Shown here piece after piece: positions 1-64,000 of a stretch of 64,000 nt of DNA; position 1 is the stretch's first letter; the number at the start of each line of letters is the position of its first letter. The position numbers were made by a program, and so were the translations under genes. The stretch lies in NCBI GenBank assembly GCA_002162095.1, contig CP021424.1, positions 1,612,001-1,676,000 on the forward strand, written 5' to 3'. Under the pieces are notes generated by a model. The model saw only the letters and a program-made list of their open reading frames with translations. It was not told the DNA's origin and searched no databases. The stretch is from Armatimonadetes bacterium Uphvl-Ar2 (GTDB lineage Bacteria > Armatimonadota > Fimbriimonadia > Fimbriimonadales > Fimbriimonadaceae).

Positions 1-2
1 CG

Positions 3-1481
3 GCCCACGGCGGGCAAGTGCAGGTCAGTTCGGGCGACGTGGGCCCGCGCGGCACCACCGTCTCGATGGAGGACTTGTTCTTTAACGTCCCGGCGCGGCT
101 CAAGTTCCTGCGGACCGACGCCACCGAGCTCTCCGCCATCGTCGATGCTGTCTCCCGCCACGCCATCGCTCGCCCCGATGTGGCCTTTACTTTGCGGCAC
201 GCGGCCGGTGGCCCCGCCCACGAGGCTCTGCGCACCAGTGGATCGGGCGATTTTGCCACCACATTGCAAGAGGTCTGGGGGCGAGACCTCACCGCCGCGC
301 TGTTGCTAGTGGATCACTACCAAGACGGCGTGCGCCTGACCGGGATGGTCAGCCCGCCCCACGTCAGCCGGGCTACTCGCACCCACCAGTGGCTGTGGGT
401 CAACGGCCGCCCGGTGCGCAGCAAGACTCTGATGGCCGCGATTGACCAAGCCTTCCGGGCGTGGACCCCCGAGCGCCGCTACCCCCTGGCCGCGCTGATG
501 ATCTGGACGGACCCGGCGGGGGTGGACGTCAATGTCTCGCCCACCAAGAGTGAGGTCAAGTTCCGGGATGAAAGCACCGTCTTCCGGGCAATGGTCTCGG
601 CGATCAAGCGGGCGGTCGCGGCCAGCGGGATGGTGCCGGGCGCCGAGGCCGTGCACCTGGCCAATGAGGCGGCGCGGGATGCCCGGGGCGATTCGCCGGC
701 GGGGAGCCCGCCCGAGATGCCGTGGGGGCCGGGGGCGTTTGGCATGTCCCAGCGGGCGCAGGCTCCGCTGGGCGGTGAAGAGAGCACGGCTTGGCTAGGG
801 GCAGGCACTTTGTTTGCGCGCCCCTTTGCGGGGGGCTCGAACGGCCTGGCGGACGGGGTTTCGCTGGGCGCGGCGGGGGGCGTCACCGGGGTCCTTCCCG
901 ATCTGCTCCACGAGTTTCGTCTCATTGGTCAGTGGGCGGCCACGTTTATCCTCGGCGATTCCCCGCACGGGCTGATCGTGATCGACCAGCACGTGGCGCA
1001 CGAGCGCATCCTTTACGAGCGCCTGTGGGCCGAGCGCGCCCGCGACGGCGTGCCCGTGCAGCCCCTTCTTTCGCCAGAGACCTTACATTTGAGCCGCGCT
1101 TCGGCGCTCATCGCCCAGCAAAACCTCGCCGAGCTGGCCCGGGCGGGCTTTGATGTGGAGCCGTTTGGGCCGGAGTCGTTCCTGGTGCGCGGGGTGCCCG
1201 CGATTTGGCGCGGCCGCTCGCCGTTGTCTGTTTTGCGGGATGTCCTGGATGAACTCGCCGAGGGCCGGGCTGCCGGGTGTCTCGGCACCGGCACCGCCGA
1301 CGTCTTTGCCATGGCCGCTTGCAAGATGGCCGTCAAGGCGGGCGATCCGCTCGCCGAGGCCGAGATGAAGAAGCTGGTGGAGGACCTCGCCACGTTGGAT
1401 AACCCCTTCTTCTGTCCGCATGGTCGTCCCATCACGATTCTCATCCCTACGTCCGACATCGCCCGGCGATTCAAGCGGTAA
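3..1481 (+). CDS. mutL: DNA mismatch repair protein MutL (5'-truncated by window edge)
   Basis: MutL couples mismatch recognition by MutS to strand incision. The open frame enters from the window edge, so the N-terminal ATP-binding motifs are missing. Visible are the end of the ATPase domain (GTTV, then LFFNVPARLKFL), the transducer domain (WVNGRPV and VDVNVSPTKSEVKF, where Ser stands in the usual His position of DVNVHP), a Gly/Pro-rich linker at about residues 220-295, and the C-terminal dimerisation/endonuclease domain. The latter has DQHVAHERILYE, fitting the DQHA(X)2E(X)4E metal motif, plus ACKMAVKAG and CPHGRPI. The protein should therefore be a nicking-type MutL as in organisms without MutH. 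The ruvC start follows after two bases, suggesting one operon. Confidence 0.96.
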   Translation, partial: AHGGQVQVSSGDVGPRGTTVSMEDLFFNVPARLKFLRTDATELSAIVDAVSRHAIARPDVAFTLRHAAGGPAHEALRTSGSGDFATTLQEVWGRDLTAALLLVDHYQDGVRLTGMVSPPHVSRATRTHQWLWVNGRPVRSKTLMAAIDQAFRAWTPERRYPLAALMIWTDPAGVDVNVSPTKSEVKFRDESTVFRAMVSAIKRAVAASGMVPGAEAVHLANEAARDARGDSPAGSPPEMPWGPGAFGMSQRAQAPLGGEESTAWLGAGTLFARPFAGGSNGLADGVSLGAAGGVTGVLPDLLHEFRLIGQWAATFILGDSPHGLIVIDQHVAHERILYERLWAERARDGVPVQPLLSPETLHLSRASALIAQQNLAELARAGFDVEPFGPESFLVRGVPAIWRGRSPLSVLRDVLDELAEGRAAGCLGTGTADVFAMAACKMAVKAGDPLAEAEMKKLVEDLATLDNPFFCPHGRPITILIPTSDIARRFKR

Positions 1482-1483
1482 CC

Positions 1484-1969
1484 GTGCTGATTCTCGGCAT
1501 TGACCCGGGTTTGGAACGCATGGGCTACGGCCTCATCCGGCGTTCAGGGAGCCGCATCGAACCCGTGGCCTACGGTCTCTTCCACACGCCGCCCGGGCCG
1601 CTCGGTCCGCGTCTGGTCTCGCTGGCCGATCAAGCCCGCGAACTCATCGAGGCGCATCCCATCGATCGTCTGGTGACCGAGCGCCTGTTCTTCAATCGGA
1701 ACTCCACCACGGCGATGGACGTCGCGAAGGCCCTCGGGGCGGTGCTGTGCGAAGCCGCGCGCTCCGGCCTGGAAACGTACGAAATCACACCCCCCGAAGT
1801 CAAGAAAGCGGTGGTAGGGCAGGGCAACGCCGACAAGAAGCAGGTGGAGTTCATGGTCACCCGCCTGCTGGGCCTGGCGCAAGCCCCCAAGCCGGACGAC
1901 GTTTGCGACGCCCTCGCGGTGGCCATCGCCGGCGCGTGGATGATCCCGGATCGCCCCCTTCCTCGTTAG
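1484..1969 (+). CDS. ruvC: Holliday junction resolvase RuvC
   Basis: RuvC is the crossover junction endodeoxyribonuclease that resolves Holliday junctions together with RuvAB. The 161-residue product has the usual length. Catalytic acidic residues are visible: Asp7 in GIDPG, Glu66 in TERLFF, and Asp139 and Asp142 in PDDVCDALAVA. The GTG start lies two bases after the mutL stop codon, so translation is probably coupled. Its 3' end overlaps the convergent dprA gene by four bases. ruvA and ruvB are not in the window. Confidence 0.96.
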   Translation: MLILGIDPGLERMGYGLIRRSGSRIEPVAYGLFHTPPGPLGPRLVSLADQARELIEAHPIDRLVTERLFFNRNSTTAMDVAKALGAVLCEAARSGLETYEITPPEVKKAVVGQGNADKKQVEFMVTRLLGLAQAPKPDDVCDALAVAIAGAWMIPDRPLPR

Positions 1970-2889
1970 CTCGACTTCACCCACCGCACCGGGGCTTCGC
2001 GCACTCGCAGGGGGGCATCGCCGCCAGGGTCATCGGTGAGATCGAACAGCTGCGGGGTGCGCAGCGGCGCGGCGGCGGCGAGGCGCTGTTCAAGTTCGGC
2101 CAAGGTCGTCCACGGCGTGCCGCCCGCTTCCACCAACCCCTGCGTGCCCGGGCTCCCGTCTTGGTAGACCAGCGCCTGCAGGCCCCAGCGGCGCATCGCC
2201 CGCACCGTACCCGTCCAGGTGCCCCCCGCGCCGGACTGTGAGGCCAAGATGACACTCACTCCGCTCCAGGCGTGGATGAGTTCATTGCGCTGGTGCGCTA
2301 CCGCCACATCGAAGCCGGCCCCGGTGGGCAAGAGGCGCAGGCAGGTCGGGGTCTCGCGTCCCTCACCCCCGTGGGCCAGAATCTCGACGACCCGGGCTCC
2401 CGGCCCGGTGGAGCGTGCCCCCGCCGCGGCTTCCGCATCGGTGCCCCGGGCGCCGCCACTCACAATCATCCAGCCGTGGGCAGTTAGCCACGCCCCCACC
2501 TCGCGGGCCCAGGAGCGCTGAGCGTCGGTGAGGTCACGCGAGCCAACGACCCCCACGGCTCGGCCAGCGGAAACCACTCCGGTCAAAGAGAGGGCCGGAG
2601 GCGCGGATTTACCCAACAAAGTCAGCCAGCCCCGGGGGAATTCGGCGTGGGCGGCCGTCAGCACCTGCCCCTGGCTCACGGCATTCCAGCCCCACTCCAA
2701 GGCCGCCGGGGTGAGGGCCTCGGCAAGGGGCTGATAGCCCGCTTGCGCCAGGAGCTCGGCGGGAGTGCCCGGCCGGGCCATGAGTGCCGCCAGTTGCGGC
2801 CAATCCCGAGGCGACGCCAGCCGGAACGGGCTCTCCGGTGCGTACAGCGCGGCCAGCACCGAAGCCTCCCGCATCCGCAACGCATCCAT
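1966..2889 (-). CDS. dprA: DNA processing protein DprA/Smf family
   Basis: DprA loads RecA onto incoming single-stranded DNA during natural transformation. The 307-residue protein has an N-terminal helical region and a Rossmann-like Smf domain: GSR at residues 116-118, SGGARGTD at 144-151, then the QRNELI and SGAGGTW segments that match the RN(R/K)IIA and SGSLxTA regions of the family. The frame continues upstream to 3132, but that part lies antisense to the mannosidase gene and is not protein-like, so the ATG at 2889 giving MDALRM is chosen. Sequence identity in the ssDNA-binding loop is lower than in canonical DprA, so a close Smf paralogue is possible. It converges on ruvC with a 4-base overlap. 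Confidence 0.88.
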   Translation of the reverse strand: MDALRMREASVLAALYAPESPFRLASPRDWPQLAALMARPGTPAELLAQAGYQPLAEALTPAALEWGWNAVSQGQVLTAAHAEFPRGWLTLLGKSAPPALSLTGVVSAGRAVGVVGSRDLTDAQRSWAREVGAWLTAHGWMIVSGGARGTDAEAAAGARSTGPGARVVEILAHGGEGRETPTCLRLLPTGAGFDVAVAHQRNELIHAWSGVSVILASQSGAGGTWTGTVRAMRRWGLQALVYQDGSPGTQGLVEAGGTPWTTLAELEQRLAAAAPLRTPQLFDLTDDPGGDAPLRVREAPVRWVKSS

Positions 2890-2941
2890 GGTTCTAGGAT
2901 AGCCCGTAGCCCGGTCAGGCGGTGCTATGCTGGCAACCGGA

Positions 2942-5900
2942 ATGGACAAGTTCGAACCGAACCAGCTACGGCGCGCCAAACAGTTCTTGGATCGTGAACT
3001 CAAAGGACGGCTGGTGGTCAAACATGTCCCGGCCACCACCAAGTTCCTGGCGGGGTCATTCCCGAACGCCCGGGCCGCGCGGCGTGCCAAAGGCTGGCAC
3101 ACGATCGAATCGGGCTTCCGCTGGGGCCCCACCTATAGCGAAGGCTGGTATCAAGTTTCCGCCCGGGTGCCCGCCGATTGGGCCGGGATGCCGGTGGTGC
3201 TCGGTTACGAAAACCCAGACGCCGTGATCGAGAACCCCGGCGCGTACGGCGGAGTGGTGCCGCTGGAGTGCACGATTTGGCGAGACGAAGCCATTGTCGG
3301 GGCGCTGGACTGGGCGCACCTCACCCACCGTCTGCTCGATCGCGCGGAAGGCGACGAGAACCTCACCATCTTTGCCCAAACCTACGCACCCAACTTAGAA
3401 ACCACAGTCCACGGCAAGGAAAAGCCCCGTACGGAGCTCCCGGCCGAGTTTCGCGGATTCCACCTTATGGTGGTAGATGCCGAGCTTCTGCAACTCACGT
3501 ACGACGTGATGTTTGTGCTTTCGTTGGCCGAATCTCTGCCCGAAACCGACCCCCTCCGCGCCCACGCCGTGCGGGCGCTCAACGAGACCTGCAACACCTT
3601 TGACCCCGAGCGCCGCCGCACCATCAACCAGTGCCGCCGCCTCATCCGCGACCGCCTCGAAGCTCAAGTGGGCGAAGTCTCCCACACCATCACACCAGTC
3701 GGCCACGCCCACCTCGATACCGCGTGGCTGTGGCCGCTTAGCGTCACCCGCCTCAAGATGACGCACACCACCGCTCTGCAACTGGAGATGATGGAGCGGC
3801 ACCCCGAGTACGTGTTCGCACACTCCCAGGCCAGCCAGTACGAGTGGTTGGAACAGGATCATCCCGCGCTCTTCCAGAGAATCCGCCAAATGGTGAAAAA
3901 GGGCCAGTGGGAAGTGGTGGGCAGCATGTGGGTGGAAGCCGACTGCAACATGGCGGGCGGGGAAAGCCTGGTGCGGCAGTTCCTGTACGGGCGCCGATAT
4001 TTCCGGGAGAAGTTCGGGGTGGAGACCCACGACATGTGGCTCCCCGATGTGTTCGGCTACGCCGCCTGCCTGCCGCAGATTCTGGAAGGATTTGGGATCA
4101 AGTACTTCCTCACCCAAAAGCTGAGCTGGAACCAGCAAAACAAGATCCCGCACAACACGTTTTGGTGGCAAGGGATTGACGGCACCAAGGTGTGGACGCA
4201 CTTCCCGCCGGCGGACACCTACGTCGCGGACGCCTTCCCCAAGGTGATTTTGCAGAGCGTGCGGCAGCACCGCGACCACGCCCGCAGCGATCGCTCGCTT
4301 CTGCTCTTCGGGTGGGGAGACGGCGGGGGCGGCCCGACCGAAACCCATCTCAACATGCTTCACCGCGCCCGCCGGATGCCCGGTCTGCCCGCCGTGGAGG
4401 CCAAGCGCCGCGCCGTGGATTTCTTCGCCGCCGCCTATGAGGAAAGCCAAGACTTGCGCACATGGGTGGGTGAGCTGTACCTAGAACTGCACCGGGGCAC
4501 CTACACCAGCCAGGCCGCGAACAAGCGGGCGAACCGCGAGTGCGAGTTCCTCTTGCGTGACGCGGAACTCCTCAGCGCCATGGCCCCGGGGCCGTACCCT
4601 GCCGAGGCCCTGGAGCGGCTATGGAAGCTCGTGCTCCTCAACCAGTTCCACGACATTATCCCGGGCAGCAGTGTCCGCGAGGTGTATGAGGACAGCGACC
4701 AGGATTACGCCCGGGTGCGGGAAGGAGCGGAGGCCATCATCGCGGAGAAAATCACCGCCCTGGCCCGTGACTTTGAAACGCAATCCGGCGAGGATCCGGT
4801 GGCGATTTTCCACTTTGCCCATGTGACCAGCGAAGCCAGCTTGCCGTGGCCCGCCGACCGGGAAACTCCCGGGGCCTTGGTGACATCCGACGAAGTCCTA
4901 CCCGTGCAGTTGGTGGAAGCTTTTGACGAGCGCAAGCTGATCTTTGCGACCCCGGAAAGCAGCCAGGAGGGTGTCACGCTCGGTACGTTCCGGGCGGAAG
5001 AGGGCGCGCCCAACCTCCACCTGCGCCACTCGGCGCGCCGGATCGAGAACGAACACTGGGCCGTCCGATTTGACGCCAACGGCCACATCACCAGCCTGCG
5101 GAGCCAGGACAACGAACCCCTCGAGTTCATTCGCCCCGGAGCCCTGGCCAACGTCTTCCAGCTTTTCGATGACAATCCGTTGTTTTGGAGCGCGTGGGAC
5201 GTCGATGCGTTTGCCTTCGAGACGGGCCGCGATCTCTTGCGGGCCGATTCGGTGGAGATTGTTGAGCGAGGTCCCGTGCGCGTCGCGTACGAAACGGTGC
5301 GCTCGTTTGGGAACAGCCGCATTCGCCAGCGGATCAGCCTCGGCCCCACCCCGGGCGTGCGGTTCGATACCGAGATTGACTGGCACGAGGAGAACAAGAT
5401 GCTCAAGGTGGCGTTCCCGCTTAACGTCCACACCGACCACGCCAAGTGCGAGATCCAGTTCGGGCACGTCTCTCGCCCCACCCACCGCAACACCAGCTGG
5501 GACGAGGCGAAGTTCGAGGTTTGCGCGCAAAAGTGGGTGGACCTCAGCGAAGCCGGACAAGGCGTAGCCCTCATCAACACCGGCAAGTACGGCCACGACG
5601 TGCTGGGTGACACGGTGCGCCTGAGCCTGCTTCGCGCCCCCAAAGCGCCGGACCCGGAGTGCGACATGGGCCGCCATCGCTTCACTTACGTCCTGCTCCC
5701 GCATTACGAGGGCCTGACGCAAAGCCCGGTGGTGGCCAGCAGCTACGCCGTGAATGCGCCCGTCCACGTGGTGCCCCTGGCGGCGCGCCGGGGAACTCGC
5801 ACCCGCACCGGGCGGCTGATCACCGTGGATGACCCGAACCTCGTGATCGAATCCGTCAAGCGCAGCGAGGATGGCAAGGCCCTCATCGTGCGCCTTTACG

Positions 5901-6076
5901 AGTGCCACGGGGCGCGGGGCCGGGCATTCCTCTCGCTTGGGCAGCCCATTCGGCATGCGTGCCTCGCCAACATGGAAGAGGTTCCGGGTGAGGCCTTGCC
6001 GTGCGACGAAGAGACCGTGACGCTGGATTATCGGCCCTTCGGGATTCTCACGGTGCGCTTGGAAACGGCTGGGTAA
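2942..6076 (+). CDS. Alpha-mannosidase, glycoside hydrolase family 38
   Basis: A 1044-residue retaining alpha-mannosidase that removes terminal alpha-linked mannose, probably cytoplasmic because no signal peptide is seen. Family marks are the metal site in VGHAHLDTAWLWPL, the WLPDVFGY segment that carries the nucleophile Asp, GGGGPTETH, and the HDIIPGSS motif of the linker to the C-terminal beta-sandwich domains. The length fits the long ManC/AMS1-like subgroup. An ATG at 2927 is in frame, but it lies inside a TATGCT box (2926-2931) that looks like the -10 element, so the ATG at 2942, ten bases downstream of that box, is preferred. There is no Shine-Dalgarno sequence. It is divergent from dprA. 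Confidence 0.95.
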   Translation: MDKFEPNQLRRAKQFLDRELKGRLVVKHVPATTKFLAGSFPNARAARRAKGWHTIESGFRWGPTYSEGWYQVSARVPADWAGMPVVLGYENPDAVIENPGAYGGVVPLECTIWRDEAIVGALDWAHLTHRLLDRAEGDENLTIFAQTYAPNLETTVHGKEKPRTELPAEFRGFHLMVVDAELLQLTYDVMFVLSLAESLPETDPLRAHAVRALNETCNTFDPERRRTINQCRRLIRDRLEAQVGEVSHTITPVGHAHLDTAWLWPLSVTRLKMTHTTALQLEMMERHPEYVFAHSQASQYEWLEQDHPALFQRIRQMVKKGQWEVVGSMWVEADCNMAGGESLVRQFLYGRRYFREKFGVETHDMWLPDVFGYAACLPQILEGFGIKYFLTQKLSWNQQNKIPHNTFWWQGIDGTKVWTHFPPADTYVADAFPKVILQSVRQHRDHARSDRSLLLFGWGDGGGGPTETHLNMLHRARRMPGLPAVEAKRRAVDFFAAAYEESQDLRTWVGELYLELHRGTYTSQAANKRANRECEFLLRDAELLSAMAPGPYPAEALERLWKLVLLNQFHDIIPGSSVREVYEDSDQDYARVREGAEAIIAEKITALARDFETQSGEDPVAIFHFAHVTSEASLPWPADRETPGALVTSDEVLPVQLVEAFDERKLIFATPESSQEGVTLGTFRAEEGAPNLHLRHSARRIENEHWAVRFDANGHITSLRSQDNEPLEFIRPGALANVFQLFDDNPLFWSAWDVDAFAFETGRDLLRADSVEIVERGPVRVAYETVRSFGNSRIRQRISLGPTPGVRFDTEIDWHEENKMLKVAFPLNVHTDHAKCEIQFGHVSRPTHRNTSWDEAKFEVCAQKWVDLSEAGQGVALINTGKYGHDVLGDTVRLSLLRAPKAPDPECDMGRHRFTYVLLPHYEGLTQSPVVASSYAVNAPVHVVPLAARRGTRTRTGRLITVDDPNLVIESVKRSEDGKALIVRLYECHGARGRAFLSLGQPIRHACLANMEEVPGEALPCDEETVTLDYRPFGILTVRLETAG

Positions 6077-6097
6077 CCTGCCCGCGTAGGTTTAATC

Positions 6098-6406
6098 ATG
6101 GGCGAAAACATGGAGAAGTACCGTCACATTGACGGCAGCGAGGCGATCTTTGAGTCCCCGTTCATTCGGATCGTGTTCCAACACGGCAACCCGGAAGACG
6201 TGGGCGTCAACGGATGCAAGGTCGAGGACGTGATCGACCTCCTGACCAATAAGCTCCTGGATTTCCAGGGCCGAGAACTCGCCTGCGAGGAGAACGCCAC
6301 CGCACTCTACCACTTGCAGATGGCGCGGGAAGCCTTGCTACTCCGCCGCCGCCGCCGCGAGATGCAGGGCAAGATCGGCAAGCGGGAAAAGCACGCCAGC
6401 GAGTAA
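6098..6406 (+). CDS. Small Acb2/Tad1-like domain protein (putative cyclic-nucleotide sponge homologue)
   Basis: A 102-residue protein. From memory of the family, the order FQxG...GVNG...EDVI...L..FQ (residues about 25-58), then ACEENATALYHL (62-73), an Arg-rich segment (RRRRRRE) and GKIGKREK matches Acb2-type proteins. In those, phage homologues read roughly FQ..FACRENAxAxxxLExAxxWLxxRxxxRxxRGVxGTH and bind cyclic di- and trinucleotides, blocking CBASS immunity. Here CRENA is CEENA and the GVxGT end is GKIGK, so the ligand may differ or be absent. It sits alone between a mannosidase gene and a terminator, with no phage genes nearby. A TAGGTT box ends five bases before the ATG, suggesting a leaderless mRNA. 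Function is inferred from family resemblance only. Confidence 0.6.
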   Translation: MGENMEKYRHIDGSEAIFESPFIRIVFQHGNPEDVGVNGCKVEDVIDLLTNKLLDFQGRELACEENATALYHLQMAREALLLRRRRREMQGKIGKREKHASE

Positions 6407-6427
6407 ATCACCGCGTCAGTCAACAAG

Positions 6428-6466
6428 AAACCCCGGTGGGCTCCAAGGAGTCTCCGGGGGTTTGAT
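6428..6466. terminator. Bidirectional rho-independent terminator
   Basis: The arms AAACCCCGG (6428-6436) and CCGGGGGTTT (6454-6463) form a GC-rich hairpin with A and T flanks on both strands. It lies between the convergent small gene ending at 6406 and hmgA ending at 6486 and can serve both. Confidence 0.8.
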
Positions 6467-6485
6467 TTTGTTCAAACCAGGCGAC

Positions 6486-7646
6486 TTAGCGCTTGATTTG
6501 CCAGCTCTTCCAGTAGTCGGCGTCCTCGATTTCGAGGGCCTGCGCGGTCAGGTAAAGCGGACGATAGGTGTCCATCATCACCGCTAGCTCTTCCGTCTTG
6601 GTGTGGCCCAGGGTGGCTTCCACCGCGCCCGGTTGCGGCCCGTGCGGGATGCCTAAGGGGTGCATGGTGATGCTGCCTTCTTCGATCCCCTTGCGGCTGC
6701 CGAACTTGTCGTTGCAGTAGTACAGCACTTCGTCCGAGTCCACGTTGCTGTGGGCGTAAGGCACCACGATCGCGTCCGGATGATAGTCCAGCATGCGCGG
6801 GCAGAACGAACACACGACAAACCCCTGCGCCTTAAAGGTCTGGTGGATCGGCGGTGGCATGTGGATCTTGCCGGTGATGGGTTGGAAGTCGTGAATGTGG
6901 AACGCCCACGGATACACATAGCCGTCCCAGCCCACCACGTCGAACGGGTGGTACGGGTAGTGGTAGCGCGTGCGGCGGCCGCGGGCGTGGACCAAAACCG
7001 TGAACTCGCCCTTGGTGTCGTGGGTTTTCAGCGTTTGCGGCGGGTGGATGTCGCGCTCGGTAAAGGGCGCGTGCTCCAGAAGTTGGCCGTATTGGTTGCG
7101 GTAGCGGCGCGGAATAGTGACTGGGCCGTGGCTTTCCATCACCACGATGCGGGCCGGGTAGGCATCCAGGCGCAGCCGCCAGATGGTGCCGCGCGGGATG
7201 ACGAGGTACGCGCCGGGGCGGAACTCCACGTCACCGTAAATGCTCTCCAGCACCCCACCCTGGTCGTGGACGAACAGGATTTCGTCGGCTTCCGTGTTCT
7301 TAAAGTACTCCTCCATCGGCTCGGCCGCGTGGACTTGGTGCCAGAAGCAATCCTGGTTGCCCATCAGCGGCACGCGGCCCGAAACGGCGTCGCCCCGGGC
7401 AGGCAAGCGGTTGGTCTTGAGGTGCCGGTGGTGCAGGGGCTCGTCCATCAGTAGCTTGGGCGCGTCGTAGGGCACATCCTCCCAGCCGCTCACCTCGGTG
7501 GGCTGGTTGATGTGATACAGCGTGCTCAGCATGTCGTCAAAGCCGTGGGTGCTCACCAATTGCTCGGTGTACAGCCCGCCATCGGGCCGCCTGAACTGAA
7601 TGTGCTTCTTTGCCGGCAGTTGGCCAAGTCGGTGATATCTCGGCAT
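6486..7646 (-). CDS. hmgA: Homogentisate 1,2-dioxygenase
   Basis: Opens the ring of homogentisate to maleylacetoacetate in tyrosine/phenylalanine breakdown, using Fe(II). The 386-residue protein has the cupin-type layout of the family. The N-terminal half contains a GNQDCFWHQVHA segment; the metal-site region includes HPFDVVGWDG, a YAHSNVDSDEVLYY segment and HPLGIPHGP near the C-terminus. No other gene of the homogentisate pathway is adjacent. It is transcribed divergently from the FlgM-like gene. CAGAAT lies nine bases before the ATG on this strand, and there is also a purine-rich GAGAGA stretch. Confidence 0.93.
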   Translation of the reverse strand: MPRYHRLGQLPAKKHIQFRRPDGGLYTEQLVSTHGFDDMLSTLYHINQPTEVSGWEDVPYDAPKLLMDEPLHHRHLKTNRLPARGDAVSGRVPLMGNQDCFWHQVHAAEPMEEYFKNTEADEILFVHDQGGVLESIYGDVEFRPGAYLVIPRGTIWRLRLDAYPARIVVMESHGPVTIPRRYRNQYGQLLEHAPFTERDIHPPQTLKTHDTKGEFTVLVHARGRRTRYHYPYHPFDVVGWDGYVYPWAFHIHDFQPITGKIHMPPPIHQTFKAQGFVVCSFCPRMLDYHPDAIVVPYAHSNVDSDEVLYYCNDKFGSRKGIEEGSITMHPLGIPHGPQPGAVEATLGHTKTEELAVMMDTYRPLYLTAQALEIEDADYWKSWQIKR

Positions 7647-7662
7647 GGTCTCTCTATTCTGC

Positions 7663-7668
7663 TATAAT
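7663..7668 (+). promoter_or_regulatory. -10 box of a leaderless transcript
   Basis: A consensus TATAAT is followed by six bases and then the GTG start codon at 7675. Transcription should begin at or next to the start codon, leaving no room for a ribosome binding site. Confidence 0.7.
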
Positions 7669-7674
7669 TGAGAC

Positions 7675-7935
7675 GTGATCGTTTCGAAAGAAGAGACCCG
7701 ACAAGCCTTGCGGCACCCCAATGTGGAGCGACCCAAGGGCCTGGACGATGCGGTCATCAAGCTGGTGGAAGCCGACACGATCAAGGAAGTGACGGCCCGC
7801 GTGAAGGAGCTACCGGACCGCGAAGAACTGGTCGCCCGCATCAAGGAGCAAGTGGACGCCGGTACCTACCACCACAGCGGGGAAGTCATTGCCGATGCGA
7901 TGGCCCGCCGCGCCCTGGCGGACCGGATTCGCTAA
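7675..7935 (+). CDS. FlgM-like anti-sigma factor
   Basis: An 86-residue protein whose C-terminal half (VARIKEQVDAGTYHHSGEVIADAM) matches the FlgM signature, in which the helix-loop-helix V..LK..I..G.Y.vd...IA..M holds sigma-28 (FliA) inactive. The N-terminal half is charged and lacks a clear domain. No flagellar genes and no fliA are in the window, although a YjfB-like motility gene occurs at 34.7 kb. The GTG start is set by the TATAAT box six bases upstream. The partner sigma factor is unknown; the assignment rests on the C-terminal motif. Confidence 0.75.
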   Translation: MIVSKEETRQALRHPNVERPKGLDDAVIKLVEADTIKEVTARVKELPDREELVARIKEQVDAGTYHHSGEVIADAMARRALADRIR

Positions 7936-7987
7936 GGTTCTCGCCCTCTGCCTCTTCCGCGGATCGCCGAGGGAAGGCGGTAATGTG

Positions 7988-8814
7988 ATGAGCATGATTC
8001 TCCGCGCGGGCCGCCCTGTATTCCTGCTCGCGTGCCTGCTGGCGGTACCTGCCCTTGCCCCGGCCGAATCCGTCGCCGAGCGGATGTTTCGCGAGATTTC
8101 CCGCAGTTACGGCGGAGATCAATCTGGCCATTTGGTCATGCGCTCCATGATTGCGAGCAAGCAGGTTGGGGATTTGCTTCGCTACGAATCCAAGCCCGGG
8201 CCGGGGCGTACCTTTCGCAACGACCCGCGCAGCGCCGTGGTGGAGTTCCAGTTTCAAAAGCAGGTCTCCCTCCTCACCCCCAGCCAGGTGAGCTTCCTCC
8301 GATTGGTGGACGAAACCGAGCGCGGCGAAGGCCAAGTGGAGCTCACCAAGCGTACGGTGGGGGCCGGGGAATCCGGGGACTCCTGGGAATCTTTGGGATT
8401 CAGGGGCAGTACACCGGCACCAAGGATTACAAGGTTTCGATTCAGTGGAAGCGTTCGCATTTGCGCTCCCTCGACCCTAGTCGCTTGGCGACCTTGGCCA
8501 AGTTTCTTGATGAGCCCCCGATCTCGGCGCCGATTCTCGAATCCGACTTCTTCCGGGGCAAAGGCAACTACTGGGTGGTGCGGGAGACGTTCCACATAAG
8601 CGGCCTGCAGATCGCGGTCGCGACGGTCGACGGTAGCACCCTGGAGGGCGGACTCTCCATCACTTCGGCGGGGCAGGCGACGTTCCAGCAGGGCCAAGCT
8701 GGCTCGGGGAGCTACGTACTAGCGTTCCCGGATTCGGCCGAGTTTCTGGTCTCCATCAAGAGCGAACAGAAGACCTTCGGCGACATCCGCAAGTGGCTCG
8801 GCGCCCCCGAATGA
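7988..8814 (+). CDS. Exported protein of unknown function, interrupted by a one-base frameshift
   Basis: Two overlapping frames together encode one protein of about 275 residues. The first frame begins at ATG 7988 with a signal peptide (LLACLLAVPALAPAES) and runs through PSQVSFLRLVDETERG; the second continues as GIFGIQGQYTGTKDY to FGDIRKWLGAPE at 8814. The total length is one base short of a multiple of three, so one base is missing. The most likely site is the G5 run at 8359-8363. I do not recognise the family. The second half looks beta-rich. It follows the FlgM-like gene and precedes the riboswitch, with no evidence that it belongs to either unit. Confidence 0.7.
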
Positions 8815-8849
8815 TTTCGTCCTAGCCCCGCAAAACATCCGGGTAATGT

Positions 8850-8992
8850 GACTGATACGTAGAGGGTGCCCTGTCGTGGGGCGCCTGAAAAATCAGGGAA
8901 AGTCCGGTGAGAATCCGGCGCTGTGCCGCAACGGTGAAAGCCCGTATGCCTGCTCTACGTGGATGACTACGTCATCGCTCACGAGCATGAGC
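8850..8992 (+). promoter_or_regulatory. Cobalamin (AdoCbl) riboswitch
   Basis: The receptor core carries the B12-box landmarks in order: GGGAA, CGGTGAGAATCCGG, CTGTGCCGCAACGGT and the closing GCCTGC. The outer P1 stem is a perfect 8-bp pairing of ACGTAGAG (8857-8864) with CTCTACGT (8953-8960). Directly downstream are two hairpins, GATGAC/GTCATC (8962-8976) and GCTCA/TGAGC (8977-8992), suitable as the kissing-loop or expression-platform part. There is no clear terminator before the ATG at 9072, so control of translation start is more likely. The regulated genes are a prepilin-like protein and a PEP-CTERM protein rather than B12 synthesis or transport genes of known type. Confidence 0.93.
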
Positions 8993-9071
8993 GGATGCGG
9001 AACGGGACGGCCTTTGTGGCCCTGTCGCCCTCCACGCCCATCTCCTTCGCGATGACCCGTCAGGGTCAAAT

Positions 9072-9752
9072 ATGGAGAACAAACACCGAGGGTTCACCCT
9101 CATCGAACTACTCGTCGTGATCGCAATCCTCGCGATCCTCGCGGCGGTGCTGATGCCGGTTTTCGCACGGGCGAAAACGGCGAGCAAGAAAGCCGTCGCC
9201 CTCGTCCACCTCAAGCAGTGGCACGCGGCCTGGAGCCTCTATGCCGCCGATGCCGACGACACCGCCTGCCCCAGCTACTACTTCGCCGGCGGGGAAGAAG
9301 TGGCCTGGGACTTCGCGGTGCGGCCAGGAGCCTGGCGGCTCGGCTTGCTGGGCCCGTATCACAAAGCGGCCGAACTCGCGCGTGCCCCCGGGCAGACCAC
9401 CGGCGCGTGGGGCCGCCCCCACACGGGCTACGCCTACAACACCTCGTACATCGGGGGTGACACGGGGCAGGGCACGCTGCCGGTGAGCCTCAGCCGCCCG
9501 GAGAACCCGGCCGAAACCGTCCTCTTTGCCACGGGCGGGTTCGGGCGTCCAGTGCGCCCGCAGAATTACCTCCGCGCCCCCAGTGACCCGCTCTTTATTG
9601 GCGGCATGGTGCATTACCGCTACGACGGCGCGGCGGTGTGGGTGGCCGTGGATGGCCACGCGGTGGCCGCCCGGCAACGGTTCCGTTCGCCGCTGAATTC
9701 GCCCGCCCTCGGCTCCCTCTCGCTCCACGATGAGCTCTACGACCTCGACTGA
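9072..9752 (+). CDS. Prepilin-type N-terminal methylation domain protein (pseudopilin-like) under B12 riboswitch control
   Basis: A 226-residue protein with a short basic leader (MENKHRG) and the cleavage/methylation motif G-FTLIELLVVIAILAILAAVL, as in type IV pilins and type II secretion pseudopilins. The C-terminal region has HYRYDGAAVWVAVDGH, fitting the H-X9-DG type end of DUF1559-like prepilins common in Planctomycetes and Armatimonadota. It should be inserted in the inner membrane and processed by a prepilin peptidase (not in the window). The gene lies directly behind the cobalamin riboswitch and 12 bases before a PEP-CTERM gene, so both are expected to be induced when B12 is low. Confidence 0.9.
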   Translation: MENKHRGFTLIELLVVIAILAILAAVLMPVFARAKTASKKAVALVHLKQWHAAWSLYAADADDTACPSYYFAGGEEVAWDFAVRPGAWRLGLLGPYHKAAELARAPGQTTGAWGRPHTGYAYNTSYIGGDTGQGTLPVSLSRPENPAETVLFATGGFGRPVRPQNYLRAPSDPLFIGGMVHYRYDGAAVWVAVDGHAVAARQRFRSPLNSPALGSLSLHDELYDLD

Positions 9753-9764
9753 TTTCCCATTCAA

Positions 9765-10595
9765 ATGAAAACCATCACCATTTCTCTCGCTCTTTCGCTC
9801 GCCAGCCTCGCATCCGCCCAGTTCGCCACCCAGGTCACCGGGGCCAGCGCCGACCTCACGGGGTCGGGGCTCTTCAACTCTCCGCAGGCCGCCTTGGGCG
9901 CGCCGACGCGGTGGTACGATGCCTTCGGCACCCCCGCCCGCACTACGCCCATTGAATCGGCCTTCAATGTCGGCCTGGGCGGCGAAAAGCTGCTCGTCAC
10001 CCTCAACGTGGGTTCTTTCATTGAGTTGCGGTTCGATGCCCCCGTCACCGATGACCCGCTGAACCCCTACGGGCAAGACTTCTTGGTGTTCGGCAATGCG
10101 TTCTACTTCGGCGACCCGTGGCCGTTTGAGAACTACAACACCACCATGGTCACGGGCGGCCCGTTCGAGGAGCCCACGCGCGTGAGCGTGAGCCAGGACG
10201 GTGTGAACTGGACGGCGTTCACCAACGGCCCCTACGCCGACACCGCCTTCCCGACCAACGCCTACCTATGGGACCGGGCCACCGCCAGCTGGACCAGCCA
10301 GGAGAGCGACTTCACCAAACCCGTCAACCCGGCCCTGGCCGCCATCTTTGCCCAAGGCGGCATGAGCGCCGCCGACGTGATTGACGCCTACGAGGGCAGC
10401 GGGGGCGGCACCGGGTTCGACCTCGCCGACGTGGGGCTGACCTGGATCCAGTACGTCCGCATCGAAGGGGTGAGCGGCCTCGCCGGTGGAGAGATCGACG
10501 CGGTGGCGGATGTCAATGCGGTGCCCGAACCCGCCTCGATGCTCGCCCTGGGCGCGGGGCTCCTCGCCCTCGCCCGCCGCCGAAACCAGCGCTAA
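9765..10595 (+). CDS. PEP-CTERM cell-surface protein, B12-riboswitch operon
   Basis: A 276-residue exported protein: signal peptide (ISLALSLASLASAQ), a long beta-rich domain, and a C-terminal PEP-CTERM tail (VPEPASM, hydrophobic stretch, RRRNQR) that directs exosortase processing. The middle contains NSPQAALGAPTRW, then LRFDAPVTDDPLNPYGQDFLVFGNAF, a pattern I recall from cell-surface proteins encoded near cobalamin transport genes in other phyla; this similarity is from memory. It is the second gene behind the cobalamin riboswitch, 12 bases after the prepilin-like gene, and has no clear ribosome binding site. A role in capturing corrinoids at the surface is an inference from context. Confidence 0.88.
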   Translation: MKTITISLALSLASLASAQFATQVTGASADLTGSGLFNSPQAALGAPTRWYDAFGTPARTTPIESAFNVGLGGEKLLVTLNVGSFIELRFDAPVTDDPLNPYGQDFLVFGNAFYFGDPWPFENYNTTMVTGGPFEEPTRVSVSQDGVNWTAFTNGPYADTAFPTNAYLWDRATASWTSQESDFTKPVNPALAAIFAQGGMSAADVIDAYEGSGGGTGFDLADVGLTWIQYVRIEGVSGLAGGEIDAVADVNAVPEPASMLALGAGLLALARRRNQR

Positions 10596-10598
10596 CCC

Positions 10599-11273
10599 TC
10601 AGCCCTGGAACTTGTAGCCCACGCCCCGGATGGTGATGATCCGTTCGGGGTGGGCCGGGTTTTGCTCAATGCGCTCACGCAGCCAGCGAATGTGTACATC
10701 CACCGTGCGGCTGCTCACGTAGGCGTCAGCCCCCCATACGCGGTCCAGCAGGGTTTCCCGGCTGAAAACCTGCCCCGGGTTCTGCGCCAAGAAGTAGAGC
10801 AGGGCAAACTCCTTCGGGCTCAGGGCCACCGGTTTGCCGTCCATCGTGGCCTCGTGAGTCTTCGGGTTGATGATGAGGTTGCCCGTTTCCACCACTTCCA
10901 GCGTGCGGATGCTGCTGCCACTGCGGCGCAAAACGCTCCGCACCCGCGCGCTGAGTTCGCTCAATGAAAACGGCTTGACCATGTAGTCATCGCCGCCAAT
11001 CTCCAGGCCCGTCACGCGGTCATCTTCACCGCCCCGCGCGGTCAAGAAGATCACGGGCACGTGGCTATCCCGCCGGATGGTGCGGCACATATCGTAGCCG
11101 CTCTGCTTGGGCAGCATCACGTCCAGCAGCACCAGGTCGGGTCTCACCAAACGGAACAGCCGCATCCCCTCTTCGGCAGATGCGGCTGTGAATGTAGAGT
11201 ATCCGTCCTTGCGGAGTCGGAGTTCGACCGTTTCGAGAATGTTGGGTTCGTCGTCAACGATCAGGATTTTCAT
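10599..11273 (-). CDS. OmpR/PhoB-type response regulator
   Basis: A 224-residue two-domain regulator. The receiver domain has the acidic pair VDDEP, phosphoacceptor Asp51 in LLDVMLP, a conserved Thr in FLTAR and Lys in VKPFS. The C-terminal winged helix (SPKEFALLYFLAQNPGQVFSRE and SSRTVDVHIRWLRERIE) binds DNA. No histidine kinase is adjacent. Eight bases separate it from the upstream KOW-like gene on the same strand, so the two are likely co-transcribed. It ends three bases from the convergent PEP-CTERM gene. Confidence 0.95.
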   Translation of the reverse strand: MKILIVDDEPNILETVELRLRKDGYSTFTAASAEEGMRLFRLVRPDLVLLDVMLPKQSGYDMCRTIRRDSHVPVIFLTARGGEDDRVTGLEIGGDDYMVKPFSLSELSARVRSVLRRSGSSIRTLEVVETGNLIINPKTHEATMDGKPVALSPKEFALLYFLAQNPGQVFSRETLLDRVWGADAYVSSRTVDVHIRWLRERIEQNPAHPERIITIRGVGYKFQG

Positions 11274-11281
11274 AGGTGCGT

Positions 11282-12412
11282 CTAACTCGTGGCGATGATC
11301 TCCACATTGGCGCGAGGCACGGTGACTTCCTCACCTCCCTCCAAGCGGGCTCTCAGCACGCGAACCTCGGCCCCGGACCCCACCACTTGGAGTTGAGAAG
11401 GTAGCTCAGTCACCTTGCCCAGTTGTCCAAAGTAGGGTTCGCGGATCACGCGGATCGGCGTCCCGATTTCTAAGTAAAGCACGTCCTCACCGGCGACATG
11501 GCCCGATAGATCGCCCGTATGGGACACGATCAGCTCCGGACGGATAACCCCGGCCCGGATTTGGGTCGCTCCATTGACCGATGCAAACTGCCCTTCGAGG
11601 CTCTTTAGAAGCTGGAAAGTGCGCTCGGCCATGGGCAATCGGCCGAAGCCTTCGGTGCAGATTAAGGTTAGGTTAATTTTCTCCTGACCCGTAATGGCGA
11701 CCCCAATATCGTAGCCCAAGAACTGGGTGAGGTCCACATCGCGGACCGCGCCAACGACCAAACCGGAGACGCCGACTTCGCTGGCGCGCTCCAGGGCTTC
11801 CAGGGTCAGGCTGCTACCGCCCACCACGATCTTGCCGGCGTCGGAATCCTGAATGTGCGTGGCCTCCAGCACCGTATTGCCGTCGGCCACGGCCACGCGG
11901 ATGTGACCCCGGCGCTCCCCGCCCACGCCAAAAATCCCCTGCACCATGGCGGCGCGGGTTTCAATCACCAATCCTTCTTCCGGGATGATTTCCACCACCT
12001 TGCCGGGGATGTAGCCGTCCATCTGCACGGGGATGGGGGCGGTGCGCACCAGCACGTTGCCGGTGATTTCGGAAATCGCTTCCACCGTGCCCTCGACTTC
12101 GGAAGTGAGGGGCGGGGTCTTGAACAGCTTGGCCAAGAAACCCGTGAATTCCCCGATCTGCTCTTCCTTGGCGATGGCGTCGCCCTCAGTCTTCGGGAAC
12201 TTCGACCGAATCTGACTGGGGGAAATCCCCATCTTTTCGGAGTACTTGATCGTCAGAAGCGGGCCGGGCAGTAGGGCGCGGGCCACGATCTGATCGGCGG
12301 TCACCACATCGCCTTCGGCCACCATCACCTCTCCCTTAATGGGAAGGCGACGAGTTCGCTTCACAACCGTATCACGGCTGACGGTCAATCCAGGGGTATA
12401 TGCGCTGCCCAA
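11282..12412 (-). CDS. Conserved hypothetical protein with C-terminal KOW-like domain
   Basis: A 376-residue cytoplasmic protein of a family I cannot name. The N-terminal part (RRLPIKGEVMVAEGDVV) resembles a barrel-sandwich or lipoyl-like fold; a middle part contains short beta repeats (GNVLVRTAPIPVQMDGYIPG) and an alpha/beta segment; the C-terminal 60 residues (PYFGQLGKVTELPSQLQ, ending VPRANVEII) look like a KOW/SH3 barrel as in NusG. The frame is open up to 12469, but a TTG at 12412 has an AGGAG eight bases upstream on this strand and is chosen. It leads a unit with the response regulator. Nothing in the sequence shows a catalytic site. Confidence 0.8.
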   Translation of the reverse strand: MGSAYTPGLTVSRDTVVKRTRRLPIKGEVMVAEGDVVTADQIVARALLPGPLLTIKYSEKMGISPSQIRSKFPKTEGDAIAKEEQIGEFTGFLAKLFKTPPLTSEVEGTVEAISEITGNVLVRTAPIPVQMDGYIPGKVVEIIPEEGLVIETRAAMVQGIFGVGGERRGHIRVAVADGNTVLEATHIQDSDAGKIVVGGSSLTLEALERASEVGVSGLVVGAVRDVDLTQFLGYDIGVAITGQEKINLTLICTEGFGRLPMAERTFQLLKSLEGQFASVNGATQIRAGVIRPELIVSHTGDLSGHVAGEDVLYLEIGTPIRVIREPYFGQLGKVTELPSQLQVVGSGAEVRVLRARLEGGEEVTVPRANVEIIATS

Positions 12413-12520
12413 GGTTCGTGCTCCTAAGTTCCTGTTCGGCCCGGGTCGAACCCGTCCGAATTGGACCAAAAGTTTAGCATCTTTGGAGCCTGCGATTTAC
12501 GCAGGTACGATTCAGGCTCA

Positions 12521-13552
12521 ATGAAGGCGATCGCGAAGACCCGTGCCGATGCTGGTCTTGATCTCATCGAAGTCAACGAACCCGAGCTGAGGCCGGGCCA
12601 CGTCAAGCTCCGGGTGCTGGCGGGTTCGGTGTGCGGCACCGATCGCCATATCGATGCGTGGGATGCCTGGGCGGCCAGCCGCATCCGTCCGCCGCGCATT
12701 ATCGGCCACGAGTTCTGCGGTGAGATCATCGAAGTCGCCGACGACGTAAAGGACCGATTTGTGGGCCAAATTGTGGCCAGCGAAAGCCACATCGTGGACC
12801 CCAATTCGGAGTGGGTGAAGCGCGGCGAAGGCCACATTGACCCGGATACCGTTATCCTAGGCGTGGACGTAGACGGCGGCTTTGCCCCCTACGCGGTGAT
12901 CCCGGCGCAGAATGCGCGCCCCATCCCTGAGGGCTATCCGATCGAACTCGCCTGCATGATGGACGCGCTGGGCAACGGTGTTCACACCGTTATGGATGGG
13001 CCGGTCGCGGGGCAGACGGTGCTCATCACGGGGCTTGGCCCGATTGGATTGTTTGCCATTGCCATCTGCAAGGCGATGGGCGCGGCGCAGATTGTGGCGA
13101 CCGAAGTTTCCGAATATCGCATTGCTCTGGGCGAAAAGCTCGGCGCCGACCACATCATCAACCCGATGAGCGATGACGCTTACGAGATGTGCCTGCGCCT
13201 GGCCCCCGGCGGCTTTGACGCTACACTTGAAATGAGCGGCCATCCCGGGTCGCTGGACCTTGCGATTGAAGCCACCCGGCAAGGCGGGCGTGTGAGTTTG
13301 CTCGGCTTGTTCCCGGATCGCCTGCGGTTTATGGATATGAACCGCGTGGTGATGAAGGGCATGCGCCTGCAAGGGATCGCCGGGCGCCGCCTGTGGGACA
13401 CCTGGGATCAGATGCACGACCTGATCGTGAACAAGGGGCTCGACATTGAGCCGATCAAGACGCACGTGATGCCGTTCACAGAATACCAAGATGCATTCGC
13501 CACGCTGGCCTCGGGCCACGCGGGCAAGATCGTCTTGCGCTTCGATTCGTGA
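12521..13552 (+). CDS. tdh: Zinc-type alcohol dehydrogenase, L-threonine 3-dehydrogenase-like
   Basis: A 343-residue medium-chain dehydrogenase that most resembles Tdh, which oxidises L-threonine to 2-amino-3-ketobutyrate with NAD+. Visible are the catalytic zinc region (CGTDRHIDAWDAW and GHEFCGEI), the Rossmann motif GLGPIGLFA, and the Tdh-like end HVMPFTEYQDAF. The segment that normally holds the four Cys of the structural zinc lobe is SESHIVDPNSEW followed by VKRGEGHIDPD, with no Cys at all. The partner gene kbl is not adjacent. The start at 12521 is preferred because a TACGAT box lies nine bases upstream; the longer frame from 12461 would begin upstream of it. Confidence 0.85.
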   Translation: MKAIAKTRADAGLDLIEVNEPELRPGHVKLRVLAGSVCGTDRHIDAWDAWAASRIRPPRIIGHEFCGEIIEVADDVKDRFVGQIVASESHIVDPNSEWVKRGEGHIDPDTVILGVDVDGGFAPYAVIPAQNARPIPEGYPIELACMMDALGNGVHTVMDGPVAGQTVLITGLGPIGLFAIAICKAMGAAQIVATEVSEYRIALGEKLGADHIINPMSDDAYEMCLRLAPGGFDATLEMSGHPGSLDLAIEATRQGGRVSLLGLFPDRLRFMDMNRVVMKGMRLQGIAGRRLWDTWDQMHDLIVNKGLDIEPIKTHVMPFTEYQDAFATLASGHAGKIVLRFDS

Positions 13553-13553
13553 A

Positions 13554-14683
13554 CTAGCCGAATGCCGTGGCCACCCGATTGGCGAGGGTGGCCATGGCTT
13601 GGGCCTGGTCGGGTGTGATCTCAGGGCCGAACGAGAACCGCAGGCCCTGCCGGGCTTCTTCTTCGCTATAGCCGGCGGCCATCAGAACATGGCTGGGCTC
13701 GAGGCTGCCGCTGCTGCACGCCGACCCGCTGCTGGCGCACACGCCTTCGCGGTCCAGCCGGATGAGGAACGCACTGGCGTCCGCGCCGGGCAAGCGCACG
13801 TGGTGGTGGCCCTCCAGTCGCGGGGCCGTGGGTACCGTGGGGATGAATTTCGGGTCGAGCGCCGCCGCAAAGGCATCCCGGGCCGCGCGGCGGCGGGCAT
13901 CTCGTTCCGGATCGGCCAGTGCTTGGCGCAGCGCTTCCGCCATACCGAGGGCCAGGGCCACATTCTCGGTGCCCGCGCGCATATCGCGCTCTTGTCCGCC
14001 CCCGACCATCACCGGCTCCAGCGGGGTGCCGCCCCGCACGTAGAGCGCGCCGATGCCTTTGGGCCCGCCGAACTTGTGCGCGCTAATGCTGACCATGTCC
14101 ACCCCAGGCCATCCACCGTCCAGGGGGAGCCGTGAAGGGTAGGGAAGGCCTGCACCGCATCGGTGTGCACGTGCGCCCCCACCGCCCCGGCCTGCGCCAC
14201 GATCTCCACCAGCGGCTGAATGGTGCCGAGCTCGTTGTTCGCCATCATTACGCTCACCAGCGCCACGTCTTCCGTGATGATCTCCGGCAGGTTGTCTAAG
14301 CGGGTGCGGCCCTCTCGATCAATCGGTGCCCAGCGCACCTGGTAGCCCAGCCGCCCCAGCCAGCCCGCCGCGTGGGTGACGCAGTGGTGGTCGCCCGCGC
14401 CTATGACTATGGTGCGCCGGTCGGTGGGGTTGGCGAGGGCAAAACCCAGGATGGCGAGGTTCGCGGCTTCTGTTCCGCTGCCGGTGAACAGCACCTCCCC
14501 AAACAGGCACCCCCAGTGCTGGGCCAAGGTCTCGTGGGCCTCGTCCAGGGCGGCGCGGGCGCGGCGGCCCTCGGCGTACAGCGAGCTGGCATTGCCGAAT
14601 TCACGCTGATTCCACTCGTCCATCACCCGGCGCGCCTCGGGGTGAAGAGGCGTCGTGGCAGCGGAATCGGCGAAGTAGCGCAT
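13554..14683 (-). CDS. Cysteine desulfurase (NifS/IscS family), interrupted by a one-base frameshift
   Basis: A PLP-dependent enzyme that takes sulfur from L-cysteine for Fe-S clusters or tRNA thiolation. The N-terminal part in one frame starts MRYFADSAATTPLH and runs through TGSGTEAANLAI, GDHHCVTHAA and VSVMMANNELGTIQPL to HTDAVQAF. The C-terminal part in the next frame has the PLP-lysine region SISAHKFGGPKGIG and the catalytic Cys in CASSGSACSSG. The join is a GGGG run (CCCC at 14102-14105 on the plus strand) with one base missing; with it the length is 376 residues. The ATG shares one base with the stop codon of the upstream CPBP gene. I treat the shift as a sequencing error, not decay. 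Confidence 0.9.
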
Positions 14684-16089
14684 CAGGCCAGTAGCACCAA
14701 GCCGAGGGTGAGCACGCACGAATTGTGTACGGCGTGCATGACAATGGCGGGCATCACGCTTCGGTACATCTGCGTGACCATGGAAGCCGCAAACCCGACA
14801 CTCGCCAGGCCTAATATCAGCGCCGGACCCTGCGGGTGGATGGCGGCAAACAGTAGGCCGTTGAGAATCCCGGCCCCCACCGCTCGCATCCAGCGGCGTT
14901 GCGCCCCGAGCATCACGCCCCGGAACGCCAACTCCTCCCCAATCGGAGCCAAAACTCCCGCCGAAAAGAACAGCAGCGCGATGGTGGCGAGAGTGGGATT
15001 GTCGCCCAGCATTTCGGTGGCCGGGTGCGACGGAGCGGGGATGAACCGGGTGAGGAGGTTGCCCACGCCGGCAAAAAGGATCACCAACGGGATATTGGCG
15101 AAGAAGGTCCACAGGCCCGCCTTGGCGTAGGCGCCCCACATCTCTTGCGGCCCCAGGAGGCGCGTGAGCAGGCTCGGGCCCGAGTGAGACTTCATGCGCA
15201 AGATGGCGACGAAGCCCAGCGTGGCAAAGATCATCCCGGCAAATTGGGCGAAACCGGCATCGACCTTGGCTTGCAGCAGCACGGCCGAGAGCGCCGAACC
15301 CAGCAGGAACAAACAGATGAAGTAGCCCGCCATGAGCAGGGCCTGGCGGGAACTCTGTTCGGAGGTCGCCGCGTCCACGGGGCCCCCGATCAGCTGCCAC
15401 TTGCCGCTGCGGAAGTTGGCCACCGTCAGGATCAAGAGCACCACGCCCAGCCCGATCCCGGCCATCGCCCCCATGAGCACCAGCCACGTGAGGCCGAAGC
15501 GATCCTTGGGCATCAATTCGGCCCGCTTGGCCTTCTCATCCCGTTGCTCTATGTACTGCACCTCGGCCAGGGCGCGGGGGAAGCCCTTCTCGGCTTCCAG
15601 GCCCGTCATCGGGGCTTCGTTGTCCGCGTACATGCGGGCGAAGTCCGGGTTCGGTGCCTTGGAGGAATCCAAGAACTTCACGATTTCGGTGTTCACGGGC
15701 TTCTCCAGTTCCCGATCGAGGATCAAGGCCAAGCGGGCCGCCTCTACATTCTTGGTTTGGTGGGGAGTTAGCTTGGCGCGGAGTTCACCTAGGGTTTCCG
15801 TGCGGGTTTGGTCGTACCGCGCCCGGGCTTCGGCATTGCCCGCGGCGTCCTCAGGCAGAATCTGAGTGGGGTCGGCCAAGTAGGCCGGGAACAACTGCGT
15901 CCGCACCTCCGAGACGGCCTTGGAGGCCGCGGAAGCCGCCGGGCGCTTGACCGCTTCGCTGTTCTGCGCGTAAATCAGAAAGGCAAAGAGTACGGCCAGG
16001 ATCCACCACCCCCAAGGGTGGGTGCGCAGGTCCGGACCTTGGTTTTCCGTGGGTTGTCCGGCCACTGGCGGTGGCGTGATGGGCTCCAT
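14683..16089 (-). CDS. CPBP family intramembrane glutamic metalloprotease (CAAX/Abi type)
   Basis: A 468-residue membrane protein. One helix near the N-terminus (WWILAVLFAFLIYA) is followed by a long helical extracytoplasmic region of about 150 residues, then about seven helices. The CPBP catalytic motifs are EELAFRGVM, LLFAAIHPQG and HAVHNS. Bacterial CPBP proteins cleave membrane substrates or act in bacteriocin immunity and signalling; the substrate here is unknown. A frame open to 16161 exists, but the ATG at 16089 (MEPITPPP) is chosen because TATCTT lies eight bases before it on this strand. It overlaps the start of the cysteine desulfurase gene. Confidence 0.9.
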   Translation of the reverse strand: MEPITPPPVAGQPTENQGPDLRTHPWGWWILAVLFAFLIYAQNSEAVKRPAASAASKAVSEVRTQLFPAYLADPTQILPEDAAGNAEARARYDQTRTETLGELRAKLTPHQTKNVEAARLALILDRELEKPVNTEIVKFLDSSKAPNPDFARMYADNEAPMTGLEAEKGFPRALAEVQYIEQRDEKAKRAELMPKDRFGLTWLVLMGAMAGIGLGVVLLILTVANFRSGKWQLIGGPVDAATSEQSSRQALLMAGYFICLFLLGSALSAVLLQAKVDAGFAQFAGMIFATLGFVAILRMKSHSGPSLLTRLLGPQEMWGAYAKAGLWTFFANIPLVILFAGVGNLLTRFIPAPSHPATEMLGDNPTLATIALLFFSAGVLAPIGEELAFRGVMLGAQRRWMRAVGAGILNGLLFAAIHPQGPALILGLASVGFAASMVTQMYRSVMPAIVMHAVHNSCVLTLGLVLLA

Positions 16090-16289
16090 ATCCTGCAAAG
16101 ATACCGGCGACGATGGCGGGACCATGCGGGTTCCCCCGCTTGGCCTAGGCGTGGGACTCAATCAGGGGAGTTGAGTTCACCAAGCTTGCGTTAAAAAAAC
16201 GTAAAAGACCCAGTCGAATAGGCCCCCTCTGAATGGTCCCATACTTGGGGAACTGAAGTCAGAACTCGGCGTCATACGCCTCGGACGGT

Positions 16290-16816
16290 ATGTCGGTGAT
16301 TGAACGGCTCTCCAAACGTGAACTAGAGATTGCCTCGCAGGTGAGGGGTACACAGACAAGAAAATTTCGGCGCACCTGGAGATCGCGCACGGCACGCTGA
16401 ACACCTATTGGATGCGGATCCTGGCCAAAGTGGGGCGACACACGCGGGCCGTAATCGTGCGCTTGTATACCGAGCACACCTTTGCGCAGCGGCCGCAGCC
16501 GATTGCGGTGGCCAGTGATGCCCGGCAGGAGACGGAGAGTCTCAAAAACTACGCCCGCGCTTTGGAAGCTTGCCTTTCCGGCGCGCCAGAAGAGTGGTTT
16601 GTGGCCGACACCACGGGCCGCATCATTCGGGGCAACTTGGCTCGGTCCATCAATCAGATTCCAGAACCGGAGTGGGAAGACATCATGCGCCGGCTGAACG
16701 GCAACGAAGCCGTATGGCAGCCGTCCGCCTCGGGTCTCCCGTGGCTGATCACGCGCACCGGAACGAGTCCGTTCATTGTCGGTGCGCGTGTCGCTCGGGT
16801 TGGGGGAACCGCTTAG
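16290..16816 (+). CDS. LuxR-type HTH regulator, interrupted by a one-base frameshift
   Basis: The N-terminal frame from ATG 16290 reads MSVIERLSKRELEIASQV, the first helix of a LuxR (GerE) DNA-binding domain. After a missing base at the GGGG run 16345-16348 the next frame reads YTDKKISAHLEIAHGTLNTY and WMRILAKVGRHTRAVIVRLY, completing the domain. A C-terminal part of about 110 residues of unknown fold (EEWFVADTTGRIIRGN resembles a PAS-like strand) follows. The restored length is 175 residues. The HTH at the N-terminus instead of the C-terminus is unusual for LuxR proteins. It converges on ndk with a 4-base overlap. Confidence 0.78.
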
Positions 16817-17229
16817 CGGACGATCCCTTCGGGGAACCAAAGCTGCAGTTCGCGGGCGGCGGCCTCGGCGTCGCTGCTGCTGTGGGTCAGGTTGTCATCA
16901 ATGGTCAGGGCAAAGTCCCCGCGCACGGTGCCGGGGGCGGCTTCCAGCGGGTTCGTCGCGCCCATCATGGTGCGGATGGCCTTGGTGGCGTTGGTGCCGC
17001 TCACGGCCAGGGCCACGATCGGGCCGCTGGTGAGGTAGCTGACGACATCGTTGAAGAACGGGCGCTCGCGGTGCTCATCGTAGTGAGCTTCCACCGTGCC
17101 GCGCTCGGCTTGGATCAGCTTGAGGGCGGCCACCTGGAGGCCACGGGCCTCAATGCGTCGAAGGATTTCGCCGATGAGGTTGCGCTGCACCCCACCCGGC
17201 TTGATTAAGACGAGCGTCGTTTCACTCAT
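16813..17229 (-). CDS. ndk: Nucleoside diphosphate kinase
   Basis: Transfers the gamma phosphate of ATP to other (d)NDPs through a phosphohistidine. The 138-residue length is normal. Visible are the N-terminal TLVLIKPGGVQRNLIGEI, the NATKA..TMMGATNP segment, RGDFAL, and the active-site histidine in NLTHSSSD, where NxxHGSDS is usual. Its ATG overlaps the stop codon of dinB by four bases, placing it last in a gbsR-like/lon/dinB/ndk unit. Confidence 0.96.
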   Translation of the reverse strand: MSETTLVLIKPGGVQRNLIGEILRRIEARGLQVAALKLIQAERGTVEAHYDEHRERPFFNDVVSYLTSGPIVALAVSGTNATKAIRTMMGATNPLEAAPGTVRGDFALTIDDNLTHSSSDAEAAARELQLWFPEGIVR

Positions 17230-18541
17230 TGCGGGGCCAGATTACTAGAGCCGGCCTCCTCCCCCTCGGCCATTCGTTCAGCATTGCGAGTATTGACCCA
17301 GGGCTCTTGGGTCCCACCTTCTTGGAAAAGCTCGGTCTTTTGGAACGCGATGCGCTCTTGTGCCCGCTCCTTGGTGTGGGCAATAGAGGCGAGGAAGACC
17401 TTGTGCCGGCCGAACCGCGCGTTGAGCTGGTCCACCGTGTCATCAGCAGGGTTCAAGAAGTCGTCTTCAAACAGGCTGGGGGTGTGCTCCGAAGGTGCCA
17501 CCAGGTCCACCAGGTTCACGCCCACTCGCAAGGGGCGGGCAAAGTCTCGCCGCTCCCAGAGTTCATTGATGACCTTCAGCACGGCGGGGGTGCTTTGGGT
17601 GGCGGGAATGCGCCGCTCGATCTCCCAACTCTTTTCCATGCCCTTCACGTGCAGTTGCACCCTCTGGGTGAGGAGGTTGTGCGAGCGCAAGCGGGCCAGC
17701 GCTTTCACGGTAAGGCGCACGAGAATCGCGTAGGAACCCTCATCCGTGCGCAGGGCCGGGGAAAGCACGTTGCTGTGGCTGAGCGACTGGCGAGGTCGCT
17801 TGACTTCAACCTGCGGGGCGCCCCGGATCCACTCGTACCAGCGGTCCCCCACAATCCCCCGAAGGCCTGCCGCAGCATCACCCGGTGGGCGGTGAGCAGG
17901 TCCGCGCTGCTGAAGATGCCCGCTGCATTCAGCCGGGCCTTCATCTTGCGGTTGATGCCCGTCCAATCGGTGAGGGCCAAGGTGGGGAGCATGGTTTCGC
18001 GGGCGGCGGCATCCAGGATGACGAGGCCGTTGGGCTTTTGCAGTTCGGTGGCGATTTTGGCGAGGAAGCCGTTGGGGGCCACCCCGATGCTGCAGTTCAT
18101 GGCGGGCGAAATTTCGCGCCAGATTGTCTCCTTCATCGTCTGGGCGATGGCGCGGGCGCGGTCGGGATGCTGTTCCGAGCCCATCAGCCCGAACTCCATC
18201 TCGTCAATGCTGGCCACCCGCTGCACCGGGATGATGTTGCCCAGCACCCGCACGATTTCGTCGTGGTACGCCACGTAGAGGGAAGGCCGCGCGACCTTGA
18301 GAATGAGGTCGGGGCACCGCTGGCGGGCTTCATCCACCCGGGTCCCCGTTTTGATGCCGTAGGCTTTGGCCTCGTAGCTGGCCGCAATGCAAAACGTCGT
18401 GTCGGCCATCAGCGGCACCACCGCGACCGGCTGCCCCTGCAACGAGGCGTCCTCGGCCTGCTCCACGCTGGCAAAGTAGGAGTTTAAGTCGAGAAAAAGC
18501 GATCGCAGCGGCGGCTCTTTGGGTAGACGCACGTCTGGCAT
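17226..18541 (-). CDS. dinB: Y-family DNA polymerase (DinB/UmuC type), interrupted by a one-base frameshift
   Basis: A translesion polymerase. The first frame begins LFLDLNSYFASVEQ with the metal-binding Asp, then YEAKAYGIKTG and the catalytic SIDEMEF; the helix-hairpin-helix part TDWTGINRKMKARL follows. The frame breaks at GGIVGDRWYEW, where a G5 run (C5 at 17856-17860 on the plus strand) lacks one base, and continues through the little-finger domain (VEVKRPRQSLSHSNVL) to 17226. The restored length is about 438 residues. TAGAAT ends six bases before the ATG on this strand, giving it its own leaderless promoter inside the end of lon. Pol IV or a UmuC-like subgroup cannot be separated by eye. 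Confidence 0.9.
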
Positions 18542-18545
18542 ATCT

Positions 18546-20791
18546 CTATTCTACGCGAGTTTTCGACCAGGCTTCATCCAAATTTCGAATCGGAATCACT
18601 TGGAGACGATTTTGCGAGGCGGCAGGAAGCCGCTGGAGCAGATGCTCGGCCCCGTGCGGCACCAAAACCCGCGTGATGCCCGCCCGGTCAGCGGCGCGGA
18701 GCTTCTCTTCGATACCCCCTACGGGTAGCACGTGGCCGTGCAGGTTCACTGCCCCGGTTACGGCGAAGTCGCGGGTCAGCGGCGTCCCCGTTAAGGCCGA
18801 CATGATGGCCAGGCTGAGGGCCAACCCCGCGCTCGGGCCGTCCTTGGGAATGCCCGACTCGCCCACGTGTATATGAAGGTCGCATTCCGGCGGAGGTGGT
18901 TGAATCTGACTGCGCACCAACGTAAGGGCCGCCAACGCGGATTCGCGCAGGGTCTCGCCAAGATTCCCGGTGATTTCGAGGCGGGCCGGGTTAGAGGCAG
19001 GGAGCACCACCACCTCGATATCCAGCACCGAGCCCCCAAAGTCGCCCACCGCGAGCCCCCGGATGCGGCCCGCGCCGGGCTCCGTATCCAGCGCCATCTC
19101 CTTGCCGGCCCCAAAAAGAGATTGGATCAGGGAATCTTCTTCAACGTTTGCCGAACCCTGCCACTCTTGGCGTACCACCCGACGCACATAGCGCTCCGCG
19201 CGGCGTTGCAAGCCCCGGACCCCCGGTTCGCGGCGAGAATCTTGCACCAGCCGGGCCGCCAACGCAGAGGAAAGCGGCAACTCGTCCACGCCATGATCGG
19301 CCAGGATTCTTGGCCATAGCTGGCGGGCTAGGATCGCCTCCTTCTCCTCGTTGGTGTAGCTGGGCACCGAAATGAGGGTAAGGCGGTCGCGCAGGGGCGC
19401 GGAAAGCGTGTCCACTTGGTTGGCCGTCAGCACCCACACCACTTCGCTGAGGTCCATCGGCACCTCCAGATAGTGGTCGACAAAGGCCGTGGCTTGTCGG
19501 GGGTCAAGGGCTTCCAGGAGGACGTGCGAAGGGTCACCCCGCCCGTCCAGGGCCATCTTGTCGAGTTCGTCGAGGATGATGACGGGGTTCCGTACCCCGC
19601 TCCGGATCATCGCCTGCGCGATGCGCCCGGGCATGGCCCCTACGTAGGTGCGGCGGTGGCCCCTTAGTTCGGCTTCGTCGCGCAGTCCGGCGAGGCTGAT
19701 GCGCTCCACGGGTCGCCCGAGGGCCGCCCCCAGGGCCATCGCCAGGCTCGTTTTGCCGACCCCCGGCGGGCCAACCAGGCACAGGGTCGTGCCCCGGCCC
19801 GTGCGCGCGAGGCGGGCGATTTCGTCCAGCAGGCGATCTTTCACCTCGGCGAGCCCTTCATGTTCAGCCCCCAGCGCCCGCGTGGCTTCCTCCGGCGCCA
19901 AGGCATTCTCCGCCCGAATGAGCCACGGCACGTTCGTCAAGGTGTCGAGATAGCTTCGAATCACGCCCGCATCGGGGTTCGATTCGGCAATGCGCGCGAG
20001 CTTGCTGGCCTCGCGGCGCACGGTTTGCACCACCAACGGCGAACCGGTGAAGGTGTCGGCCCACCGCAGATAAATCTCGTGGTCGGGTTCGCTATCCGAG
20101 AGCTCCTTTTGAATCGCGCGCATCTGCTCGCGCAGCACAAACTCACGGTGGTTGGCCCCGATCTCCTCTTCGACTTTGGCCCGGAACTGGGTCTGCACCT
20201 GCAGCACTTCGGCTTCGCGCTTCAGGCGGGCGGTCACGGCCTGGATGCGTTCGGCGGTGTCCACCATCTCCAGCAGGCTTTGCCGGTCGCGGGTGGGCAT
20301 GGGCAGGTGCTGGCCCAGAGTGTCGGCAATCAGGTCGGGTTCGGCGAGGGTGTGGACTTGCTCCTCCACTTCCTTCGGGATGCTGAGGCCCAGTTGCATG
20401 GCCCGGCTGAGGGCCGCGCGCAGCTCGCGCACGCCGGCTTCCGTGTCTAAGCCCGTGGCCTCGTGGGTGTGGATGCGGGGTTGGACTCGCCACCCGTGGG
20501 CGTCCGGTTCGGCGGCCGAAAACGTCGCCCGGTGCAGGCCGCGTAAGGCCACCCGCAGGTTGCCATCCGGCAAGGGAAGGATGTGCAGGACTTCAGCGAT
20601 GGTGCCGGTTTCCAGCCAGTCGGGGGCTCAGGCACTTCGATATCGGGGCTCCGCTGCAGGACCACAAACACCGGCGACTCGTCCTGCATTGCCCGTTCCA
20701 GGGTGCGGATGGACATGGGTCGCCCCACCAAAATGGTCTGGATGAGCCCGGGAAACAGTACCGAATCCCGCATGGGAAGCACGCCAATCAT
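18546..20791 (-). CDS. lon: ATP-dependent protease Lon, interrupted by a one-base frameshift
   Basis: A AAA+ serine protease that degrades misfolded and regulatory proteins. The N-terminal frame (MIGVLPMRDSVLFPGLIQTI) breaks at a C5 run (G5 at 20622-20626 on the plus strand); the next frame resumes as DWLETGTIAEVLHILPLPDG, a typical Lon substrate-binding domain. Then follow the coiled coil, Walker A GPPGVGKTSLA, Walker B IILDELDKM, and the protease domain with catalytic Ser in PKDGPSAG and Lys in GGIEEKLRAA. The restored length is 748 residues. The start overlaps the upstream regulator stop by four bases. It is probably intact in the organism. Confidence 0.95.
18548..18553 (-). promoter_or_regulatory. 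-10 box for leaderless dinB transcript
   Basis: On the minus strand TAGAAT is followed by AGAGAT and the dinB ATG. It overlaps the last codons of lon and could allow dinB and ndk expression independent of the upstream operon promoter. Confidence 0.55.
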
Positions 20792-21357
20792 GAGCCCGCT
20801 TCTTCGTTGGATTCGGTCGGGGCGTAGTCTTCCCGGAGCGTCTGAATCGCCGCGTGCAGCGCTTGGTCCGATTCAAAAATGTCGTTGAAGATGCGATCCA
20901 CGATGCCAAAAACCTCGAGCAGCGCGCCCAGGCGATCGCGGACGTCTTGCACGGGCTCGGCCCCGGCTTCGGGCAACAAGTCAATGCACTCCCGGATGGC
21001 GGCCACGGTGGGGTCGATTTCGCGGCGTTTGCGCTCGCGGACGACGCGGGCAAAGATGCTCCATACGTCGCCGTGACTTACATAGAGGTCCTTACGGTCG
21101 CCCGGTTCGCGGTAGCGGCGGATGATGCCCCAGTCCATCAGGTCGCGCAGATTCATGCTGGCGTTCCCCCGGCTGATGTGGAGTTCGGCCATCAGCTCGT
21201 CCACCGTTAACGGCCGTCCGGTGCAAAGGAGGAGCCCGTGGATTTGGGCCATGGTGCGGTTAATGCCCCAACTGCTACTCATTCGGCCCCACTCCCGCAC
21301 AAATTGCTGGATGGCCTCTTCCGTCTGCGGGTCAGTTGCCGGGGTGTGGTCCGCCAT
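20788..21357 (-). CDS. GbsR/MarR-like transcriptional regulator
   Basis: A 189-residue winged-helix protein of the GbsR type. After about 20 residues comes the family opening EEAIQQFVREWGRMSSSWGI, then HGLLLCTGRPLTVDELMAEL and the recognition helix HISRGNASMNLRDLMDWGII. The C-terminal helices are probably for dimerisation. GbsR proteins respond to small solutes such as choline, but the ligand here is unknown. The stop overlaps the lon start by four bases, so it heads the lon/dinB/ndk operon and may regulate it. TAGATT lies eleven bases before the ATG. Confidence 0.87.
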   Translation of the reverse strand: MADHTPATDPQTEEAIQQFVREWGRMSSSWGINRTMAQIHGLLLCTGRPLTVDELMAELHISRGNASMNLRDLMDWGIIRRYREPGDRKDLYVSHGDVWSIFARVVRERKRREIDPTVAAIRECIDLLPEAGAEPVQDVRDRLGALLEVFGIVDRIFNDIFESDQALHAAIQTLREDYAPTESNEEAGS

Positions 21358-21445
21358 AAGTTGGTCTCAATCTACCCACCCCGGGCAGGGAAGACATGTC
21401 TATAAGGATTGGCGGGGGCCATGCCGAAAATCTAAGGGAAACGGC

Positions 21446-22057
21446 ATGGACGTAAGCGCACTCATTGGCACCCGATTGCGAATGCAGCGGTTAAAGGATG
21501 CCCGCCTGTTTTCAGGCTGGGTGGATACCGCCGTGGGCGGCATGGTCCATGTGAGCTTGGGATCTGATGAGCCCATCGAGGAAGGGGACAACTTCTTTTG
21601 CGAGGGTCTCACCTTCACTCATCGCTTGAGCTTTAAGGCCTTTGTCGAGCGATCACTCGGGAATGGCAAGGGTGCCCGCTATATGCTTCGCCTCACGGCC
21701 CCGCCGGTCATGACGACCTCGCAAGAGCACCCGCGTTACCGCGTGCCACCTTTGGCCGTCACACTCACCGCCGGCGAAGAAGTTTGCCAGGGCTTCCTGG
21801 AGGATGTGAGCATTGCCGGCCTGGGTGTGATGAGCCCGATCCGATTTGACAAAGGGATGCTCGTCAACGTGGACATCCCCGAGCCGGTGGGCCCCATGCG
21901 CCTCACGGCGCAGGTGCGCTACTTCCGCAATTTGGGCGAGAACGAAGACGTGCAGCTTGGCCTGCAGATTTTCGGCATGGAACGCGAAAGCGCCCAAAAG
22001 TGGGTGCAGTTTGTGCACTGGGTGGCCGTGGGCAATCGCCCCCGCGCCTCGGCCTAG
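21446..22057 (+). CDS. PilZ domain protein (c-di-GMP effector type) with YcgR-like N-domain
   Basis: A 203-residue protein. The N-terminal 90 residues form a beta-rich YcgR-N-like domain (GTRLRMQRLKDARLFSGWV). The PilZ domain starts at HPRYRVP, providing the RxxxR-like element, and continues with EDVSIAGLGVMSP, the D/NxSxxG element that binds c-di-GMP. The first arginine pair is only partly conserved, so binding should be tested. The ATG at 21446 has AAGGGA upstream. The frame is open further upstream but that part is antisense to the GbsR-like gene. Known YcgR/PilZ proteins adjust motility or exopolysaccharide. Confidence 0.87.
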   Translation: MDVSALIGTRLRMQRLKDARLFSGWVDTAVGGMVHVSLGSDEPIEEGDNFFCEGLTFTHRLSFKAFVERSLGNGKGARYMLRLTAPPVMTTSQEHPRYRVPPLAVTLTAGEEVCQGFLEDVSIAGLGVMSPIRFDKGMLVNVDIPEPVGPMRLTAQVRYFRNLGENEDVQLGLQIFGMERESAQKWVQFVHWVAVGNRPRASA

Positions 22058-22066
22058 AGCCTAGGT

Positions 22067-22315
22067 TTAGCCGCCGCTCAGTTCGCGGCCCTTCACTGCG
22101 TTGCGCTCGATGAACTCTTTCCAGTTCGCGGGCACGTCCGTGTCCACAAAGATGGCTTGCACCGGGCACTCGGGCTCACACAGGCCGCAGTCAATGCACT
22201 CATCCGGGTTGATGTACACCATGTCATCCCCTTCGTAAATGCAGTCCACGGGGCAAACCTGCATGCAGGACTTGTCCTTAACGCCGATGCAAGGGTCGGT
22301 GACTACGTAGGGCAT
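22067..22315 (-). CDS. fdxA: 7Fe-type ferredoxin ([3Fe-4S][4Fe-4S])
   Basis: An 82-residue ferredoxin. Cysteines at positions 9, 17 and 21 ([21 protein letters not shown]) and the second group [17 protein letters not shown] match FdxA/Thermus-type proteins, in which the extended spacing of the first group gives a 3Fe-4S cluster. It is a soluble low-potential electron carrier with an unknown partner. It overlaps the 3' end of the TetR gene by 13 bases on the same strand. TAAAGT lies nine bases before its ATG, so it may have its own promoter. Confidence 0.95.
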
Positions 22316-22935
22316 GGTCCAGAAACTTTACCGTCCGGACTTGCCTGAGGGGAAGGGCTCCCGGCGGCAATGCGAGAAAAGACTCGCTCCACCAGCCACT
22401 GAGTCCCTTCGGATCCCTTGAACTGGTCGCCGCCATAGACGGGCAGACCGAGAGACAAGCTGTGGACAATGTAACGCGCCAGACGCGGAACCTCGCTCTT
22501 GGGGCTGCGGTTGGCAATGAGCCATGTCTCAATGGGCTTGTAGACGCTGACTTCTAGGGCGCGCTGCATCTGGTTGCGGCTCGCGGGGCGCTGGAGCTTG
22601 GGGATATCACGCTCCATGATGAGGATATCCAGCAGGGGTTCCTTCAGCAAGCCTTCAGCGATGGCATAGGCGGTGTCGCGGCCAGTGTTCTGGGTGATTG
22701 CCCGGTCAATCCGGTCGCCCAGCTGCTTGATGGCGTGGAGGCCCCAGGAGAGGTAAATGCCTTCCTTGTCGCCAAAGTGGTGGTAGAGCGCGGGAGCCTT
22801 GAGTCCGCACTCCTCCAAGATGCAAGAGATGCTGACCGCGCCGTAGCTCTCGCTACGAAAGAGCTTCTGGGCGGCAAGGGCCAGGCGGTCTCGCCCGCTT
22901 ACGGGCCGTTCCGAGGGCTCCTGATTATTGCGCAT
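22303..22935 (-). CDS. TetR family transcriptional regulator
   Basis: A 210-residue regulator with the TetR N-terminal [26 protein letters not shown], then [20 protein letters not shown]. The C-terminal ligand-binding domain is helical and not assignable. The stop codon lies inside the first codons of the ferredoxin gene, so the two may be co-transcribed. No obvious transporter or enzyme target is next to it. The ligand is unknown. Confidence 0.92.
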
Positions 22936-23054
22936 ATCTAATCAACGTATGTTTTGCCGCTGATATCTCAAAAAGGTGGACAATTCTGTCAAGTTTCCTA
23001 GCAAAAGGACCCTTTGGACCGGGGCAATTCCGGCCGTTTGGCCCCGGAAGCCTG

Positions 23055-23088
23055 TACAATAGGGGGAGCACAACGAGCCTTGGCTCGT
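23055..23088 (+). promoter_or_regulatory. -10 box TACAAT and leader hairpin with CTTG loop before erpA-like gene
   Basis: TACAAT at 23055-23060 is a likely -10 element. In the leader, ACGAGC (23073-23078) pairs with GCTCGT (23083-23088) around a CTTG tetraloop and is followed at once by the AAGGAAG ribosome binding site. No convincing -35 is seen. Confidence 0.5.
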
Positions 23089-23099
23089 AAGGAAGATCA

Positions 23100-23480
23100 A
23101 TGTCCATTACGTTAACTCCGCGCGCGTCTCAAGAACTACGTGACCTGATGACCGGCCAAGAGAAACCGAACGCCCACCTGCGCGTTTGGGTCGCTGGTGG
23201 CGGTTGCTCTGGGCTCTCGTATGGCATGGCCCTGGATGAGAACGAGCCGGACGCCGACGATCAGATCTTCGAATGCGATGGCGTCAAGGTGGTGGTGGAC
23301 GCCATGAGCCTGCAGTACATGGGTGGGTCCAGCGTGGATTACGTGGACGACATGATGGGCGGCGGCTTCAAGATTGAGAATCCGAACGCCACCAAGGGCT
23401 GCGGATGCGGCTCGTCGTTCTCCACGGAGGACGGCCCGCAAGGCGGCGGGGGCTGTGGCTCCTGCGGTTGCGCTTCCTAA
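23100..23480 (+). CDS. A-type iron-sulfur carrier (HesB/IscA/ErpA family)
   Basis: A 126-residue Fe-S assembly accessory protein. The three family cysteines are in AGGGCSGLSYGM and in GCGCGSSFS. Unlike most members, which end shortly after CGCGSSF, this one continues for about 19 residues rich in Gly and Cys (GGGGCGSCGCAS). It has a good Shine-Dalgarno (AAGGAAG) and a leader with a hairpin, in contrast to the leaderless neighbours. It is monocistronic with a terminator at 23504. It delivers or stores Fe-S clusters for apo-proteins; the specific targets are unknown. Confidence 0.93.
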   Translation: MSITLTPRASQELRDLMTGQEKPNAHLRVWVAGGGCSGLSYGMALDENEPDADDQIFECDGVKVVVDAMSLQYMGGSSVDYVDDMMGGGFKIENPNATKGCGCGSSFSTEDGPQGGGGCGSCGCAS

Positions 23481-23503
23481 GCGCGGCCTTGCGAATTGAA
23501 AGG

Positions 23504-23540
23504 AAAACCTCCTGCGCGGACTAGTCCGCTAGGAGGTTTT
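23504..23540. terminator. Bidirectional terminator overlapping the end of the PilZ gene
   Basis: AAAACCTCCT (23504-23513) and AGGAGGTTTT (23531-23540) form the stem, with an inner palindrome around GGACTAGTCC. It serves the convergent Fe-S carrier gene and the PilZ gene, whose last codons and stop lie inside the right half. Confidence 0.85.
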
Positions 23541-23934
23541 CGCCTTGATCCTTAAAGACGTTGTGGACGTAATCCACCCACTTGTGGGTGCTGGCTTCGT
23601 CCATCGTCACAAACTTCAGACCCGTGGCAAACAGGTCGCTCTTCTTCACCGGCAGTGAATAGCGCACTTCGGCCTTGAGCGCGATGGGCTCGGTGTCGCC
23701 TCGGCCGATCGAGACATCCACAATCGACCCGGCTTCGTACTGGTGCCGCGAACGCAGTTGCAGGCCACCGAGGCTCAGGTCCACAAGGACAGACGAGCTC
23801 TCGGCTTCATCCGCCAGCTTGATCTTCGCGTACTCCAGCATGACAAACCGCTTATGCTCACGGCGGTTCTCAGCGCTCAACGTTTCTTGGTTAGCCAGGT
23901 GTTTGTCACCCATGTTTAGGTTTTCGGCATTCAT
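23521..23934 (-). CDS. PilZ domain protein
   Basis: A 137-residue single-domain PilZ protein. RREHKRF (residues about 24-30) gives the RxxxR motif and VDLSLGGLQL the D/NxSxxG motif, so c-di-GMP binding is expected. It begins 19 bases after the HD-GYP gene with GAGGA as ribosome binding site, which makes a two-gene unit of a putative c-di-GMP phosphodiesterase and a c-di-GMP receptor. A terminator hairpin overlaps its last codons. Confidence 0.9.
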   Translation of the reverse strand: MNAENLNMGDKHLANQETLSAENRREHKRFVMLEYAKIKLADEAESSSVLVDLSLGGLQLRSRHQYEAGSIVDVSIGRGDTEPIALKAEVRYSLPVKKSDLFATGLKFVTMDEASTHKWVDYVHNVFKDQGENLLAD

Positions 23935-23953
23935 GGTGGTGGTCCTCAGGGGT

Positions 23954-26212
23954 TTACGCGGCCAGCTGCTGCGGCATTTCGTCGGTTTGCGGAATCACGC
24001 CATTGCGGGCAATGACCTGCTTGAAAGCGGCCACCACTTCGGGGTCCAAGAACCCCTTGCTGGTGTCTTCGTCTAGGATGCTCAGCGCGCGGTCCAGCGC
24101 CATGCCCACGCGGTAGGATCGCGTGCTGGTGATGGCGTCGAAGATGTCGGCCACAGTGGCGATGCGCACCAAGAACGGGATATCGTCGCCAGCCAGGCGG
24201 TCGGGGTAACCCGAGCCATCCAGCTTCTCGTGGTGCCAGCGGATGATGGGCAAACACTCACGGAAGAGGTCGACGTTCTGCACAATTTTGGCCCCGTAGA
24301 CCGGGTGCATGCGGATCATCTCGAACTCCTCGTCTGTGAGCGTGCCGGGTTTGGTCAGCACGTTGTCGGGGATCCCGATCTTCCCGATGTCGTGGACAAG
24401 ACAGCCCATTTCTAGCAGGCGCTTCTCGTAATCGCCCAGGCCGAGCTCTTCGGCAATCCACAGGCTGTACTGCATCACGCGTTCGGAGTGACCCGCGGTG
24501 TACGGGTCCTTGGCTTCAACCGCTCGCACCAAGGCGCGGACGATGCTTTCGAAGTTGGCTTCCAACTGGCCCAGCGCGTCGGTCAGGAGTTTGTTGGTGT
24601 TTTCAATCTCCGTGTTCTTGCGCTCGAGGTTGTGGCTAACTTGCCGCAGATTGGTCACGTCCACCAAGAAGGTGAGCAGGTGCCGGAATGAGCCCTGGGC
24701 ATCAAAGATCGGCTGGCTACGGACCTCGATTTCTCGGCTGCGGCCGTCTTGCACGGCCGTAAACACGGTGCTCCAGGGTTCGCGGCGGTTTTCGCTTTGT
24801 TGAAGGCCTTCGGCTACGCGGTCCAGTTCGTTATCGAGAGCCGTGGGCACCACCAATCCGGGCGGGCGCGGGCGCAGCAGCTGCGCGGACCACTGGCCGT
24901 TGTCAAAGACGTTGCGGCCGTCGCGGATCAGCGCCAGTCCGAGCGGGAGCGACTCGACCAGAGTTCGGTAGTCGTTCTGCAGGCGCAGGGAGTTGATTTC
25001 TGTCTCCCGCAGCCGACGCTCGCGCTGGCTGTTGAGGCGCAGGAACAGGATGGAGGCCGTCCCGATGATCGCCGCCGTCAGGAACGCGAAGAACATCAAC
25101 GTCGCGGTACGGGTTTGGGAGGCACCGATCTCGTCGAGAGTGGAAGAGATCGTGGCGCGTTGAGTATCGATGCCAAGCTGGACGCGTCGAACTTCGTTCA
25201 GACCGGCCTGCCGGCTCGTAAGCGAGCGCTGAACCGCTTCCTGCAGGTTGGCGGCGAGCTTGGTTTCGCCCCGCTCGACCAGGCGTTCGACTAAAACATT
25301 GGCTTCAAACGTCGACTCCTCGTCAGCAATATGCCGCAGTCCGCTCTGGGCGATGCGCAGGCTTTCGAGCTTTTCGATGGCGTGAGACGTGTTCCGGCTG
25401 TTTTGAATGATCTGGTACTGGGAAACACCCGCTTGCACCAGCAATACCACCCCCAGGGCGAGGATGATGTTCTCCACGACCGTGCGGTTCACGCGGGAAG
25501 CAATGAGCTCAAGCGGGCTTTCGCCCACCCCCTTGGCGATCACGGTCGAGAGGGAGACGGCCATCCCAAGGGCCAGCAAAACGAAGAGGAAGGCGTAAAT
25601 CAGCGTACGCAAGAAGAGGGCGCTTTGGGCTTGATCGGCTACGGCTGCAGAGCGGTCAACCCCGACGATGGCCACGACCTCGCCTTCGGCATTCTTGATC
25701 GGCGCATAAGCCGATCGCCAGGTCCCCCATCTATCTGTGTAGGAGGCCTGATCGACAATCGGCTGGCCCGAGTCGAAGCACGCCACCATCTCCTGCGTGT
25801 GGTCCTCGTACTCTTCCATCAAATACGACTTATCATCCACGGCGTCGCCGTTGAGGTCACCCGCGGGCGTAGGATCGAGGACGAAGTAGAACCGATTGTC
25901 CTTGCGCCGGACGGTGTAGACGTAGGCGATATCGTCCGCATTGGCGACCAGGGTCCGGATCCGCTCGTTCTGGCGGTCGTAAAGATCGGTCGTGATCTGG
26001 TCCGCGCTGACCAGTTTTTCATGCTCTTCGGCATCCACTAATGAAGCCGCGATCATGGCGTACGACCGCATCTCCGTCTGCAATTGTTGCTCCGTATTGA
26101 ACTTGGCTTCGTTATAGAACGCCAAGATCAGGGGGCCACCGAGCATCAAGATCCCGATGAAGACCATCAGGACCATTTGAATCCGGGGCGGGAGCGACCA
26201 CCGTTTGCGCAT
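23954..26212 (-). CDS. Membrane sensor with PAS-like and HD-GYP domains (c-di-GMP phosphodiesterase)
   Basis: A 752-residue sensor. A first membrane helix (VLMVFIGILMLGGPLILAFY) is followed by an extracytoplasmic sensor of about 170 residues (Cache-like, with YVYTVRRKDNRFYFVLDP), further helices (LIYAFLFVLLALGMAV, IILALGVVLLVQAGV, and TATLMFFAFLTAAIIG), a PAS-like domain and an HD-GYP domain. The latter has CLVHDIGKIGIPDNVL and HHEKLDGSGYPDRLAG, complete for catalysis. HD-GYP enzymes hydrolyse c-di-GMP to GMP. The ATG at 26212 has AAGGAG upstream on this strand; the longer frame to 26302 runs through the terminator region. It forms a unit with the PilZ gene downstream. Confidence 0.95.
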   Translation of the reverse strand: MRKRWSLPPRIQMVLMVFIGILMLGGPLILAFYNEAKFNTEQQLQTEMRSYAMIAASLVDAEEHEKLVSADQITTDLYDRQNERIRTLVANADDIAYVYTVRRKDNRFYFVLDPTPAGDLNGDAVDDKSYLMEEYEDHTQEMVACFDSGQPIVDQASYTDRWGTWRSAYAPIKNAEGEVVAIVGVDRSAAVADQAQSALFLRTLIYAFLFVLLALGMAVSLSTVIAKGVGESPLELIASRVNRTVVENIILALGVVLLVQAGVSQYQIIQNSRNTSHAIEKLESLRIAQSGLRHIADEESTFEANVLVERLVERGETKLAANLQEAVQRSLTSRQAGLNEVRRVQLGIDTQRATISSTLDEIGASQTRTATLMFFAFLTAAIIGTASILFLRLNSQRERRLRETEINSLRLQNDYRTLVESLPLGLALIRDGRNVFDNGQWSAQLLRPRPPGLVVPTALDNELDRVAEGLQQSENRREPWSTVFTAVQDGRSREIEVRSQPIFDAQGSFRHLLTFLVDVTNLRQVSHNLERKNTEIENTNKLLTDALGQLEANFESIVRALVRAVEAKDPYTAGHSERVMQYSLWIAEELGLGDYEKRLLEMGCLVHDIGKIGIPDNVLTKPGTLTDEEFEMIRMHPVYGAKIVQNVDLFRECLPIIRWHHEKLDGSGYPDRLAGDDIPFLVRIATVADIFDAITSTRSYRVGMALDRALSILDEDTSKGFLDPEVVAAFKQVIARNGVIPQTDEMPQQLAA

Positions 26213-26285
26213 GAGACTTCTCCTTTTCTCATCGGTAAGTTGCCCTCGCAACATTACGGTGCGGCGGGAGAGGCCTGAAAAGAAG

Positions 26286-26322
26286 AAACCTCCCCGGGCC
26301 ATTGGCGCCGAGGAGGCTTTCT
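26286..26322 (-). terminator. Terminator after the stalk-domain gene
   Basis: GAAACCTCC and GGAGGCTTTC form a stem around a GC-rich loop, just downstream (minus strand) of the gene that ends at 26343 and before the HD-GYP gene. Confidence 0.7.
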
Positions 26323-26342
26323 GATTGTTATGGGCTCGGGCC

Positions 26343-27785
26343 TTAACGGCGAGCCGTGTTGGTGCTGATCAGCGCGTGGCGGGTGCGGGCGTCGAATTCG
26401 ATGCTCACGCCCAGAGCGTTCGAGAAGAAGCTCAGCGGCACAATCGAGCGACCGTGGTCGATGAACGCGGCACGCTCCAGCGGGATGCTGACGTCGTTCA
26501 CGTTCGCCATCATGTTGCCAATCGCAAACCAAACCTTCTGGTCCTTGTTGGTGGCCGTCACGGTCTTGGTGGCGTTATCCCACTGCACGTAGCCGCCGGC
26601 GCTCTCAAAGAGGTGGCGGAACGGGGTGAGGGCAATGCCTTCTTCCACTCGCGGCTGCACGTCGAAGTTCACGGCTTTGCCGCCCATCGAGATCGTGTAT
26701 TCGCCGATGTTGGGCACGCGGGTGCCAAAAGTGAGCGGGATAGAACCCACGGCGGCCGTCAGGTCCACCGGCGGGATCGTGGCCATGAGGCCGTTATTAT
26801 TGCCTTCGGCGGGAGTGACTTCCACCACGCCCGGACCATTGCCTTCCGGTCGCACCGGGGCGCCAGCAGGGGCTACCGTCACCGGCTTCACATCACCCGT
26901 GAGCGGGCGTTGACCCGTCGGGGTGAGGGAGCGCGGGCCGTGAGCCGTGCCCGGACCCGTGGCCGGGGTGCGGGTGCCCGCGGCGGCCGAAGTCGTCGGG
27001 GCCGTGGCCGGCAGGCTGGTCGGAACTTGGTTGGGGCGATCGCCCGTCACTACGACGCGCGGGTTGGTCGTCGTACCTTCGGGACCGGTCACCGGCACGG
27101 TACCGTTGGCTGAGGTCACCGGGTCGCCAGCGTCCACGCGCTCGGTGCGGCCACCGGGGTTGTTGACCAGTACGCGCACGCGCTCTGTCTTAAAGGTGTT
27201 GTTGGTTTCATCAATCACCCAGGCTTGAACTTCGTGCCAGCCGTTCGTCACGCGGGTGGTATCCCACAGCCAGCGGTACGGCGCGGTGTTGCGCAGGCTC
27301 ATGAACTCGCCGTCGACGAAGAACGACACGTAAACGTTGCTCAGGGGCGACTTGAAGCCGACCTGGATGTCCACCGTTCCCTTCAGTTGGGTGCCGCTGG
27401 TGGGATTCTTCAGGAAGACCGGGCCGGTGGCCTGGCGCTCCATGCGAATCGAAGTGGTTTGCGTGCCCACCACGGTGCCTTCCTTGTCGAAAAGGCGGAT
27501 TTCAATCGTGTTGTCGCCGTCTTCCAGCTGGGCCGGATCAAGGCGGAAGTTCGTTTCGCCGGCGTTCGTGCCTTCGTCGGTCGTGCGGGTGGCAATACTC
27601 TTGCCATTGATGCGCAACTCAACCAGGGCGACCGCCGCACCGGAATACCGGACCGTGAGGGTGCGGTTATTTGCCGCTTTGTCCAAGACGACCGTGGCGT
27701 CCGGGAGCATATAGGCATAGCTCGTCGAAGCCATCCCCATCGAGAGAGCCGCAGCTCCAAACCATTGTCCAACGCTCTTTTGCAT
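26343..27785 (-). CDS. Exported protein with Ig-like domains and copper-amine-oxidase-type stalk domain
   Basis: A 480-residue secreted protein. The signal peptide (GAAALSMGMASTSYA) is followed by two Ig/bacterial-beta-sandwich domains (about 25-210), a Pro/Thr/Gly-rich low-complexity linker (about 215-320), and a C-terminal stalk domain of the copper amine oxidase N-terminal type: IALTPFRHLFESAGGYVQWD, AFIDHGRSIVPLSFFSNALG. Such domains occur in cell-wall or envelope proteins of Firmicutes and Armatimonadota, often beside amidases. Ligand or partner unknown. The ATG at 27785 is chosen because the signal peptide starts there. It is divergent from the PqaA-like gene. Confidence 0.88.
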   Translation of the reverse strand: MQKSVGQWFGAAALSMGMASTSYAYMLPDATVVLDKAANNRTLTVRYSGAAVALVELRINGKSIATRTTDEGTNAGETNFRLDPAQLEDGDNTIEIRLFDKEGTVVGTQTTSIRMERQATGPVFLKNPTSGTQLKGTVDIQVGFKSPLSNVYVSFFVDGEFMSLRNTAPYRWLWDTTRVTNGWHEVQAWVIDETNNTFKTERVRVLVNNPGGRTERVDAGDPVTSANGTVPVTGPEGTTTNPRVVVTGDRPNQVPTSLPATAPTTSAAAGTRTPATGPGTAHGPRSLTPTGQRPLTGDVKPVTVAPAGAPVRPEGNGPGVVEVTPAEGNNNGLMATIPPVDLTAAVGSIPLTFGTRVPNIGEYTISMGGKAVNFDVQPRVEEGIALTPFRHLFESAGGYVQWDNATKTVTATNKDQKVWFAIGNMMANVNDVSIPLERAAFIDHGRSIVPLSFFSNALGVSIEFDARTRHALISTNTARR

Positions 27786-27869
27786 AGTGCACCGCACTCT
27801 GCCCGCCAAAATAACGAGCATGCTTAGTTTGAAGGATTTCGCGAACTATGTCAACCCTTCTCCACGTCC

Positions 27870-28964
27870 ATGAACCCTTCGCCAATCCTTCTTGAACCTG
27901 TACGGGCATATTCTCAGCCCTTAGAAACTTTCGCTTCGGGCTTCCGAGGGTGGTCGGGCATCCGGTTTTCCACCATCGGGTGGCGGGGCGAGCCGTGGTG
28001 GCACGACCTGATTTTTGTGCAACCTCGCACGCCTCAACGCCCCGGCACCATCTTGGAAATCACGGGCTGGGAACCCAACTACAAGGACTTGCGCATGGCC
28101 CAAGAGTGGGCGGATGCCAGCGGCATGACGGTGGCATTGCTCTTTCAGATTCCTCGGCAGCCGATCGAGGGGCGGATCGAGGACGAACTCATCGCCTACT
28201 CGTTTTCTCTGTATTTGAACTCAAAGGACCCCGCGGACTTGCTGCTTGCCCCCATGATCGCCAGCTCCGTGGCGGCGCTGGATCTGATAGAGGCGCCGGT
28301 GGTCGTCACCGGGGCCAGTAAGCGCGGGTGGACCACCTGGTGGGTGGGCTTACACCGCGACGAGCGCGTGGTGGGCATCGCCCCGCGGGTATTTGACCAT
28401 CTCGACTTCGCATGGCAGCAAAACCGGCAAGCCGAGCTCTGGGGCGCGCCCAGCCCCCAAGTGCAGGACTACACCGAGTACGGGTGGAGCTTTGATCTCG
28501 ACAACCCGGAAGTGGCGGCACTCATCGGCGTGGTGGACCCGCACCCCCACCGATCTCGGCTCACAGTGCCTACTCTCGTGCTCAGCGGGGCGAATGATCC
28601 CTTCTGGTGCCCCGACCCCTGGGACACCGTAGCCCCCACTATGCCCGAGTGCGTAAGTTGTCTCTCGGCGCCCAACGCGGGACACGGGATGGCCGACCGT
28701 CGCTGGTGGTCCGCGTCGCTCGGGGCCTTTGCGCGGGATTGCGTTGAGGGACGATCCGCAGCCGATGAAACAACGACCCGCGTCTGGCGGGCGGAGGCCA
28801 AGGAGCCCAAGTTCGTCCATGCGCTCTGGAGGCCGGTGACCGACGGGGACGCAGCCTTGCCTCCCCTCAATGAGCAAATGTGGACCGCCGAGATGACGGA
28901 GGTCAAACGGGCCGATGGCACAAGGCGCACCACGCCTGTGCGCCTCATCGCCCCGACCGATTAA
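27870..28964 (+). CDS. PhoPQ-activated pathogenicity-related (PqaA) family hydrolase
   Basis: A 364-residue alpha/beta hydrolase. It has [10 protein letters not shown], the nucleophile elbow [26 protein letters not shown]-like segments, [14 protein letters not shown] with the acid, and NAGHGMAD with the His. The order matches PqaA proteins, originally described in Salmonella as PhoP/PhoQ-induced; their substrate is not settled. No signal peptide is seen, in contrast to many exported members. It converges on queF with a 4-base overlap. Confidence 0.88.
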
Positions 28965-29320
28965 GCGTTGGTAAAGATTCCTTCGGGGGCCGGGCCGGTT
29001 TCGGCGTAAACCACGCTACCAATCCCGCCGCGCACATTGAAGTGGCCGGTGACCCGCATGTATTGGGGTTGGCAAGAGGCGGCCAGTTCGTCCAGCAAGC
29101 GATTGACGACAGCTTCGTAATAGATGCCTTCGTTCCGGAACGAGTAGTAATACAGCTTCAGCGACTTCAACTCAATGCACGTTTCGTTCGGGATGTAAGT
29201 GAGGATTATTGTCGCAAAGTCCGGCTGACCCGTCTTGGGGCACACGCTGGTGAACTCCGGACATTCGTGCCGAATGACGAACGGACGGCCCGGCTTCGGG
29301 TTGGGGAAGGTCTCAATCAC
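28961..29320 (-). CDS. queF: NADPH-dependent 7-cyano-7-deazaguanine reductase
   Basis: QueF reduces preQ0 to preQ1 in queuosine synthesis. The protein has [17 protein letters not shown] with the thioimide-forming Cys, the QueF motif [14 protein letters not shown], and a C-terminal RGGIGSVVY. It is the short unimodal type. The start is uncertain: GTG at 29320 (119 residues) is preceded by TACCCT nine bases upstream, while a TTG at 29362 (133 residues) is also in frame but would overlap the divergent fabD start. No other queuosine gene is in the window. Confidence 0.92.
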
Positions 29321-29356
29321 GCCGCGCGAAGGGTACCCGCGGGTAAGTTTCAGCGT

Positions 29357-30292
29357 ATGCAAGTCGCCGTTTTTCCGGGCCAAGGCTCCCAGGCCCCCGG
29401 AATGGGACAGGACCTCGTTGCAGCCTCTCCGGCCGCCGCCGCCGTGTTTGACGAAGTGGGTGAGGCGCTGGGCCTCGATATCCGCAAGCTCTGCTGGGAC
29501 ACCGACGCCGAAACCCTGCGCCAAACCCAGAACGCCCAGGTGGCCCTGTTTGCCACGGGAGTGGCGGCGTTCCGTGCCCTGCAAGAAGCGCACGGGGGCT
29601 GGACTCCGCAAGCGATGGCTGGGCATAGCGTGGGCGAGTACGCGGCGCTGGTTTCGGGTGGCTGGTTAAGCGTGGCCACCGGGGCCAAGCTCGTGCGGCG
29701 ACGCGGGGAGATCATGGCGGCGAGCGGCAAGGATCGCCCCGGCACCATGGCGGCGGTGCTCGGCATGGAGCGCGCGGCGCTGGAAGCTCTTTGCGAAGAA
29801 CTGTCCCAGGGCGGGCAGATCGTGGTGATTGCCAACGACAACAGCCCCGGCCAACTGGTGGTGAGCGGGGACGTGAACGCAGTGCAGGCCCTCAGCGCCT
29901 CGGCCGGCGAGCGCGGGGCCAAGCGGGTACTGCCGCTGAACGTTAGTGGCGCGTTCCACAGCCCCCTCATGAAGGAAGGGGCGGCGGCCCTGGCCGAAGC
30001 CCTGAGCGGCGCGGAGTTTCAGGCGGGTACGGTGCCGGTGGTCAGCAACGTCACGGCCCAGCCGGAAACGGACTGGCCGGCTCGGCTGGCCGAACAGATG
30101 GTGCAACCCGTGCGCTGGACCGAAACGGTGCAAGGCTGGGCCGCCCAAGGACTAAACATGCAAGTGGAATGTGGACACGGCGAAGTGCTGGGCGGATTGC
30201 TCCGCCGCATCGCCCCGGAAGTTGCGGGAGCCCGCGTGGTGGATAGCGCGACCCTACAAGAAACGGTGAAGAAGCTCGGAGGTGCCCCGTGA
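29357..30292 (+). CDS. fabD: Malonyl-CoA:ACP transacylase
   Basis: Loads malonyl groups on ACP for type II fatty acid synthesis. The 311-residue protein starts [18 protein letters not shown], has the nucleophile Ser in [10 protein letters not shown], an Arg in LVRRRGEIM, and the catalytic His in [15 protein letters not shown] ends seven bases before the ATG, marking a leaderless start of the fab operon; the longer frame to 28880 runs antisense to queF. The fabG start overlaps its stop codon (GTGA). Confidence 0.96.
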
Positions 30293-31029
30293 GCGCCGAA
30301 CGCCGCGTGGCTCTGGTCACCGGGGCTAGCCGGGGTATTGGTCAGGCCATCGCCGAGGGCCTAGCTGCCCAAGGGATTGCCGTGGCGTGCCTGGCCCGCA
30401 AGCCGGAGAACGCCCACGCCACTCGGGATCGCATCCGCGAGGCGGGCGGGGAAGCCGAAGCCTTCGGCGCCGACATTGCCAACGCCGAACAAGTGCAAGC
30501 CGCAATTGCCGAGATTGAAGCCCAAATGGGCCCGATCACCATCCTCGTGAACAACGCGGGGCTCACCCGCGACACGCTCATGATGCGCATGGACTTAGCC
30601 GACTGGCAGGCCGTCATTGACGCCAACCTCACTGGCGCATTCCACACCATCAAGGCGTGCCAACGCGGAATGATGAAGGCGCGCTGGGGTCGCATTGTCA
30701 ATATCTCCAGCATTGTCGGCCTGGGCGGCGCGGCCGGGCAAACCAATTACGCGGCCAGCAAAGCGGGGCTCATTGGTCTCACCATGGCGGTGGCCAAGGA
30801 ATTGGGTTCGCGCAACATCACTTGCAACGCGGTGGCTCCGGGTTTCATCGAGACCGATATGACCCATGAATTGCCGGCGGATTTCCGCGAACACGTGGTC
30901 AAAACGGCACCTCTGGGTCGCCTGGGGAGCCCTCAAGACATCGCCGCGGCGGTGGTTTTCTTGTGCAGCGAAGGAGCGAGTTATATGACCGGCCAGACGC
31001 TGGTGGTGGACGGAGGACTCACGCTCTAG
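30289..31029 (+). CDS. fabG: 3-oxoacyl-ACP reductase
   Basis: NADPH-dependent short-chain dehydrogenase for the first reduction in fatty acid elongation. The 246-residue protein has TGASRGIG for the cofactor, NNAGLTRDTLMMRM typical of FabG, the catalytic NISSI and YAASKAGL, and the C-terminal SYMTGQTLVVDGG. The GTG start overlaps the fabD stop by four bases. Gene order fabD-fabG-acpP-fabF is the classical one; fabH and plsX are not in the window. Confidence 0.96.
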   Translation: MSAERRVALVTGASRGIGQAIAEGLAAQGIAVACLARKPENAHATRDRIREAGGEAEAFGADIANAEQVQAAIAEIEAQMGPITILVNNAGLTRDTLMMRMDLADWQAVIDANLTGAFHTIKACQRGMMKARWGRIVNISSIVGLGGAAGQTNYAASKAGLIGLTMAVAKELGSRNITCNAVAPGFIETDMTHELPADFREHVVKTAPLGRLGSPQDIAAAVVFLCSEGASYMTGQTLVVDGGLTL

Positions 31030-31073
31030 GCCAAAAGCGCACCGGGGTCCCGCGCGGGGACGTAGGAACCCGG

Positions 31074-31082
31074 TGGTAATAT
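31074..31082 (+). promoter_or_regulatory. Extended -10 promoter for acpP
   Basis: TGGTAATAT matches an extended -10 (TG, one base, TAATAT) 36 bases before the acpP ATG. It would allow acpP/fabF transcription at higher level than fabD/fabG. No -35 consensus is evident. Confidence 0.5.
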
Positions 31083-31118
31083 GCCTTTCCGCGCCATCGC
31101 GCGCAGGGCTACAAAAAC

Positions 31119-31355
31119 ATGTCCGATAACATTCTCGATCGCGTCAAAAAGGTCGTCAAGGAAGAACTCAACGTTCAAGACGAAGTGAGCGAAAGCGCCT
31201 CCTTCACCGATGATCTGGGCGCCGACAGCCTCGACGTTGTTGAACTCGTGATGGCCATTGAAGAAGAATTTGGCATTGACGTGCCGGACGAGGACACGCA
31301 AGGCCTCAAGACCGTTCAAGACGTCGTCGACTACATCAAGAGCAAGCAGGGCTAA
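31119..31355 (+). CDS. acpP: Acyl carrier protein
   Basis: A 78-residue acidic helical protein that carries growing acyl chains on 4'-phosphopantetheine. The attachment Ser is in [18 protein letters not shown]. It follows fabG by 89 bases and has its own likely promoter, and precedes fabF by 41 bases. Confidence 0.98.
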
Positions 31356-31396
31356 GCCCAATCCCCTTCCCGACGAAGTGAAGGGACCCACACTTT

Positions 31397-32650
31397 ATGG
31401 CTTCTGACCAAACGCCCCGGATTGTCATTACCGGGATTGGCGTCGTATCCCCCGTAGGCACCGGGGTCGAAACCTATTGGAACGCGCTCAAGAGCGCCAC
31501 CAATGGGGCCGGGGAAATCACCCTGCTCGACACCAGTGACTACGCCACTCGCATCGGTTTCGAGGTCAAAGACTTCGTGCCCGAAGATTGGGTGGATGGC
31601 AAGGAAGCGCGCCGCATGGACCGGTTCCTGATGTTCGCGGCTGCGGCTGCGCAAATGGCGTTGGAGGACTCCAAGTTCCCCGAAGACCAGGGGCTACGGG
31701 ACGAAACGGCCGTGGTCATCGGTTCGGGCATTGGCGGCCTGGGCACCATGAGCGAGCAGACCAAGAAGCTACACCTTCAGGGTCCGTCGCGCGTATCACC
31801 CTTCTTGGTCCCCTACATGATCCCGGACATGGCAAGTGGCTACGTCTCGATCTTGCACAAGCTACGGGGTCCGAACTCGTGCATCGTCACGGCCTGTGCC
31901 ACGGGGGCGAACTCCATTGGGGAAGCCGCCGCGATGATCCAGCGCGGCGACTGTGTGGCCGCGCTGGCGGGCGGAGCGGAAGCTCCGATTACCCAAATGG
32001 GCTTGGCCGGGTTCTGCTCGGCGCGAGCCATGACCACGCGGAACGATGACCCCATGCGGGCCAGCCGTCCCTTTGACAAGGAACGCGATGGATTCGTAAT
32101 GGGCGAAGGTTGTGGAGTGCTCGTGCTGGAAACGCTGGAGAACGCTCTGGCGCGGGGCGCGAAGATCTACGGCGAGCTCGCGGGCTACGGCCAAAGCGGG
32201 GACGCTTATCACATCACCTCTCCGGACCCGAATGGCGATGGGGCGATGCGTTCCATGCGGATGGCCTTGCGCAAGGCGGGCTTGAAGCCCGAGGACGTTC
32301 AGTACGTGAACGCGCACGGCACGTCCACTGAGTTGAACGACAAGACCGAAACCAAGGCGATTCGCGGAGTGTTCGGTGAGCATGCCGAGAAGCTCGCGGT
32401 GAGCAGCACCAAGTCGATGATCGGCCATACGCTGGGAGCCGCCGGGGCCCTGGAAGCCGTCGCGTGCCTGCTGGCGCTGCGCGACCAGGTGGCACCGCCG
32501 ACCATCAACTACGAAGTGCCGGACCCCGAGTGCGACCTCGACTACGTGCCGAATGTGGCGCGCCCGATGCCGATGGAAGTGGCTTTGTCCAACTCGTTCG
32601 GGTTCGGCGGGCACAACGCGACGCTGATCTTTAAGCGGTACCAGGAGTAG
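31397..32650 (+). CDS. fabF: 3-oxoacyl-ACP synthase II
   Basis: Condensing enzyme of fatty acid elongation, 417 residues as usual. Catalytic residues are Cys in VTACATGANSIGEA, His in NAHGTSTELND and His in IGHTLGAAGALEA; the C-terminal SNSFGFGGHNATLIF gate is present. It ends four bases before the xer-type recombinase gene, suggesting a shared transcript. Confidence 0.97.
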   Translation: MASDQTPRIVITGIGVVSPVGTGVETYWNALKSATNGAGEITLLDTSDYATRIGFEVKDFVPEDWVDGKEARRMDRFLMFAAAAAQMALEDSKFPEDQGLRDETAVVIGSGIGGLGTMSEQTKKLHLQGPSRVSPFLVPYMIPDMASGYVSILHKLRGPNSCIVTACATGANSIGEAAAMIQRGDCVAALAGGAEAPITQMGLAGFCSARAMTTRNDDPMRASRPFDKERDGFVMGEGCGVLVLETLENALARGAKIYGELAGYGQSGDAYHITSPDPNGDGAMRSMRMALRKAGLKPEDVQYVNAHGTSTELNDKTETKAIRGVFGEHAEKLAVSSTKSMIGHTLGAAGALEAVACLLALRDQVAPPTINYEVPDPECDLDYVPNVARPMPMEVALSNSFGFGGHNATLIFKRYQE

Positions 32651-32654
32651 GCGT

Positions 32655-33509
32655 GTGCAGGCTTGGATCCAGGAGTTTCTGGACCATCTCCAGGCCACGC
32701 GCTCGCCCCATACCGTGCGCGCTTATGGGTCGGACCTCGCCCAATTGGCGGTGTTCACGGGCGGCAAGCCTGATTTAAGCCCGGAGACCCTCGAAAAGTA
32801 TCTCCGGGCTTATGCGCCTCAACCCACCACTCGAGGGCGCAAACTCTCCACCCTTCGCGCCTTTGTGCGTTACTTGAGGGCCGTTGGGCAGCTGGATTCT
32901 GATCCCACGGCCACGCTGGTTACACCGATCAAACACCGCCCGCTACCCGCCGTGCTGACCTCGCACCAGGCGGGGCAACTCCTGGATCAGGCTCCACCGG
33001 GCAAGAGTCCCCTCCGGGATGCGGCGCTGCTCGAGATGCTTTACGGAGCTGGACTGCGCGCTAGCGAGGTCGTTCGCCTCGATCTGAGCGACGTGGACCT
33101 GAACACCCAGCGGGTGCGGGTGCGCGGGAAGGGAAACAAGGAGCGCATTGCCGTCTTTGGCGGGGCGGCCGCCCGGGCGGTGCAGGCCTACCTGACGCAG
33201 GAGCGGGTGAGCGGCAAGAGCGAGGCTGTGTTTGTGAATGCCAGTGGGCAACGCCTGACGACGCGCACAGTGCAGAACGTGGTGCACCGCTGGGCGCAGG
33301 CCTCGGGTTTGCCGCCGGATGTGACCCCCCACACCTTGCGTCACTCCTTTGCCACGCACCTGCTGGATGGGGGTGCCGACCTCAAATCTGTGCAACAGCT
33401 CCTGGGCCACGAGAGCCTGGCCACCACGCAGATCTACACCCACATCAGCATCGAGCGGCTGCGCGACACCGTTGGCAAGAGTCACCCGAAGGCGAAAAGG
33501 AAAGGCTAA
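32655..33509 (+). CDS. Tyrosine recombinase XerC/XerD
   Basis: A 284-residue recombinase for chromosome dimer resolution. The N-terminal SAM-like domain (FLDHLQATRSPHTVRAYGSDL) is followed by the catalytic domain with Arg in GAGLRASE, Lys in GKGNKER, HTLRHSFATH, LGHESLATTQIYTH including the nucleophile Tyr. All six catalytic positions are present. The GTG start lies four bases after fabF. No phage or integron genes are nearby, so a housekeeping Xer role is most likely; C or D type cannot be told. Confidence 0.93.
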   Translation: MQAWIQEFLDHLQATRSPHTVRAYGSDLAQLAVFTGGKPDLSPETLEKYLRAYAPQPTTRGRKLSTLRAFVRYLRAVGQLDSDPTATLVTPIKHRPLPAVLTSHQAGQLLDQAPPGKSPLRDAALLEMLYGAGLRASEVVRLDLSDVDLNTQRVRVRGKGNKERIAVFGGAAARAVQAYLTQERVSGKSEAVFVNASGQRLTTRTVQNVVHRWAQASGLPPDVTPHTLRHSFATHLLDGGADLKSVQQLLGHESLATTQIYTHISIERLRDTVGKSHPKAKRKG

Positions 33510-33516
33510 GCCAGCC

Positions 33517-33882
33517 TCAAACCCAGGTGCTGGCGCGGCGCAGGTGCTTGAAGGTGATGGGGCGCGCAAACTGGCCGAACACAAAGCCGGGGTAGCCCAC
33601 CATCGAGTCCAATTCGTAGTCCGGCGGGGCGGAAATCAGCACCAGCGGGGTGCCCTTGGCCTCGGGGTGGCCCATTTTGGCCATGGCGAACTCTTCGTAG
33701 CCCGCAATCTTGTGGGGCTCCTTGAGCGTGGCGATGAGGTCCACAAAGATCATCTCGGCCCCCTGGCACGCATCCAAGGCGACATCCACCTGGTCGGTGA
33801 TGATCACCTCGTCATCCGATTGAAAGGCCCGTGCGGCCTCGCTTTGGATTTCCTCGTCCCGGGTGAGGATGACGTACTTCAT
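33517..33882 (-). CDS. Receiver-like domain protein of unknown function
   Basis: A 121-residue protein with alternating strands and helices like a response-regulator receiver: MKYVILTRDE opening, MIFVDLIATL placing an Asp at the phosphoacceptor position, PLVLISAPP, and GQFARPITFKHL where the conserved Lys-Pro is replaced by Arg-Pro. The first acidic pair is also missing (TRDEE instead of DDE), so phosphorylation is doubtful. The ATG at 33882 is chosen; the upstream frame enters the ECF promoter region. It is divergent from the ECF sigma gene, which makes a functional link possible but unproven. Confidence 0.72.
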   Translation of the reverse strand: MKYVILTRDEEIQSEAARAFQSDDEVIITDQVDVALDACQGAEMIFVDLIATLKEPHKIAGYEEFAMAKMGHPEAKGTPLVLISAPPDYELDSMVGYPGFVFGQFARPITFKHLRRASTWV

Positions 33883-34019
33883 GGCTCTCAAAGAGGGACG
33901 GATGTCTGCCGAGAAAGGCCGCAGGGCTCTCCAAATGTTGCTCAAATGATAACAATGGGTTGCGAAAGACCGATTCTGTGTAATACTCGGAACAGGCACA
34001 TATCATTTCTTCGTGATAT

Positions 34020-34637
34020 ATGTCTGAGCAAACCCAAATGTCGATCATCCAGAGCCCCGAGAACAACACGGCGCAGCGGACGTCCGCCGAGAGTGATCGC
34101 TTTACGCGGATGCGCGCCGAGACCGAACGTCGCGCCTATGCGATGGCCCTCCAACTCACCCGGAACAGCACGGACGCCCAAGACCTGGTGCAAGACACCT
34201 ATGTGAAGGCGTGGCGCGGCTTCGATTCTTACACGCCGGGCCGACCGTTTTTGAACTGGCTGCTGCGCATCATGCAGCACGCCTACCTCGATAGCCGCCG
34301 CCGGGAGAACCCCATCCGCAAGGCCGAGTCCATCCACTCGATGGTTTCGCCGAATAGCGGAGATGTCCAAGAACTTCAAGTGGCCGATGAATCCATGGGG
34401 GCCGAAGACGGCGTGCTGATGGAAGAGTTCCGCCTGGAGCTCCGCCGCGCCCTCAATGAACTCCCGGACGTCTACCGCACGGCCATTGAGATGTGCGACA
34501 TCGAGGAGTTGAGCTACGGCGAGATTGCCGACCGGCAGAACACGACGATTGGCACCGTGCGCTCGCGCATCCACCGGGGTCGCAAGCTCCTGCGTGAGAT
34601 CATCCAAGCGCGCGGCGTCAACATTCCGATCCGCTAA
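34020..34637 (+). CDS. ECF-type RNA polymerase sigma factor
   Basis: A 205-residue sigma-70 family factor of the extracytoplasmic-function type. Region 2 has ALQLTRNSTDAQDLVQDTYVKAW and the -10 recognition part FLNWLLRIMQHAYLDSRRR; region 4 has LPDVYRTAIEMCDIEELSYGEIA and TVRSRIHRGRKLLREI. No anti-sigma factor with a membrane helix follows, unlike many ECF loci; the next gene is a 60-residue YjfB-like protein. The leader from 33883 contains TAATAC and an AT-rich stretch that could be the promoter. Confidence 0.93.
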   Translation: MSEQTQMSIIQSPENNTAQRTSAESDRFTRMRAETERRAYAMALQLTRNSTDAQDLVQDTYVKAWRGFDSYTPGRPFLNWLLRIMQHAYLDSRRRENPIRKAESIHSMVSPNSGDVQELQVADESMGAEDGVLMEEFRLELRRALNELPDVYRTAIEMCDIEELSYGEIADRQNTTIGTVRSRIHRGRKLLREIIQARGVNIPIR

Positions 34638-34667
34638 GTCCCAACCGGGGCTCCAGTTCTCATCCCG

Positions 34668-34705
34668 AACGCCCGAGAATCTCCAGTATGGGGGTCTCGG
34701 GCGTT
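34668..34705 (+). terminator. 11-bp perfect hairpin enclosing a -10 box and start codon
   Basis: AACGCCCGAGA (34668-34678) and TCTCGGGCGTT (34695-34705) pair perfectly and are followed by TCTTCT. In transcripts from the sigma gene this would act as a terminator. The 16-base loop contains the ATG of the next gene (34688), and GAGAAT at the end of the left arm could be its -10 box. Confidence 0.65.
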
Positions 34706-34870
34706 TCTTCTGCCCTCCGGGCAGCGCAAAGCGCATATGTGAGCAAGGCGACGCAAGAAGGCGTCGCGGTTCAAATGCTCAAGAAGAGCTTGGATCAAGA
34801 AAAGCAGGCTGCGCAGGAACTCCTGAAGGGCCTAGACACCAAGGGCAAGATCCTCGACGTCCGCGCCTAA
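34688..34870 (+). CDS. YjfB-like putative motility protein
   Basis: A 60-residue helical protein. The pattern GVSGVSSALRAAQSAYVS followed by VAVQMLKKSLDQEKQAAQELL matches the YjfB family (putative motility protein), whose members are about 60 residues and often lie near flagellar or chemotaxis genes. No such genes surround it here, though a FlgM-like gene occurs at 7.7 kb. GAGAAT ends seven bases before the ATG, inside a terminator-like hairpin. Function is not established for the family. Confidence 0.72.
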   Translation: MGVSGVSSALRAAQSAYVSKATQEGVAVQMLKKSLDQEKQAAQELLKGLDTKGKILDVRA

Positions 34871-34890
34871 GGCACGGTATCCTAGCCTGA

Positions 34891-35151
34891 GTGAGCGCAA
34901 AGCGCCCCGCGCGCCCCGTCTGGTGGCGAAACACGTTCTTCCTTTTCGGCGCCCTCATCCTTGTGGTGGCGGTCGTGGGGTTTGTGCGCGGCGAAGATGC
35001 CATCCGTGACCCCGGTCAGAAGCGCGAGAGCAACCTCGCCCTGATGTACGTGGTCGGCGGCATTTTGATGCTAGGGAACGGCTGGTTAACCCACCGCCAA
35101 AGCCTGGCCGCTTACGAAGAAGAGTTCGGTGGCGACACGCCAGCGGCCTAA
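34891..35151 (+). CDS. Small membrane protein of unknown function
   Basis: An 86-residue protein with a basic N-terminus (SAKRPARPVWWRN) and two membrane helices, TFFLFGALILVVAVVGFV and LALMYVVGGILMLGNGWL, with the acidic C-terminus on the cytoplasmic side by the positive-inside rule. I do not recognise a family. The GTG start is supported by TATCCT (34878-34883) seven bases upstream. Confidence 0.72.
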   Translation: MSAKRPARPVWWRNTFFLFGALILVVAVVGFVRGEDAIRDPGQKRESNLALMYVVGGILMLGNGWLTHRQSLAAYEEEFGGDTPAA

Positions 35152-35171
35152 ATCATCCAGGAATTCAAGAA

Positions 35172-35390
35172 ATGGTCAAGTGTCAATGCGGCAAAGAGAT
35201 GGACGTGGTGCCCAACTGGTTCCAGGGCGTCGACGTTCAGTTCGTCTGTAATAACTGCCCGAACCAAACGATCAAGGGCATTACCGAAGTCGACCTCGCG
35301 GCCGGCCTCGTGCCCGTTTCGACCCCGGATACCGGCCAAGACAAGGGCGATGAGCCCGCGCCGGAATTGGACGACGACGAAGACAACTAA
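35172..35390 (+). CDS. Small zinc-ribbon-like acidic protein
   Basis: A 72-residue protein. Cys4, Cys6, Cys26 and Cys29 (MVKCQCGKEM and FVCNNCPN) could form a zinc ribbon; the C-terminal 20 residues are strongly acidic (ELDDDEDN). It follows the small membrane protein by 20 bases with AGGAA as a weak ribosome binding site. No function is known to me. Confidence 0.68.
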   Translation: MVKCQCGKEMDVVPNWFQGVDVQFVCNNCPNQTIKGITEVDLAAGLVPVSTPDTGQDKGDEPAPELDDDEDN

Positions 35391-35429
35391 GCTCGTCGCT
35401 TTTTCAATGATTCGAAGCTGAGCGTGTGG

Positions 35430-35690
35430 TTAGGCCGCGCGCTCGGTGATTTCGTGGTCTCGCCGTTCAATCATCAGCAGGGAGGGCGTGCCTTCGGCCC
35501 CCAGTTTTTCAAAGCAGGCGTATTGAAGGTCGCTCGGTGAGAGCAGAGCTTCGGCCGCCACCACCACTCGGGCGAGCAACCGGTCTCCCGTGCGCCACGC
35601 GACCGCTTCAAGGACATCCGAAACGCCCATCAGCACTTCCTGAGTCAGGCGGGGATGGGGACGCGGATCGAGTTGGTAAACAACGGCCAC
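35430..35690 (-). CDS. Hypothetical protein
   Basis: An 86-residue frame with a GTG start (MAVVYQLDPRPHPRL). The composition is protein-like (VLEAVAWRTGDRLLARVVVAAEALL) and no competing frame is convincing, but no domain is recognised. The codon usage matches its neighbours. AACACT lies five bases before the GTG. Moderate confidence that it is real. Confidence 0.5.
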   Translation of the reverse strand: MAVVYQLDPRPHPRLTQEVLMGVSDVLEAVAWRTGDRLLARVVVAAEALLSPSDLQYACFEKLGAEGTPSLLMIERRDHEITERAA

Positions 35691-35744
35691 ATTGGAGTGT
35701 TCGGTAGGTTGTCTCCCATTCCTTAGCCCCTTGAGCCCAGAAAG

Positions 35745-36488
35745 TTACGAGTTTTGTCGGAGGCCCTGCGGGGCGGGCAGACCGTTGAGCTTGAGCCACG
35801 CTGCGTATTGCTCTGGTTTATCAATATCCGTGCCAAGCGCGGCCGCCTGGGTGATGACCCCGCGCACCCGTGACTTGAGGGCGCGGGTGGCAGCCCGCTC
35901 GAGAGCAGCGATGGGCAAGGTCTGCGGGGCGGCCCGCCCTAGAATGACGCGGAGGAGGGTGCCGAAGCCCAAAATCGCGGCCAACTTCACCGGGCTCTTG
36001 CGGGCGACGTAGGCCAGCTCCATTTGCGCCATGCTGCGCCGCATGCTTTCGGTGTGCATCACGGCCACGTTGCCGCCAGTGAAGGTGCCCTCACGCAGCC
36101 GTAGGCTGGTGCGGGCCACGCCGGGATACTTGGCTTCGCAGGCCGCCAGCGGGATGATGGGATAGGCAATCTCCGCGTCAATGGGGGTGCGGGCCACCAC
36201 GTCGGTCAAATCTTCGGTGGTGACGTCGGGCATGTCGGCGGTGATAAGCATCATGCGCTCGGTGGTGACGGCGTTAAGACCGCGCCCGAGGCTCTCAATG
36301 AAGTGCTGGCCTGCCGGGATGCCGTCCGGTCCACCCACCACGCGAAGCTCGCCCAGGGGGGCGGCGGCGCGGCATACGCGCTCCAAAATGGCTTCTCCGT
36401 GCACCGGAAGCTGCCAGCGTTCACTCACCTCGGTGAGGGCGCTCCAGTCCCCCTTCAGAGCACCTCCGGCTAAGACAACGACATCCAT
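35745..36488 (-). CDS. NTP transferase family protein (MobA/GlmU-like fold)
   Basis: A 247-residue nucleotidyltransferase-like protein: VVVLAGG at the N-terminus, an LPVHGEAILERV substrate-loop region, MMLITADMPDV with the metal-binding Asp, and DIDKPEQYAAWL near the end, a feature of MobA-type enzymes. The canonical GxGxRM loop is replaced by GGALKGDWSAL, so catalysis is uncertain. A GGGAGGAAAGC ribosome binding site precedes the ATG at 36488; the frame further upstream is the shadow of ispE. It overlaps ispE by 19 bases on the same strand, but it is not IspD by motif. Confidence 0.78.
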   Translation of the reverse strand: MDVVVLAGGALKGDWSALTEVSERWQLPVHGEAILERVCRAAAPLGELRVVGGPDGIPAGQHFIESLGRGLNAVTTERMMLITADMPDVTTEDLTDVVARTPIDAEIAYPIIPLAACEAKYPGVARTSLRLREGTFTGGNVAVMHTESMRRSMAQMELAYVARKSPVKLAAILGFGTLLRVILGRAAPQTLPIAALERAATRALKSRVRGVITQAAALGTDIDKPEQYAAWLKLNGLPAPQGLRQNS

Positions 36489-37294
36489 AAGCTTTCCTCC
36501 CTCGTGAGAGTATGGGCGGGGCGCACAAAGGGCCAGCCTTCGTTTTGCATCGACTGAGCGATTTGGTGGGCGGCTTGTTCGTCCGGCGCTAGCCCAAAGA
36601 CGGCGGAACCCGACCCCGTAAGCCCGGAGGCGGTGGCCCCGTGAACCTGAAGGCGCCCGATGGCCTCGCCGCAGGCGCACGGCATTACGCGCTCAAAATC
36701 GTTGTAGAGGGTCCAGGGGTCATCCGGGAATTCTCGCCACGGCCGCTCGCGGGCATCCAGTTCGCGGTAGGCGTGCGCGGTCGGCACGCCCGCATCCGGG
36801 CGCACCACCACCAGCCATCGGCCGGGGGCATCGGGGAGCGGGATGAGCTTTTCGCCGTAGCCTTCGGCGCGGGCCAGACCTCCGATGAGGAAGAACGGCA
36901 CATCCGCCCCCACCGCCTGCGCCACCGAAGTCATGAACTCTTTCGGCCACAGGTCAGGAAAAAGGCGGTGCAGGCCCCGGAGCAGGGCGGCGGCATCCGA
37001 ACTCCCACCCCCCAGGCCACTCTCGGCCGGGATCGCCTTGATGAGTTCAATCTGGCAGGGCGGAACCTCGGACAATTCGCGTAGCAGACGCAGCACTTTG
37101 GTCAAAGTGTTCTCGGCGGGCAGGTCCGGCCAGTTGCAGGTGATTTCCATCCGCGCACCGGGGGTGAAGCGGAGGGTATCGGCCAGCGAAATGGCGGCAA
37201 AGTACGACCGAAGGGGGTGATATCCCGAGGCATCGGCCGGCCCAACGCTCAAAAACGTGTTGATCTTAGCGGGGGCGAGGACTTCGAGGGTCAC
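36470..37294 (-). CDS. ispE: 4-diphosphocytidyl-2-C-methyl-D-erythritol kinase
   Basis: GHMP kinase of the MEP isoprenoid pathway. The 274-residue protein begins VLAPAKINTFLSV, contains the ATP loop PAESGLGGGSSDAAAL, a FFLIGGLARAEGYGE segment, and the C-terminal GLTGSGSAVFG. Its ATG overlaps the stop codon of the upstream membrane protein gene, and its 3' end overlaps the nucleotidyltransferase gene. It is the only MEP gene in the window. Confidence 0.96.
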   Translation of the reverse strand: MTLEVLAPAKINTFLSVGPADASGYHPLRSYFAAISLADTLRFTPGARMEITCNWPDLPAENTLTKVLRLLRELSEVPPCQIELIKAIPAESGLGGGSSDAAALLRGLHRLFPDLWPKEFMTSVAQAVGADVPFFLIGGLARAEGYGEKLIPLPDAPGRWLVVVRPDAGVPTAHAYRELDARERPWREFPDDPWTLYNDFERVMPCACGEAIGRLQVHGATASGLTGSGSAVFGLAPDEQAAHQIAQSMQNEGWPFVRPAHTLTREESLWMSLS

Positions 37295-38151
37295 TGCGGC
37301 CCGTCCCCCATCTGCTGGCGGACGTGGTCAGGAATCTCGGGCGGCGTGGCGGCCTGGGGCGGGATGTTCAATTCTGCCTTAGCTTCGGGCATCCGGGGCG
37401 GTACCACTTCATGTGGGTAGGGCATTACCTCCAGCTCTTCCAGTGCCTTATCAATGGCGGCGAGTTGCATGCGCGCTTCGGCGATGGTCTGGATGAACGG
37501 CAACACCGATTCCTGCACTTCACGCCCGGCCAGCCGGTGACCCAGCACCCGCACGCGCAGGGAATCCAGAGTGGTCATATAAACAGCCGCCTGGGCTTCC
37601 GCGCGGTGGACGGTGGCTTCAATCGCTTGCATCTGGCGACGGTATTCCGCGATGTTTTGGTCCGCCATGCGATACATTTCTTGCGCTTGCGGGTCTTTGC
37701 TGGCGATCAGCAGATACTGCTGGGTCGGAACGAGGTTGCTTTCCGTGCGGGAGATCTCAAAGGCCACCCGGTCGGCCCGGCGCAGAGCAATGTAGAGGTC
37801 TTCGGCGAGGCTATTGACCGTTTGGGGCAGCTCTTCTAGGGCCGCGATCTTGCTTTTCGTCAGATCGTTGACCGACTGCTGGAACCGTGTTCGCCGATCC
37901 TCGCAGCCTTGCCACAAGTGGCGGAATCGCCCATCGTGCCACCGCTTGTAGATCGAGCGCTTATAAGATGCGGCGACCACTAAGCCCGCAATGACGCCCA
38001 TCGTTCCTAAGCCAATCACCGATTGACCAGTGGATGCCCAGGTGATGCCGCCCACGCCGAGCGCCCCGAAGACGCCGACAATGCCATGCCCGCTCAGAAC
38101 CTCACGCGCGAAAACCTGGCGGTCTCGGCGGATGAATTCCGAGCGGCTCAT
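37291..38151 (-). CDS. Membrane-anchored coiled-coil protein of unknown function
   Basis: A 286-residue protein. Two hydrophobic segments near the N-terminus (GIVGVFGALGVGGITWA and SVIGLGTMGVIAGLVVAA) are followed by about 180 residues predicted as long helices (heptad-like, many Glu, Arg and Gln) and a Pro-rich tail. No enzyme motif is seen. It lies between gatA (9 bases) and ispE (4-base overlap), so it is translated with essential genes, but a role with either cannot be derived. A GGGAG ribosome binding site precedes the ATG. Confidence 0.78.
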   Translation of the reverse strand: MSRSEFIRRDRQVFAREVLSGHGIVGVFGALGVGGITWASTGQSVIGLGTMGVIAGLVVAASYKRSIYKRWHDGRFRHLWQGCEDRRTRFQQSVNDLTKSKIAALEELPQTVNSLAEDLYIALRRADRVAFEISRTESNLVPTQQYLLIASKDPQAQEMYRMADQNIAEYRRQMQAIEATVHRAEAQAAVYMTTLDSLRVRVLGHRLAGREVQESVLPFIQTIAEARMQLAAIDKALEELEVMPYPHEVVPPRMPEAKAELNIPPQAATPPEIPDHVRQQMGDGPQ

Positions 38152-38160
38152 AACAACTCC

Positions 38161-39609
38161 CTACGCCAGACCGGGCCGCAGGGGTGCACACCCCAGTTCG
38201 CGCTCCACGCCCGCCGCGAGTTCGAGCAACCGCTCGTCGCCGCGCACCGGACCCATGAGGTGCAAGCCTACCGGCAAGCCGTCGGCTAGGCCGCACGGCA
38301 ACGAAAGCGCCGGGTAACCGCCCATGTTCGCAGGGATGGTGCAGAAGTCCATCTGCTTCAGTGCCATCGGGTCGTGGCTAAATCCGCCCAGCGGGAAGGC
38401 CACGCAAGGGCTCGTCGGGCTGAGGATGGCATCGTATTCGCCCCACAGCGCGTCAATCTCGGCCACCATCAGGCCGCGAATTTGCTGCGCGCGCAGATAA
38501 TAGGCGTCGTAGTAGCCCGCCGAGAGGGCGTAGGTGCCCACCATGATGCGGAGCTTGACCTCGTGGCCGAATTTCTTGCCGCGGGTGGCCATCAGGCTTT
38601 CCACGTGGCCGGGGGCTTCCTCGCGGGCGCCGTAGCGTACGCCGTCAAAGCGGCCCAGGTTGCTGCTGGCTTCGGCCGGCGCAATGACGTAGTACGTGCT
38701 CACGCCCAGGGAGAGAGAAGGCAGGTCCACGTGGTCCACGGTGGCCCCGGCGGCTTCCAGCGTGCGAATCGCTTGTTCGATGCTGGCGCGCACGTTGGCT
38801 TCCACTGCGTCCGACATCAGTTCTCGCGGCAGGGCAAATCGCTTGCCCTTCACGCTGGCGTTGGCCAGGTCCATCGCGCCTAGCGGGGCGTCGGGCAACG
38901 ACGTGTTGTCCAGGCCATCGGTTTGGCAAATCACTTGCGAAATCGCCGCCACGTCGGCCACGGTCTGCCCGAACGGGCCAATTTGGTCGAGCGATGACCC
39001 GAAGGCCACCAGGCCGAACCGGGACACGCGCCCGTAGGTCGGCTTGAAGCCCACCAGGCCGCACAGCGCCGCTGGCTGGCGGATAGAGCCCCCCGTATCG
39101 CTGCCGAGGCTGATGGGCGCGAGGCCCCCGCTCACGGCGGCGGCGGAGCCGCCCGAACTCCCGCCCGGTGACCGGGTGGGGTCCCAGGGGTTCTTGCACA
39201 CGGCGTAGGCACTGTTCTCGGTGCTTGTGCCCATCGCAAATTCGTCAAGGTTGGTCTTGCCCAGCAGGGGCATCCCGGCCCCGTGCAGCTGGGAGATCAC
39301 CGTAGCGTCGTAGGGCGGGATGTAGCCTTCCAGGATGCGACTGGCGCACGTGGTGGGCCGGCCCTGGGTGCTGATGTTGTCCTTGATGGCCACCGGCACG
39401 CCCAGCAGGGGGCTGGTTTCGCCCGCATCCAGACGGGCCTGGGCGGCGTCGGCCTCGGCCAAGGTGCGCTCGGCATCTACGTGCAGGAAGGCACCGTAGG
39501 TGTCGGTTACGTCCAGGAAGGCCTGGGCGACCTCGCGGGCGCTCATTTCTCGGCGCTGAAGGGCGGCCGCAATCTCGGTGGCGGTGAGCTGACCTAGCTT
39601 GTTGCTCAA
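38161..39609 (-). CDS. gatA: Asp-tRNA(Asn)/Glu-tRNA(Gln) amidotransferase subunit A
   Basis: Amidase subunit that releases ammonia from glutamine for transamidation of mischarged Glu-tRNA(Gln) or Asp-tRNA(Asn). The 482-residue protein shows the catalytic Lys in VAIKDNIST and the cis-Ser/Ser nucleophile in SPGGSSGGSAAAV and GSDTGGSIRQPAAL. It starts with TTG at 39609; GGGAGGA upstream (inside the gatC end) supports this start. gatB is not in the window. Confidence 0.97.
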   Translation of the reverse strand: MSNKLGQLTATEIAAALQRREMSAREVAQAFLDVTDTYGAFLHVDAERTLAEADAAQARLDAGETSPLLGVPVAIKDNISTQGRPTTCASRILEGYIPPYDATVISQLHGAGMPLLGKTNLDEFAMGTSTENSAYAVCKNPWDPTRSPGGSSGGSAAAVSGGLAPISLGSDTGGSIRQPAALCGLVGFKPTYGRVSRFGLVAFGSSLDQIGPFGQTVADVAAISQVICQTDGLDNTSLPDAPLGAMDLANASVKGKRFALPRELMSDAVEANVRASIEQAIRTLEAAGATVDHVDLPSLSLGVSTYYVIAPAEASSNLGRFDGVRYGAREEAPGHVESLMATRGKKFGHEVKLRIMVGTYALSAGYYDAYYLRAQQIRGLMVAEIDALWGEYDAILSPTSPCVAFPLGGFSHDPMALKQMDFCTIPANMGGYPALSLPCGLADGLPVGLHLMGPVRGDERLLELAAGVERELGCAPLRPGLA

Positions 39610-39612
39610 CGG

Positions 39613-39903
39613 TCAGTCCTCCCGAATGCTAGGAACCAAGAACAGTCCGGCCCGGCTCTTCGGGGCGTTGGCGAGCGCCTGGTCGCGGGTGAGGCCGAAT
39701 CGGGCCACATCCTCGGCCAGCACGTTCTGCAAAGCCACGGCGTGCGGCTTCGGGGCGACACCCGTTACATCCACGGCCTGCAAATCTTGAAAGTGCCCCA
39801 GGAGGGCATCCAGCTCCGTTTGGAAGGCACGTAACTCGTCCTCGGTCAGTTCCAGTCGGGCGAGGCGTGCGACGTGCCGAACTTCGTCCAGCGTGATCGG
39901 CAT
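39613..39903 (-). CDS. gatC: Asp-tRNA(Asn)/Glu-tRNA(Gln) amidotransferase subunit C
   Basis: A 96-residue subunit that stabilises GatA. Family features: TLDEVRHVARLARLELTEDEL at the N-terminus, FQTELDALLGHFQDLQAVD, then VAPKPHA. CATAAT lies seven bases before the ATG on the minus strand, so it leads the operon gatC-gatA-membrane protein-ispE-nucleotidyltransferase with a leaderless start. Confidence 0.95.
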   Translation of the reverse strand: MPITLDEVRHVARLARLELTEDELRAFQTELDALLGHFQDLQAVDVTGVAPKPHAVALQNVLAEDVARFGLTRDQALANAPKSRAGLFLVPSIRED

Positions 39904-39910
39904 GACGAAG

Positions 39911-39932
39911 ATTATGACCTCTCCACCATAAT
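39911..39932. promoter_or_regulatory. Divergent pair of -10 boxes, both leaderless
   Basis: CATAAT on the minus strand (39911-39916) lies seven bases before the gatC ATG; CATAAT on the plus strand (39927-39932) lies six bases before the ATG at 39939. Only ten bases separate the two hexamers, so each -35 region must overlap the coding start of the opposite gene. Confidence 0.65.
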
Positions 39933-39938
39933 GAACCT

Positions 39939-41927
39939 ATGCCGATTTGGGGTCGCCGTGGGCACTATCCGCTGACGGCGGGCACCGTGGTGATCATCGT
40001 CGCGGTGGCCGCAATGTCAGGGGTGTGCCGCTCGCTCATCCCGCCCCCCGAACTCGGCCCCACCGCCAACCGCCCCGGCGACTTCGTGCGCAGTTCGGCG
40101 AGGTTGCCCATTGCCTGGCGGACTCTGGACGACGACCCCTTCGCCGAAGCGCGCCGTCGCGAGTTGCCCCTGCTCTTTGTGATGGGGTCCGAGCTCAACC
40201 AATCGGCGGTGGCATTCGACAAATGGATGTTCAAGGAACGCGAGATCATCCAGCTCATTCAGCAGTCGTTCGTGCCGGTGCGGGTGGACCTGGATGAAGA
40301 CCCGGCTATGGTCAATGCGTTTTGGCCCCTGTCGCGTTCCACCCAGGTGCCTGATCTTGGCTTCCAAATCTGGGCAGTGGATGCCAACGGCGTGCCGCGT
40401 GATTTCCACGAGCCCATCCTGAGGGGTGACCGGTTTGACCCGGCCGTCTTTGTCTTGCGCCTCCGCAAAATGAGCGACCGGGCGCAAAGCAAGGAATCCA
40501 ACGACGTGGCGGCCCGCCAGGCCATGGATCTCGCCATCCTGTCGGGCTCAACGGAAGAAGGCGTCCCCGACGTCGATCTCTATCTCCGGAACTTGCAGGC
40601 CCGGGTGCACCCGGAATACGGAGGCCTGCCGCTCAACGGATTTCAGGTGAATGCCATCCGCGATTGGCGGATGCTGCAGGTGATGGGCCGGCTGGGTGAG
40701 TTCGACGCGCCCTTCCAAAAGTGGATGCAATCTCCGCTGATCGACTGGACGTTCGGAGGCATCTACCAACAGGCCGAGCAACTGAACTACAGCGCCGTGG
40801 AACTGGATAAGCGCGCCACCCTTTCGGCCGAGTTTGTGGCGGTGCTGGCGGGATACGCGCGCCAAACCGGGGACGGGCGCATGGAAGCCCTGGCCCGCGA
40901 CCAGTGGAAGCAAGTTCAACTGGAGTTCGTTCGGGAAGACCGAATTGTGCCGTGGGTGAGCACCCTGAGCAGCCCGCTGAACCGCTCCGCGAGACTGGGC
41001 TTAACTCCCGATCCTCTCGGGCGGCTCACTCCGGAACAAGAAGCTCTAGGGCTCGATGTTGGGTCGAACCCACAGCTCATCCCCCGCTGGACGAATCCCC
41101 AGGATCATGAGGCGTGGCTGCGGGCGCTCCAAGACCTGCGCAAGCAGGAGCTCCCGGCCAAGACCCGCGCCAGCGAGTCTGCCTATCTTTCTTCGACGGC
41201 GCTTTTTGTGACATCGATCTTAGAGGCGCGACGCTACCTAGGCGAGAGCGATTCCACCACCGCCGTCAACCTTTGGGCGTACGTGAAGGAATTCGAAGCG
41301 GGGCCAGACTCGGTGACCCATCGGCGGGGCGAAGGCAAGCCGCCTCGACGCACTCTGCTGGACCGCGCGGCATACTTGCTGGCCGCTTGCGAGGTGGCCA
41401 CGCACACGGGCAACGAGGGGCTGATGCGGCGGGGGCTGGCGGTATTCCGGCAGACGCGGCGGGAATTTGCGCCGGTTTACGGGGCGGCGGTGCCCGACCC
41501 CCGCTTACCCGAGACCCTTGCAATTGACCGGCCCGACGTGGTGGACGGCCTGCAGGAGGCCAGCTTGCCGCTCTTTGCCCGGGCAACCACCCGGCTCTCC
41601 ATGCTGCTTCCGGATGCGGAGCGTAAGGTCGTGCGGGACGAACTCCGCAAGCAACTCGGGCGGGAATCGCTGCGGGTAGATGAGGCCGGGCAGAGGCTGG
41701 CGGGGCGCTACCGCGCGTGGTGGCGGCTGCAGTCGCCGCTGGGGTACCTGATCGTGGGGCCAGACCCGCAGCGGTGGCGCGATGAACTGGGGCGCGACCC
41801 CGCCGGACCGCCGCTGCTGTGGGTGAAGTCGTGGCCGGATCTGGCGCCGGGGATTTACGTGGTGAGGGACGACGTGAGGGAAGGTCCCTTTACCAGCCTC
41901 GCATCGCTGACCGAAGTTCAGCCATAA
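39939..41927 (+). CDS. Thioredoxin-fold plus helical-barrel protein, YyaL/SPATA20 (DUF255)-like
   Basis: A 662-residue protein. A membrane helix near the N-terminus (TAGTVVIIVAVAAMSGV) is followed by a thioredoxin-like part (IAWRTLDDDPFAEARRRELP, WMFKEREIIQLIQQSFVPVRVDLDE, FQIWAVDANGVPR) that aligns with DUF255, and a long helical region like a six-hairpin barrel. The CxWC active site of the family is absent: the segment is GSELNQSAVAFDKWMF with no Cys, so it cannot act as a redox thioredoxin. The resemblance is by eye. The ATG follows a CATAAT box by six bases. Its stop codon overlaps the -10 box for the tRNA gene. Confidence 0.75.
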   Translation: MPIWGRRGHYPLTAGTVVIIVAVAAMSGVCRSLIPPPELGPTANRPGDFVRSSARLPIAWRTLDDDPFAEARRRELPLLFVMGSELNQSAVAFDKWMFKEREIIQLIQQSFVPVRVDLDEDPAMVNAFWPLSRSTQVPDLGFQIWAVDANGVPRDFHEPILRGDRFDPAVFVLRLRKMSDRAQSKESNDVAARQAMDLAILSGSTEEGVPDVDLYLRNLQARVHPEYGGLPLNGFQVNAIRDWRMLQVMGRLGEFDAPFQKWMQSPLIDWTFGGIYQQAEQLNYSAVELDKRATLSAEFVAVLAGYARQTGDGRMEALARDQWKQVQLEFVREDRIVPWVSTLSSPLNRSARLGLTPDPLGRLTPEQEALGLDVGSNPQLIPRWTNPQDHEAWLRALQDLRKQELPAKTRASESAYLSSTALFVTSILEARRYLGESDSTTAVNLWAYVKEFEAGPDSVTHRRGEGKPPRRTLLDRAAYLLAACEVATHTGNEGLMRRGLAVFRQTRREFAPVYGAAVPDPRLPETLAIDRPDVVDGLQEASLPLFARATTRLSMLLPDAERKVVRDELRKQLGRESLRVDEAGQRLAGRYRAWWRLQSPLGYLIVGPDPQRWRDELGRDPAGPPLLWVKSWPDLAPGIYVVRDDVREGPFTSLASLTEVQP

Positions 41928-41941
41928 TCACCAACCTAGCT

Positions 41942-42030
<89 letters not shown>

Positions 42031-42061
42031 CTTCATTCCCAGCGCCTGCGATAATTGAGGC

Positions 42062-42301
42062 ATGACCATCCTTCACGCGCGGCTTGTTGCCTGGCTACCC
42101 GCCAGTGAGGGGAAGAAGGCTGAGCTTGTTTTGATCGAGCCGAATGGCGACGAACACCGCGTCACGTGCCACTGCCGCCCCGATGGAACCACCGACATCA
42201 GCGAACAAGGCGACGGCAGCATGCTGATGTATCTCAACGACCGGTACGGCATGCCGGAAGTGTGCGGGCTGTGCCGTGAGATCACCCTGCAAGAGGGTTA
42301 G
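42062..42301 (+). CDS. Small protein of unknown function
   Basis: A 79-residue protein (MTILHARLVAWLPASEGKKA) that appears beta-rich at the start and carries CHC and CGLC near the middle and end, which could bind a metal. No family recognised. GATAAT (42050-42055) lies six bases before the ATG, supporting a real, leaderless gene. Confidence 0.65.
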   Translation: MTILHARLVAWLPASEGKKAELVLIEPNGDEHRVTCHCRPDGTTDISEQGDGSMLMYLNDRYGMPEVCGLCREITLQEG

Positions 42302-42339
42302 GATCCCCTTTTCTCCACCAATAGGGCCACAATGAGGGC

Positions 42340-43157
42340 ATGCAGCCTCTGGACCGTCCGCAGTCCCTTGACCTTGCCCAGCTCACGACCAAAGCTCCCG
42401 AGGATGCGATCAAAGAAGAGATCCAGGCGGAAACCAAGCGTCTCGGCGACCGGCTGGAAGAACTCTTCGACCTCCTCTACTTTGCCGGGCAGCAGTCGCT
42501 TCTCATCGTGCTGCAGGGGATGGACACTTCGGGCAAGGACGGCACCATCCGCCGGATCCTCAAGTCCACCCACGCCCAATCGGTGAACGTCGCTAGCTTC
42601 AAGGTGCCGACGCCCGAGGAACTCGCGCACGACTTTCTGTGGCGGTGCCACAAGGAGACCCCGGGGGTGGGCGAGATCACAATCTTCAACCGCTCGCATT
42701 ACGAAGACGTGCTGGTGGTGCGCGTGCACGACCTGGTGCCCGAGAAGACCTGGCGCGCCCGCTACGACCAAATCAACGATTGGGAACGCATGCTCGCCGC
42801 CAACCGCACGATCATCCTCAAGTTCTTTCTCCACATCAGTCACGAAGAGCAGGAGGAGCGCCTGCTGGCCCGGGAAGAGGACGTCACCAAGGCCTGGAAA
42901 CTGAGCGTGGGGACTGGAAGGAGCGCCGCCGCTGGGATGACTACCAGCAGGCTTACGCCGACGCGCTGGGCCAGTGCGCGGCCCCCGGAGCGCCGTGGTA
43001 CGTGGTGCCAGCGGACAAGAAGTGGTACCGCGATTACCTGGTGGTGCGCACGATTGTGGAGGCGCTGGAACCTTACGAGAAGGGGTGGCTTGAAGAACTG
43101 GAGAAGGTGGGGGCCGAGGCCAAAGCGGATCTGGCGGCCTTCCGGGCGTCCCCGTAA
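42340..43157 (+). CDS. ppk2: Polyphosphate kinase 2 family protein, interrupted by a one-base frameshift
   Basis: PPK2 enzymes phosphorylate nucleotides with polyphosphate (class I: NDP; class II/III: AMP/NMP). The first frame has Walker A LQGMDTSGKDGTIRRI, FKVPTPEELAHDFLWR, and FNRSHYEDVLVVRVH (Walker B region). After a missing base in the GGGG run 42909-42912 the next frame gives DWKERRRWDDYQQAY, PWYVVPADKKWYRDYLVVRTI and ends at 43157. The restored length is 272 residues, typical of a single-domain PPK2. CACAAT lies six bases before the ATG. Confidence 0.92.
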
Positions 43158-43237
43158 TCCTGCGAGGTTCTCCCAAGTTTCTCATGGAATCAGCGCACTA
43201 TTGCGCTCACATGGCTATACTCAACCCGGAGATTTCT

Positions 43238-43855
43238 ATGAAATTCACACTTATTGGCCTGGCGTTGGCGGCAGCTTCTCTGTCCTCGGCGCAGGTGTTT
43301 GTCAACACATTTTCGAGCGGGGACACTTACAACACCGGAATCGGTGCCACGATTTCGGGCTCGTCGAGCGCGGTGGGTTCCGAGTTCGTGCAGGGCTTCC
43401 AGTTCACATCGGCGAACACGGGCAGCATTGGCCAAATGGTGATTGCCATGGGTCACATCGTGGGCACGCCCCAGGTCACGATGCGCCTCTACGCGGACAA
43501 CAGCAACACGCTCGGCTCGCAGGTGGGTAGCGACTACACGACGACCGTGAACTCGGGCTCCTTTGGGGTCGGCACGGAAGTCATCACGCGCGACGTGAGC
43601 GGGGCCGGTTGGACGGTCACGGCGGGGCAGAACTACTGGCTGATGGCGCAGTCCGCCAATGACGCCTGGTTGGCTTGGAACTGGTCGACCGACGGCGGCA
43701 CTTATACGCGCGCATCCATCAATAACGGAGGAGCCCCGAACTACTTCAATGACACGGGTTTGGCAGTTCGACTCGAAGCGGTGCCCGAACCGGCCAGCAT
43801 GATCGCCCTCGGGGCCGGTCTTCTTGCCGTCGCTCGCCGTCGCCGACGCGCTTAA
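43238..43855 (+). CDS. PEP-CTERM sorting domain protein
   Basis: A 205-residue exported protein: signal peptide (LIGLALAAASLSSAQ), a beta-rich domain with many Ser, Thr, Gly and Asn residues that resembles choice-of-anchor modules (GFQFTSANTGSIGQMVIAMG), and the PEP-CTERM tail VPEPASM, hydrophobic stretch, RRRRRA. The ATG at 43238 follows GGAG by seven bases; TATACT at 43216-43221 is a likely -10 box. It is processed by exosortase, and function is unknown. A terminator follows. Confidence 0.86.
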   Translation: MKFTLIGLALAAASLSSAQVFVNTFSSGDTYNTGIGATISGSSSAVGSEFVQGFQFTSANTGSIGQMVIAMGHIVGTPQVTMRLYADNSNTLGSQVGSDYTTTVNSGSFGVGTEVITRDVSGAGWTVTAGQNYWLMAQSANDAWLAWNWSTDGGTYTRASINNGGAPNYFNDTGLAVRLEAVPEPASMIALGAGLLAVARRRRRA

Positions 43856-43874
43856 CCGCAAACCACCTATAAAG

Positions 43875-43915
43875 ATGCCCCCGGATCCCAAGTAAGGGAA
43901 GCCGGGGCACTTTCA
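43875..43915 (+). terminator. Terminator after the PEP-CTERM gene
   Basis: TGCCCCCGG and CCGGGGCA form a hairpin followed by a short T stretch (CTTTCATT). It separates the PEP-CTERM gene from the convergent cysteine-rich peptide gene. Confidence 0.75.
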
Positions 43916-43923
43916 TTCATGCC

Positions 43924-44004
43924 TTAGCAGCAGTCGCAGTTTTCGCAGCCTTCGGGGCAGTTGCACTCGCCGCCGGGGCAGCAAGGGCATTCCTTTTCAC
44001 TCAT
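43924..44004 (-). CDS. 26-residue cysteine-rich, metallothionein-like peptide
   Basis: A very short gene. The peptide has nine Cys in 26 residues at positions 6, 8, 9, 14, 16, 20, 23, 25 and 26 (motifs CPCC, CNC, CENCDCC), with no aromatic residue and no His. This is the composition of a metal-thiolate cluster peptide. It starts directly after the arsR stop codon (TGAATG) and has an AGGAGG ribosome binding site inside the arsR end, so it is translated with the regulator. The arrangement mirrors cyanobacterial smtB/smtA, where an ArsR-family repressor controls a metallothionein, but the peptide is half the length of SmtA. Metal and role are inferred. Confidence 0.72.
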   Translation of the reverse strand: MSEKECPCCPGGECNCPEGCENCDCC

Positions 44005-44370
44005 TCACGATCCTCCTCTAGGTAGTGATGTCCTAGTCGAGACGGCGGGTGCGCACACCGGAGTCTCGGCGAGATGACGAATCAGGGATTGAAGTGTCGC
44101 GTCTTCAACCCAGGCATAAACTTGGCGGCCGCGCATCTCGGTGGAGATCAGGCCGGCTTCGCGCAGCACGGAAAGATGATGGCTGAGGGTGCTGGGGGCG
44201 CAGGCCACGCTGCAGCAAGCCTCCTTGATGGAGACGGCGCGCCGCGCATCACTCCCAAAGCACTCGCCCGTCTCGGGGTCGTAGAGGGAGCCTCCACAAC
44301 CCCGGATGCACTGGAACACGGCCCACCGCGTGGGGGCACTCAGCGCCGCAAACGCCGGGACGGGATTCAT
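44005..44370 (-). CDS. ArsR family metal-sensing repressor, unusually cysteine-rich
   Basis: A 121-residue winged-helix repressor. The recognition helix is CAPSTLSHHLSVLREAGLI (57-75). Cysteines at 21, 25, 37, 52, 53, 57 and 106 include ACCSVAC at the start of the DNA-binding helices, the place where ArsR/CadC-type proteins hold metal, and CIRGC plus ECF near the N-terminus. It is expected to repress its own promoter and to release DNA on metal or metalloid binding. The 28-base inverted repeat that spans its promoter is the obvious operator. It is followed with no gap by the cysteine-rich peptide gene. TATCAT lies six bases before the ATG. Confidence 0.88.
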   Translation of the reverse strand: MNPVPAFAALSAPTRWAVFQCIRGCGGSLYDPETGECFGSDARRAVSIKEACCSVACAPSTLSHHLSVLREAGLISTEMRGRQVYAWVEDATLQSLIRHLAETPVCAPAVSTRTSLPRGGS

Positions 44371-44376
44371 GCCCCT

Positions 44377-44406
44377 ATGATATTTCGATATTCATCGAAA
44401 TATCAA
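44377..44406 (-). promoter_or_regulatory. arsR promoter with overlapping 12-bp inverted-repeat operator
   Basis: On the minus strand TTGATA and TATCAT are separated by 18 bases, and TATCAT is six bases from the ATG. A perfect inverted repeat, TGATATTTCGAT and ATCGAAATATCA with a 4-base spacer (44378-44405), spans the whole core promoter. Repressor binding there would exclude RNA polymerase. Confidence 0.85.
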
Positions 44407-44412
44407 GGGGTC

Positions 44413-44778
44413 TCACGTATTCGTCAGGCTCTTGGTGGCTTGGCCGATCACCGGTACCACGTATTCCTCGCCGTTGCTCGCCTTAATGGCCGCCACGATG
44501 GGCAGAATCAGGCCCCCCATCGCCGCGACGATCCACATGACGATGGCCAAGGGGATGCCGATGAGGGAGATGAACGCGATCGTGCCGCCGATGGCCAGCA
44601 GGAAGAACAGCGCCGCCATGGCCAGCGATTGCGCGGCGTGGTGCGCCACAAATCGCGACTTGTCCTTATAGGCAAAGTAGATAATCAGCGAGGCCACCCA
44701 GCCCAGGCCGGTGATCAAGTTTAGTCCCAAAGGAATCGCGTGAGCTAAAGCGCCCCAATTGCGTTCTTCTGCGGTCAT
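44413..44778 (-). CDS. DUF4870 (Tic20-like) membrane protein
   Basis: A 121-residue protein with a soluble start (MTAEERNWGALAHAIPLGL) and about three membrane segments (LITGLGWVASLIIYFAY, LAMAALFFLLAIGG, and GIPLAIVMWIVAAMGGLILPIVAAI). The motif SRFVAHHAAQSL is typical of DUF4870. Function is unknown. TAATAG lies eight bases before the ATG. It ends just upstream of the arsR promoter on the same strand. Confidence 0.85.
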   Translation of the reverse strand: MTAEERNWGALAHAIPLGLNLITGLGWVASLIIYFAYKDKSRFVAHHAAQSLAMAALFFLLAIGGTIAFISLIGIPLAIVMWIVAAMGGLILPIVAAIKASNGEEYVVPVIGQATKSLTNT

Positions 44779-44789
44779 CTCACCCCCTA

Positions 44790-45269
44790 TTACGGAGCGT
44801 CATTCTCGTGGGATGCGGCAAACCGGGACTGCTCCTCGGGGCTCAGCACCACCACGGTCGGCCGGGCGAGGTTGAGGAACTCGGCAAGGGTGAGGCCCAC
44901 CATTTCGCCGTCTTCGGTCAATTCGCGGTGGAAACGCTCCAATACGTCGCCGGTGCGGGGTTCGTGGGGCAGGGCGTCCACCCACAGGCCCGGGGCATCA
45001 TCGCGGCTGCGATAAGCCACCGCCGCTACCCACATGGGGTGGTGCGCACCGGCTTCGGCGCTGCGCCCCTCGCTAAACTCGATTTTGCCTTGGGTAAGGA
45101 TCTGTTCGATTTCGGCGCGCGGAGTGGCCGAGCTGCTCAGGATCGAGCCTCCCGTAGGCGACCAGCCGACGAGTTCCGTTTCGCCCATTTCCGTGTGTAG
45201 ATACACGTGCGGAATGTTGTGCCGGGTACAAGCCGCCACGAACGAAGAAAGGGGGATGCGCAGATCCAA
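44790..45269 (-). CDS. Hypothetical protein
   Basis: A 159-residue soluble protein with a TTG start (MDLRIPLSSFVAACTRHNI). No domain is recognised; it shows an alpha/beta composition with a Trp-rich middle (MWVAAVAYRSRDDAPGLWVDAL). CATAAT on this strand lies nine bases before the TTG, which supports this start. It is followed by the DUF4870 gene after 11 bases. Confidence 0.65.
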   Translation of the reverse strand: MDLRIPLSSFVAACTRHNIPHVYLHTEMGETELVGWSPTGGSILSSSATPRAEIEQILTQGKIEFSEGRSAEAGAHHPMWVAAVAYRSRDDAPGLWVDALPHEPRTGDVLERFHRELTEDGEMVGLTLAEFLNLARPTVVVLSPEEQSRFAASHENDAP

Positions 45270-45309
45270 GGTGCCTTCATTATGGCGGGCCCGAGCGGGC
45301 CGAGACCAG

Positions 45310-45984
45310 CTACATGCTAACGACCGCGCTTTCGCACGGGGCCAGCGGGCTGGGCGCCCAGGTGATGCCGAACGGGTCCACGAGGGTGCTGCCCCGTCCG
45401 GGCTGGAAGCCCGAGTTCATCAGGGCTTCGATATCGGCTTCATTGCTCAGCCAAATTGTGGGAGTGTTTGCCCCGCGTCGCACTCGGAACCGGGCTCCCG
45501 CGCTGGACAAGGCGAAAGTTCCGTCCACCAGTTCGTGCATGGGCACTTGGAAAAGCTGGGCGTAATACTGTGCAGCGGCGTAAGGCTCCTCGTGCGAGAT
45601 GCCCATCCAACTCGTGGCGAGGCTCCGGTTGGGCGGGGTCAGGCTCTCCACATGGGGTTCGCCCCAGTGGATGTTCCAAATCAGGCCGTGCGGATCGCGG
45701 ACGAGATTGGTGTGCCCCGCGCCGCCCCAGCTCAGGACTTCCATGCCCAGCGCCAAAACGCGCTTACGAGCGGCTTCCATGTCGTCGGTGATCATCTCGA
45801 ACATCAAGCGGCCTTGCGGGCCGGGGTCGAGATATAGCCGTAGGTCATCCAGGGCCAGCAGCACCGAAGTTTCGGTGCGAAGTGAGGTCACGTCGAGCGT
45901 GTCTTGATAGAACCGGGCGGCCCGGGTGGGCTCCGGCACGGCCAATCCCATGCAGCGGCTCAGGCGTAACACGTTCAACCTCAC
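45310..45984 (-). CDS. VOC (glyoxalase/bleomycin-resistance) superfamily protein, two-module
   Basis: Two VOC repeats of about 105 residues each: GLAVPEPTRAARFYQDTL with FEMITDDMEAARKRV and LVRDPHGLIWNI, then YAAAQYYAQLFQVPM with TLVDPFGITWAP. Metal-binding His/Glu residues of glyoxalase I are not clearly kept in both modules, so the reaction is unknown. Start: GTG at 45984 is preferred because GACAAT lies five bases before it and the first strand (VRLNVLRLSRC) is then complete; TTG, GTG and ATG alternatives exist. It is divergent from acs. Confidence 0.8.
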   Translation of the reverse strand: MRLNVLRLSRCMGLAVPEPTRAARFYQDTLDVTSLRTETSVLLALDDLRLYLDPGPQGRLMFEMITDDMEAARKRVLALGMEVLSWGGAGHTNLVRDPHGLIWNIHWGEPHVESLTPPNRSLATSWMGISHEEPYAAAQYYAQLFQVPMHELVDGTFALSSAGARFRVRRGANTPTIWLSNEADIEALMNSGFQPGRGSTLVDPFGITWAPSPLAPCESAVVSM

Positions 45985-46036
45985 TTCCCATTGTCGGCAA
46001 GCCACCCGCGCGACCCAAGGGGGCTAAAATGAGGAA

Positions 46037-48049
46037 GTGAGTCACGACACCATCGACACGTTGCTGAAAGAAGACCGAGTTTTTCCCCCTTCCGAAAGCT
46101 TCGCGGCGCAGGCCAACGTCAATGACCCCGAGATTTACGCCCGCGCAGCGGCGGATCGGCAGGCGTACTGGGCGAATTGGGCCAGCCAATTGCGATGGAT
46201 GGAGCCGTGGCACACGGTCACCGATTGGCAACTCCCCTACGCCAAGTGGTTCATCGGCGGGCGGCTGAACGCCTGCGACAACTGCGTGGACCGACATGTG
46301 GACGAAGGCCGGGGGGACAAAGTGGCGTTCATCGCCGAGGGTGAGCCCGGCGACGTGCGCACCTTCACCTATGCTGAAGTCAAGACCCACGTGAGCCGCC
46401 TGGGCAACGCCCTGAAGGCGATGAGTGTGGCCAAGGGCGACCGGGTCTGCCTCTACATGCCCATGGGGCCGGAACTGTGCTTTGCCATGCTCGCCTGCGC
46501 CCGCATTGGGGCGGCGCATAGCGTGGTGTTTGGCGGCTTCAGCGCCGAAAGCCTGCACGAGCGCATTACCGATGCCGGGGCCAAGTTGGTGGTGACGGCC
46601 GACGGATCGTGGCGCAACGGCAAAGTGGTGCCGCTGAAGGAGATCACCGACGCGGCCCTGGCCAAGGGTGCCCCCAGCGTGACCGGCGTGCTGGTGTACG
46701 AGCGCGTGGGCGAGCCCGGCGGCAATGTGCCGGACTACAACCGTGGCGCGTGGCACGAAGGCCGCGACCAGTGGTGGCACGACGTGGTGGACGCCCAGAG
46801 CGACGACTGCCCCTGCGAGCCGATGGACGCCGAGGACTTGCTTTACATCCTTTACACCTCGGGTTCCACCGGCAAGCCGAAGGGCATCATGCACACCACC
46901 GGCGGCTATCTCACCGGGGTTTACGCCACCGCGCAGTGGGTGTTTGACCTCAAGGATTCGGATTTTTATTGGTGCACCGCCGACTGCGGCTGGGTGACGG
47001 GGCACAGCTATGTGGTGTACGGCCCGATGGCCAACGGGGTGACGCAGGTGCTGTACGAAGGGTCCCCGGCGGTACCGGATAAGGACCGGTTCTGGCGGAT
47101 CATCGAGCGGCACCGAGTCACGATTCTCTACACCGCGCCGACGGCCATCCGCATGTTCATGCAATGGGGCGAGGAGTATCCCAACCGCTGTGATTTGAGT
47201 TCACTGCGGCTACTGGGCTCGGTGGGTGAGCCGATCAACCCCGAAGCCTGGATGTGGTACCGCCGGGTGATCGGCGGCGAGCGCTGCCCGATTGTGGACA
47301 CCTGGTGGCAGACTGAGACCGGCGCGATCATGATCACCCCGCTTCCGGGCATCTCGGGCACCAAGCCGGGTTCGGCCACGCGCCCCTTCCCGGGGGTGGC
47401 GGCCACCCTGATGAACGAAGAAGGGCAGGAATTGAACCTGGATTCTGGTGACCCCGAAGGCACCGGTGGCATCCTCGCCCTGACCGAACCTTGGCCCTCC
47501 ATGTTGCGCGGCATTTGGGGGGACCCGGAGCGATATATGCAGACGTATTGGTCGCGGTTCCCGGGCAAGTATTTCCCCGGCGATGGCTGCAAAGTGGACG
47601 GCGACGGTAGCTACTGGCTGCTGGGCCGCGTGGACGACATCATGCTGGTGAGCGGTCACAACATCAGCACCATGGAAGTGGAAAGCGCGCTGGTGGCCCA
47701 CGAAGCGGTGGCCGAAGCCGCCGTGATTGGCAAGCAACACGCCATCAAGGGGCAAGCGATTGCCGCGTTCGTGATCCTGCGGGCCAGCCACCGTGTGGAC
47801 CCCACCTCTCCGGAAGGGGAAGCCCGCATCGCCGAACTGAAAGCGTGGGTGGCGGCCAAGATTGGGGCGATCGCCCGGCCGGATGACATCTACATCAGCG
47901 CCGACCTGCCCAAGACCCGCAGCGGCAAGATCATGCGGCGCCTATTGCGGGACGTGGCCGAAGGGCGCGCCCTGGGCGACACCACGACCCTGGCGGACCC
48001 CAACGTGGTGGCCTCGCTAAAGACTCAGTACGAAGAAAAAGAAGGATAA
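46037..48049 (+). CDS. acs: Acetyl-CoA synthetase (AMP-forming)
   Basis: Activates acetate to acetyl-CoA with ATP. The 670-residue protein has the Acs layout: an N-terminal ACAS_N part, the P-loop YTSGSTGKPKGIMHTTGGYL, WWQTETGAIMITPLPG, the GRVDDIMLVSGHNISTMEVE hinge, and the C-terminal KTRSGKIMRRLLR with the Lys that is regulated by acetylation in other bacteria. The GTG start is set by TAAAAT (46025-46030) six bases upstream. It is probably monocistronic. Confidence 0.97.
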   Translation: MSHDTIDTLLKEDRVFPPSESFAAQANVNDPEIYARAAADRQAYWANWASQLRWMEPWHTVTDWQLPYAKWFIGGRLNACDNCVDRHVDEGRGDKVAFIAEGEPGDVRTFTYAEVKTHVSRLGNALKAMSVAKGDRVCLYMPMGPELCFAMLACARIGAAHSVVFGGFSAESLHERITDAGAKLVVTADGSWRNGKVVPLKEITDAALAKGAPSVTGVLVYERVGEPGGNVPDYNRGAWHEGRDQWWHDVVDAQSDDCPCEPMDAEDLLYILYTSGSTGKPKGIMHTTGGYLTGVYATAQWVFDLKDSDFYWCTADCGWVTGHSYVVYGPMANGVTQVLYEGSPAVPDKDRFWRIIERHRVTILYTAPTAIRMFMQWGEEYPNRCDLSSLRLLGSVGEPINPEAWMWYRRVIGGERCPIVDTWWQTETGAIMITPLPGISGTKPGSATRPFPGVAATLMNEEGQELNLDSGDPEGTGGILALTEPWPSMLRGIWGDPERYMQTYWSRFPGKYFPGDGCKVDGDGSYWLLGRVDDIMLVSGHNISTMEVESALVAHEAVAEAAVIGKQHAIKGQAIAAFVILRASHRVDPTSPEGEARIAELKAWVAAKIGAIARPDDIYISADLPKTRSGKIMRRLLRDVAEGRALGDTTTLADPNVVASLKTQYEEKEG

Positions 48050-48110
48050 ACGGGCAGAACCTCGCAATTCTCCCGGCTTCTCGAATGAGATTGCTGGGAA
48101 CAACCCTGGT

Positions 48111-49016
48111 ATGGACGCGAGGGTATGGGTCGGATTTGCCCTATTGGCCGGAGTTGTGGTGACGGGAGCCGTCACGCAAACCTACGTTGCCCCCCAGGCA
48201 AAGGCGAAGCCGGCGGTGACCGCCGCCAGCCGCATGTATGAGCAGTGGGAGGACTTTAAGTGGCCTCGCCAGGAGTTCAACCCGATTCAAACGGCGCGGA
48301 ACGTGGCTGACCAGGCCAGTGCCCGCAACCGGGGCGTGGACGAGATGATCCGCGATTGGGAGTCGCAATACGCTTTGAGCGTGGAGGACGCCGATGCCAA
48401 GCTGAAAGGCAAGTCGTTCCGCCTCGGTGGCAAGATTGACGAATATCTCAAGCCGGATGCCAGCGAAAGCCTGGTGATCTTCATCGGCCCGAGCCCGCGC
48501 AGCGGCTGGAGCACGCACATGGTGATCAATGTGGCGGGGAATGATGCCCGCCTTGGTCGCGGAGTGCAAGCCCGGATTCAGGCCCGATTTGCCGGCCGCA
48601 TGGAGGACGAAGCCAACCGCGTGGTCACCTATATGTTTGAAGAAGGCCAGGTGATGAGCGCGGAAGGGGCCCCGGCCCCGGCCAGCCCGCCGGCAGGTGC
48701 GGCGCCGCGTGAAACCCCGAAGGCGGCGGCCCCGGCCGCAGGCGAGAGTGGCGAAGCCGCTCAGACCGGCGCCTTTGCCGATACCACCAAGGGATGGCGC
48801 TTCGGTGGCACGGTGGGAGCCCTCAATGGCCACCTCGCCGTGTTCCTCAGCCCGGATGACAAGCCGGTGTTTGCCCGGGTGGGCGGCAAGCTCGCCGAAG
48901 GCATCACCGTCAAACGGCTGGATTCCGGCTGGGCGCAACTGAGCGTGGATGGCAAGCCCGTGGTGATTTCGCCGTGGAGCGTGGCCAAGGACGCCGCCAC
49001 CAAGCCGACGGAATAA
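48111..49016 (+). CDS. Exported or membrane-anchored protein of unknown function
   Basis: A 301-residue protein with one N-terminal hydrophobic segment (VWVGFALLAGVVVTGAVTQTY), then a soluble region. Two beta-rich parts (SFRLGGKIDEYLKPDASESLVIFIGP and the C-terminal GWRFGGTVGALNGHLAVFLSPD) are joined by an Ala/Pro-rich linker (PAPASPPAGAAPRETPKAAA). The two halves may be duplicates of an OB- or SH3-like fold. No family recognised. It converges on the MFS gene. Confidence 0.7.
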   Translation: MDARVWVGFALLAGVVVTGAVTQTYVAPQAKAKPAVTAASRMYEQWEDFKWPRQEFNPIQTARNVADQASARNRGVDEMIRDWESQYALSVEDADAKLKGKSFRLGGKIDEYLKPDASESLVIFIGPSPRSGWSTHMVINVAGNDARLGRGVQARIQARFAGRMEDEANRVVTYMFEEGQVMSAEGAPAPASPPAGAAPRETPKAAAPAAGESGEAAQTGAFADTTKGWRFGGTVGALNGHLAVFLSPDDKPVFARVGGKLAEGITVKRLDSGWAQLSVDGKPVVISPWSVAKDAATKPTE

Positions 49017-49020
49017 GCGC

Positions 49021-50270
49021 TTAGCTCGACGTCACAATTTGCCCTTCTGTACCACCTTCCGGGGTTTTCCTGGGAGCCTGGTCAGAGGGGCTTTCATCGT
49101 CTTTGGGGGGCTTGATGAACCAGGCCGCCACCACGGGGTAGATCATGATGGCCCCGCCCACAATGTAGGGCACGTGCGGGCCGTACTCATACAGCCAGTT
49201 GCCAAACGAGGGGCCGACAATGCGCGCCAGCGCCCCCAGCGACTGGGTGAGCCCGAACACGCCCCCCACCAGCGCCACCGGGGCGGCGCGAGAAATGAGG
49301 CTGGAGAGCGACGGCCCCACCATGCCATTGCCGATGCCCATGATGAGGCAGCCGAGCAGGAGCGGGATCCACGGCGGCGTATAGGGCACCAGGGCGAGGG
49401 TGGGCGCCACTAGCAGGTAGCCAAATCGCAGAAGATTGACCTCGCCGAACCGCTTGACGAGCGGGCGGATGAGCGCGCCTTGCATCACCGCCGCAATGAT
49501 GCCGACCCACACGAGGACGTAACTGGTCTCGAGTTCGGTGAGGCCGTAGACCGTCTTTTCGAGTCGGAAGAAGGTGCTTTCCAGGTTCGAGAACGCGAAG
49601 TTGGCGAAGAAGAACAGCACCAGGAGGGGGCCGAGGCCCGGGGTGCGGATGCCTTCGGCCAGCCGCTGGAACTGGGCGCGCAGGCCGCCCTTGCTGCTCT
49701 CCTGTTCGCGGATGGGAGCCTCGGGCATAAAGAAGTAGATGAACAAGAAATTGGCCAGCCCTAATGCGGCCGAAACCGCGCCCAGCAGCCCCGGGTGGCC
49801 TTGATTCACCTGCACTAACAGCGCCCCCGCCGGCGGGCCGAGCAGGAACCCGAGGCCAAAGGCGGCCCCTAGCATCCCCATGCTCTTGGCGCGGTCTTGG
49901 GGTTCGGTGACGTCGGAGACGTAGGCGTAGACCACACCGAGGTTAGCGGCGGCCGAGCCCAGCAGGATCCGCGAGAGGATCATCACCGGGAGGAAGGTGC
50001 TGAAGGCGTACGCCCGCCCGCGATGATGCTGAGGAAGGCGGTGATGAGGAGGATTTTTCGTCGTCCCACTTGGTCGCTGAGGCGGCCGAGATAGGGGGCC
50101 ACCAGAAGCTGAGCGACGCTGTAGATGGAGAGGACCGCCCCGATGGCGACGCCGCGCAGGCCGAGGCTCTCGGCGCGGGTTTGCAGGTCTGGGATGATGA
50201 TCCCGAAGGAGAGCAGGTCCAGGAAGACGGTGAGGAACGCCGCGGTCATGTAGGGCAGCGGCTTCTTCAC
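49021..50270 (-). CDS. MFS transporter (DHA1/TetA-like), interrupted by a one-base frameshift
   Basis: A 12-helix drug:H+ antiporter-type transporter. The first frame (MKKPLPYMTAAFLTVFLDLL) has FGIIIPDLQ and the motif A loop GRLSDQVGRRKILL; it breaks in a GGGCGGGCG stretch near 50013-50019 and resumes as AYAFSTFLPVMILSRILLG, with DVTEPQDRAKSMGMLGAAFGLGFLLGP (motif C). The restored length is 416 residues. The substrate cannot be predicted. The shift is a single missing base, like the others in the window. Confidence 0.9.
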
Positions 50271-50401
50271 AGGCGTTAGTTTAGCGACATCTACGTGCCC
50301 GCTAACTCGAAAGTAGGTTCATGGAACAAACTGGTTGACTTCAAATGTTCAACCGAGATCCAACCTGTGGGCCTAAAGACCTATCAAAAAAAAACGATCC
50401 C

Positions 50402-50407
50402 TATAAT
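50402..50407 (+). promoter_or_regulatory. -10 box of the AT-rich island operon
   Basis: A consensus TATAAT lies twelve bases before the ATG at 50420. No clear -35 element is found at 16-18 bases upstream. It places the transcription start downstream of the alternative ATG at 50345. Confidence 0.5.
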
Positions 50408-50419
50408 GAAATCAATACC

Positions 50420-51688
50420 ATGCCTTTTAGACGACCAATCTGCTTCACCAGAGTTGCACTCCCGCTTCTTGCTAGCCTAGTCATGGCAACTCCTCATGCC
50501 GCAGTGACAATCACTTTGCCGGAGGACTTAGGGCAAATGCCGAACTACTGGAGCGGTACGGCTTGTCGAGGTTGGGCCACAGCCGCTGTCGTCGGAACTC
50601 CTCAACCAAATGGTACGGTTGTGGTGGAACCCACGATCGTTGAGGCTCGATTCTATATTGGGAATCAACTTGTGCATACGAGTCGTCCTCCAGTTGGCGG
50701 TCCATTGCTTCCTTCCGTCTCCTTTGACTACCGCTGGGACAGTACACACTTTGCGGACGGAAGTACGATCAAGCTACGCATAGAAGTGGTTGAATCTACG
50801 GAGCACGCAGGTGGTGGAATCGGAGGAACTGTAACGACGGTTCGTGAATCTGTAGGACGATCTGCAATCAACAAGATTACCTTCGCTGTTGATGAAGATC
50901 TTTGGAATTTCGATAATGCTCCATTTCCTGCACTTGCGACCGCGCTAACATCAGGTGGCAACTATGGTGTGGTTGCCAACTTTATGGGGCTTGACACAGT
51001 TTCCCAGCAAGATATGCTTGCAACACTCACCGATCAGACTACTCACTTCTTGTATTCAGGTCATGGAGGTACCAATCAATTTTCTCCATACCTGGAGTGG
51101 GGAGTTAAGGATTATGAGCAGTATCTGTATGCGCAGCAGATACCTCTTGGTCTTAGTCCAGTAGATGATGTAATCTCAGCGCGCATGAGTGCACTGGAGA
51201 TCGTCAATTCACCGGGCCAATTACCGCCCATGAATCCAGGTGTGCCTCCGATCGGTATTGCAGTACTGTCCGGATGCGAGGTTCTTGCATTCGAACCAGG
51301 TCTTGGCCCCCAAGGCTTTTACCAGCATGGGTTCAACGTCTTTCTCGAGCCGCAATGTAACTGGTATGTTCCCTTTGCAATCGAGAATCAGGCCGTGATT
51401 GGTTACACGATAGAAGCGAAGTTTGCCCATGATAACGCCGGAATAATGGCCTTCTATCTAGCTCTATTGGAAGGCAGTCCGATCTGGGAGGCAAGAGAGG
51501 CATACATCGATGCATATAACGCTTACGGTGCTCCATTGTCATTCTTGAATACAATCGGAGAGCCTGACCTAATCATCTTGGGAGACCCTCTTTCGAAATT
51601 CCGAGGGGTTTACAAAGGGCCACTGTCGGCACCGCTAGCATGGTTCACCTCTAACTCTCAGTCAGCTCCGGGAGGTCCGGGCTTGTGA
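50420..51688 (+). CDS. Secreted clan CD (caspase/gingipain-fold) peptidase-like protein
   Basis: A 422-residue protein with a signal peptide (VALPLLASLVMATPHAA). An Ig-like domain (about 30-155) with FDYRWDSTHFADGSTIKLRI is followed by a caspase-fold part: strand plus His215 in THFLYSGHGG, and strand plus Cys286 in IGIAVLSGCE, the usual His-Cys dyad arrangement of caspases, CHAT and gingipains. The remaining part (VIGYTIEAKFAH, GEPDLIILGDPL) is also gingipain-like in tone. Assignment is by motif order only. The ATG at 50345 lies upstream of the TATAAT box and is rejected. The stop overlaps the next start (GTGA). Confidence 0.68.
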   Translation: MPFRRPICFTRVALPLLASLVMATPHAAVTITLPEDLGQMPNYWSGTACRGWATAAVVGTPQPNGTVVVEPTIVEARFYIGNQLVHTSRPPVGGPLLPSVSFDYRWDSTHFADGSTIKLRIEVVESTEHAGGGIGGTVTTVRESVGRSAINKITFAVDEDLWNFDNAPFPALATALTSGGNYGVVANFMGLDTVSQQDMLATLTDQTTHFLYSGHGGTNQFSPYLEWGVKDYEQYLYAQQIPLGLSPVDDVISARMSALEIVNSPGQLPPMNPGVPPIGIAVLSGCEVLAFEPGLGPQGFYQHGFNVFLEPQCNWYVPFAIENQAVIGYTIEAKFAHDNAGIMAFYLALLEGSPIWEAREAYIDAYNAYGAPLSFLNTIGEPDLIILGDPLSKFRGVYKGPLSAPLAWFTSNSQSAPGGPGL

Positions 51689-52626
51689 AAAAGTCGACTA
51701 CACTGGTCGCTAGTGTAGGTATAGCGAGCGTTGCATTGGCTACCTTCCTGCTTCTGCCGCAGTCGAGTAAAGCGAGCCCACTCAAAGGACGTCCTCTTCT
51801 TAACCACATGTCGGAGATATTTGAGTTTCCGACTCTTCGCGACAACCACCTAGTGGTCGAACGGCCGCTTAATGCAATGCTTCAACCAAATCGAGTAGCC
51901 GCTGGGGAAAGGAGGCATCGGTGGTCTGACGAAGTAGTGGTGTTCGATCTCTTCACTCGCGAAGGTAAGGAGCAATTAAGTAGCATTCGTCTGACGGAGC
52001 TGCCAAAAAGTCCTGCCGGAAGGCGTCCCACTAGTCGAATAAAGACTAAGAGTGACGCCCAACAAGTTGGTGAGAAATTTGCCACTCGAATCTCGCTCTC
52101 ACCCCACTTCAATACAATCGGAAGGAATTGGAAAGTGGCGCATGTCAGCTGGAGGGAAGTGCCCAGAGCAAAGCTACCCACGGAGGTTGAGTCCGGAATC
52201 ACTCTCTACATCCGTCTCGAGGATTATGCCGAGCGGCTGGTTGCAACGGGCGTAGGCCCTCAGTTTGCTATCGCACTTGATGGGGAAACCGGTAAACCCT
52301 ATTCAGTGCGCTACACCGATGTAATGTTCGTGGACGGTGAAGTTGCGTTATCAGAAGCCGAATGTAGACAAATTGCCCAGCAGTTCTGTGACGCCAATCA
52401 AGCTGATATTGGCTCAGAGTCAGGTACATTGCTAGCAGGTCAAGCAGCTTGGGTTTTACCGAAGGGATTCTACAAGAATGTGGAAGGTGGTCAGTTTAAG
52501 GCTGTTAAGGGATTCTTATTTAGATCGACTGACGGGCGATTTGAAGTTACAGTTGATGGGAGATCAGGCGATATTACAAAGGACTCTGCCTCAATATACT
52601 TGAAAGCGTCGCGAGCTGAGCCTTAA
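51685..52626 (+). CDS. Exported partner protein with PepSY-like repeats
   Basis: A 313-residue protein with an N-terminal membrane or signal segment (STTLVASVGIASVALATFLLL). Two segments in the C-terminal half end in a DGETGKPYSVRY and a DGRSGDI turn, reminiscent of PepSY/FTP propeptide domains, which often inhibit or chaperone secreted proteases. The match is weak. The GTG start overlaps the stop codon of the caspase-fold gene by four bases, so the two are translated together and probably act together. It has the same AT-rich codon use. Confidence 0.65.
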   Translation: MKKSTTLVASVGIASVALATFLLLPQSSKASPLKGRPLLNHMSEIFEFPTLRDNHLVVERPLNAMLQPNRVAAGERRHRWSDEVVVFDLFTREGKEQLSSIRLTELPKSPAGRRPTSRIKTKSDAQQVGEKFATRISLSPHFNTIGRNWKVAHVSWREVPRAKLPTEVESGITLYIRLEDYAERLVATGVGPQFAIALDGETGKPYSVRYTDVMFVDGEVALSEAECRQIAQQFCDANQADIGSESGTLLAGQAAWVLPKGFYKNVEGGQFKAVKGFLFRSTDGRFEVTVDGRSGDITKDSASIYLKASRAEP

Positions 52627-52648
52627 CTGCAGGGAGCTGAGAGTAACA

Positions 52649-53624
52649 CTATCGGGCTTCGCTAAGTAGTGCTCGGAGTGCCGGGGCGACCGTCTCGCGC
52701 CACTGCGACCAGGTGTGCCCTTCAGGTCGGTCTTGCCGGTGCACCACATTCTGGTGCCGCACCAGCGCATCGCCCACCGCCGGAAAGCCCTCGTAGGTCC
52801 CCCCATCAATGGCCAGCCGCGCCCCTTGAGCCCCGCCGCCTGCGCCAAGATCGGCTCCGCCCACAGGGAAGGCGACTGCGCGTGCACCATCCCGAAGGTC
52901 TCCGGCATGCGCGTCCCCGCCCGCAGCGAGATCAAGCCCCCCAGGCTCGCCCCGCCCATCAGCGTGTGCTCTCGCCGCGCCACCGCGCCGGTGGTTTGCC
53001 GCACCCACGGCAATAGGCGCGCCCCCACAAACGCCAAGTACGGGTCCGGCTCCTTCCAATAATCGCGTTCTCGGTTCGGGCTGGTCACCAGCACCAGCAC
53101 CACCGGCGGCAGTTGCCGGGCCGCGACCAGGTTCTGCACCTGGTTGGGGAGCTTCGCGTATTCCGCGTAACCCGACCCGTCGTTGTAGATCAGCACCGGC
53201 ATGTCCCGGGCATCCTGGGGCGGCCGCCACATCTCCACCGCGTACGCATAGCCTTCCTTGGAAGTCAAAGTCGTCTTGATCTGCCCCAGTTGCGGCGGGC
53301 GGGGGGCTGCACCGGGGCCACGGCGCGGTAGTCCGGCCCGGTCCAGTTGGAGTTTTCGCCGCCCAGCCCGTTGGGGCCGCGCGCGGCGCGGGGGTCTAGC
53401 TGCCACACCCCGTCCACCACAAATTTGTATTCAATGCGGGCGTCGCGGGGCACATCTACGGTCACGCTCCACTGCCCATTCGCCGCCTTGGTGAGGGGCA
53501 TATCGCGCTCCCAGCCCCGCAGGTCGCCGCGCATCACCACCGCCTTCGCCGCCGGGGCGTGAATCTCGAACTTCGCCGGATACATAGGTGCCGGAGCCAT
53601 GAGAGCGAGAACTGCGCAAATCAT
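52649..53624 (-). CDS. Exported esterase with CBM48-like domain (enterochelin-esterase type), two one-base frameshifts
   Basis: Three frames make one protein of about 325 residues. The first has a signal peptide (MICAVLALMAPAPMYPA) and an AMPK-beta/CBM48-like domain (FEIHAPAAKAVVMRGDLRGW, WSVTVDVPRDARIEYKFVVDG); the second has the esterase core MPVLIYNDGSGYAEY and GGASLGGLISLRAG with the nucleophile Ser; the third has DGGTYEGFPAVGDAL and the His in EGHTWSQW. Breaks are at a C6 run (G6 at 53301-53306) and a GGGG run (C4 at 52822-52825). CATAAT six bases before the ATG at 53624 sets the start. Related to IroE/Fes-type or feruloyl esterases; the substrate is unknown. Confidence 0.82.
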
Positions 53625-53647
53625 GCCCTTATTATGCAAAGGAATAA

Positions 53648-53682
53648 AAAAGAACGCCTCTCCCGCAGGGGAAAGGCGTTCT
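53648..53682 (-). terminator. Rho-independent terminator of rpsO-pnp
   Basis: On the minus strand AGAACGCCT and AGGCGTTCT form a stem around a GC-rich loop, followed by a run of T (TTTTTTATT). It lies 22 bases after the pnp stop codon. Confidence 0.9.
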
Positions 53683-53703
53683 CGATTTCAAGCCAACGAA
53701 GGC

Positions 53704-56202
53704 TTAGCGGCGCGGGCGGAAGCGCGCGTTCATTTCGTCGTCGCGCTTGCGGGTCGGGAAGTCGTCCGGCACGTCGGGCACGGTGTCGTCATCCCGTCGG
53801 CTTCGCTCCGGTCGGTCCGATCGCTCGGCTCGTTCGGGTCGCTCGGCTCGTTCCGGGCGGTCGCCACGGTCCGATCGCTCGCTGCGCTCGGTTCGGTCGC
53901 CATCAGAGAATCGGCTGCTGCGCTCGCCTCGGTCTCGATCACGGCCTCCGCGATCTCGATCTCGGTCGCCGCCGCGTCCACCGCGGTCGCGGTCACGTCC
54001 GCCACGGTCTCGGTCGCCACCTCGTCCGCCGCGATCACGTCCGCCTCGGTCGCCGCCCGGGAAGTCGCCAGTGCTTTCGCGCGGCGGTTCCTTTCCGCTC
54101 AGGATCGGGTGATCCGGGTTCAGGCCCAGGGCCGTCAGGTTCACGCGGCCTTGGCTGTCGACTTCGTCCACCTTCACCTTGATCACGTCGCCCACAGCAA
54201 CGAGGTCATCGGGTCGGCGCACTTGCACGGTGCTCAGCTTTTCGGTCGGCACCATGCCGTCGCGGCCACCGGGCATCTCCACGAACGCCCCGCGCCCAAT
54301 GATGCGCGTGACCGGACCGGAGAACTCGGTGCCCACTTCCAGGCTGGCGGTGCTGGCCTTGACCATCGCCACGGCGCGCTCCACGGCTTCGCCGGTATCG
54401 GCACCCACCACCACGCGGCCATCCTGTTGCACGTCAATGTTCGCGCCGGTGGCTTCCGTGATCTTGCGGATGTTGGCACCACCAGGGCCGATCAGAGCGC
54501 CAATCTTGCTGGGCTCGATCTTGACCGATTCGACGCGTGGCGTGCGGCCGTTGTCGGCGCGCGGCTCGCTGATTTCCGCTTCAATGCAGTCCAGCAGGGC
54601 GAAGCGGGCCTTCTTGGCTTGGGCCAGCGCATCGGCCAGCACCTTCGCCGGAATCCCGTCCAGCTTGGTGTCCAGCTGCAGGGCGGTGATGCCCTCGCGG
54701 GTCCCGGCCACCTTGAAGTCCATGTCGCCGCAGAAGTCTTCGATGCCTTGGATGTCCGTCAGCACCACAAACTTCTTGCCGTCGCTCATGAGGCCCATGG
54801 CAATCCCGGCCACCGGCGCCTTGATCGGCACGCCGGCGTCCATCAACGCGAGGGTGGAACCGCACACGCTGGCCATGGAGGTGGAACCGTTGGATTCCAG
54901 AACTTCGGAGATCACCTGGATCGAGAACGGATATTCGGGGTTGTCCACCGGCACCACGGCGCGCAGGGCACGCTCGGCCAAGGCCCCGTGACCCACTTCG
55001 CGGCGGCCTACGCCCCGCAGGGGTCGCACTTCACCCACCGAGTACGGGGGGAAGTTGTAGTAGTGCATGTAGCGCTGTTCCTTGGTGACTTCATCCAGCG
55101 GGGTATCGAGCGATTGCGCATCGCCCGGCAGGCCCAGCGTACAGATGGAGAGCACTTGGGTTTGGCCACGGGTGAACAGGCCGGAGCCGTGCACACGGGG
55201 GAGCAGACCGGCGATGGCTTCGAGCGGGCGAATTTCGTCCACCTTGCGGCCGTCCGGGCGCTTGCCGTCTTCGATGATGAACTTGCGGATGGTGTCCTTG
55301 ATCGCCTTGTCCACGGCCCCCGGGATCGCCTTCTTCATGGCGTCATCACCGGCGTACTTTTCTTGGTACTTGGAAATCAGTTCCTTGGCCAGGTCGTCCA
55401 TCGCGGATTCGCGCTTGGCCTTGTCCGGGTCGAAGATGCCGCTCGAGATGGTCTTGGCTTCCTTCTTCTTGATCTCATCGACCAGGGTGGTGTCAGCCTT
55501 GTCCAGGATCGGCTCACGCTTGTCCTTGCCCGCCTTCTTGGCAAACTTCTCGATTTCGCCGCAGATGACCTTGATCATCTTGTGGGCAAACTCCAGGGCT
55601 TCGGTCATGCGGTCTTCGCTGACTTCGCTGGCCCCGGCTTCCACCATGCTGATGGCACCCTTGTGGCCCGCCACCGCGAGGTCAATCTTGCTCTTGGCCA
55701 GTTCTTCGTGAGTGGGGAACACCACGAATTCGCCGTCCACGTCGGCCACCCGCACGCCGGCCACCGGGCCCGCAAACGGGATGTCCGAGACCGCGAGGGC
55801 CACACCCGCCGCCGTGATGGCGAGGGCATCGGGGGACGAGGACTTGTCCACGCTGAACGCCATGGTGATGACCTGCACGTCGTTGCGCATGCCCTTCGGG
55901 AACAGCGGTCGAATCGGGCGGTCAATCAGGCGACTGGTGAGGATGGCGCGGTCCGAGGGTCGGCCACCGCGCTTGTTGTAGCCACCGGGAATGCGGCCGA
56001 TGGCGTAGCGCCGCTCTTCGAAATCACAAACGAGCGGCAGGAAGTCGATGCCCTCGCGGGCCGTCTTGGACATGGTCGCCGTGGCGAGAACAACGGTTTC
56101 GCCGAGACCAACGAGGACCGAACCGCCCGCCTGGTTGGCTACGCGGCCAGTCTCGAGGCTGAGGGTTTTGCCCCCCACCTCGAAGGTGTGGTTATGAATC
56201 AT
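53704..56202 (-). CDS. pnp: Polynucleotide phosphorylase with long Arg/Gly/Asp-rich C-terminal tail
   Basis: A 3'-5' phosphorolytic exoribonuclease and degradosome component. The 832-residue protein has two RNase PH domains (first with FLPLVCDFEERRYAIGRIPGG, second with MDFKVAGTREGITALQLD), the KH domain SKIGALIGPGGANIRKI and the S1 domain RIIGRGAFVEMPGGRDGMVP. After S1 (about residue 705) follows a tail of about 120 residues made of GGDRGGRDRGG-like and RPERAERPERAERS-like repeats. Such a tail is absent from E. coli PNPase. It follows rpsO by 31 bases, the conserved order rpsO-pnp. The long plus-strand frame over this gene is only its GC-skewed shadow. Confidence 0.97.
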   Translation of the reverse strand: MIHNHTFEVGGKTLSLETGRVANQAGGSVLVGLGETVVLATATMSKTAREGIDFLPLVCDFEERRYAIGRIPGGYNKRGGRPSDRAILTSRLIDRPIRPLFPKGMRNDVQVITMAFSVDKSSSPDALAITAAGVALAVSDIPFAGPVAGVRVADVDGEFVVFPTHEELAKSKIDLAVAGHKGAISMVEAGASEVSEDRMTEALEFAHKMIKVICGEIEKFAKKAGKDKREPILDKADTTLVDEIKKKEAKTISSGIFDPDKAKRESAMDDLAKELISKYQEKYAGDDAMKKAIPGAVDKAIKDTIRKFIIEDGKRPDGRKVDEIRPLEAIAGLLPRVHGSGLFTRGQTQVLSICTLGLPGDAQSLDTPLDEVTKEQRYMHYYNFPPYSVGEVRPLRGVGRREVGHGALAERALRAVVPVDNPEYPFSIQVISEVLESNGSTSMASVCGSTLALMDAGVPIKAPVAGIAMGLMSDGKKFVVLTDIQGIEDFCGDMDFKVAGTREGITALQLDTKLDGIPAKVLADALAQAKKARFALLDCIEAEISEPRADNGRTPRVESVKIEPSKIGALIGPGGANIRKITEATGANIDVQQDGRVVVGADTGEAVERAVAMVKASTASLEVGTEFSGPVTRIIGRGAFVEMPGGRDGMVPTEKLSTVQVRRPDDLVAVGDVIKVKVDEVDSQGRVNLTALGLNPDHPILSGKEPPRESTGDFPGGDRGGRDRGGRGGDRDRGGRDRDRGGRGGDRDRDRGGRDRDRGERSSRFSDGDRTERSERSDRGDRPERAERPERAERSDRPERSRRDDDTVPDVPDDFPTRKRDDEMNARFRPRR

Positions 56203-56233
56203 ATGGGTTTGGGGTTAGGGAAGGGCGAAGCGG

Positions 56234-56515
56234 TTACTTCGGACGGACTTCGCGGATGCCGAGCGCCTTGATCAGCTCGCGGTACTTTTCGATGTCCTTT
56301 GAGCGGAGATAACCTTCCAGACGGCGGCGGTTGCCCACCATCTTCAGGAGGCCCTGGCGGGAGTGGTAATCCTTCTTGTTGACCTTGAGGTGTTCGGTAA
56401 TCTGCTCAATGCGCTTCTGCAGCACCGCGATTTGCACCTCAACGGAGCCCGTGTCGCCTTCGTGGTGACCGAACTTACCAATGGTCTCTTTCTTCAACTG
56501 CGGATCGAGTGGCAT
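56234..56515 (-). CDS. rpsO: 30S ribosomal protein S15
   Basis: A 93-residue protein close to the usual 89. It has [41 protein letters not shown] and [12 protein letters not shown], which bind 16S rRNA helix 22. It is followed by pnp. The leader of about 130 bases between the promoter at 56653-56681 and the ATG is long for this genome and could host the known S15 autoregulation, though I did not identify a specific structure. Confidence 0.98.
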
Positions 56516-56652
56516 AGGTACTTACTGTTCCAGTGGCGGCCACCGGCTGGGCCAGTCCGCCATATTGAGGATCCGCTTCTTGCCGCTCTCGACCGCCCTC
56601 ACTCCAACTTGGAGAGCCGACGACAACGGCAACCGCTCGGATTCCTCTCGCC

Positions 56653-56681
56653 ATGATACTTCGCCCGAGGGTTTGAGGCAA
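56653..56681 (-). promoter_or_regulatory. Sigma-70 type promoter of rpsO-pnp
   Basis: On the minus strand TTGCCT (56681-56676) and TATCAT (56658-56653) are 17 bases apart. It leaves a leader of about 130 bases before rpsO, unlike the leaderless genes nearby. Confidence 0.55.
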
Positions 56682-56742
56682 GGACTGGACGCAGGAACGC
56701 CCACAAACCGGGCCCATTGGAGTTACACTAGGCGAGGCTCGT

Positions 56743-57729
56743 ATGCAGGTTCACGTCGTTGGCGCAGGAAGTTGGGGAACAGCTCTCACGCTGGTGCTGG
56801 CCCGGAATGGCCTGGATGTGCGGATCATCGGGCGCGATGAAGAGACCCTGGAAGCGCTGCGCAGCCGCCGCGAAAACCTGAGGTATTTGCCGGGGTTCTT
56901 GCTACCCAAGGAAGTCGAAGTCGGGGCCTGGGATGACCTTAGCCAACCGGCGGACATGACCGTGATCGCCGTACCCACTGCCGCCGTGGGTGAAGTGCTG
57001 GACGAACTGAAGGATCCGGGGCGGATCGTGATTGCCAGCAAGGGCCTGACGAACCACGGCGACGGCCTGCTGACCGACTTGTTGGAAGAGAAGTGCCCGG
57101 GCGTGGAAGTGGCGGCCCTGAGCGGACCCAACCTGGCCGTGGAACTCGCTCGGGGCATTCCGACCGTCGCCGTGGCCGCCAGCACCAATGAAGCCACGGC
57201 CGAGCGCGTGCGCGACGCCTTTATGAGTCGCACTTATCGGGTTTACGTGAGCGATGACATCCGTGGGGTGGAACTGGCGGGGGCGCTGAAGAACGTGCTG
57301 GCCATCGGCGCCGGAATGGGTGACGGTCTGGGGTTTGGCGATAACACCAAGGGCGCTTTGCTCGCCCGGGGGCTCAACGAGATGGCTCGATTGGGCATGA
57401 AAATGGGCGCGCGTCTGGATACCTTTATGGGGATTGCCGGGGTGGGTGACCTCTTTGCCACCGCCTCCAGCAAGCTCAGCCGCAACTACCGCGTGGGCTA
57501 TGCGCTGGGGCAGGGGCGGAGTCTGAGCGCGGCACTGGAAGAAGTCGGTCAGGTGGCGGAAGGCGTGCCGACCAGTGAACAAGCCCGGCGATTGGCGCTG
57601 AAATACGACGTTCCGATGCCCGTGCACGAGGTGCTGTGGCGGGTGATTACGGGTGAATACGAAGCCCGGACGGCGGTGCAAGCGCTGATGGAGCGCACCC
57701 CCAAGCGCGAAGGAGTGACTCTCTCTTGA
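56743..57729 (+). CDS. gpsA: Glycerol-3-phosphate dehydrogenase [NAD(P)+]
   Basis: Makes sn-glycerol 3-phosphate from dihydroxyacetone phosphate for phospholipid synthesis. The 328-residue protein has VVGAGSWGTALTLVLARNG for the cofactor, VIASKGL, LSGPNLAVELARGIPT, the catalytic Lys in ELAGALKNVLAIGAGMGDGL and GDNTKGALLARGL. TACACT lies 13 bases upstream of the ATG, with AGGCGAGG between. folK starts inside its stop codon (TTGA). Confidence 0.97.
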   Translation: MQVHVVGAGSWGTALTLVLARNGLDVRIIGRDEETLEALRSRRENLRYLPGFLLPKEVEVGAWDDLSQPADMTVIAVPTAAVGEVLDELKDPGRIVIASKGLTNHGDGLLTDLLEEKCPGVEVAALSGPNLAVELARGIPTVAVAASTNEATAERVRDAFMSRTYRVYVSDDIRGVELAGALKNVLAIGAGMGDGLGFGDNTKGALLARGLNEMARLGMKMGARLDTFMGIAGVGDLFATASSKLSRNYRVGYALGQGRSLSAALEEVGQVAEGVPTSEQARRLALKYDVPMPVHEVLWRVITGEYEARTAVQALMERTPKREGVTLS

Positions 57730-58139
57730 CGCCGGTCGTGATTGCCCTAGGGAGCAACCTGGGGGAACGTGAGGCGAACCTGGAACGCGGCCTGCAACTG
57801 CTAAGCGAAGCAGTGCGATGGGAGCGGGTGAGCACGTTCTTGGAGTCCGCGCCGATGTACGAGACAGACCAGCCGACCTTTCTCAACGCCGTAGCGAGGG
57901 GTGAAACGGCCATGGGGCCGATTGCGTTGTTCCGGATGCTGAAGGCGGTGGAGCAAGCCGTGGGGCGTACGCCGGGGCCGCGCTACGGTCCGCGGGTGCT
58001 GGACCTGGATTTGATCCAGTACGGCGTACTGGAACTTCGGAGCGACGTGGCCGAGGGTTTGGTGGTGCCGCACCCCCACGCCCGCGAGCGCGACTTTGTG
58101 ATGATTCCGTGGCGCGAAATTGACCCCTTAGTGGTTTGA
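57726..58139 (+). CDS. folK: 2-amino-4-hydroxy-6-hydroxymethyldihydropteridine pyrophosphokinase
   Basis: HPPK of folate synthesis, 137 residues. The family marks are IALGSNLGEREANLERGL, SAPMYETDQPTFLNAV, and GPRVLDLDLIQYG with the two metal-binding Asp residues, then VPHPHARERDFVM. The TTG start overlaps the gpsA stop by four bases. folB and folP are not in the window. Confidence 0.95.
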   Translation: MTPVVIALGSNLGEREANLERGLQLLSEAVRWERVSTFLESAPMYETDQPTFLNAVARGETAMGPIALFRMLKAVEQAVGRTPGPRYGPRVLDLDLIQYGVLELRSDVAEGLVVPHPHARERDFVMIPWREIDPLVV

Positions 58140-58142
58140 GCG

Positions 58143-58704
58143 CTAGCCCGAGAAGGGGAATTGGTCCACCGTTTGCCACTCGGGGCCGTTGACGCCGGCT
58201 GAGGCTCGCAAAAACTCGAGGCCACTAAGGGCGAAGCCGGGGAGAACCGGCGCGGGCGACATGCGCACGGCGCGGCCGAGTTCGCTGCGGGCCTTTTCTT
58301 GGGGGCTGCGCAGGCGGGCAAACTCAAATCCACCCAGAAACTCCGGTTGGGCGTCGCGGGGCGGCATCAGGGCTTGCAGTTCCTTGGCCACCGCCGCCAG
58401 AACGGCCACATCGGTGCCGAGGCCCACGGCCACCGACCGGGGCATGGTGGGGTTGGGCGCCGGGAGCCATTGATCACCGGTGACGGTGAGCGGGTTCGGC
58501 ACTTGCGCGAGCAGCGGGCGGGCCAATCCCGCCAGGCGCGCCTGCTCGTCCAGTCGGACTTCGCCGAGGTTGAGCACCGCGACCACCCACTCACTGGGCG
58601 GGATAAAGCGCACTTCGTCGGTGTTGGCGCGGCGGCGGAGCTCACTCTTGGCCCGGTCCAGGGCCGGATGCCATACCGCCGGGGGGGCGAAACCCGATCA
58701 CCAA
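58143..58704 (-). CDS. LigT/ThpR-like (2H phosphoesterase fold) protein with lost HxT motifs, probable frameshift
   Basis: The main frame contains EVRFIPPSEWVVAVLNLGEV and FEFARLRSPQEKA, which align with the two core segments of ThpR (VPPENLHLTLxFLGEV and PHLTLAR), but both catalytic HxT motifs are replaced (WVVAV and FEFAR). An N-terminal piece in another frame (LVIGFRPP) joins it across a C7 run (G7 at 58681-58687) if one base is removed, giving 186 residues with a TTG start at 58704. The start and the shift are uncertain. If real, it is a catalytically dead 2H family protein. It converges on folK. Confidence 0.6.
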
Positions 58705-58816
58705 CCGATTGACTGCGTCTATGGTTTCTTTGTAACACAAAACTTATCCCTATGTGCCGAGTTCTTGACATCTTGTTGACATTTTCTCGGGTCGGAATTG
58801 GTTAAGATGCGAGAGT

Positions 58817-60379
58817 ATGCCTGCCCTCGCGAGTGCCTTAGCCCTGATGATGACCGGCGCGGCCCCGGCCACGACTCTGCCCGCCTTGCCGCCCATGGCT
58901 TCGGGATACGTGTTCGAAGACCGCAACCGCAATCGCAAGCGCGACGCGGGCGAACCTGGTCTCGCCAACGTCAAGGTGAGCAACGGTCTTTCCATCACCA
59001 CCACCGACCGGGACGGGCGGTGGGCGCTGACTTACGACGAGTTCATGACCCCGTTCTTCGTCATCAAGCCGCGCGGCTGGATGACCCCGGTGGACGAGAA
59101 GCAGTTGCCTCAGTTCTATTACATCCACGCGCCGGAAGGGCTGCCCAAAACCCGTTACGGCGGCATGGAACCCACCGGTCCGCTCCCGGCAAGCATTGAC
59201 TTTCCGCTCCACCGGCAGAACGAGCCCGATAAGTTCAAGGCGATTGTCTTTGGTGATACGCAGCCGCGCGACCTGCGCGAAGTGGACTACATCGCCCGCG
59301 ACGTGGTGGAACCCCTGAAGGGCAACACCGAAGGGGCCATGTTCGGCGTGACGCTGGGCGATATCGTCTTCGACAATCTCGACGTGATGGAGCCGCTGGC
59401 GCACGTGATTGCCATGATCGGGCTGCCTTGGTACAACGTGCTGGGCAACCACGACATCAACTTCGACACGCCGGACGATGCGCGGGCGAATTCACGCTGG
59501 TTGAAGATTTACGGCCCGTCCTATTACTCCTTCGAGTACGGCGCGACTCACTTTGTGGCGCTGGACAACGTGTGGTGGCCGGGGGCCAACAACGGCGGCT
59601 ATACGGCCGCGCTCGGCCCGCGCCAGCTCGCCTGGCTGAAGGAAGATCTCCGCCGCGTGCCCGAAAACCAACTCGTGGTGCTGATGATGCACATCCCGAT
59701 CATGAGCATGCAAGACGCCGATAAGGCGGCGTTGTTTGAACTCATCAAGGACCGACCGTATGTGCTCTCTATGTCCGCGCACACGCACTTCCAGTCGCAT
59801 GAGTTCTTAGGCAAGGAGGAAGGCTGGCCGGGCCAAGGTGAACACCACCACGTGGTGACGGTGACGGCCTGCGGGAGTTGGTGGCAAGGCGCCCCGGACG
59901 AGCGCGGCATCCCCCACACCACGATGCGGGATGGTGCCCCCAACGGCTACCTGATCTACACCTTCGATGGCAATCAGTACAGCATGGAGTTCCGCGCAGC
60001 GGGTGCCCCCAGCAGCTACCAGATGAATATCTATGCCCCGGATGTGGCGTCTTCCGGTGACCAAGTCGAGATCATGACCAACGTCTTCGGCGGCTCGGAG
60101 CGAAGCAAGGTTGAGATTCGCATCGGCGGAGGCGAGTGGCAAACCATGACCAAGGCCAATGTGCAAGACCCCGTCTATCTGGCCACCTTTGAGCGCGACA
60201 AGGCCATCACGGCTCCTTATCGCCCGCTCCCGGGCGCGGTGAATTCCAACCACATCTGGCGGGCCGAACTCACGGTGCCAGCCGGCAAGGGGCTGGTGCC
60301 GGTTGAGGTCCGCACCACCGACATGTTTGGGCAGGTGTACCACGCCACGCGCGGCATTCGGTTGGTGGATAAGCGCTAG
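58817..60379 (+). CDS. Exported calcineurin-like metallophosphoesterase with MetallophosN/C-type flanking domains
   Basis: A 520-residue protein. The N-terminus is a weak signal peptide (LASALALMMTGAAPAT), followed by an SdrD/CnaB-like domain (GYVFEDRNRNRKRDAGEPGL), the phosphoesterase core with FGDTQPRD, TLGDIVFDN, LGNHDINFD, MMHIPI and SAHTHFQSHE, and a C-terminal beta domain. All dinuclear metal ligands are present. The substrate is unknown. TAAGAT (58803-58808) lies eight bases before the ATG. Convergent overlap of four bases with the amidase gene. Confidence 0.9.
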   Translation: MPALASALALMMTGAAPATTLPALPPMASGYVFEDRNRNRKRDAGEPGLANVKVSNGLSITTTDRDGRWALTYDEFMTPFFVIKPRGWMTPVDEKQLPQFYYIHAPEGLPKTRYGGMEPTGPLPASIDFPLHRQNEPDKFKAIVFGDTQPRDLREVDYIARDVVEPLKGNTEGAMFGVTLGDIVFDNLDVMEPLAHVIAMIGLPWYNVLGNHDINFDTPDDARANSRWLKIYGPSYYSFEYGATHFVALDNVWWPGANNGGYTAALGPRQLAWLKEDLRRVPENQLVVLMMHIPIMSMQDADKAALFELIKDRPYVLSMSAHTHFQSHEFLGKEEGWPGQGEHHHVVTVTACGSWWQGAPDERGIPHTTMRDGAPNGYLIYTFDGNQYSMEFRAAGAPSSYQMNIYAPDVASSGDQVEIMTNVFGGSERSKVEIRIGGGEWQTMTKANVQDPVYLATFERDKAITAPYRPLPGAVNSNHIWRAELTVPAGKGLVPVEVRTTDMFGQVYHATRGIRLVDKR

Positions 60380-61062
60380 TTCGTTGCCGGGTACTTGCGG
60401 AAAACGGCCTCGGCCGCATGGGTGATCGCCTGGGCATAGAGCAGCTGGTTCTCCCGCTTCTCGATCCAGGCCTCATCCTGCGGGTTGGTCAGCACCGCCA
60501 TCTCGATGAGCACCACCGGCACCTGGCTAAAGATGGAGCCGGTGAGGGCGCCTTGCCGTGCACCCACGGCCGTTTGCAAGTCCGTTTTGGGGCCGCGATC
60601 CCGGAGGTGGCCAGCGAGCTCACGCGCCAAGGCGGGGTGGAAGACGGCGGCGAACTTCTTGCTCTCGGCAATGACCTGGGCGCTGGGGCCAGTAACGCCG
60701 CGCACGGTGCCTTGCTGCGAAGGGTAGTAGGTGCTGAATCCGCGCCCGTCCGCCGCATCGCAGTGGAGGCGAATCACGTAGTTCGCCCCCACCTTGTTGC
60801 CGACCTCGGCCCGCTGCTGGTTGCGGACCATCTGGTTCATCGAATCCTTTGTGAGAACAACCGTCGCGCCCTTCCGCTTGAGATACTCCTTGAGCGAGAG
60901 ACCGATCTTCCAGCAGATTTCGAGCTCCGTCACGCGAGCCCCGCGCGTGCCGATGCCGACTTCGCTCGGGTGCCCCGGATCCACGACGATCGTCGTCCCG
61001 GCCAGGGGGCTGGGGGCCACGACCGGGGCCGAGGTGTGAACGGCAAGAAGTAAGGCTAGCAT
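60376..61062 (-). CDS. N-acetylmuramoyl-L-alanine amidase (amidase_3)
   Basis: Cleaves the amide bond between MurNAc and the stem peptide. The 228-residue exported protein has a short signal peptide (MLALLLAVHTSAPVVA), zinc ligands His31 in VVDPGH, a Glu in VTELEI, His100 in VIRLHCDA, and the catalytic Glu in VVLIEMAVLTN. It lacks AMIN or SPOR domains, resembling CwlD-type single-domain enzymes. CATAAT lies eight bases before the ATG. Confidence 0.93.
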   Translation of the reverse strand: MLALLLAVHTSAPVVAPSPLAGTTIVVDPGHPSEVGIGTRGARVTELEICWKIGLSLKEYLKRKGATVVLTKDSMNQMVRNQQRAEVGNKVGANYVIRLHCDAADGRGFSTYYPSQQGTVRGVTGPSAQVIAESKKFAAVFHPALARELAGHLRDRGPKTDLQTAVGARQGALTGSIFSQVPVVLIEMAVLTNPQDEAWIEKRENQLLYAQAITHAAEAVFRKYPATN

Positions 61063-61110
61063 CCCGCCCCATTATGGCGACCGCCCGAGTTATGCAAGAA
61101 TGGAAACGGT

Positions 61111-62205
61111 TTGGCGCGGGATTTTTGGGCAGAACGAGGGATCGCACTCGGCGAAGAGCAAGAAATCCGTATCCCCTTGACCCGTTCGTACAGCGGCGTC
61201 AGTCTGGAACTCCCCATCGTGGTGCGGCGGTCCGCCGAGCCCGGCCCCACGGTCTTCATAAGCGCGGCCGTGCATGGCGACGAGATTAACGGCACGGGCG
61301 TGGTGCAGCGTCTGGTGGTGGATCCGCCCTTCACGCTCAAGCGAGGCACACTCCTGCTGATTCCGGTGGTCAATCTCTTGGGGTTTGAACGGCACGACCG
61401 GTACTTGCCCGATCGTCGCGACCTCAACCGCTCTTTTCCCGGCACACCCACGGGGAGCCTGGCTAGCCGCATCGCGCACGTGGTCACCACCGAGATCATC
61501 GAGAATTGTGACTACGGGATTGACATCCACACGGCAGCGATTCGCCGCACCAACTTCCCGAACGTGCGTGCCGACCTGACCGACCGCCGCACGGCGGCCT
61601 TTGCCCGTGGCTTTGGGGCCGAGTTGTTGCTGAGTGGAGAGGGCCCGGACGGGAGTCTGCGCCGCGCCGCCTGCGAGCGGGGTTGCCCCACCTTTGTGGT
61701 GGAAGCCGGCGAAACGTGGAAGGTGGAGCCCGCGATTCTGGAGTTTGTAACCCAGGGGATCACGAACGCCCTCATCAAGCTCAACATGGTGGAAGGGGAG
61801 CGCGTGCTGCCGTCGTACCGCATCGAAACCGACACCACCAACTGGGTGCGGGCGCAAGAAGGGGGCTTCCTCCAGTTCCACGTGGCTCCCGGCGACCTGG
61901 TGCGGCGCGACCAGCCCCTGGCCACCAACCGCGCCCTTACCGGGCGGGTGCAAAACACGATTGTCAGCCCGGTAAACGGGGTGGTCGTCGGGATGACGAC
62001 CATGCCGAGCGTGGCCCCTGGCGATCCGGTTGTCCACCTGGCGTACTGCCGCCGAGGGGAACTGCTGCGGGTGGAGCAGACCCTGGACGAACTCTCGGAC
62101 GACAGCCTTTACGAGCGGCTGCGGGGAGAACTGGCCACCAACGTCACCGTCGTGGACTGGCACGACGATTTTGTGGTGGAAGAACTCCCCACCGAGCCCA
62201 ATTAG
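61111..62205 (+). CDS. AstE/AspA (succinylglutamate desuccinylase/aspartoacylase) family zinc deacylase
   Basis: A 364-residue M14-like protein. Zinc ligands are His55 and Glu58 in AAVHGDEING and His140 in YGIDIHTA; DRRDLNRSFPG and FVVEAGETW are the other family motifs. A C-terminal beta domain of about 110 residues (GDLVRRDQPLATN, SPVNGVVVGMT) is typical of this family. The TTG start at 61111 is the best in-frame choice; AAGAAT lies eight bases upstream. The real substrate is unknown. Overlaps the convergent serine hydrolase by four bases. Confidence 0.87.
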   Translation: MARDFWAERGIALGEEQEIRIPLTRSYSGVSLELPIVVRRSAEPGPTVFISAAVHGDEINGTGVVQRLVVDPPFTLKRGTLLLIPVVNLLGFERHDRYLPDRRDLNRSFPGTPTGSLASRIAHVVTTEIIENCDYGIDIHTAAIRRTNFPNVRADLTDRRTAAFARGFGAELLLSGEGPDGSLRRAACERGCPTFVVEAGETWKVEPAILEFVTQGITNALIKLNMVEGERVLPSYRIETDTTNWVRAQEGGFLQFHVAPGDLVRRDQPLATNRALTGRVQNTIVSPVNGVVVGMTTMPSVAPGDPVVHLAYCRRGELLRVEQTLDELSDDSLYERLRGELATNVTVVDWHDDFVVEELPTEPN

Positions 62206-63242
62206 CGCCCGCCACCCAAGCGACCACCGCCAAGCCCGGGGCGCGAGCCCCGACCCGTGCGGGAGTCCGGAGTCGGATCGGGCTGGCCGTAGACCCGGGT
62301 AATGAACCCGACATCGCTCCACCGACGATCGGTGGGCAGCGTGGCCTGGTGCACGATGACGAGCTTCTGGCTCGGAACGATGTAAAGGCGCTGATTGCCA
62401 GCCCCGGCGGCCATGAACATATCCCTAGGCACCCATGCTGCGGCAATTGGCGCCGCATTCACGGGCGTGCCCCCGCCGGTGGCGGGCAGGAAGAGCCAAC
62501 AGGAGAGGCCGTAGCGCGGGTTGCTGGCGGCGGGCTTCACCAGTTCATCCCAGAGATCGGCGGGGATGATGGATTTGCCCTCCCACTGACCGCGTTGGAG
62601 GATGAATTGGCCGTAAGTGGCCCAGTCGCGGGCGGTCATCTGGCCGCCGCCGCCCATTTGCGGGCGTCCGTCGTCGCAGCGCGTCCACTGCGCGGAGATG
62701 CCGAGCGGCTTGAAGATGCGGCGGGTGAGGTACGCCTCGTAGCTCTCCGTTTGTAGCACCGCCTCAATCACCGCGCCAAAAGTGTTGAAGGGTGCCTGGC
62801 CGTATTGGAACTTGGTGCCGGGCTCGGCCGTGAGTGGGTCGTCTAGCACGCTTTCCCAACTGGGGCCGCGCAAGCTGCCGCCGGTGGTGCCGAGGCCCGA
62901 TTCGAGGCTCAAAAGTTGCCGGATGGTGGCCGTGGCTTTGTTGCCCTCGAGCCATTGCGGCAGATATTTGCCCACGGGGTCATCCAGATCAATCAGCCCG
63001 TCGGCCTGGGCGGCCAGAGCCACCACGCCATTGAAGGTTTTGGTGCCGCTGGCCAGGGGGTTCACGCTACGGGCGGTGTGAGGAGCTTTGTACTCCTCAA
63101 AGATCGTCTTGCCATCAGCCACCACAATCATCGAGTGGCCGCGCCGCTCGGTGGAGTAGGTGAAGGCCGCCTTCATATCTTCCGTCTTCGGCACAAACGG
63201 GGCCGGGGCGACGACCGCCGCCATGAGCAAATAGCTGAACAT
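62202..63242 (-). CDS. Exported serine hydrolase, beta-lactamase class C fold
   Basis: A 346-residue protein with a short signal peptide (FSYLLMAAVVAPAP). The SxxK motif is Ser65-Gly-Thr-Lys68 in ASGTKTF; the second motif is YGQ at about 147 where YxN is usual; the third is not canonical (GAGNQRL). The 17-residue tail is rich in Gly and Arg. These are features of the broad serine hydrolase (EstB/6-aminohexanoate hydrolase-like) group rather than a true beta-lactamase. Substrate unknown. Confidence 0.86.
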   Translation of the reverse strand: MFSYLLMAAVVAPAPFVPKTEDMKAAFTYSTERRGHSMIVVADGKTIFEEYKAPHTARSVNPLASGTKTFNGVVALAAQADGLIDLDDPVGKYLPQWLEGNKATATIRQLLSLESGLGTTGGSLRGPSWESVLDDPLTAEPGTKFQYGQAPFNTFGAVIEAVLQTESYEAYLTRRIFKPLGISAQWTRCDDGRPQMGGGGQMTARDWATYGQFILQRGQWEGKSIIPADLWDELVKPAASNPRYGLSCWLFLPATGGGTPVNAAPIAAAWVPRDMFMAAGAGNQRLYIVPSQKLVIVHQATLPTDRRWSDVGFITRVYGQPDPTPDSRTGRGSRPGLGGGRLGGGR

Positions 63243-63299
63243 ACGAGCAGTGACGAGCCCCGCCTCTCATTGTTCAGCGGGTCTCATCTTTCTGGTGGA

Positions 63300-63878
63300 T
63301 TAGCTAGTGGCCTTTTCCTTCGGTTTGAACTTAAGGATGGTGCCGTTGATGCAGTATCGCAGTCCCGTCGGCGGCGGGCCATCTTCAAAAACGTGGCCGA
63401 GGTGGCCATCGCAGCGGGCGCAGAGCACCTCGATGCGCCGCATCCCGTAGCTAGTGTCCTGGCGGTACCACAGGTTGTTCTTGTTGAACGGCGACGTGTA
63501 GCTGGGCCAGCCGGAACCGGAATCGAACTTCTCGGTGGCGTTGAACAGAGGTAGGTCGCAGCCCACGCAGTGGTAAGCGCCTTCGCCCTTGGATTCGAGG
63601 TTCACGCCGCAGAACGCCGGCTCGGTACCGTGGTTGCGCAGGATCTTGTACTGCTCGGGCGTGAGTTTCTTCTTCCACTCGGCATCGGAGAGGATGAGGC
63701 GGTCTTCGCGCTCGGGCGGCGTGGTGCGGAAGGTGAGGCCCGTGGCCGGGTCCACTTGGGAGGTGTTCATGATTTGGGAGGACGATTGAGGAAGACTGCC
63801 GCGCACGCCATTAATGGCGAGACCGGCGGTGGCGGCCGCCGCCATGCCAAGCGCGATGCACTTGGTGATGAGATCCAT
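63300..63878 (-). CDS. msrB: Peptide-methionine (R)-S-oxide reductase MsrB, exported form
   Basis: Repairs methionine-R-sulfoxide in proteins. The 192-residue protein has an N-terminal hydrophobic segment (IALGMAAAATAGLAI), suggesting it acts in the periplasm, then the MsrB domain with zinc Cys 104, 107, 153 and 156, SGSGWPSYTSP, HLGHVFEDGP and the catalytic Cys176 in RYCING. TAACGT lies ten bases before the ATG. msrA is not adjacent. Confidence 0.95.
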   Translation of the reverse strand: MDLITKCIALGMAAAATAGLAINGVRGSLPQSSSQIMNTSQVDPATGLTFRTTPPEREDRLILSDAEWKKKLTPEQYKILRNHGTEPAFCGVNLESKGEGAYHCVGCDLPLFNATEKFDSGSGWPSYTSPFNKNNLWYRQDTSYGMRRIEVLCARCDGHLGHVFEDGPPPTGLRYCINGTILKFKPKEKATS

Positions 63879-63957
63879 ATCTGTATCAACGTTACCAGCA
63901 GCGAATTGGTGCCAATCTTCGGGTCTCTGCCCCCGCGGAAAGGGTTACACTGAAGGT

Positions 63958-64000
63958 ATGCGCGCATTGGTGGGAATCAAACCGGGCTCCGACGTGAACG
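63958..64000 (+). CDS. Unidentified gene, truncated by window edge
   Basis: Only the first 14 codons (MRALVGIKPGSDVN) are in the window. The start is supported by TACACT (63946-63951) exactly six bases before the ATG, the same spacing as other leaderless genes here. Too short to assign. Confidence 0.5.
   Translation, partial: MRALVGIKPGSDVN

Follow-up and report, generated by a model that had tools for sequence, protein, structure and literature searches.

The window, i.e., the whole 64,000-nucleotide stretch of DNA analyzed here, belongs to a 2.63-Mb genome of the poorly studied phylum Armatimonadota (Fimbriimonadaceae-like) and contains a gene for an ArsR-type repressor that is directly followed by a very short, cysteine-rich frame. 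This locus raises the question of whether the short frame is a gene and, if so, what the repressor and the peptide do together. The reading preferred here, with a probability of about 0.8 and in the absence of any expression, metal-binding, or induction data, is a self-repressing, metal-released operon that produces a mini-metallothionein. The features of the locus are collected in Table 1.

Table 1. Features of the arsR-peptide locus in the window
Feature	Position	Strand	Description or basis
ArsR-type repressor gene	44370-44005	minus	121 aa, seven Cys
Cys-rich metallothionein-like peptide frame MSEKECPCCPGGECNCPEGCENCDCC	44004-43924	minus	26 aa, nine Cys
Shine-Dalgarno AGGAGG of the peptide, within the arsR 3' end	44012-44017	minus	sequence
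Predicted promoter/operator	44377-44406	minus	sequence; palindrome unique in 64 kb
Terminator-like hairpin closing the operon	~43908-43877	minus	fold of 60 nt 3' of the peptide stop

The anatomy of this locus was established computationally and agrees with the sequence-only reading. The latter had described an arsR-type gene joined without a gap (TGAATG) to a short Cys frame with its own AGGAGG, a repressor with seven cysteines and a peptide with nine, and a perfect 12-bp inverted repeat with a 4-base spacer lying over TTGATA-18-TATCAT, 6 nt before the ATG. All of these elements are present on the minus strand, and both cysteine counts are correct. The arsR TGA (44005-44007) abuts the peptide ATG (44004-44002), at a distance of 7 nt from the AGGAGG. 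The palindrome, TGATATTTCGAT-ATTC-ATCGAAATATCA, forms a perfect 12-4-12 repeat at positions 44378-44405 and overlaps TTGATA (44401-44406) and TATCAT (44377-44382), which are separated by an 18-nt spacer; the arsR ATG follows the end of this -10-like box after 6 nt. The 64 kb contain no other perfect inverted repeat whose arms measure 12 nucleotides or more and whose spacer does not exceed 10, and six first-order shuffles of the window gave one such repeat in total. Among the 754 window frames of 15-90 codons, only the 26-aa peptide contains at least 6 Cys at a share of at least 13%.

The fold of the 60 nt beyond the peptide stop has a z-score of -4.4 in the window genome and -7.1 in a sister genome. 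This terminator-like hairpin is possibly shared with the next gene, which is convergent, lies on the plus strand, and encodes a PEP-CTERM-like protein. Since the next gene is convergent, the unit in the window consists of two genes. No metal gene adjoins this copy of the arsR-peptide pair. Elsewhere in the window, on the plus strand, Rfam models matched an AdoCbl-II riboswitch (8884-8959, 39.4 bits) and a tRNA (41942-42027, 59.6 bits).

Recurrence of the pair was demonstrated by a survey of Armatimonadota. The survey was run through arsR because a profile search with the peptides failed: owing to their composition bias, the copy in the window itself scored no better than E = 0.1. Queries with arsR against the order and the phylum, with the flanks fetched, yielded 175 distinct arsR loci, and 879 non-arsR open reading frames of at least 120 codons from the same loci served as controls. 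A frame was counted as Cys-rich if it had at least 25% Cys and at least 7 Cys. Such frames, 19-47 aa long with 7-16 Cys, were found directly 3' of arsR at 27 of the 175 loci and directly after none of the 879 control frames (Fisher p of about 1e-22, an overstated value, as the loci are related). The frequency of 27/175 is biased, since the loci were gathered by arsR similarity and several of the queries already bore the pair. In total, 26 distinct Cys-rich frames were found in 843 kb, 25 of them directly 3' of arsR; the remaining one is an in-frame Cys tail of an ArsR protein (L100). The sequence-only reading had proposed a search for short Cys frames after related arsR genes and had guessed at a wider unannotated family. 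Within Armatimonadota, this guess is borne out by the 27 loci and by the synonymous-biased changes described below. The condition named there as refuting, a lack of conservation of the frame or its Cys pattern after orthologous arsR genes, was examined in this survey and did not apply.

Repressors of several types are accompanied by a peptide. In group A, comprising the window-type ArsR proteins, the peptide was found at 6 of 11 loci (G000, G054, G055, G046, G047, and G120); at the other group-A loci, the next gene is a pseudopilin-like gene, a selenoprotein gene, or nothing recognizable. The peptide was also found at three loci of group B, characterized by CC motifs, at 18 of the 30 fetched loci of group C (LCVCEL motif, CadC/ArsR-like), and with a fourth ArsR type in G045. 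Thus, the association spans distant ArsR lineages. Most often, the two frames overlap by 4 nt (ATGA, 11 of 27), and at three group-A and three group-C loci the peptide lies 3' of the arsR stop by a short gap of 18-41 and 11-20 nt, respectively. In two group-A loci (L009 and L010), a pseudopilin-like gene (KKAFTLIELLVVIAIIAIL) stands directly after arsR, its GTG start overlapping the arsR stop (GTGA); a metal sensor would not be expected to have such a partner.

Outside the phylum, no comparable peptide with 25% Cys was found after arsR at the 10 plasmid arsR loci sampled, and the plasmid records contained no close relative of the window ArsR. A tblastn search of plasmids with the 47-aa form of the peptide gave one match, judged to be due to chance. 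A single pattern scan of genome contigs, made with tight patterns, returned Armatimonadota only. The relatives of the window ArsR are found in MAGs named Armatimonadetes, Fimbriimonadaceae, or Chthonomonas.

The window repressor matches the Pfam families HTH_5 (29 bits, cut-off 22) and HTH_20 (28.4 bits, cut-off 27). Its score for the NCBIfam model NF033788 (HTH_metalloreg) is 47.5 bits, under the curated cut-off of 55, so the assignment to ArsR was made by Pfam and fold. The AlphaFold model is a winged helix with a pLDDT of 73.6, low in an inserted loop at residues 26-41, and its Foldseek matches include SrnR, the As(III)-bound ArsR 6j05, CzrA, and SmtB, as well as SqrR and HlyU. By Pfam and by this computed fold, the window repressor is a divergent member of the ArsR/SmtB family with an inserted Cys loop. 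Cys21, Cys25, Cys37, Cys53, and Cys57 are invariant in 11 relatives and fall partly in the low-confidence loop. In the model, Cys21 and Cys25 lie where helix 2 ends and Cys53 where helix 3 ends; Cys57 immediately precedes the recognition helix. The region of Cys21, Cys25, Cys53, and Cys57 is a plausible but unproven metal site, as far as a predicted structure can indicate one.

Conservation of the operator was likewise established by comparison of the relatives. Group-A promoters contain the TTCGAT-n4-ATCGAA core ahead of TATnAT or, at a minimum, the ATCGAA half-site, irrespective of whether the arsR gene has a peptide behind it. The exceptions are L012 and L013, the second of which has a different palindrome. 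A search of relatives for the 12-bp repeat had also been suggested in the sequence-only reading; the exact repeat is not universal, but its TTCGAT-n4-ATCGAA core or half-site does recur. A palindromic operator over the repressor's own promoter, as expected of the ArsR/SmtB family, is present at the level of sequence, with no binding data. Because 6 nt separate the -10-like box from the start codon in most group-A arsR genes, the arsR mRNA is inferred to be likely leaderless or near-leaderless.

The following circuit is proposed. Repression is inferred to result from ArsR sitting on the promoter-spanning palindrome, where it would keep both its own gene and the peptide frame from being transcribed. 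Release is inferred as well: a thiophilic metal or metalloid would bind the cysteines of the repressor, most likely Cys21, Cys25, Cys37, Cys53, and Cys57 at the end of helix 2, in the inserted loop, and beside the DNA-reading helix, and ArsR would leave the DNA. The freed mRNA would direct synthesis of ArsR and then, by translational coupling through the AGGAGG within arsR and the TGAATG junction, of the peptide. The nine thiols of the peptide are presumed to bind the metal as a small metal-thiolate cluster; as the free metal falls, ArsR would re-bind and the circuit would close itself.

The identity of the metal can only be inferred from the neighbors of the pair in relatives. A second arsR-peptide locus in the window genome (G000:C1:469661-470044; L200, L234) has a peptide frame interrupted by a premature TAA (MNEETCHCCSQG*), which is open in the sister genome (L199, L235). 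In both genomes (L199/L200), genes for an OEP protein and a CusB-like fusion protein lie 3' of arsR and the peptide. The group-A pair of G120 is located upstream of a gene for an outer-membrane efflux protein (OEP, L220), an island (L238) combines arsR and the peptide with an HMA P-type ATPase, and a gene recognized by eye as aquaporin-like follows the group-C arsR of G114 (L198). These neighbors, i.e., CzcC/CusB-like efflux, P-type ATPase, and aquaporin-like genes, fit Cd, Zn, Cu, or As; they point to soft metals or metalloids and single out none. The arsR-peptide-selenoprotein island found in three different genera (L237, L238, and L264, from G080, G012, and G070) shows between-genus identities of 97% (7.5 kb) and 99.9% (3.6 kb). 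Such similarity suggests a recent horizontal transfer and is what a mobile resistance module would be expected to show.

The same repressor and neighbors could be read as a system for sensing reactive sulfur, oxidants, or electrophiles, in which ArsR acts as a thiol switch like SqrR, BigR, or HlyU and the peptide as a polythiol scavenger. The presence of SqrR and HlyU among the fold matches, a weakly scoring BigR model, and a thioredoxin-like neighbor gene in one island agree with this possibility. We nevertheless regard it as unlikely: five invariant cysteines are more in keeping with a metal site than with a redox switch of two Cys, metal efflux genes are neighbors in relatives, and CxC/CxxC patterns without aromatic residues are typical of metallothioneins.

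The 27 peptides contain 36.1% Cys, are rich in Gly, Asn, and Pro, and lack Phe, Tyr, Trp, and Ile. They possess the traits of metallothioneins in the broad chemical sense, being small, about one-third Cys, patterned as CxC/CxxC, and free of aromatics. Since the spacing of the cysteines varies, the peptides form a compositional class and not one alignable family; in two relatives, the Cys runs are very dense (CC repeats in L196 and CRCCCCCCC in L092). No Pfam or NCBIfam match was found for 14 peptides at E-values up to 10, no metallothionein family model of the SmtA/BmtA type matched the peptides, and no PDB entry truly matched them. The best PDB hits of the 47-aa form were potassium-channel toxins (best E = 0.023), a weak similarity discarded as a coincidence of Cys spacing. 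A search of the open-licence literature, which is weak evidence, revealed no earlier report of such peptides after arsR.

Poly-Cys upstream frames in mycobacteria are thought to act as cysteine-supply attenuators, and short frames so dense in Cys codons, especially those of L196 and L092, do look like leader peptides. The frame could accordingly be a leader on which ribosomes stall according to the supply of cysteine or Cys-tRNA, with attenuation of a gene farther downstream, and a further gene does lie 3' of the peptide in several relatives. In the window, this explanation is unlikely because nothing follows on the strand of the peptide, where only the terminator-like hairpin and then the convergent gene are encountered. 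The non-Cys residues are constrained too, as seen from the lack of aromatics and the synonymous bias, and we consider attenuation very improbable overall.

Barely credible is a role of the peptide as a metal chaperone or co-sensor for ArsR or for an exporter, by which the response would be tuned and no metal stored. Tight coupling with arsR is compatible with such a role, as is the fusion-like Cys tail of the L100 ArsR together with the other Cys-rich ArsR tails. Against it, the peptides vary from 7 to 16 Cys and from 19 to 47 residues, which suits capacity and not a fixed interface, and one relative (L282) has no arsR in the fetched upstream stretch.

Two observations concern unusual arrangements of these sequences. 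The C-terminal tail of the L100 ArsR, encoded on the complement strand (AACCGGGPDQSGCCCGTTCTGSCCDCPDC), resembles a peptide fused to the repressor, and Cys-rich C-terminal ArsR tails are also present in L082, L059, and L064. In L282 (G090), a 46-aa peptide with 16 Cys precedes the UTGU protein discussed below.

Coding constraint was demonstrated for the related peptides. Between the window and the sister genome, the peptide frame is identical in 81 of 81 nucleotides, arsR in 344 of 366 (95% as protein), and a stretch of about 200 nt 3' of the peptide in 172 of 201; conservation of codons and of nucleotides cannot be separated for the peptide in this pair alone. In pairs of the 46-47-aa peptides, synonymous and nonsynonymous codon changes number 14/3, 11/2, 9/2, 9/4, and 11/5. 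An AGGAGG or a similar purine-rich site is found upstream of most homologous peptide frames, and a strong hairpin lies 3' of many arsR-peptide copies. A chance frame in GC-rich DNA, to which a length of only 26 codons and the lack of any database model might have pointed, was rejected as next to impossible given the recurrence after arsR against 0 of 879 controls, the synonymous-biased substitutions, and the Shine-Dalgarno sites.

The pair is followed in several relatives by a gene for a secreted protein of about 210 aa with a C-terminal Phe and two in-frame TGA codons, herein referred to as protein X, which is often the third gene of arsR-peptide operons. Its motif, VPTUTGUPGEG, lies about 1.5-1.6 kb into L258-L287 (e.g., L259, L261, L263, L269, and L272), and the UGA is conserved within a frame that is conserved on both sides. 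The recurring motif after several peptides had been considered as a structured RNA, an idea rejected because no Rfam match was found and the frames reveal a protein with two TGA. Matches to the family were found in 64 of 291 phylum genomes, some of them distant and without TGA; about 50 matches, from Armatimonadota, have exactly two TGA. Among 33 genomes, a tRNA-Sec match of at least 61 bits was found in 18 of the 19 UGA-bearing carriers (the exception, G059, is 77% complete) and in 4 of the 14 non-carriers. The window genome gave only tRNA-Sec cross-hits of about 45 bits, and no gene for protein X is present at the window arsR-peptide copy. Nucleotide conservation is strong just after the UGAs, where a SECIS hairpin would lie, with no covariation test behind it. 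Protein X matched nothing in Pfam and, in NCBIfam, a single model below threshold, and the UxxU passages of a 2026 selenoproteome review do not list it.

From these sequence features, protein X is a candidate for a new, apparently undescribed selenoprotein family. An undescribed metal(loid)-detoxification operon that joins arsR, a mini-metallothionein, and a di-selenocysteine secreted protein, of which genomes without Sec decoding, the window genome among them, keep the arsR-metallothionein core, has in our estimate a little better than an even chance of being real. If so, the operon represents both a new metallothionein class and a new selenoprotein family, and, with the UTGU protein included, it would be more novel than the arsR-peptide pair.

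The bacterial metallothioneins that have been studied well represent only a few lineages and sequence families, and peptides of 19-47 residues slip past gene callers and profile libraries. A phylum-wide arsR-metallothionein operon would supply about two dozen short sequences that are new and come with their own sensor, so that the spread of ribosomal metal-buffering peptides becomes a directly testable question; the arsR-peptide pairs could also serve as compact biosensor parts. According to a 2025 paper, the ars operon has yielded no gene for sequestering arsenic inside the cell (PMC12093948). If some of the peptides answer to arsenic, this gap would be filled.

The layout of a repressor plus a Cys-rich product is shared with SmtB/SmtA of Synechococcus PCC 7942, BxmR/BmtA of Oscillatoria brevis, and AzuR/NmtA of Anabaena. 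These systems combine an ArsR/SmtB-family repressor, a metallothionein, and a 12-2-12 repeat near the promoter; SmtB/SmtA forms a divergon, and AzuR is encoded apart from nmtA (PMC8790569). In contrast to SmtB/SmtA, arsR and the peptide frame form one operon here, abutting or overlapping each other, and the repeat has a 4-nt spacer (12-4-12). The window repressor shows conserved cysteines and no evident α5 Asp/His site of the SmtB type, and its peptide, unlike SmtA, matches no metallothionein model. SmtA is also about twice as long as the window peptide. The parallel with SmtB/SmtA drawn in the sequence-only reading thus holds as an analogy of layout and fails as a link to the metallothionein family, for which no model matched; on this comparison, the two pairs appear to be analogous and not homologous.

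Other known systems share single traits with the window pair. The LCVCEL motif of the group-C relatives is typical of the α3 site of CadC/ArsR repressors (Staphylococcus pI258, E. coli R773), and ArsR-family genes of Staphylococcus, Gordonia, and Deinococcus are among the plasmid matches, with identities of about 40%. The window group-A ArsR differs from these α3-site repressors in its inserted Cys loop (RGCGG...TGEC) and in the C-x3-C before the recognition helix. The copper metallothionein of Neurospora crassa, with 25 aa and 7 Cys, is like the window peptide in size, Cys density, CxC pairs, and absence of aromatics; it is eukaryotic and has no ArsR partner, and with no sequence match between the two, the likeness is compositional only. 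MymT of Mycobacterium tuberculosis resembles the window peptide as a small unannotated ORF: it was a non-annotated frame later shown to be a Cu(I)-binding metallothionein, of 4.9 kDa and with no arsR operon partner described (PMC7558416). The layout of a sensor plus a metallothionein is already known, and it is the class of peptides that is new.
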